A DNA stretch of 24,327 bases from a virus, in IMG/VR virus record IMGVR_UViG_3300033144_003482, positions 1 through 24,327 of that record. One strand, given 5' to 3'. The notes under the pieces are model-generated. The model searched no databases and was not told the DNA's origin. It worked only from the letters and a program-made list of their open reading frames with translations. How positions within the stretch are numbered: position 1 is the first letter of the stretch; every line of letters begins with the position of its first letter. Made by a program: the position numbers and the translations under genes. Positions 1 to 24,327 of this stretch are shown here, piece by piece.

Positions 1-824
1 GGGCCAAAGTTTGAAGCTACAGTAACAGCATTATAGGCTGTATATTCTAAAAATTTCAAATTAGATTTACTTTTGTTGAATTGGTGAGCGGATAAAGGGG
101 CTAAACCTATATATGCGTTGAGTTGTCCAAACATTTGGAAAAACCCCTCAAAGGGTGTAAGTGGTATAGTTAGCGCTCCAGGAATATCAAATACAGGCTT
201 TTTGGTATCTTTCTCCAGACCACACCACATTTTGAATATCAGATCTTTGTCTTGAGCTAACCGTTCAAACCCACGCTTAGCAATAGAAAGGTCGCGTTCG
301 TGAGTCATAGATCCCTGCCAGCAAACTACTGGTTTAGATGTATAGTCCCTTGGGTGGTCTACTGGAAACACAAAATTGGGTTCTATTGAATTCGGCAGTA
401 CATAGATACGCTCGCAGTAATTTTCGTAGACTGCTTTGAGATCTTCAGTTGTTACAAACATTGCATCAACTTGCGATACAAAGTGTTTTATACCATCTTG
501 TACGCTTTTTGCAGAGAGTACCTTATGTGCGGGATTCCACTTGGGTACATGAAAAAGATCATCATCGATTTCATACACTAGCTTTGCGCCTGCTTTTTTC
601 ATTTGAAGTATAGGCGTAAGTACTTCTGGCTTATACTGACGCTGAAGAATTGCTAAATCATATTTTCCTATGTGCTCTTCCCCAATTGCGCCGGATATTG
701 TGATATTAAAATCTTCTTTATTGTTACGTGCAAGATGGATCATAGGCGCGTGAAGACGATAAAACCAACAGGCAGCACGGTCACCTCGATAACACACTAT
801 TTTTTTCTGCGTTTTTTCGGTCAT
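1..824 (-). CDS. Glycosyltransferase, GT-B fold / GT4-like (3' end beyond window)
   Basis: A reading frame open from ATG 824-822 to the left edge gives 274 residues without a stop; the C-terminus lies outside the window. The visible end has the signature of GT4/GT1-type nucleotide-sugar binding domains (KSNLKFLEYTAYNAVTVAS, about residues 253-271: a Lys-rich start, then a conserved acid and small residues that contact the donor in the family). An earlier segment, YEIDDDLFHVP at about 84-94, resembles an acidic block I have seen in phage glycosyltransferases, and LPNSIEP resembles the linker between the two Rossmann domains. Its ATG overlaps the TGA of the upstream gene (ATGA), so the two are probably translated together. 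The likely role is moving a sugar from a nucleotide-sugar donor to a glycan, protein or base; the acceptor cannot be told. The GT-B class is firm; the exact family is inferred. Confidence 0.8.
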   Translation of the reverse strand, partial: MTEKTQKKIVCYRGDRAACWFYRLHAPMIHLARNNKEDFNITISGAIGEEHIGKYDLAILQRQYKPEVLTPILQMKKAGAKLVYEIDDDLFHVPKWNPAHKVLSAKSVQDGIKHFVSQVDAMFVTTEDLKAVYENYCERIYVLPNSIEPNFVFPVDHPRDYTSKPVVCWQGSMTHERDLSIAKRGFERLAQDKDLIFKMWCGLEKDTKKPVFDIPGALTIPLTPFEGFFQMFGQLNAYIGLAPLSAHQFNKSKSNLKFLEYTAYNAVTVASNFG

Positions 825-1969
825 TTCTTCTTCTTCTTTTTAGTTGGTTTTTTGATCGCTTTTGGTTCCTTGATCGGACTTTGTACAGTGTTAACATCCC
901 CAGCACTAACTTTCCCAAGCGATGGTGAATCTATCGTGCTAAAATTTTTAGGTGTGGGTGGTGTAGCTCTTGCCGCTTCTAAGGCAGGATTTCCTTTTTG
1001 TGTATTGTTTTCTATAGATTCCAACAGAACTTCGTCCAGATTTTTCAATGGAATCTTTGCACAAATTTGATTTGGGCATTCCCATAGTATATTTTGGCGT
1101 GTTTTCGGGTTTTTGTATCCTGGAGCTAAATCCAAGAGAGCACCTACAGGACGGTTACATGGCCAATCTTTGCATCCGCCATTCCAAGAAACATTATAGT
1201 TGTTAGAATACCCAAAGAAGTCAGGACTCATATTTTGAAAAACTATTACGCCACCCGTACCTAGTGCATTTGTACAATGGGCAAATAAGCTTTCAATAAA
1301 AATATAGCTTGTAGCTAACGGTAACAAAGCGATAGCCTCACGCATACTCATACCTAATGCATCTATGGCCCCTTCAACTTTTGGCTCACCTTCTAAGCCT
1401 ATATGTATAAACAAGATTTTGTCTGTATGCTGTTTAACTAACTGGCTTACCATAGCTATGTTTAGATCTTTCAAGTTGTTTGTTTTATTCATAGCTCCGT
1501 CTGAGGGGATAGCTCCAGTACACTGTAGTAGAACTAACGGTACGTTAAGGAACTTATACTGACCTATAAATGTCTGCGCTGCACGTTTTTCGTAATCTGT
1601 TATAAAGTAATCTAATGGCTTTCCATCGTATTTAGCCCCGTACATACTACATATGAACTCTGGAAGACACTTACAGCCTTTGGCTTGTTCATCCATTATT
1701 CCATCGTACACGAAATGCTTTTTGAAAAACCGTACATCTTTGCTGAGTATATGCTCGCTATAAAAGTCTTTAGGGTTGCTCAAGTGAATTAGTTTATCAA
1801 TACTTGGATTGTGCTCTAAGAGTTGTGAATAAACAGCTAAAACTATAATTTCGTCATCGGGATATTTCTTTCGGAAATACCGAATCATGGGGGTGTGTGC
1901 TAACACATCGCCTGCACCACCCTGCACAAATAAAATTATTTTTGACTTTTCGCTTTTCTTTTTAGCCAT
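821..1969 (-). CDS. Glycosyltransferase family 9 (heptosyltransferase-like) protein
   Basis: 382 residues. The N-terminus has the GT9 pattern GGAGDVLAHTPMIRYFRKKY (about residues 17-36), which in heptosyltransferases forms the first beta strand and glycine loop near the acceptor, followed by an expected Rossmann-type alternation. A Cys/Trp-rich segment near 265-300 (CKDWPCNRP, LWECPNQICAKIP) looks like a small disulphide or metal cluster and resembles GT9-like proteins of tailed phages. The last 60 residues are low in complexity and end in a run of lysines (KKPTKKKKKK), probably disordered. GGAGG stands 5-6 bases before ATG 1969-1967, and TATAAT on the minus strand at 2007-2002 is a likely -10 box. 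First gene of a leftward operon with the GT4-like gene. Probable substrates are surface or virion glycans; the donor is unknown. Confidence 0.75.
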   Translation of the reverse strand: MAKKKSEKSKIILFVQGGAGDVLAHTPMIRYFRKKYPDDEIIVLAVYSQLLEHNPSIDKLIHLSNPKDFYSEHILSKDVRFFKKHFVYDGIMDEQAKGCKCLPEFICSMYGAKYDGKPLDYFITDYEKRAAQTFIGQYKFLNVPLVLLQCTGAIPSDGAMNKTNNLKDLNIAMVSQLVKQHTDKILFIHIGLEGEPKVEGAIDALGMSMREAIALLPLATSYIFIESLFAHCTNALGTGGVIVFQNMSPDFFGYSNNYNVSWNGGCKDWPCNRPVGALLDLAPGYKNPKTRQNILWECPNQICAKIPLKNLDEVLLESIENNTQKGNPALEAARATPPTPKNFSTIDSPSLGKVSAGDVNTVQSPIKEPKAIKKPTKKKKKK

Positions 1970-2001
1970 CTTGCCTCCGGGTTTATAGCTCTCTTAGAAC
2001 T

Positions 2002-2007
2002 ATTATA
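2002..2007 (-). promoter_or_regulatory. -10 box of the leftward glycosyltransferase operon
   Basis: Read on the minus strand this is TATAATAG, 33 bases before the ATG of the GT9-like gene, leaving a short leader with a GGAGG ribosome site. No good TTGACA-like -35 is seen 16-18 bases upstream. The assignment rests on the match and position only. Confidence 0.45.
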
Positions 2008-2110
2008 CAAAAATAATTACAATTATATGAAATATTTTTGAGTAACTTTATATAGTTGTTTAGTTTGTAAGTACAATATGTGCGCTTAAAGCTAAACTAA
2101 TCTATACGCC

Positions 2111-2185
2111 CTTAACAAGTGGCCTTGTAAGGGGCCTTAACAAGTGGCCTTACAAGGGCACTTAACAAGTAGCCTTGTAACAAGG
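2111..2185. repeat. Three tandem 25-bp direct repeats (iteron-like)
   Basis: Copies start at 2111, 2136 and 2161, an exact 25-base period. All begin CTTAACAAGT, then GGCC or AGCC and TTGTAA or TTACAA. Copies 1 and 2 also contain a small dyad (CCTTGTAAGG and its near match). Exact spacing close to 2.4 helix turns suggests repeated protein binding sites rather than slippage. A partial echo follows (CCTAGTAACAGTTAACAAC, 2189-2207). Confidence 0.75.
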
Positions 2186-2312
2186 AGCCTAGTAACAGTT
2201 AACAACAATAGTAAGAGTAAAGGTAACAGTTCTCAAACTTTAGAAAAGCATTAAAGTTTGAGGTTAAACCCTCGCGAAAAACAGACATTATATTTTTATA
2301 AACAATAGAGCA

Positions 2313-2348
2313 GTTCGGGCACCCGGCAAAAAGCGCCTCTGCCCGAAC
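2313..2348. repeat. Perfect 9-bp inverted repeat with 18-base loop
   Basis: GTTCGGGCA (2313-2321) pairs with TGCCCGAAC (2340-2348). GGC/GCC inside the loop could extend the helix. No T-run follows on the plus strand, so it is not a standard rightward terminator. It may be a structured RNA element or a protein-binding dyad. Confidence 0.5.
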
Positions 2349-2352
2349 AAGT

Positions 2353-2413
2353 GCTACGCTGAAAAACGCGTTCGCACTCAAACTATAGTCTATCTTCCTG
2401 ATGCGAGCGTAGC
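2353..2413. repeat. 8-bp inverted repeat GCTACGCT / AGCGTAGC
   Basis: GCTACGCT at 2353-2360 is the exact reverse complement of AGCGTAGC at 2406-2413. It lies just right of the 2313-2348 hairpin; together they could form two adjacent stems if the region is transcribed. A GC-rich, REP-like stretch (GCGAGCGTAGCGAGCCGC) includes the right arm. Confidence 0.35.
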
Positions 2414-2484
2414 GAGCCGCTTTTGATCTAAGCTAAACTTGCAGGGTTTGACGCAGTGCGTTATATAACATAAAAATATATTTC

Positions 2485-2513
2485 TTGAATTGTGATATTT
2501 TTTGTATTATATC
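2485..2513 (+). promoter_or_regulatory. Putative sigma70-like promoter of the rightward operon
   Basis: TTGAAT (2485-2490), a 17-base spacer and TATATC (2508-2513) stand 22 bases before ATG 2535; TATTAT at 2505-2510 is an alternative -10. AGGAG (2524-2528) is the ribosome site. The setting, at the head of a long co-directional gene block, supports it. Confidence 0.5.
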
Positions 2514-2534
2514 TGCAGACGATAGGAGAATACT

Positions 2535-3164
2535 ATGGCTAAAAAGAACAAAGGCAAATCCACTCAAAGCGTTCCAGTTCAATTCGATCCTGCCGATGCA
2601 GTTGAAAAGATTGCAAAAAAGCTAATTCCAAAATATCATAGCCATCTTGTAACCTCTAAGATTGCTTATCTTTTCAAGAACAAGAAGAAGAAAACAAAGG
2701 GTAGAGAAGTCGTAGCTACCGCTGAGAAAATAAGCCCAAAGCATTATGCACTTTGTGGCTATCACTTTCTAATTACAGCATTTTATCCAACATGGACAGG
2801 GCTTTCAGATAAACAAAAGCTTGCTGTAGTTGACCACGAACTTGAGCACTGCTTTGTAGAAGACGATGAAAAGACAGGGGAACCCAAGTATTCTATACTC
2901 CCGCACGATGTAGAAGAATTTGGCGTGATTATAAAACGCCACGGGCTATACACTACGGACCTTGTGCGTATAGGGCGTGTAGTCGAGGATGCCCTAGAAA
3001 ACCTTGAAAAGAAAACTATAGTAAAAAAGGTCGGTAAGCCGGAAGAAACCATCGAGGAAGATGACGACGATGACGATGATGGTGTATTCGATGACGACGA
3101 TGATGACGATGACTATGATGCTTCTGGTGATGACGATGATGACTTTATCGGGGATGAAGCATAA
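2535..3164 (+). CDS. Putative phage metallopeptidase (HExxH) with Asp-rich tail
   Basis: 209 residues. The zinc-peptidase motif HELEH lies at residues 101-105, followed by HDVEEF at 124-129, which could give a further ligand. The arrangement, including the YHFLITAFYP segment before the motif, matches the PhageMetallopep family (putative phage metallopeptidase); known members are small, often sit near early or auxiliary genes and have no firm substrate. After about residue 175 the protein is an almost pure Asp run with a few Gly, Phe and Tyr, a disordered acidic tail that could mimic DNA or bind a basic partner. AGGAG precedes the ATG by six bases. Its TAA overlaps the ATG of the next gene (TAATG). 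The protease fold is well supported; the target is unknown. Confidence 0.75.
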   Translation: MAKKNKGKSTQSVPVQFDPADAVEKIAKKLIPKYHSHLVTSKIAYLFKNKKKKTKGREVVATAEKISPKHYALCGYHFLITAFYPTWTGLSDKQKLAVVDHELEHCFVEDDEKTGEPKYSILPHDVEEFGVIIKRHGLYTTDLVRIGRVVEDALENLEKKTIVKKVGKPEETIEEDDDDDDDGVFDDDDDDDDYDASGDDDDDFIGDEA

Positions 3165-3526
3165 TGGCTAAATTTAGAGAACTGCCTGCCGTAATTGAGG
3201 CAACGCAGTGGTTTAAAAGCGGCGACCACCCAAAAGACAACCGAGAAACATTCACAGGGTCAGACGGCAAGCCCTTTCTGGGCGAGGGGAAAGTGGTGAG
3301 ATACTTTCGTCATCCAAGCGTGGATGGTGAAAGCATCTGCCCTCACTGTAGTGTGCGCTTCCATGAACATGGCTGGATAGACACACTAGAGGGTGGTCAT
3401 AATGTTTGCCCCGGTGACTGGATTATCACTGGAATCGCTGGGGAAAAATACCCATGTAAAAACAACATATTCAGGGAAACCTATGAACCCGCCGACGAAG
3501 AAGCGAAAGCCCTCTGGAACAAATAA
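3164..3526 (+). CDS. Small conserved phage protein of unknown function
   Basis: 120 residues. The C-terminal part, PGDWIITGIAGEKYPCKNNI then FRETYEP (about 83-109), is a pattern recurring in many phage hypothetical proteins, in which an N-terminal strand (VIEATQW here) pairs with a C-terminal PGDW...F.ATYEP strand. A central ICPHCSVRFHEHGW segment (about 57-70) could bind a metal through CxxC and His. The family has no established role that I know of. The start codon overlaps the stop of the metallopeptidase gene (TAATG), so it is probably translated by re-initiation. The methyltransferase start lies inside its 3' end. Confidence 0.75.
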   Translation: MAKFRELPAVIEATQWFKSGDHPKDNRETFTGSDGKPFLGEGKVVRYFRHPSVDGESICPHCSVRFHEHGWIDTLEGGHNVCPGDWIITGIAGEKYPCKNNIFRETYEPADEEAKALWNK

Positions 3527-4355
3527 AATCTATTGTGCAGATAATCTCAAGATTATGCGAGAGATGAAAGCTGGGTCTATTGACCTAGTTTACATAGATC
3601 CGCCCTTCAACACAAAAAAGATAAGAAAGTATACTAAGCTAAAAACTAACCAGAGTATTCACGGGGATCGTATTGGATTTGGTGGGAGGCGCTACCAAAC
3701 AGAAAAGAATGGCACACTAGCTTATGCTGATTCATACGCAGATTATCTCAAGTTCCTGGAACCGAGATTAACAAACGCCTATATACTCCTGAAGAAAACT
3801 GGTTCACTATTTTTTCATATTGATTATCGTGAGGCACACTACTGCAAGGTTTTGCTAGATGGCATTTTTGGGCGGGAGTGTTTTCAAAATGAAATCATTT
3901 GGGCGTACGATTACGGCGGGCGATCCAAAAAGCGTTGGTCAGCTAAGCACGACAGTATTTTTTGGTATACCAAAGATCCAAAAAAGTATACATTCAACTA
4001 TGACGTGATGGATCGTATTCCATATATGGCTCCTGGGCTGGTGACTAAAGAAAAGGCTGCTCGCGGCAAAACTCCTACTGATGTTTGGTGGCACACTATT
4101 GTACCAACGAATGGGAAAGAGCGTACCGGATACCCTACACAAAAGCCCCTTGGAGTTCTTAAACGTATCGTTAGCGTCCATTCTAAGCCCGGAGACACCA
4201 TCCTTGACTTCTTTGCTGGTGCAGGTACCACTGGGGAAGCTGCAGCGCTCCTGGGACGTAAATTCATTTTGATAGATAATAACAAAGATGCTGTAAAAAT
4301 ATCTGCGAAGCGACTAAAACAATACAAACCTAAGTGTATTGGCTTCAAACACTAA
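3483..4355 (+). CDS. Beta-class DNA adenine-N6 (or cytosine-N4) methyltransferase
   Basis: 290 residues from ATG 3483. The catalytic motif DPPF is at 39-42 and the S-adenosylmethionine site FFAGAGTTGEAA at about 243-254, an order (catalytic motif first) that defines the beta class of amino-methyltransferases (N6_N4_Mtase family, as in CcrM and RsrI). DPPF favours adenine-N6. The enzyme would methylate a short DNA site, protecting phage DNA from host restriction or altering regulation. No restriction endonuclease lies beside it, so it looks like an orphan enzyme. The longer frame back to 3393 would overlap the previous gene by 134 bases; ATG 3483 has AGGGA upstream and gives a normal N-terminus (SGTNKIYCADNLKIMREM), hence my choice. 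The recognition site cannot be read from the sequence. Confidence 0.85.
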   Translation: MNPPTKKRKPSGTNKIYCADNLKIMREMKAGSIDLVYIDPPFNTKKIRKYTKLKTNQSIHGDRIGFGGRRYQTEKNGTLAYADSYADYLKFLEPRLTNAYILLKKTGSLFFHIDYREAHYCKVLLDGIFGRECFQNEIIWAYDYGGRSKKRWSAKHDSIFWYTKDPKKYTFNYDVMDRIPYMAPGLVTKEKAARGKTPTDVWWHTIVPTNGKERTGYPTQKPLGVLKRIVSVHSKPGDTILDFFAGAGTTGEAAALLGRKFILIDNNKDAVKISAKRLKQYKPKCIGFKH

Positions 4356-4380
4356 TTAAATACTATAAACGGTCATGTTA

Positions 4381-4386
4381 TATAAT
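4381..4386 (+). promoter_or_regulatory. Possible -10 box before the membrane gene cluster
   Basis: TATAAT stands 38 bases before ATG 4424 in the gap after the methyltransferase gene. No convincing -35 is visible. It fits a fresh promoter for the holin-like gene and the genes after it. Confidence 0.4.
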
Positions 4387-4402
4387 CTTCAAGTCATTAT
4401 TA

Positions 4403-4420
4403 AATAACTTGGAGGTTATT
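4403..4420 (+). promoter_or_regulatory. Small hairpin presenting the ribosome binding site
   Basis: AATAAC (4403-4408) and GTTATT (4415-4420) form a 6-bp stem whose loop carries TTGGAG, four bases before ATG 4424. The Shine-Dalgarno sequence lies in or at the edge of the loop, so it could be presented to or hidden from the ribosome. The stem is weak (one G-C pair). Confidence 0.35.
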
Positions 4421-4423
4421 CCA

Positions 4424-4864
4424 ATGAACAAGCTGTTTGATCTTCTTGGTGGTCGGAAGTATTTCCTGGCGATTATATTTTACGTGCTAGTCACAATTGG
4501 GTTTTTCATTACCTGGGTTTCGCCTACAAGTTGGGTGCAGGCCCTTGAGTGGTGTTTAGCTATCTACTTAGGTGCTAATGCGGTTAAGTCTATACCAGAC
4601 GCAATGGCTAGGAATGGTGACACCAACGGAGTCAATAAGTTTTTTGCATTCTTCGGCGGTAGAAAAATGTTTTTGGCCCTGTTGTTTGTGCTTACGATTA
4701 CAGTTGCGTTCTTTATTCCAAAAGGCGAAGAGGGTAATTATCTACCGGCTGCTACATGGATTGATGGGCTAAAGTGGTGTCTGATTATTTATCTTGGTGC
4801 CAACGCTGTAGAAGCTGTCCCTCATGCCCTTATGCGCAAAGCGAATGGTAAGAAGGAAGAATAG
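4424..4864 (+). CDS. Small membrane protein with internal duplication, holin candidate
   Basis: 146 residues from ATG 4424 (GGAG upstream; the longer frame to 4334 runs into the methyltransferase gene and lacks a ribosome site). It is two copies of one unit: GGRKYFL then EWCLAIYLGANAVKSIP in the first half (residues 9-58), and GGRKMFL then KWCLIIYLGANAVEAVP in the second (78-133). Each copy has two hydrophobic helices, so the protein has four likely membrane segments and a short charged C-terminus. Size, hydrophobicity and position before spanin-like genes suggest a holin, but no holin family is recognised and the endolysin gene lies 10 kb away. An unrelated inner-membrane role is possible. 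The duplication is directly visible. Confidence 0.6.
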   Translation: MNKLFDLLGGRKYFLAIIFYVLVTIGFFITWVSPTSWVQALEWCLAIYLGANAVKSIPDAMARNGDTNGVNKFFAFFGGRKMFLALLFVLTITVAFFIPKGEEGNYLPAATWIDGLKWCLIIYLGANAVEAVPHALMRKANGKKEE

Positions 4865-4878
4865 CTACGAGGTAATCT

Positions 4879-5388
4879 ATGAAACGCATAACTGTGCAGG
4901 GGTATGCACCAGAGCCACGTACAACTCAGGTTGCTGTAGACCAGCCATTTCCAGACGATCCATTTCCAGGGGAAGAATATAATCTTGCGGAGTCAAATCC
5001 TGAAGCTATCCCACCCGATGATATAGGGCGCTTACGCGATGATTGGATCACTGCTCGTAACAACGGCAATCCGCTTTACGTGGTAGGTGAAGACGGGCGT
5101 ATGTTTTATGTTGCAGTAGGCGGCGATGGGAAAGCTATTACGTTGCATTCGGTAGTTCCTCGCTATGAAGTTCAAGAGGGTACCATTACGGAATACGCAG
5201 GGCCAGATGCTTTCTTTACACTGGAGGAACAGTTAGGACGTTATCAGCCTGTCCCAATGCAGCAGATTGTGCAATCCAATATTGAAGGCCATGTAGCCAC
5301 GGTTTCTAACCCTATTTGGTTCAAAGCTGTAAAGCGCTTGGTACAACAGCATATGGGCCAAGAAGTATATAATCCATATAAAAAATGA
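4879..5388 (+). CDS. Hypothetical protein
   Basis: 169 residues, not recognised. A Pro/Asp-rich first 50 residues (QPFPDDPFPGEEYN) are probably extended or disordered. The middle (NPLYVVGEDGRMFYVAVGGD) looks like a beta-strand hairpin, followed by mixed helix and strand. There is no signal peptide or membrane segment. GAGGTAA stands seven bases before the start, and the gene follows the holin-like gene by 14 bases, so it belongs to the same operon. A soluble or virion role is as likely as a lysis role. Confidence 0.6.
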   Translation: MKRITVQGYAPEPRTTQVAVDQPFPDDPFPGEEYNLAESNPEAIPPDDIGRLRDDWITARNNGNPLYVVGEDGRMFYVAVGGDGKAITLHSVVPRYEVQEGTITEYAGPDAFFTLEEQLGRYQPVPMQQIVQSNIEGHVATVSNPIWFKAVKRLVQQHMGQEVYNPYKK

Positions 5389-5395
5389 GTAACGG

Positions 5396-5743
5396 ATGAC
5401 CGCGATCAAGCAAATATTTAAATGGATTGGTAATAATCTCAAGGTTTTTTTACTTATTCTATTTGTAATAATTCTTTCTGTTTTAGTTTTTTGGTGGGGT
5501 AGAAAGAACAAAAAAATCCGGGGCCTTGAAAATCACCTTGCTATTCTAAATGCGCGGTTGAAGCTAGAACGTCTCGAAATAAAGTATAAGGCAGACATGC
5601 AAGAGCTGCTAAAGCTAAAAGAAAAATCTAAAGAAATTGATGCGGATTTAGCAAAAGTAGAGAAATCATTGGAAGAAAAGCTAAAGCCAAGCATGTCCGC
5701 AGATGAGATCATTGCTAAATTCAAAGAAATTGGAATACGATAA
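5396..5743 (+). CDS. i-spanin-like protein: N-terminal membrane anchor plus coiled coil
   Basis: 115 residues. One strong membrane helix (VFLLILFVIILSVLVFWWG, about residues 17-35) with Lys before it and RKNKK after it is followed by a charged coiled coil to about residue 95 (LENHLAILNARLKLERLEIK, then Leu/Lys/Glu heptads). This is the layout of inner-membrane spanin subunits (Rz-like), which link to an outer-membrane partner and fuse the two membranes at the end of lysis. The match is by architecture, not by a sequence motif; a simple membrane-tethered coiled-coil protein is the alternative. The ribosome site is weak. It is two bases upstream of another coiled-coil envelope gene. Confidence 0.55.
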   Translation: MTAIKQIFKWIGNNLKVFLLILFVIILSVLVFWWGRKNKKIRGLENHLAILNARLKLERLEIKYKADMQELLKLKEKSKEIDADLAKVEKSLEEKLKPSMSADEIIAKFKEIGIR

Positions 5744-5744
5744 C

Positions 5745-6170
5745 ATGCGTAAAGTCCTAGCATTACTTTTGATTTTTACAGTTATTGTGCCGTTACCTGC
5801 ATTTGCTGATGATGTAGCACTGCCAGAACTGGATATCCGTAAGTTTCAATTAGAAGATATTACCTACGTTGGATTTTTAGAAAAAGATGCTCAAACGTTA
5901 TTGCAATATAGAATAGATGTGCCAAAGTTAAAACTAAAGATAACAACATTAGAAGCAAAAATTACAAATAAAGCTTTACAGATAGACACACTTACATCAG
6001 CTAATAATATATGTTTAGAGGCAAAAGAATTTTTGACTGTAGAAAATGTACGAATGCAGCATGATAAGGATACTAGGGACTCGTGGTATCGTAGTCCTTA
6101 TTTTTGGTTTTCTGTTGGGCTTCTGTTAGGAACTGCTGCAACTGTAACAGTTGTATATTTAGTTAAATAA
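5745..6170 (+). CDS. Sec-exported coiled-coil protein with C-terminal membrane anchor
   Basis: 141 residues from ATG 5745, one base after the previous stop. The longer frame from 5703 would bury the signal peptide, so it is not used. MRKVLALLLIFTVIVPLPAF is a signal peptide with a likely signal peptidase I cut at AFA|DD (about residue 22). Residues 60-100 form a coiled coil, and a last helix (FWFSVGLLLGTAATVTVVYL) anchors it in the membrane. The protein would thus hang into the periplasm from its C-terminus. There is no lipobox cysteine, so it is not a typical o-spanin. It may pair with the coiled-coil protein just upstream. I do not recognise a family. Confidence 0.6.
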   Translation: MRKVLALLLIFTVIVPLPAFADDVALPELDIRKFQLEDITYVGFLEKDAQTLLQYRIDVPKLKLKITTLEAKITNKALQIDTLTSANNICLEAKEFLTVENVRMQHDKDTRDSWYRSPYFWFSVGLLLGTAATVTVVYLVK

Positions 6171-6187
6171 AACCGAAACGATGAAGT

Positions 6188-6745
6188 ATGTATATCTACC
6201 AAAAAAGATCGAAAAATAGACAGGTGTTGTCAGGCAGAGGAAAGGTATGCCCTAGCTGTAAATCATCTAAGATCGTTTTGACTGAGCCTGGAAAAGACAG
6301 GACGACGTTTACTTGCCAGAAGTGTGGTTCCATAAGCACATTTACTAATAAGCCTGATTTAAGTAAACCTAAGAAGCAGGCTACAAAGCCGGTTTCAGCA
6401 ATTACCCTTAGAGATAGAACTGTAAAAACTGAAGATAGTCGTCCGACTAAGGTGTTGGCGAATGAGTCCATGCGCTCTATCTTGGAAGTTATTCGTAAGG
6501 CTATGAAAGATACTATGGTTGTAAGCTTTGATTATATAGCTGCTGATGACAAAAAGTCTTCGAGAACGGTAGAGCCATATAAAATTACAAGCAAAAAAGG
6601 AGAAATGATTTTATTTGCACACGATCTAGAGGGTAGCAGTATTCGGATATTTAAAATAAGGAATATGTCATATGTAGAACCGCAGCCATACGCATATGAG
6701 CCACGATATGATATCGAAGATAAACTGAAGGAAGATGATGGCTAA
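6188..6745 (+). CDS. Zinc-ribbon protein with WYL-like domain
   Basis: 185 residues. Four cysteines at 21, 24, 43 and 46 (CPSC...CQKC) make a zinc ribbon. After a basic linker, residues about 100-165 match the WYL fold: SFDYIAADDKKSSRTVEPYK, a strand MILFAHDLEG in the WYL position, then RIFKIRNM, the usual Arg/Phe/Ile-rich end. WYL domains are SH3-like ligand sensors, mostly in bacterial transcription regulators and in defence proteins, where they bind nucleic acid or nucleotides. Here there is no helix-turn-helix; the ribbon may replace it. The gene overlaps the terminase start by eight bases, which points to a link with DNA packaging or with late-gene control. The ribosome site is poor (GATGAAG). 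The ribbon is certain; the WYL call is by pattern. Confidence 0.65.
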   Translation: MYIYQKRSKNRQVLSGRGKVCPSCKSSKIVLTEPGKDRTTFTCQKCGSISTFTNKPDLSKPKKQATKPVSAITLRDRTVKTEDSRPTKVLANESMRSILEVIRKAMKDTMVVSFDYIAADDKKSSRTVEPYKITSKKGEMILFAHDLEGSSIRIFKIRNMSYVEPQPYAYEPRYDIEDKLKEDDG

Positions 6746-8720
6746 CGATCTTGGGTCACAGAAGTCCGGTGCAAAAGCCGACGATAAGAAAAACAATATT
6801 TTTGACGGTATTTCTGGATTACTAGACGGACATATTCAGGTAAAACCACGAAGCAAGGGTAGGGTGCAGTTAGAGCTTGCACCAAATCCTGTAGAGTTTA
6901 TTGAAGCAACTAGGTTCCTAGATGGGCCAAAATTACACTATCCACAATACGCAGTCGCCCGCGATTTTTTTGAACTGCTTTGCCCTAAATGCAACGATAT
7001 AGATGACATTATTGCAAATATAGATCCTAAGATGGTGGAGGCCACTATTAAAGTTGCAAAAGAGGAGAGAGCTAAGCAAGTGTGTTTTAGATACAATGTT
7101 TGCCCAAAATGTGGGTTCAATAAGATGCAGAACTCGCGGGTGTTCAATAATTTTAATGAGCTAATTGGGGTTGTAGGTATGCGTGGAGGAAAGTCAGTAC
7201 TTGTAGCATGTATGAGTGCTGCTATAATTCATGAGTTATTATGTGTAGATGGGCTACAAAAACGATTAGGATTGGTAAAGAGTCAAGAAATCGATGGGGC
7301 ATTTGTAGCAGCTTCTGGAGAGCAGGCAAGTGAGACAATCTATGGACATTTCAGAGGATTTTATGATAATTCTCCATGGTTTCAAAATTACAGAAGGGCG
7401 CTATTAGATTTAGAGATTTTAGATAGCACGCTTAGACGGGGTGATCTTTACTGGCAAACTGAGAAATCTATCCACTTTAAAGAAAAACACATTCGAATCA
7501 AATCTCTAACTTCAAATTCGGGTTCAATTGCTGGAAAGACTAGAATTTTCGCGGTCATAGATGAGCTTAGTCGTATGGACGCTGGCGATAGTAAACGTAG
7601 TGCGACAGAAGTATACCGTGTACTGAAACGTAGTTTGATTACTATCAAGGCATCTGTGGAGCGTTTACGTAGGCAAGGAATTTACAGTGTACCTGATGCT
7701 CGTATGTTTTGTATTTCATCCCCGATGTTTGAGGATGATAAGTCGATGCTGCTTTTGAAGCAGGCCAAGAACTCAGATAAGATATTTGCGTTTCATCGGA
7801 CTACTTGGGAATTCAACCCAGATATTACCAAAGAAGATTTAGCCGATGAGTACGCTACTGATCCGCTTGGTGCTGAACGCGACTATGGGGCAAACCCTCC
7901 AGGCGCAGAAAACCCACTGATTTTAAACACAGCCATTATAGAAATATGTGTGGATAAATACCGAGCATCAAATTTTCTGGTTCGCGAAGTATTTTTCGAT
8001 GAAGTCTTGGGGGATTTTAGGTTTAGTTATGTGAAGCCCGAAATTCTGGATTTTCAATACAAGCACTTATGCGAATACGTAATACACTGTGACCCTGGAC
8101 AGCGGCAAGATAGCTTTTGTTTAGCGCTTGGACATTTAGATGACGATACAGTTATTATTGATGGTGCTATTGAATGCCGTCCAATCCATAAAAATAACAA
8201 ACAAGGAATGCCTCCACGGGAAGTTTACTTTCCTGCTATGACTGATATTATTTTCGCATTGAATAGAAAGCTATCGATACGTTATGTGTCGTATGATCGA
8301 TGGAACTCTACTGAGCAGATTCATAAATTACGAACGCATAGAATCCTAGCCTTTCAAAAGAATCTAAGTAGAGATGATCATATGCGCTTTGTAAATTCGA
8401 TGACTGGTCATAAGCTAAGTTTCCCTGCAAAAGAAAATGATTTTATTGACCCGTCTATTGCTCGGATGATGCCATGCTCAAAAGCCCTCTGGGAATTAAA
8501 ACGTCTCAATGACGATGGTGTAAAAGTTGATCATCCTCCTGGTGGTTCAAGTGATATGGTTCAATGTTATGTTGGTGTGCACAGATTGCTACTGCATCCT
8601 GAAGAGGTTATTTCTATACCTGAACTTAAAAAAGAGCAAAGGAAACAACGTGTTAGGGGTGGTATGGGTAGAAAAATTGGGAGAGTAGTTAACTTACCTC
8701 CAAAAGGATCAAGACGTTAG
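6738..8720 (+). CDS. terL: Terminase large subunit
   Basis: 660 residues from ATG 6738, which is five bases after AGGA; ATG 6735 is possible but sits only two bases from it. The ATPase part has a Walker A-like GMRGGKS at about 147-153, Walker B VIDEL at about 273-277 with its catalytic Glu, and a CISSPM coupling segment near 325. The nuclease part has HCDPGQRQDSF (Asp about 452), SYDRWNS (Asp about 520) and SSDMVQ (Asp about 606), the acidic metal-binding set of RNase H-like headful and cos nucleases. Before Walker A two CPKC pairs (about 82-85 and 122-125) form a zinc ribbon, an unusual insertion. Terminase docks on the portal and pumps and cuts DNA. No small subunit is recognised nearby; the zinc-ribbon/WYL gene overlaps its start. 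Confidence 0.95.
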   Translation: MANDLGSQKSGAKADDKKNNIFDGISGLLDGHIQVKPRSKGRVQLELAPNPVEFIEATRFLDGPKLHYPQYAVARDFFELLCPKCNDIDDIIANIDPKMVEATIKVAKEERAKQVCFRYNVCPKCGFNKMQNSRVFNNFNELIGVVGMRGGKSVLVACMSAAIIHELLCVDGLQKRLGLVKSQEIDGAFVAASGEQASETIYGHFRGFYDNSPWFQNYRRALLDLEILDSTLRRGDLYWQTEKSIHFKEKHIRIKSLTSNSGSIAGKTRIFAVIDELSRMDAGDSKRSATEVYRVLKRSLITIKASVERLRRQGIYSVPDARMFCISSPMFEDDKSMLLLKQAKNSDKIFAFHRTTWEFNPDITKEDLADEYATDPLGAERDYGANPPGAENPLILNTAIIEICVDKYRASNFLVREVFFDEVLGDFRFSYVKPEILDFQYKHLCEYVIHCDPGQRQDSFCLALGHLDDDTVIIDGAIECRPIHKNNKQGMPPREVYFPAMTDIIFALNRKLSIRYVSYDRWNSTEQIHKLRTHRILAFQKNLSRDDHMRFVNSMTGHKLSFPAKENDFIDPSIARMMPCSKALWELKRLNDDGVKVDHPPGGSSDMVQCYVGVHRLLLHPEEVISIPELKKEQRKQRVRGGMGRKIGRVVNLPPKGSRR

Positions 8721-8751
8721 TTAAACATTGCGCCATATATCGATGTAAGAT

Positions 8752-8763
8752 TTTCTGCAGAAA
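8752..8763 (+). promoter_or_regulatory. 12-bp palindrome touching the ribosome site
   Basis: TTTCTGCAGAAA is a perfect palindrome that runs into AAAGGAG (8761-8767), the ribosome site of the gene at 8776. As RNA it has no loop, so it could act only as a DNA dyad or by pairing between transcripts. It may be chance. Confidence 0.2.
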
Positions 8764-8775
8764 GGAGCGGTTACT

Positions 8776-9384
8776 ATGTATAAAATTCAAAATATGACTC
8801 CCGGAAATCTCCCTATAGATTTGGAATTGGGTAGTATTATATTAACCTCTGGTCAAGCATTTGACTTAGACGAGCATTGTTCGCGAAAATGGATAAAGAT
8901 AAATGGGTTGTTACAGCACTTATTCGCAGCTGGTGCTTTGCGTTTAGTGCATGACTCAGCAGTAAGCATTCCGAAGGTTCCGATTAAAAAGGTAAATGCA
9001 ATTTCTAAGTCAAGTAATCCTAAGCTTCCTAAGCCGGTTAGAGCTAAACCTAGTAAAAAACCAAAGGTTAAAGATCTAAGTGATAAAGAAGATCCAACAC
9101 CTAAAAAGTATAAAAAACCAAGAAAAACATCTAAGAAAATCAAGGCGGAAGATCCAGTTGAAAAGACACTAAAGCAGGCAGAAAAAGAAAGAAAAAAGAA
9201 GGAAAAGAAAGAAAAGAAAGAAAAAGAAAAGAAGGAAAAGAAAGAAAAAGAAAAGAAAGAAAAAGAAAAGAAGGAAAAGAAAACATCTACTAGGCAGTAC
9301 TCAAGTTATCGTAGCAGCGATTCTGAAGATAAACCTAAAAAGAGAACATATAGACGTAAAAAATACACAAAAGATGAAGATTAA
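8776..9384 (+). CDS. Lys/Glu-rich low-complexity protein with small N-terminal domain
   Basis: 202 residues. The first 60 (MYKIQNMTPGNLPIDLELGS to LFAAGALRLVH) look like a compact mostly beta domain of the sort found in small phage head or neck proteins. The rest is highly charged and without hydrophobic core: a Lys/Pro/Ser segment, then about 40 residues of alternating KEKK and KEK units (about 136-168), and a Ser/Arg/Lys tail. The KEK block would form a single very stable charged helix. Strong AAAGGAG ribosome site. It sits between terminase and a large head-operon protein. Function unknown; a DNA- or RNA-binding or capsid-interior role is only a guess from charge. Confidence 0.6.
   Translation: MYKIQNMTPGNLPIDLELGSIILTSGQAFDLDEHCSRKWIKINGLLQHLFAAGALRLVHDSAVSIPKVPIKKVNAISKSSNPKLPKPVRAKPSKKPKVKDLSDKEDPTPKKYKKPRKTSKKIKAEDPVEKTLKQAEKERKKKEKKEKKEKEKKEKKEKEKKEKEKKEKKTSTRQYSSYRSSDSEDKPKKRTYRRKKYTKDED
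9181..9285 (+). repeat. Imperfect purine repeat coding for KEKK units
   Basis: About 100 bases made only of A and G on this strand, with imperfect 24-base periodicity (GAAAAGAAGGAAAAGAAAGA and variants). It codes the Lys/Glu helix of the host gene. Such homopurine DNA can form triplexes and is prone to slippage, so copy number may vary. Confidence 0.6.
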
Positions 9385-9405
9385 CTCCTGGGAGTGGTGA
9401 CCACT
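9384..9405 (+). promoter_or_regulatory. Two overlapping palindromes across the ribosome site
   Basis: ACTCC-TG-GGAGT (9384-9395) and AGTGGT-G-ACCACT (9393-9405) share the AGT at 9393-9395 and end right at ATG 9406. GGGAG of the likely ribosome site lies in the first. Both hairpins cannot form at once, and both begin with the last bases of the upstream gene. Loops of 1-2 bases would be tight in RNA, so a DNA-binding role is an alternative. Confidence 0.35.
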
Positions 9406-11049
9406 ATGCGCCAGTTAGAAATACTTAAATCTCATTTTGCATTTTTAGCAAGTTCGCAAGGCTATATTAGCGAAGATGATTATCATGTAGCCTGTAATGG
9501 CGTTACAGATGATACGATTCTAGATGATTTGTCTAATTGGCTTATAGCAAAAGAATATAAGCTCGTAAAAGGTATTGGACCACAATACCAACAAGAGATA
9601 CAAGAGAAGTTGAAAAATCCTAATGTAGAAGATGTTAAAGATACTAAACACCGTACACACACAAACAAGGATAAGTTGCAAAAATCAAAGAAGAAAAATA
9701 TCCAAGAGAACGTAATTGCGTCGTTCCATCTAAATAAAGTCATTGACGATATGCAAGAGTTTGAAGATGAGTTTCTCCCTGCTTGGAAAAAGTGGAAAGC
9801 ATCTTCAAAAGTTTATAAGGAATTTCTTGCATCGCTAGGCATTACGGCACAAGACTTTGGGAGCTTTGAGCAAGCACAGAGGAATGTCCAGCAGATATTA
9901 GAATCTTCCGGTACCGAAATTCCAGAAGACGCATATATTCAGCATAACGCGCTACAAAACGAATTTGCTAAGATAGATCCACATTCTCAACTCCCAATTA
10001 TCGAACGTATAGAAAAAGCAGTCTTACAGATGTTTGATCCTGGAACAATACGAGAGGTATTTGACGAGCTATTTAAAGGGATTCAAAGCGGGTTTGAACG
10101 CGTGCCACTCGGTGAAGGCCAAAGCCCCACAACTCCAGAGGAACCTATGCCATCTGGTACCCGAATGATCGAATTTTCAGTAGAACCGGAGGATTCAGGG
10201 TTAGAGACTGCCTCTGTAAGAGCAAAAGCAGCAAAAGCAGTTAAAGTAGCGACTACTGTAGCCAGGATTGGCTATTCAGATAAAGAGCGTATGAATGTTA
10301 AGTTTGATAATGACATTAGCTTTTCAGCATATATAGCTGAAACTCCTATGCAGAAAGCCGCTGGCTTAGAAGTATTTGATTCGTTGGGTACTTCTGAGGG
10401 TTTGTTTTTCCCGTTTGAGGATGAGGGCAGCGTGACTTTTCATATGGGGTCTGTTGCATTCCCAATTGATATTGTATTTTTGATGGATTCGCCTAATGGA
10501 CTTGAGGTTGGAAAAATCGTTGCAAATGTACAGCCTGGTTCACCAGATTGGTGGTCTTACCATAAAACAAGTGCCGTATTAGAGGTAGTTGGTGGTAGCT
10601 GTAAGCAATCAAATATAAAAATAGGATCAACGTGTAGATGGTTTAAACGTGTAGAAGCTCAAGGGTATCCATCAGAATACAATTTGAGCCTGCCTGATAG
10701 GGCAGGTGAGTATGACCTATTTGCTTTGTTTACACTATTGAGCGAATACCACGGTGGTCAAGGCGATCCTGTCTATGCAGTACAGAGCCGTGAAAGCAAG
10801 GATAACATTTCTTTGGGTGAACTGGATGCAGTCGAAAGTCTTCTTGAAGATATCGATAATGGTAAATACATGCCAGGATATCCTCACGGGCAATTAGCAC
10901 CGGGTGACAGCCCAATGGGTTTACAAGAATCAGAAGAATATGAAGCAGAGCAGGGCGCAGCAGCAAATGATATGAGTATTGCACAGTCGTGGCTTCCTGT
11001 GATTAGAGAAGTGATCAGTGAAAATTCTCCTGTAGAAGAGGAATTCTAA
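9406..11049 (+). CDS. Large head-operon protein with embedded DUF192 domain
   Basis: 547 residues from ATG 9406; GTG 9394 and GTG 9397 are possible starts. The first 90 residues are helical with a basic linker (HRTHTNKDKLQKSKKKN), and 90-230 are helical with coiled-coil character. Residues about 296-412 match DUF192: SAYIAETPMQKAAGL, GLFFPFEDEGSVTFHMGSVA, FPIDIVFL, then AVLEVVGGSC and an IKIGS end. DUF192 proteins are small, often exported, beta-rich and of unknown function in bacteria and archaea; their usual W-M-K-N is F-H-M-G here. The C-terminal 130 residues are acidic and Gly/Pro-rich. The gene shares the start-stop overlap TAATG with the next one. Between terminase and portal, it is probably a virion or head-assembly protein, but its job is unknown. 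Confidence 0.65.
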   Translation: MRQLEILKSHFAFLASSQGYISEDDYHVACNGVTDDTILDDLSNWLIAKEYKLVKGIGPQYQQEIQEKLKNPNVEDVKDTKHRTHTNKDKLQKSKKKNIQENVIASFHLNKVIDDMQEFEDEFLPAWKKWKASSKVYKEFLASLGITAQDFGSFEQAQRNVQQILESSGTEIPEDAYIQHNALQNEFAKIDPHSQLPIIERIEKAVLQMFDPGTIREVFDELFKGIQSGFERVPLGEGQSPTTPEEPMPSGTRMIEFSVEPEDSGLETASVRAKAAKAVKVATTVARIGYSDKERMNVKFDNDISFSAYIAETPMQKAAGLEVFDSLGTSEGLFFPFEDEGSVTFHMGSVAFPIDIVFLMDSPNGLEVGKIVANVQPGSPDWWSYHKTSAVLEVVGGSCKQSNIKIGSTCRWFKRVEAQGYPSEYNLSLPDRAGEYDLFALFTLLSEYHGGQGDPVYAVQSRESKDNISLGELDAVESLLEDIDNGKYMPGYPHGQLAPGDSPMGLQESEEYEAEQGAAANDMSIAQSWLPVIREVISENSPVEEEF

Positions 11050-12197
11050 TGAAACCTATGAATAAAATGGATGGGGATGTCTTTGCACGAAGCGTGGCTC
11101 AGCAAATATCCGCTGGCAAAGACAATCATATAATTATTGCCCAGGAAGCTATAGATCTTAAAGACGAAGCAAAGCAGTCTGCACAGGCCTATTGGATGAT
11201 GGGGTGGACGTGGGACGAGATCGAAAGCGTTCTAGATGACTCAGAATATCCAAAAAACGTAGTTACTTACGCAATGAAAGAAACAAAAGAATATGCACGC
11301 AAGATACTTAATGAAGGACCATTTGCTGTGCTAAACAGTGGTCAATCAGTAAAGCTAGCTAATGGATCAGTTGGTATTTTAGAGGAAAAGTACGCAGATT
11401 ATATTACGCTTGATATAAAAGATGTTGGTAATGTAAACGTTGCAGCAGACCAGTTGGATATTGTAGCTACTGAGCGCCTACGGGAAGCCCATGCTTTTAG
11501 AGTAAAGTCTGCTGATATGATGTATAAACTGTCTATCGATCAGCTTGATCATATCTCTGTAGAGCAGCAAACATTAGATCCTGTTCTTGAATCTGTGGAT
11601 AACGCGCTTTCAACAATGGCAAGTATTAAACAACGCACTGATGAAGTTAAACGTGAAGCTGCACAAATCCATAGTAAATGGGAAGCAAATACACCTGATT
11701 GGCAACCTAAATCGGAAGAAGAGAAAGATTTTGCCCAGTACACGTATGTAACGCTAACCGGGGAAGATCAATTGGATAGTGAGATTACAGACTTATTCCA
11801 TAATAAATTAGGTGCTGTTCTTGCTAGTCTCCACGATGAACTACGTAAGGGTGCAGTAGCTACAGATGAAAATATTATTGGGTTTATGCAAATGATCTTT
11901 CCGCATGTTGCGTCTGATATAGAAGGTCATTTGTATGGAATTAAACAGCGTAATGTTAGGGCGAGGGAGTACGTTCAGCAATTTGCAAAATTTGGAAAAG
12001 AACAGGCTGATTGGCAAAAAGAAGCTGTGCAATGGGCCATTACTTCTTGGGAAAACACTAAAGAATTCATGGAAGATTGGGAAACATCATCGGTTCCCAG
12101 GATTAATATTGGTATTGAAGCTATATCTGAATTTTTGGCTGGTGTAGATAATCAACAAATAACAGCGTCTGTTCAGAAGGCTTTGCAAACTATTTAG
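11049..12197 (+). CDS. Helical hypothetical protein, probably virion-associated
   Basis: 382 residues, not recognised. It starts on the stop of the DUF192-domain gene (TAATG), so the two are probably translated as a pair. A segment WMMGWTWDEIESVLDDSEYP (about 49-68) resembles a small helical UBA-like or helix-turn-helix-like fold. Then comes a short beta segment (VLNSGQSVKLANGSVGILEE, about 95-114) of the kind seen in SH3-like barrels, followed by a long run of amphipathic helices to the end. No signal peptide or membrane helix. The position in the head operon suggests a structural or assembly role. Confidence 0.55.
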   Translation: MKPMNKMDGDVFARSVAQQISAGKDNHIIIAQEAIDLKDEAKQSAQAYWMMGWTWDEIESVLDDSEYPKNVVTYAMKETKEYARKILNEGPFAVLNSGQSVKLANGSVGILEEKYADYITLDIKDVGNVNVAADQLDIVATERLREAHAFRVKSADMMYKLSIDQLDHISVEQQTLDPVLESVDNALSTMASIKQRTDEVKREAAQIHSKWEANTPDWQPKSEEEKDFAQYTYVTLTGEDQLDSEITDLFHNKLGAVLASLHDELRKGAVATDENIIGFMQMIFPHVASDIEGHLYGIKQRNVRAREYVQQFAKFGKEQADWQKEAVQWAITSWENTKEFMEDWETSSVPRINIGIEAISEFLAGVDNQQITASVQKALQTI

Positions 12198-12203
12198 TAT
12201 AAT
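12198..12203 (+). promoter_or_regulatory. Possible -10 box TATAATAG
   Basis: TATAATAG directly follows the stop codon of the preceding gene, 18 bases before ATG 12221. The leader would hold little more than GAGGTGA. The same eight bases occur before the genes at 1969 (minus) and 22116. A -35 match is lacking. Confidence 0.3.
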
Positions 12204-12220
12204 AGTAATTGAGGTGAAGA

Positions 12221-12463
12221 ATGTACCTGTACTATGATAGAGTTTCTAAAATGTTTACTTTGGATGCAGGTGACGACGGCGTTATCTTTCTAGGACCGAT
12301 GACACAATCCATGGTTATGTTGCGGCACTACAACCTTACAGAGTCACAAGCCAGAGAAGCAGTTCTACAAGCCGTGTTTAACATGGGTGCAGCTGTTGAC
12401 CTTGCAGTTATTTGTAGAATTGCTTCTAAAGAAAGTCGGTTCTTTAGAAGAAATGTTGCATAA
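12221..12463 (+). CDS. Small hypothetical protein
   Basis: 80 residues, not recognised. A strand-rich start (MYLYYDRVSKMFTLD, GVIFLG) leads into helices (TESQAREAVLQAVFNM) and a basic end. GAGGTGA lies four bases before the start. The next gene starts inside its 3' end. It is one of two mini-genes just before the portal. Confidence 0.55.
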   Translation: MYLYYDRVSKMFTLDAGDDGVIFLGPMTQSMVMLRHYNLTESQAREAVLQAVFNMGAAVDLAVICRIASKESRFFRRNVA

Positions 12464-12665
12464 TAGACCACAAGTTTATGTTTACCCAGATCTTACTAAT
12501 GGGATAGCGTTTGAGCCACCATGCGAAATTGTAGATCAAGTCAAATTTGTGGACGGTTTATGCCCATTTTCGGGTCATTCAGATTGCCGAGATTGTATAT
12601 CAAATGAATTTGATGCAGCGTGTATCTGGGCGCTATGTAACGCAGATATGTTTGGATTAACATAA
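12453..12665 (+). CDS. Small Cys-rich protein, probable zinc binder
   Basis: 70 residues from ATG 12453, overlapping the previous gene by 11 bases; the longer frame to 12387 lies wholly inside that gene and adds no fold. Six cysteines (24, 37, 45, 48, 57, 62) and a His (42), in CPFSGHSDCRDCIS and CIWALC, suggest a small metal-bound or disulphide fold. The ribosome site is weak (AGAAG). Its stop overlaps the portal ATG (TAATG), which suggests coupled translation with the portal. Function unknown. Confidence 0.55.
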   Translation: MLHNRPQVYVYPDLTNGIAFEPPCEIVDQVKFVDGLCPFSGHSDCRDCISNEFDAACIWALCNADMFGLT

Positions 12666-14485
12666 TGGCTAAAAAGAAAACAACAAAGAAAAAAGCATCT
12701 AGAACTAAAAAGGCTGCACGTCCTATTGTGCATAATCCTAATGTTATAAACACGAAGGCACGTGGGCCTATTCGTAGAACAGCTCAAACATACGGTGGTG
12801 CTGGTGGAGCAGGTGCTGCTGCTGGGCGTGGAAGTAGTCAATCATTAGCACAGTCTCCCCTTTATTATGATTATAGATGGTCCACACCAGATAAGTTTTA
12901 TTACCCAAAAAATAGAGTAGTAGCTAATTCTATTTGGAGGGAAGTGTATAAAAGAGATCCGGCGATAGCTGCTGCAACTGATATGTATGCAGAATTGCCA
13001 TGGTCACAATTTGACCTTATGGGTATTGACGATAAGCATATTCGGCATGTTTACGAGGATATGTTTAACGCCCTGAATCTAGTGCCTAAACTTCCGTCGT
13101 TTACACGCGATTATATGATAACGGGAGAACTTGTTCTTCATAACATCTTTAATTCTACCAAAGGTATTTGGGACCGGATAATTCCGCATAATCCCGATTA
13201 CGTCAAAGTTGATGGTATTGGTTTAGCGATTGAGCAACCGCTGCTTTCATTGCTTCCAACTCCAGAAATCAAGCGATTGATTAATTCGACTGACCCCAGG
13301 ATCAGACGGCTTCAAAAGGTTATCCCTAAAGAGATTATAAACGCATTTAGGATGAATAAAGAAGTTCCGCTTGATTCGCTAAACACTACATACTTACCAC
13401 GTTTGAACTCTTCTACAGATATACGTGGAACATCAATATACACTAGGTTGTTTCGTATTATTATGTATGAAGACTTTATTGTTAACGCATCGCTTGCTGT
13501 AGCCCAAAGAAATGCTGCACCACTTAGAATTTTCAAACTAGGAGATCCAAACTCTGGTTGGTTGCCTGATGAAGAAGACGAGGCTGCATTTGCTGAAATG
13601 TTAAGTATGGCAGAGGCTGATCCACTAGCTGCTATTATTATGCATCACAATGTTACCTGCGAGCTAGTAGGCGTTTCTGATCGTGTCTTACTAATTTCCC
13701 GCGAGTGGGATTTTATAGAACGTGTAAAGTTACTTGGTTTGGGAGTAGCTAAGTCCTTCTTAGTGGGCGAGACATCGTTTGCTGCTGCTGTTGCTGGGCT
13801 GCAAACCCTAATGGAACGACTATCAACGCTACGGGTACGGTTTGAAGACGACTGGATTACTAAAAAGATATGTGAACCTATCGCTGAAATTCACGAGTTT
13901 TATAGACGCCCACGATCAGAAATTGAACACAGGATTCGTATACAGCGTCCATTAGAAGAGCGTGAGTTAATACTTCCCAAAATCAAATGGCATAAAAGTC
14001 TAGAGCCAACACAGGATGTTGCGATTCTAAATGTATGGCGTGATCTAAAAGAACGCGGTATTTTATCTGAACGGACTTACGCAGCTGGCTCAAGTGTAGA
14101 TATTGATTCTGAACGTAAGAATATTGCAGAAGAACGCACGTATAAAAAGGAACATCCTGAAATTTATGGGGTTCAGCAGCCACAACAGGCTCCAGCTAAG
14201 CCAGGTGCTCCTGGTAAGCCAGGTGCCCCACCAGGGATGCCTCCTCCTGTTGCTCCTGCGGCAAAGCAATCGAAGTATGGTGCACATAATCCTTATATGG
14301 CTAATAGTCGCGCAGAGCTGGAAACTAGATTAGATGAGCTGTCTGATACAGAACACAAAGTAGATGTACGGGACGTTTTAGAGGTCATGGATGATCTAGA
14401 TTTTGAAGAAGGTGTAAATCGTCGTGAAGATTTACTGCTTGATCAGGTACCTGTGGCAACCAGCGACCTGCTTTCTGGAAAATAG
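12665..14485 (+). CDS. Portal protein
   Basis: 606 residues. A Lys-rich then Gly/Ala-rich N-terminus (about 60 residues) leads to a portal-type core: DPAIAAATDMYAELPW (about 96-111), RDYMITGELVLH, RGTSIYTRLFRIIMYEDFI (about 253-272), RNAAPLRIFKLG, and the helical LGLGVAKSFLVGETSFAAAV followed by LQTLMERL, which corresponds to the stem and clip helices lining the channel. The C-terminus has a Pro/Gly/Ala stretch (APAKPGAPGKPGAP) then an acidic end. Twelve copies would form the ring at one head vertex through which terminase packages DNA. Size, order after terminase and pattern agree, but this is a divergent portal called by overall resemblance. It begins on the stop of the Cys-rich mini-gene. 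Confidence 0.85.
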   Translation: MAKKKTTKKKASRTKKAARPIVHNPNVINTKARGPIRRTAQTYGGAGGAGAAAGRGSSQSLAQSPLYYDYRWSTPDKFYYPKNRVVANSIWREVYKRDPAIAAATDMYAELPWSQFDLMGIDDKHIRHVYEDMFNALNLVPKLPSFTRDYMITGELVLHNIFNSTKGIWDRIIPHNPDYVKVDGIGLAIEQPLLSLLPTPEIKRLINSTDPRIRRLQKVIPKEIINAFRMNKEVPLDSLNTTYLPRLNSSTDIRGTSIYTRLFRIIMYEDFIVNASLAVAQRNAAPLRIFKLGDPNSGWLPDEEDEAAFAEMLSMAEADPLAAIIMHHNVTCELVGVSDRVLLISREWDFIERVKLLGLGVAKSFLVGETSFAAAVAGLQTLMERLSTLRVRFEDDWITKKICEPIAEIHEFYRRPRSEIEHRIRIQRPLEERELILPKIKWHKSLEPTQDVAILNVWRDLKERGILSERTYAAGSSVDIDSERKNIAEERTYKKEHPEIYGVQQPQQAPAKPGAPGKPGAPPGMPPPVAPAAKQSKYGAHNPYMANSRAELETRLDELSDTEHKVDVRDVLEVMDDLDFEEGVNRREDLLLDQVPVATSDLLSGK

Positions 14486-14494
14486 GAGCTTACT

Positions 14495-15013
14495 ATGCCT
14501 GGAAGATTGAAAAATATCTTCGTGCATTGTTCGTCCTCACCATGGGGTGAGGTTATGATATTTGATGAGTGGCATAAAAAACGTGGGTGGCGTGGAGTAG
14601 GGTACCATTACATAATTTTAAATGGTCGGCCATTTGCAGATGTAGACTATTGGGAGTTTTTAGATGGACAGATCGAAGCAGGGCGTCATCTCGATGATGA
14701 TCCGATTTTTGAAGCTGATGAAGTGGGTGCTCACGTTGCCGGGAGGAATTCTAGCTCTATTGGAGTTTGTTTGGTGGGTAAAAAAGCATTCACCAATAAT
14801 CAACTTGCAACGGCAAAGCACTTACTATTAGAATTAATAGCACATTTTGGTCTAGGAATAGAAGATATATTAGGTCATTATGAAGATCCGCATACCGATA
14901 AGACATGCCCAAACATCCCTATGGAGTTCTTCCGGCTATTCTTAGACGACAAAATAACGTTGAATGATTTGCAAGCAAAAATAAAGCATCACATTAGTGG
15001 AATTTATGGATGA
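14495..15013 (+). CDS. N-acetylmuramoyl-L-alanine amidase, T7-lysozyme type (endolysin)
   Basis: 172 residues, about the length of T7 lysozyme. Likely zinc ligands are His 11 (FVHCS), His 128 (LGHYED) and Cys 138 (HTDKTCPN); Lys 136, two before the Cys, and Tyr 37 in GYHYII match the catalytic Lys and Tyr of T7 lysozyme. VGAHVAGRNSSSIGVCLVG (about 77-95) is the core strand region of the Amidase_2/PGRP fold. It would cut the amide bond between MurNAc and L-alanine in peptidoglycan. There is no signal peptide or wall-binding domain, so it needs a holin or acts in the virion or cell. AGGAG precedes the start; its TGA overlaps the next ATG. In T7 such an enzyme also binds RNA polymerase; nothing here shows that. 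Confidence 0.9.
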   Translation: MPGRLKNIFVHCSSSPWGEVMIFDEWHKKRGWRGVGYHYIILNGRPFADVDYWEFLDGQIEAGRHLDDDPIFEADEVGAHVAGRNSSSIGVCLVGKKAFTNNQLATAKHLLLELIAHFGLGIEDILGHYEDPHTDKTCPNIPMEFFRLFLDDKITLNDLQAKIKHHISGIYG

Positions 15014-15690
15014 CAATTACCCAAGAACATATAGATAATTTTTGGCTAAATGTGGTACAACAACGATTCCCTGACGCTAAGATACGCTACAAAAACAAAA
15101 GTATTTTTATGCGCATACTGGGTGTATTGCTCTTCTTCAACCCATCATTTATGTCAAAGTTTATTACTGTAATAGGCAATACCATCTATGTGCCTAACGA
15201 GAAGTGGGTAGGAACTAGCCATTTGCGGGCATTGTTTGTTTTTGCTCACGAGTTTGTGCACATGTGGGATCGAAGCCTTACTAAACTAATGTATCGCTAT
15301 GATTTCTTCTCGTTAGGGTATGTAGCGTTACAAGTGTGTGCTTTGTTCAGCTTTTTTGCATTTTTAGGATTTGTAAACGTTTGGTTTTTATTGCTTCTTT
15401 TCCCTGCTATATTTTTAGCTCCGTGGCCTTCTCCCTGGCGAACTAAGATTGAAGCTAATGGATATGCAATGACAATGTATATTCGTTCGATTACTACTGA
15501 TCTGCAGTATAATAAAGAAGAGGGTGCAGAGTTTTTAGCTAACAAACACTTTGCTAGTAAGCAGTATTATTGGATGTGCTGGGATAAAGATAAAGCTAAG
15601 CAGATGTTATTGGATCGATACGAAACGTTACCGCAAACGCATGGTGCATTTAAAGAGGTACAACAATGGGTAAAGACCCAGCTACACTAA
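15010..15690 (+). CDS. Membrane-anchored zinc metallopeptidase (HExxH)
   Basis: 226 residues. AHEFVH (79-84) is a HExxH zinc motif (His 80, Glu 81, His 84). Glu 148 in TKIEANGYAM, about 64 residues on, could be the third ligand as in gluzincins. Between them lie about 40 hydrophobic residues (VALQVCALFSFFAF to FLLLLFPAIFLA, about 105-136), probably one membrane hairpin, and a weaker hydrophobic helix precedes the motif (about 33-44). A membrane loop between zinc ligands is seen in some integral proteases, but I cannot place this in a family. ATGA overlap with the amidase gene suggests coupled translation. A role in envelope breakdown or in cleaving a host membrane protein is inference. Confidence 0.65.
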   Translation: MTITQEHIDNFWLNVVQQRFPDAKIRYKNKSIFMRILGVLLFFNPSFMSKFITVIGNTIYVPNEKWVGTSHLRALFVFAHEFVHMWDRSLTKLMYRYDFFSLGYVALQVCALFSFFAFLGFVNVWFLLLLFPAIFLAPWPSPWRTKIEANGYAMTMYIRSITTDLQYNKEEGAEFLANKHFASKQYYWMCWDKDKAKQMLLDRYETLPQTHGAFKEVQQWVKTQLH

Positions 15691-16457
15691 CACTTTCCCC
15701 GTCAAAAGTTGACACATTTCATGGTTGCAGGCGGCTTTTCAAGTACCGCTATGTTTCGCCGCCTCCGATTAAGTTTGAAGATAATAAGTATTTTCTGATC
15801 GGAAATATTGCGCACAAGGCATTAGAGAGCCTGCACAAAGCCCAAATGGGGTGTTCCAGCTACAATTGGAAAAAGGAAATGGGACGATACTTTAAGCAGG
15901 CTGTTACAACCTATAAAGCTTATGATAAGATAAAGAAAGGCGTAATTACTAACGATGACTTATATAGCATAAAGTCTATGCTGGGTAAATACCTTAAGTA
16001 TCTGAAAAAGGATGATCTTCCAAAAGTATTTCAAGTTGAAAAGTTGGCTAAAATTACAATTGATCATGTCGTTGTTTGGCTAAAAGCTGATAGAATAGAT
16101 GATTTAGGTGATAATGCCTATAGAGTGATTGACTATAAGTCTGGAAGCCCATCAACCAAAAAAGATGAATTAGCGTCTGTACAAATTCCGTCATATGGTA
16201 TATGGTTAAGGCAGATAATGTCAGATGCAGATGATATTACTGGACAATATCTGTATCTTAAGTACGTAGATTCTAAAAAGGGCGTTCATACATACTATAT
16301 ATCAGACGAAATGATGGACGAGGCTAAGGAAAAATACTTAGAAGTTGATCGAAAGTTAAAGAATGGGTGTGATTTCATGCAGAATTTCAAGTATAAGTAT
16401 TGTCGATTCTGCGATTTTCGTAAATATTGTGTGGAGGATGATGACGATGGGCTTTAG
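15666..16457 (+). CDS. PD-(D/E)XK nuclease with Fe-S cluster, Cas4/AddB-like
   Basis: 263 residues. Motifs in order: LSPSKVDTFHGCRRLFKYRY with Cys 21; GNIAHKALE with His 50; a beta-strand Asp at 142 or 145 (ADRIDD); VIDYKSG with Asp 156 and Lys 158; QIPSY (173-177), the QxxxY motif of RecB-family nucleases; and CRFCDFRKYC with Cys 246, 249 and 255. Cys 21 plus Cx2Cx5C is the four-cysteine iron-sulfur staple of Cas4 and AddB. The family cuts single-strand ends in a metal-dependent way, often with a helicase; none is adjacent here. GAGGT precedes the ATG, which lies in the 3' end of the metallopeptidase gene. Possible roles are DNA end processing, recombination or packaging support. It has no Cas1 or CRISPR neighbour. 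Confidence 0.85.
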   Translation: MGKDPATLTLSPSKVDTFHGCRRLFKYRYVSPPPIKFEDNKYFLIGNIAHKALESLHKAQMGCSSYNWKKEMGRYFKQAVTTYKAYDKIKKGVITNDDLYSIKSMLGKYLKYLKKDDLPKVFQVEKLAKITIDHVVVWLKADRIDDLGDNAYRVIDYKSGSPSTKKDELASVQIPSYGIWLRQIMSDADDITGQYLYLKYVDSKKGVHTYYISDEMMDEAKEKYLEVDRKLKNGCDFMQNFKYKYCRFCDFRKYCVEDDDDGL

Positions 16458-16623
16458 CAAACAGGGCATAGCGCCAATTGAAGAGATCAAATGCAGTTGT
16501 GGACATAACCTAAAGGGGCATACGAGTGCATGCCCAAATTGCAAAAAAACGTTAATTCCAGAAAATCTGCAAACTACCCCCCAGGATACTCCCTCCGAAA
16601 AAGAAGAACCAGAAGCTAAATAA
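16447..16623 (+). CDS. Zinc-ribbon mini-protein
   Basis: 58 residues from ATG 16447; ATGs at 16438 and 16441 are in frame but too close to GGAGG (16433-16437). CSCGHNLKGHTSACPNCKK is a zinc ribbon with two CxC/CxxC knuckles, followed by a Pro/Glu/Thr tail (about 25 residues). It overlaps the nuclease gene by 11 bases, so it may be a partner of that nuclease. Ribbons of this kind bind nucleic acid or proteins. The small size is within the range of genes often missed. Confidence 0.6.
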   Translation: MGFSKQGIAPIEEIKCSCGHNLKGHTSACPNCKKTLIPENLQTTPQDTPSEKEEPEAK

Positions 16624-16640
16624 TTAGTTTAATCTTAGTC

Positions 16641-16646
16641 TATAAT
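16641..16646 (+). promoter_or_regulatory. Possible -10 box before the head maturation gene
   Basis: TATAAT 47 bases before ATG 16693, in a 69-base gap. It stands immediately left of the ribosome-site hairpin at 16648-16687, so that a transcript starting near 16653 would lack part of the left arm. No -35 is evident. Confidence 0.35.
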
Positions 16647-16647
16647 A

Positions 16648-16687
16648 TCTCCCGTAACTTGGTTGTGAACCTTATATTTACGGGAGA
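16648..16687 (+). promoter_or_regulatory. Ribosome-site-sequestering hairpin before head protease
   Basis: TCTCCCGTAA (16648-16657) and TTACGGGAGA (16678-16687) are exact reverse complements, a 10-bp stem with a 20-base loop. GGGAGA, the only Shine-Dalgarno candidate for ATG 16693, forms the right arm. In an RNA that contains both arms, the site would be paired; in one that starts after the left arm it would be open. This is a clear candidate for translational control of the protease. Confidence 0.6.
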
Positions 16688-16692
16688 GAACT

Positions 16693-17583
16693 ATGCCGTT
16701 TTACAAAACCGCCCAGGCTCCTATTGTTAGTGTCTATGAGTCTTCTGGAAAATTCAGTAAACGTGCAGCACAAAACGAGGACATGACTAAGCAGGAGGAT
16801 GATGCTGTACAGACTGCATTAAACCTTTTGTCAAAAGATGTGCTCAAGGCAGTAGCAAAAGTTTATAACATATCTGATGATATCAATGATTACATCTTTC
16901 CAGTCCCCCGTGCGGTAACGGCTGATGAGCCTAATAACAATGGTGACAATTTCATGCATGAAGAGCTTACACGCTTTTCGGCTAACCACCGTTGTTTAGT
17001 TTTTCAGACATTCCGTAATGACCCACTTCATATAGAACACGCTGCAGAAGACCCTAAAGCTGCGCGTGGATATATACCTGATGCTCACTATGTTATGGCT
17101 AACGACAATGATAAGCATGTGCTTACCGTAGTGGCTATGGATACAACTAAAGATGCTCCATTGGCAGAAGGTATGCTAAGTGGGGAAATCGATATGTTCT
17201 CAATGGGATGTATTTGTGATCAAGTTAGGTGCAGCTACAGTAAATGCGATTCTCCAGTAGCTAATTCTGACAGAGATCTATGCGATCATTTGAAGTGGTA
17301 TAAGATGTCTACCCTTGATGGTGAGCTTATCTATGAAGATTGCTTGGGTGTAGAATATCAGGAGTTATCGGTAGTTGGAAATCCTGCAGATCCGAAAGCT
17401 ACAACACAAGCATTACTAAAATATGCTACGCGAAAAGCCGCACGTGGGCAATCTCGTGCAGCATTTAGTTTACTTTCTAATTTAATCAGTGAAACTGATC
17501 AACGTGAAGTAGCTCGATTTTTCAGTACAAATGCGGGTAAGCTGCCGGATGCTGTGCTTAGATTAGCTGATAAACTTCTATAA
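16693..17583 (+). CDS. Head maturation (prohead) protease
   Basis: 296 residues. The core follows the HK97/herpes-type assembly protease layout: NNNGDNFMHEEL (about 81-92); LHIEH (112-116) giving the likely catalytic His; GEIDMFSMGC (164-173) with a likely nucleophile Ser 170; and YQELSVVGNPADPKA (222-236), the E-x-S-x-V...PA-x-x-A end typical of the family. A Cys/His cluster follows the Ser (173, 175, 180, 185, 197, His 199), probably zinc-bound, as I recall from related phage head proteases. The C-terminal 60 residues look like a helical scaffold-type tail. The enzyme would cleave scaffold and capsid protein inside the procapsid. It sits just before the scaffold-like gene, as expected. The assignment of the Ser and His is from pattern. 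Confidence 0.8.
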   Translation: MPFYKTAQAPIVSVYESSGKFSKRAAQNEDMTKQEDDAVQTALNLLSKDVLKAVAKVYNISDDINDYIFPVPRAVTADEPNNNGDNFMHEELTRFSANHRCLVFQTFRNDPLHIEHAAEDPKAARGYIPDAHYVMANDNDKHVLTVVAMDTTKDAPLAEGMLSGEIDMFSMGCICDQVRCSYSKCDSPVANSDRDLCDHLKWYKMSTLDGELIYEDCLGVEYQELSVVGNPADPKATTQALLKYATRKAARGQSRAAFSLLSNLISETDQREVARFFSTNAGKLPDAVLRLADKLL

Positions 17584-17591
17584 ATATAAAC

Positions 17592-17664
17592 TATAAAATC
17601 TTCTAACAGAAGTTTAATAATTTTTATTATAAATAAGATAATAACTAAATAAGGAGTTTGCAAA
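17592..17664 (+). promoter_or_regulatory. Short AT-rich gap with weak hairpins
   Basis: CTTCT-AAC-AGAAG (about 17600-17612) followed by an AT stretch with TAATAA/TTATTA resembles a weak terminator after the protease gene. TATAAA sequences nearby could be -10 boxes. AAGGAG lies at about 17651-17656, eight bases before ATG 17665. Each part is too weak to call firmly. Confidence 0.3.
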
Positions 17665-19422
17665 ATGCATGGATTGCGTGCCCGCGTAACAAAAAAAGCA
17701 AAACGCTTTATAAAAAAAGCGCAAATACCTCCTGCTCCACCAGCTGCTCCAGTACCAGGAGCACCTGCACCTGCTGGGCCTGATGCACCTCTTGCAGCAC
17801 CAAGACCTCCAGGTAGACCACCCGGAGCACCAGGAGCACCAGGCGCACCTCCAGGTGCACCGCCAGGAGCACCAGGAGCACCAGGCGCACCTAGACCTAA
17901 AGAAGAAATTGAACAAGATGTAGAAAAAGATATTCGTAAGCAGAAAGAGACTGAAAATAAGATTAATGAATTAGATGAAAAAGTAGATGCTATTAGCGAT
18001 CAAATGGAAGGATTAACCAAATCTATAAATAAGCTAGTCAATACAATGCAAAAAGATAACGGTGATCCAACTGATTTTGAAAAGAAATTCGAAGAAGTTA
18101 AGGAAGAAGAAGACGATGGCCTGTCCTCTTCTGAATTTGGTTTAGGTGACAATGACGACAGTCTTATCGTAAGCAAGGAGGGACACAGGATGTCCACTAA
18201 AGCAAAATTGAGAAAAGCTCGTAAAGAGCGTCTAGCGAAAGAACTTTCATACGAACTTAAAGACATGCCCAACAAAAAGTATAAACAACAAGTGCCTGCA
18301 CCAACGATTACTAAGCTAAAAGATGAGCCAGAAGATTGGGGCCAGTATAGGTTAAAAGCATCTGACCTAGCTATGGATCTTAACGCAGCTGGTGACGAGT
18401 GGTCTATTGTAAACAAGCACACTGATAAAATTTTCTATACTATCAAACCAACAGCAGACACTGAAGAAGTTTTTTCAACGCGTGAATTTGCGGAAGCAGT
18501 AATTAACGACGTTCGTGAGTTAGGCCTTGAAGACGCTATGGAGAAATATGCAGCGCTTCCTATGGAATTTTTGAAGAAGAAGAAAGAGGATATGGGCGGG
18601 AACGGCGATGTAGATGACAAGCCTGGTTTGGGTATGAAGCCAGGACTAAAACCTGGACTAAAGCCGGGGCTAAAAGACGAAAAGAAGATGCCCCCATTCC
18701 TCAAAAAGAAAAAAGAAGTAGAAGTAGACGATTTGGATGAAGAGGCATGCGCACGCGGTGGCGCTAAAACTGCACAAGAAAGCGATGAGCCTGCTGAAGA
18801 GACTCCCGCTGAAGAAGCCCCTGCAGAAGAAGCTGCCGCTGAAGAAGCCCCTGCAGAAGAAGCTGCTGAAGAAACTGCTTCCGAGGAAGCACCCGCAGAA
18901 GAAGCACCCGCAGAAGAAGCTACTGACGATACACCTCCTGAAGCAACAGCATCGTTAGCTGACGTTCAGCGTAGATTTACTCGTGCATTTCGTCTGGCGC
19001 TTTCTGCTCAGCAGAAAAATCTAACGGACAATCCACTCAAGGCATCTTGGTATGAAACCTTGAAGGGGCTTGATATTCCTAGCCCTGAAAAAGTGATTGA
19101 AGCTACATTTGCTCGTGCAGCAGCAGAACATTTTGAAGTTACCTTGTCAAAAACTGCTGAATACTTAGACATGAGTGATGAAGCATTCGTAGAAATGGAA
19201 GCTCAGATTGGCGAGTTAAACACACATCCACCAAAAACTGCAGAAGAAGTAGAAACTGACGAGCAGCACAAACGAGCTACAGTATTACGCGCACGTGCGT
19301 CAAGTGCCTCGTTACCTATATCAACAACCAGTGATGCAGATCCTACAGACAGTGTTGCACGGGTTCAAGACGCATTGCCGAAGCCTAGACTTCATGGGCT
19401 AAGCCGATTTGCTAACAAGTAA
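17665..19422 (+). CDS. Scaffold-like head protein with collagen-like, KPGL and PAEE repeats
   Basis: 585 residues, made of modules. Residues 1-20 are basic. Residues 31-76 are Gly/Ala/Pro repeats of a collagen-like GAP pattern. Residues 79-130 are a coiled coil. An acidic Ser-rich stretch leads to Met 176, a possible second start. Residues 220-300 look folded ([20 protein letters not shown]), then KPGL units (326-337), a Lys-rich segment, PAEE/APAEE units (376-420), and a helical C-terminal domain (from about 430). Place between protease and capsid protein, coiled coil and charged disordered parts fit a scaffolding or internal head protein. It could also be a virion fibre-like protein because of the GAP repeats. 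AAGGAG precedes the start. I recognise no named family. Confidence 0.65.
17755..17892 (+). repeat. GAP-coding (collagen-like) repeats
   Basis: A run of short units such as GGAGCACCA and GGCGCACCT, coding Gly-Ala-Pro in tandem with Pro-Pro interruptions. Unit boundaries vary, so copy number has probably changed by slippage. It is GC-rich against the AT-rich neighbourhood. Confidence 0.65.
18175..18192 (+). promoter_or_regulatory. Internal ribosome site and in-frame start (nested scaffold product)
   Basis: AAGGAGG (18175-18181) stands eight bases before an in-frame ATG (18190-18192, Met 176 of the long product). It is as good as any start site in the window. Translation from it would give 410 residues ending at 19422, without the GAP repeats and coiled coil. 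Nested in-frame scaffolds are known, for example lambda gpC/gpNu3. Confidence 0.5.
18790..18924 (+). repeat. PAEE-coding repeats
   Basis: Tandem 12- to 15-base units of the form GCTGAAGAAGCCCCT and GAAGAAGCACCCGCA code Pro/Ala/Glu blocks. They lie in the scaffold-like gene and form an acidic, disordered linker. Confidence 0.65.
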
Positions 19423-19481
19423 ATATAACACTTTGTTTTTGAATAGAACTTAGGAAAAAGCTAAATAGAGGAGAAATCAAG

Positions 19482-20204
19482 ATGCTAGATAAAAAACGAG
19501 GATATGCGTATGACCGTCCGTTCTATGATGTTGACACTAATGTGAACATCTTTGCGGGCATGGTTGCTTTTTTGGTAAACAACGCAGCTGGTGTAACGGT
19601 TGCAACTACCGCAGCTAGTGGAACTGTACCTATTGGAACTTTCTGGAAAGATAGTTCTATAGCCTACGTTCGCACTACAGTTGAAGACGGTACCTTTGCT
19701 GCAGCAAACACTATCAATCTAAGCAAGGGTAATGTGGTTGGTACTGGCTTTATTAAAGTAACAAGTGCAACTGGTATGACAGTCTATACGCAGGGAGTTG
19801 ACTATACTGTGTCAACTACAAACGGTGTAGTTACTCGTCTAGGTGCTGGTGCTATTGGTGCATTGGCTACTGTTGTAATTTGGTATTCCTATACACTGCA
19901 GAACGCTCAAGTGTATTGGGATAATGTATCTACCCAGTGGACACCCGCTGGTCAGAACTATGATAGACAACCGGATGACACTCTTGGTTCTGGAAAAATC
20001 ACAGTTGCGGAAAGCGATGCTAAGATCTACACCGATATGTACGATGTGAATCAAACGTATGCTTTGAACGCCACGCTATACTCTGACGCAGCTAGTCTCT
20101 GGACACCTATTGCTGGATTTACTAACGCAATCGGTAGGGTACTTAGTGTTCCATCTGCTAATGACCCATTCCTGGGAGTACAACAGATTACTGTAGCACT
20201 ATAA
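19482..20204 (+). CDS. Putative head decoration / virion structural protein
   Basis: 240 residues, largely beta and rich in Thr, Val, Ala, Gly, with no Cys. Segments such as AGVTVATTAASGTVPIGTFW, GTGFIKVTSATGMTVYTQGV and TVAESDAKIYTDMYD are typical of surface beta domains. GAGGAG lies before the start; a 59-base gap separates it from the scaffold-like gene, and the capsid gene follows. Codon use looks tuned like that of the capsid gene. In many phages the gene just before the capsid gene codes for a decoration or cement protein that stiffens the shell. I infer this from order and composition; no family match is certain. Confidence 0.55.
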   Translation: MLDKKRGYAYDRPFYDVDTNVNIFAGMVAFLVNNAAGVTVATTAASGTVPIGTFWKDSSIAYVRTTVEDGTFAAANTINLSKGNVVGTGFIKVTSATGMTVYTQGVDYTVSTTNGVVTRLGAGAIGALATVVIWYSYTLQNAQVYWDNVSTQWTPAGQNYDRQPDDTLGSGKITVAESDAKIYTDMYDVNQTYALNATLYSDAASLWTPIAGFTNAIGRVLSVPSANDPFLGVQQITVAL

Positions 20205-20230
20205 GTTAAGACACACTCGGGAGTCTTAAC
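20205..20230 (+). promoter_or_regulatory. Stem-loop between decoration and capsid genes
   Basis: GTTAAGAC (20205-20212) pairs with GTCTTAAC (20223-20230), leaving a 10-base loop. It begins right after the upstream TAA. There is no T-run directly after it, so it may be an RNA processing or stability element that shields the capsid message rather than a terminator. AAGGAGG for the capsid gene follows. Confidence 0.5.
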
Positions 20231-20263
20231 CATTTTAACCATTTGTTTTAAGGAGGATTTGTT

Positions 20264-21400
20264 ATGAAGTTTAATCCATACACCAGTAAAAAGGCTTCCG
20301 GTGTCCAAACGATAGATCGTAAAACCGGAGAAGAGTTCAACCCTATGAACATCGGTAGAGTAGGCAAGTCTGGTAATATTCAGGTGTCTGCTTCTGAACG
20401 CATGTTCAACAACCAGGGTGAAATTAACGCCACTACTTCTGGAGATGTGCTTGGCAAGATTAAACATCTGTTGGACGGTATGGCCGATGGTACATATGAT
20501 GTTGAGCGTACCGCATCGTATGCTGGCGAAGGAATGAGCGGAGCAGAAAGTGACGCTATACTCCGTGAAGCTTTCTCCGATCCATCCAGTGAGGGATTCC
20601 GCCAGGTTGGTCAAGGCCTATTGAATCCAATCAAAGAGGTAATTGACTATGAGGGCCTAGCCCGCAAAGTCTTCGCGCCCCGTACAGTGAAAGCTGGCGA
20701 GGTAGTTCGTTACGACAAGGACGTATATATCCGGGGTTGGGTAATTGCTGAAGATGGGCAAACTCCGCAGTCCGTTGTTGAAGGTCGTTACATCTATCCG
20801 CCTGAGTTCGAAATTACGGCTTATCCATCTATAGAAATCAAAGACAAGTATCGTGCGCAGTATGATATTCTTGCTCGTGTACAAGACCGTGCACGTATGA
20901 GCATAGAGTATCAGGAAGATTTAGCCCTTATTAATCTGCTACAAGCTGGTGCAAATGCAACCAATACGACCACGTTCTTTGCTACATTGAACTTGGCAGC
21001 ATTGGAAGGTATTCGTTATCAGATTGAGCGGCACCGTCTGATCTGTGATAAGTTCATCATCCATCGTCAGGAAGTATCTGACTTGGTTAACACCCTATCG
21101 CAGCAAGTTGACCCTGTAACCCAGCGTGAGTTGATCATGGCCGGTTATATTGGTACCGTGTTGAACGCTATGATTATAACAACTGCTGGTACGCAGACGT
21201 TTGAAATTCTGCAGCCTGGTGAAGTTGTAGCCGTTACAGCCCCTGAGTATCTGGGTGGTATGCCTGTTCGTGTTGAGTTGTTCAGCGAGCCGGTAAATGA
21301 GTTCATGGAAGGTCGCCCACGCCAGGGTTGGTTCTGGTACGAGTTGATTTCCCAGGTGCTCGTGAATCCCGCTGGTGTTGCTCAAGGCACCAAGGTTTAA
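20264..21400 (+). CDS. Major capsid protein, HK97 fold
   Basis: 378 residues. The first 100 residues (to about SDAILREAFSDPSSEG) are a helical, charged arm that may be cut by the head protease. The core has the HK97 layout: GLARKVFAPRTVKAGEVVRY (about 131-150) as E-loop and P-domain start, the YPPEFEITAYPSIEIKDKYR and EDLALINLLQAG spine-helix segments, CDKFIIHRQEVSDLVNTL in the A-domain, and PVRVELFSEPVN near the end. Codons are richer in GC than in neighbours, and AAGGAGG is a near-perfect ribosome site, both fitting very high expression. A stem-loop precedes it and a strong hairpin follows. Hundreds of copies build the icosahedral shell. The call rests on fold pattern, size and gene order. 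Confidence 0.85.
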   Translation: MKFNPYTSKKASGVQTIDRKTGEEFNPMNIGRVGKSGNIQVSASERMFNNQGEINATTSGDVLGKIKHLLDGMADGTYDVERTASYAGEGMSGAESDAILREAFSDPSSEGFRQVGQGLLNPIKEVIDYEGLARKVFAPRTVKAGEVVRYDKDVYIRGWVIAEDGQTPQSVVEGRYIYPPEFEITAYPSIEIKDKYRAQYDILARVQDRARMSIEYQEDLALINLLQAGANATNTTTFFATLNLAALEGIRYQIERHRLICDKFIIHRQEVSDLVNTLSQQVDPVTQRELIMAGYIGTVLNAMIITTAGTQTFEILQPGEVVAVTAPEYLGGMPVRVELFSEPVNEFMEGRPRQGWFWYELISQVLVNPAGVAQGTKV

Positions 21401-21427
21401 CGAGTAGCTGTTATTAGTGTCCTGCAT

Positions 21428-21462
21428 GTAGCCATCTGGGAGTTTACTCCCAGATGGTCTAC
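21428..21462 (+). terminator. Long hairpin after the capsid gene
   Basis: CCATCTGGGAG-TTTA-CTCCCAGATGG (21432-21457) is an 11-bp perfect stem, extended by GTAG/CTAC (21428-21431 and 21459-21462) with one bulged base. It is the longest stem I see in the window. A T-rich but not pure T tail follows (TTGTATT). It could be a terminator, partial terminator or 3' stabiliser of the capsid message. Confidence 0.65.
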
Positions 21463-21494
21463 TTGTATTAACAACTTATAGAAGGAGGATCGAA

Positions 21495-21929
21495 ATGAAG
21501 TTTGACAAAGAAGCTGCACAGGATCAATTGGACAAAGCGTCCGATGAACTGGAAAAAGCAGGGTTTGCTGACTTAGCTGAAAAGGTTGATTACTTCAGTA
21601 ATCGGTTAATGAAGGCAAGCGTACATGAAGTTCCTCTAATCAAACGCTCGTTGCATAGAATTCAGCAAGAAGCTAAAATTAGATTACAGGAAGTAAGTGG
21701 CAATAAGCCCACTACAAAAGCTGATAAAGCTGCGGTAGCTACACTTAACGCACGGAGGGCAGCAGAAGCACGTAAAGCAACACTAAAAAGGCGACTAAAG
21801 ACTATAGTTGCCAAGCGCAAACAAGCGGTAGAAAAATTGGAAGCTTTGCGTGACAAAAGAAAAGGGCGCAAGACTGAAAGGGATGCACGACGGGGTGCTA
21901 GAAAGACCCGTCTGTCAAAACGTTCTTAA
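21495..21929 (+). CDS. Small basic helical protein, unknown
   Basis: 144 residues. A mixed-charge N-terminal helical half (EAAQDQLDKASDELEKAGFA) is followed by a very basic helical half (ARRAAEARKATLKRRLKTIV, RKGRKTERDARRGARKTRLS). The high Arg/Lys content suggests binding to DNA, RNA or an acidic partner. Strong AAGGAGG-like site (GAAGGAGG) before the start, as for the capsid gene. It is closed by an intrinsic terminator and so can be transcribed with or without the capsid gene. Capsid-internal or nucleoid-binding protein is a guess. Confidence 0.55.
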   Translation: MKFDKEAAQDQLDKASDELEKAGFADLAEKVDYFSNRLMKASVHEVPLIKRSLHRIQQEAKIRLQEVSGNKPTTKADKAAVATLNARRAAEARKATLKRRLKTIVAKRKQAVEKLEALRDKRKGRKTERDARRGARKTRLSKRS

Positions 21930-21952
21930 TATAGCACAATTAGATTACAATC

Positions 21953-21985
21953 AAGGCATGCCTTAGCAGCATGCCTTTTTTATTT
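21953..21985 (+). terminator. Rho-independent terminator
   Basis: AAGGCATGC (21953-21961), a 7-base loop and GCATGCCTT (21969-21977) followed by TTTTTATTT make a textbook terminator. It ends the capsid transcription block; a new -10 box lies about 55 bases downstream. Confidence 0.9.
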
Positions 21986-22008
21986 ATAAACTAAACTTAT
22001 ACTATTTT

Positions 22009-22095
22009 TTGTAACAGTACTTAAGTTTTTCGTAGGTAATATAATAGAATAGTGGAAATTGTACAGTAATCCATAGTGGATTATTGTAACAGTAC
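22009..22095 (+). promoter_or_regulatory. Promoter and structured leader of gene 22116
   Basis: TATAATAG begins at 22040. A hairpin TACAGTAATCC (22062-22072)/GGATTATTGTA (22078-22088) with loop ATAGT gives 11 bp including one G-T pair. A 12-base direct repeat TTGTAACAGTAC occurs at 22009-22020 and 22084-22095, on both sides of the promoter and partly in the hairpin arm. AAAAGGAG follows, then ATG 22116. The set resembles an operator flanking a promoter. Confidence 0.5.
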
Positions 22096-22115
22096 GAAAC
22101 GAAAAGGAGAAAGCT

Positions 22116-22790
22116 ATGGTTACAAAGAAGGAGAAGAAACAGGTGAAATCAGCACGAGCACGCAGACTTACCCTACAGAACCTTATCGCAGAAGGTGCGG
22201 AAATTTGGGTAATAAACAGATCTGGGGAGCTTACAGGTAGAGAAGCAGGGAATATAGTTCTTCAGGTAGGGTCGGGCAACATGATTGATACTGTTGTAAT
22301 TCCCCCTGGAAAAGACCCCGTATGTTTGACAGATCAGGTTACTCCTAAGCTGCTAGCTGACTGCATGGATCTGTTTAAGTTGGTACGATCAGATGCATTG
22401 GAATTGCAAGACCCTGAAAACGCTGAAGCATATTACGAGAGCAACAAATCTCGTAAGGATATTGTAGAAGACAAAATCAATAAATTCATCAAAATGAAAC
22501 CTGAAGACGTTGTATCGAAAAAGGCGTCATCTGCAAATGTTGAAATCAACTCTAAGATTGGCGATATCTGTCTAAAAGCTAAACATGCTGCAATATCTGA
22601 GCATGAAGCGCTTGAGCGGTTGATGGAGCAAGAATCAGTTCTGAAGTTAGATGATTACAATTATCTTATGATGAATGGCGTCTATAACGGTGTTAAGCGT
22701 TGGGCTAAAGATCGTCAGAACAAACTCTTGCAAATGGAAATGCACGAGGTAGAAAACGACGATCCTGTAGAAGTAGCATTGAGTAAGTAA
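22116..22790 (+). CDS. Hypothetical protein, probable virion/assembly role
   Basis: 224 residues, not recognised. A basic N-terminus (VTKKEKKQVKSARARRLTLQ) leads to a beta domain (EIWVINRSGELTGREAGNIV, VVIPPGKDPVCLTDQV) and a helical C-terminal half (from about 140, EINSKIGDICLKAKHAAISE). It has its own promoter, leader hairpin and terminator, so it forms a separate transcription unit within the structural region. AAGGAG ribosome site. A capsid- or neck-associated role is suggested by place only. Confidence 0.55.
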   Translation: MVTKKEKKQVKSARARRLTLQNLIAEGAEIWVINRSGELTGREAGNIVLQVGSGNMIDTVVIPPGKDPVCLTDQVTPKLLADCMDLFKLVRSDALELQDPENAEAYYESNKSRKDIVEDKINKFIKMKPEDVVSKKASSANVEINSKIGDICLKAKHAAISEHEALERLMEQESVLKLDDYNYLMMNGVYNGVKRWAKDRQNKLLQMEMHEVENDDPVEVALSK

Positions 22791-22799
22791 CATTTGCAT

Positions 22800-22826
22800 G
22801 GAAGGGGCTGTTTTTTAGCCCCTTCC
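22800..22826 (+). terminator. Terminator-like hairpin
   Basis: GGAAGGGGCT (22800-22809) pairs perfectly with AGCCCCTTCC (22817-22826) around a GTTTTTT loop. The T-run lies in the loop and only TATTT follows, so it may stop transcription weakly or act as an mRNA 3' end. Confidence 0.65.
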
Positions 22827-22848
22827 TATTTGAAAAGAGGAGTTTATA

Positions 22849-23577
22849 ATGCCATTGCTTACCGCTGAAAAGCATCAATGGACTAAGCAGCCACCCTATA
22901 ATTTTTATCATTTTCCTGATGAACATCGTGCTGGCTGGAAAGTTTTCTGGGAAGAAATGGATGGCGACTTAGACAAGATACTAGCGTTTGCAAAGAAGGC
23001 GGATATTGAGTGTCCAAACGAATGGTACGAAAGTCTTCACCGTTTCTTATTTCTTACGTTTGCTGGCAATGTAAAGCTGCTTAAATGCGGAGCAGATACA
23101 TCGTTTGGTACGTTTATTCAAAAAGTAAGAGATAACCATTTCAATAATCCTAAGAATAAACAATGGTATACAGTTAGAGGAATCACTCAAAATAACTTTG
23201 TTGCGATGCTGGAGCGTGCTGCAGAAATCAAGGATATACGCCAGGTAGTTGCGTTCGTAAACGCTCGTGTAAAGGACTTAGGATTTTATCTTTATAGTGA
23301 GTTTTTGCTATCAAAAACTAAAGGTAAGAGCGAAATAAAGAGTGTTGCGTCTGACCTAAATAAGAAAGCGTATAAACTAGAAAGTGAAGCTATGGGGCAT
23401 TCGCCTCTTGCTATATTGGAGTCTGGAAATATCATACGGCATAGTTTATTCCCAGAAGACGAATTTGAAGTTACAGAAGTCGTAAAAGATGACAATGATA
23501 AAATCAACCTAATTGTTACAAAAGACACAAATGGTCACGTAGCTTTTATTGTAGATGTTTGGAACGTGCAACGGTAG
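22849..23577 (+). CDS. Hypothetical protein
   Basis: 242 residues, not recognised. Many aromatics in the first 70 residues (QPPYNFYHFPDEHRAGWKVF, ECPNEWYESLHRFLFLTFAG), then helices and, after about 200, a beta-rich end (FEVTEVVKDD, KINLIVTKDTNGHVAFIVDV). No membrane helix or signal. GAGGAG precedes the start, and a terminator-like hairpin separates it from the gene before it. It starts a run of small genes to the window's end. Confidence 0.55.
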   Translation: MPLLTAEKHQWTKQPPYNFYHFPDEHRAGWKVFWEEMDGDLDKILAFAKKADIECPNEWYESLHRFLFLTFAGNVKLLKCGADTSFGTFIQKVRDNHFNNPKNKQWYTVRGITQNNFVAMLERAAEIKDIRQVVAFVNARVKDLGFYLYSEFLLSKTKGKSEIKSVASDLNKKAYKLESEAMGHSPLAILESGNIIRHSLFPEDEFEVTEVVKDDNDKINLIVTKDTNGHVAFIVDVWNVQR

Positions 23578-23611
23578 CTGTTTATTACGAATACGAAACG
23601 CAGGGCGTATA

Positions 23612-23839
23612 ATGGAAAATAACTATTTTGTTACGAATGATATGAGTTTCACAGCCTATGTAATTATGCGCGGTTGCAAATTGGTTGATGCAAGAAAACT
23701 AGGAACGACGTATAAGTTTACATTAGATCTAGGTGATGAAGTAAAGAACCGGCTACAGGCCGATTACATGAATTCTGATGTGCGAAGATTTGATGCGGCA
23801 GTACGCGATCTGAAAAAGATTATGTTTAGTGGAGGGTAG
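23612..23839 (+). CDS. Small DUF5659-like protein
   Basis: 75 residues from ATG 23612 (AGGG upstream; the longer frame to 23555 overlaps the previous gene and carries no extra domain). The pattern YFVTNDMSFTAYVIMRGCKL, then YKFTLDL and Y-x-N-S...F-x-x-x-x-x-x-L-K-x-x-M is that of DUF5659, a tiny family common in phages and near mobile DNA. Its function is not known. The match is from memory of the family. Confidence 0.6.
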   Translation: MENNYFVTNDMSFTAYVIMRGCKLVDARKLGTTYKFTLDLGDEVKNRLQADYMNSDVRRFDAAVRDLKKIMFSGG

Positions 23840-23840
23840 T

Positions 23841-24306
23841 ATGGCCAAAGAAGTAAAAGCATACAGTCTTGAAAACGTTATTGAAATGCTGGGGCCGCTA
23901 CAAGAAAAAACAGACGATATAGCAAAACGCTTGGAAGTTATTTATGGTTTAGGGCCTGCATTGGAGGAGCGAGAGCTAGGAGAACTGGGTGAAATACTAG
24001 AATCAGTGGATGATGTAATTGATGATTTTCATTATACGCTTTCCAGGTATATGGAAGGTACAGGTATTTGATGATTTTCATTATACGCTTTCCAGGTATA
24101 TGGAAGGTACAGGTATTACTGTTGAACCAGAAGAACCAGCATCAATAGAACAAGAGTTATCTGGTATAGAACAATTCCTAGAAGACAAATTTGAATGGGA
24201 AGAAGAGGAAGAGGAGGAAGAGGAAGAAGAGATAGATGAAGCAGAGAAGCAGTTACTAGATATAGAAAAACAATATGAAGAATACTACAAAGATCTTTTA
24301 TCATAG
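23841..24306 (+). pseudogene. Acidic protein gene split by a 49-bp tandem duplication
   Basis: ATG 23841 (after GGAGGG) reads 76 codons to TGA 24069-24071. A second frame, +1 relative to the first, continues from the duplicated segment to TAG 24304-24306 without a good start. If one copy of the 49-bp repeat is removed the two parts join into one frame of 138 residues: MAKEVKAYSLENVIEMLGPL, helices, DDFHYTLSRYMEGTGI, TVEPEEPASIEQELSG, a poly-Glu stretch and EKQYEEYYKDLLS. The intact gene would code an acidic, mostly helical protein of unknown role. The duplication therefore truncates it or, if the ribosome shifts +1 at ATT TGA, makes a longer protein with the 16-residue block twice. An assembly error is also possible. 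Confidence 0.65.
24019..24117 (+). repeat. 49-bp tandem duplication
   Basis: Bases 24020-24068 and 24069-24117 are identical, 49 bases each, starting TGATGATTTTCATTATACGC. Because 49 is not a multiple of three, the second copy is read in another frame. The match is perfect, so the event is recent or artificial. Confidence 0.9.
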
Positions 24307-24314
24307 GGAGTAGC

Positions 24315-24327
24315 ATGTGCCTCAGTC
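24315..24327 (+). CDS. Start of a further gene (partial)
   Basis: ATG 24315 follows GGGAG (24306-24310) by four bases and reads MCLS to the right edge. The ribosome site overlaps the stop of the preceding gene, in line with the coupling style of this genome. Too short to identify. Confidence 0.35.

Follow-up and report, generated by a model that had tools for sequence, protein, structure and literature searches.

The window analysed here is the entire linear record of a metagenomic virus, 24,327 bases long, across which the structural genes of a tailed phage lie in their familiar order:

6735-8720, terminase large subunit
12665-14485, portal
16693-17583, head maturation protease
20264-21400, major head protein

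Small genes without assigned function lie beyond the major head protein, and the last gene of the window is the interrupted gene considered here. Some other features of the record are worth recording. At 2108-2197, between the leftward and rightward gene blocks, a 25-base unit is present in about 2.9 tandem copies. The 551-aa phage protein encoded at 9394-11049 amid the structural genes contains a DUF192 domain (PF02643, residues 311-415). The 242-aa protein at 22849-23577 is shorter at its C-terminus than in L004 and some other relatives, where about 70 further residues follow in the same frame; the short form also occurs in L002.

A 49-base duplication near the end of the record

The interrupted gene comprises the following elements, which overlap in part:

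23841-24071, plus strand, upstream part of the gene, the conserved N-terminal part of the family (66-78% identity with residues 1-76 of six homologues)
24019-24067, plus strand, first 49-bp unit, exactly identical to the second
24068-24116, plus strand, second 49-bp unit, which shifts the frame by +1 and is missing from all six homologues
24061-24306, plus strand, downstream part of the gene, the acidic C-terminal part, which lies one frame on and closes at TAG 24306 (74% identity over 46 residues to L002)

The first-pass annotation had described two identical, adjoining 49-base copies, and both a letter-for-letter comparison and Tandem Repeats Finder (period 49, 2.1 copies, 98%, over 24015-24117) bear this out: 24019-24067 equals 24068-24116, head to tail. 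At offset 49 the window matches itself exactly over 50 bases from 24019, so that the periodic stretch is 24019-24117, T24117 being a single ambiguous base that lies past the two units and still fits the period. No longer exact self-match occurs in the window at offsets of 20-300. The duplication is far beyond chance, as the longest run in each of 20 first-order Markov simulations over the same offsets reached only 10-14 bases. The runner-up runs in the window itself (36, 31 and 27 bases) all fall within stretches listed by Tandem Repeats Finder as short-period repeats. The flanks share 1 bp of exact junction homology, or four of five positions when GTAAT and GTATT are compared, and the join contains neither Ns nor mismatches. 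A DNA hairpin within the unit is unremarkable (z -1.8). The repeat starts 309 bases from the end of the contig, and about 2.5% of contig positions lie equally near either end.

The effect on the reading frame is also as first described. From ATG 23841 the frame is open for 76 aa and is closed at the new junction by TGA 24069-24071, with a second TGA directly behind it; the rest of the gene lies in the next frame, which is open as far as TAG 24306. Recomputation with one unit removed restores a single frame of 138 residues from ATG 23841 to TAG 24306. The upstream and downstream parts both align to a single ORF in relatives, the latter to its C-terminal portion. The downstream part shows 70% identity to L002 over residues 68-148 of the stop-to-stop frame and, by this comparison, is still conserved. 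Two ATG codons could serve for restarting translation, neither with a well-placed ribosome-binding site: ATG 24022 is without a Shine-Dalgarno sequence, and the AGG before ATG 24100 is too close, at only 3 nt. A caution for annotation is that what looks like a 76-aa gene with a separate ORF behind it should be entered as one interrupted gene.

The product itself gives few clues to its function. Searches of PHROGs and Pfam yielded no convincing family, the matches being weak and inconsistent between members. An AlphaFold2 model of an intact homologue consists mostly of long helices at low confidence (mean pLDDT 59, pTM 0.28), from which the protein is probably helical, and its C-terminal tail is acidic. 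The position of the gene would fit a part in assembling the head or neck, but this is only a guess.

The gene in related phages

Relatives were gathered by searches with the two upstream neighbour genes and with the family of the studied gene; a search with the major capsid protein among genome contigs returned no relative. The gene occupies the same place in six related phage contigs (L002, L003, L004, L005, L006 and L010; L009, L008 and L007 are the same contigs as L003, L004 and L006, respectively), where the next gene begins ...SFTDFDV. This is the comparison with homologous phages that had been proposed earlier, and its outcome is uniform: each of the six has the gene as an unbroken ORF, 124-149 aa long, in which the DDFHYxL..YMxGxGI block or a variant of it occurs once. 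Because all six gene-bearing relatives are single-copy and intact, the two-unit state is, on this comparison, private to the present contig and disruptive. No near-identical strain is present among the viral contigs searched, since an exact 28-mer of the unit found no match there; blastn against annotated phages likewise returned none.

The frame break stands alone among the genes compared. Every stop-to-stop ORF of 60 codons or more in four relatives was scanned: 89 matched the plus strand of the window, and the only ones that matched in two frames were the four homologues of the studied gene; the other two-frame cases were antisense frames. Over the first 76 codons, comparison of the window with four relatives gives dN of 0.13-0.24 against dS of 0.8-3.2 (dS being partly saturated), so that the gene has been subject to purifying selection.

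In the wider group the gene is probably accessory and its loss probably tolerated, as a family profile search found no match in five more distant related records, which are fragments even though the neighbouring genes are present. In L011, L013 and L015 the SFTDFDV-type gene begins shortly past the upstream 75-aa gene. L012 is a separate case, in which an ORF for a LAGLIDADG_3/Hom_end homing endonuclease (about 4240-5105) lies between the 75-aa and SFTDFDV-type genes, in the slot where the six relatives carry the studied gene.

Origin of the second unit

We slightly favour, at a little better than an even chance, a recent 49-bp tandem duplication in the DNA of the sampled phage, private to it, that knocked out an accessory gene of the structural region. 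Copies without any difference indicate that the duplication is recent. Flanks that share 1 bp (four of five if imperfect matches are counted) would suggest replication slippage or template switching of a nearly homology-free type. Such an event would have destroyed the frame of the gene for the protein of about 138 aa; the product would be truncated at the junction after 76 aa, with the remainder lacking a good restart site. This account agrees with the six intact single-unit homologues, with the dN and dS values over the first 76 codons, with the restriction of frame splitting to this one gene among the 89 plus-strand matches, and with the probable tolerance of loss suggested by the five distant records. 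An ordinary short read is long enough to cover 98 bp, so the double unit could be spanned by one read, and the contig is free of Ns there. Against it stand the nearness of the repeat to the contig end, the rarity of exact duplications with almost no junction homology, the constraint on the gene where it is present, which makes a null allele somewhat unexpected, and the fragmentary state of the five records that gave no match.

In a rival account the phage is single-copy and the second unit arose in assembly, either because two pieces with a 49-base overlap were put end to end without being merged or because a chimeric read was followed near the contig end. This is a serious contender, if somewhat short of an even chance. 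The perfection of the copy, the single base of junction homology, the start of the repeat only 309 bases short of where a linear metagenomic record ends, the single unit in all six gene-bearing relatives and the purifying selection on the gene all speak for it. It fits less well with a join free of Ns and mismatches and with an assembly that is otherwise clean, no other frame break being found in the compared genes. A length of 49 is not known as an overlap arising from the usual k-mer settings of assemblers. The first-pass annotation had offered a new loss-of-function lesion and an artefact of assembly among its options, and both survive side by side; very probably one or the other of them is correct.

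The remaining options fare far worse. An on-off switch of the accessory gene could in principle operate among the phages if the 49-bp unit were reversibly added and removed: slippage or recombination can undo a perfect tandem repeat, and, 49 not being divisible by 3, each gain or loss shifts the frame. None of the six relatives has more than one unit, however, no strain-level relative with a different copy number was found, and the event would not be frequent from a single-copy start; such phase variation, suggested earlier, finds no support and is very improbable. Were the duplication reversible in populations, it would constitute a simple phage switch, though nothing here points there. Still less probable is a programmed +1 frameshift at ATT TGA, which would yield a protein in which a block of about 16 residues occurs twice. 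Shifting by +1 at the junction would bring the frame back, and an AGG lies just upstream, but the site was created by the duplication and occurs in none of the relatives, which have no stop to bypass. Re-pairing from AUU to UUU in the P-site is poor; prfB uses an AGGGGG element and a CUU P-site codon, and the site has neither that element at the proper spacing nor that codon, which leaves the earlier suggestion of a prfB-like shift unsupported. Two genuine adjacent or overlapping genes, the last of the alternatives raised at the outset, can be set aside almost entirely. Both frames are open and ATG 24022 or ATG 24100 could act as a second start, but neither is preceded by a suitably placed Shine-Dalgarno sequence, and the two parts match one continuous ORF in every gene-bearing relative, which contradicts separate genes.

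Comparison with known systems

Whether lesion or assembly error, the event concerns one uncharacterised accessory phage gene and carries little weight alone. Among the titles and abstracts listed in literature searches there was no directly comparable phage case, and the nearest parallels come from more general phenomena. Contingency loci that vary in phase through tandem repeats show the same dependence of the frame on the number of units, but here there are only two, long units and no variation between relatives. With prfB the locus shares a zero-frame UGA and a continuation in the +1 frame; it differs in that the shift site is not conserved, a proper Shine-Dalgarno-like stimulator is missing and the P-site codon is the wrong one. 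Unmerged contig overlaps likewise leave an exact copy near a contig end that is absent from relatives, whereas here there are no Ns and 49 is no usual overlap length. Classic duplications mediated by direct repeats have more junction homology than the 1 bp (four of five, imperfectly) seen here, where the duplication is known from an assembled contig. Spontaneous short tandem duplications formed by slipped mispairing or template switching show the same kind of exact head-to-tail copy, of a length that is not a multiple of 3, disrupting a gene and private to one lineage.
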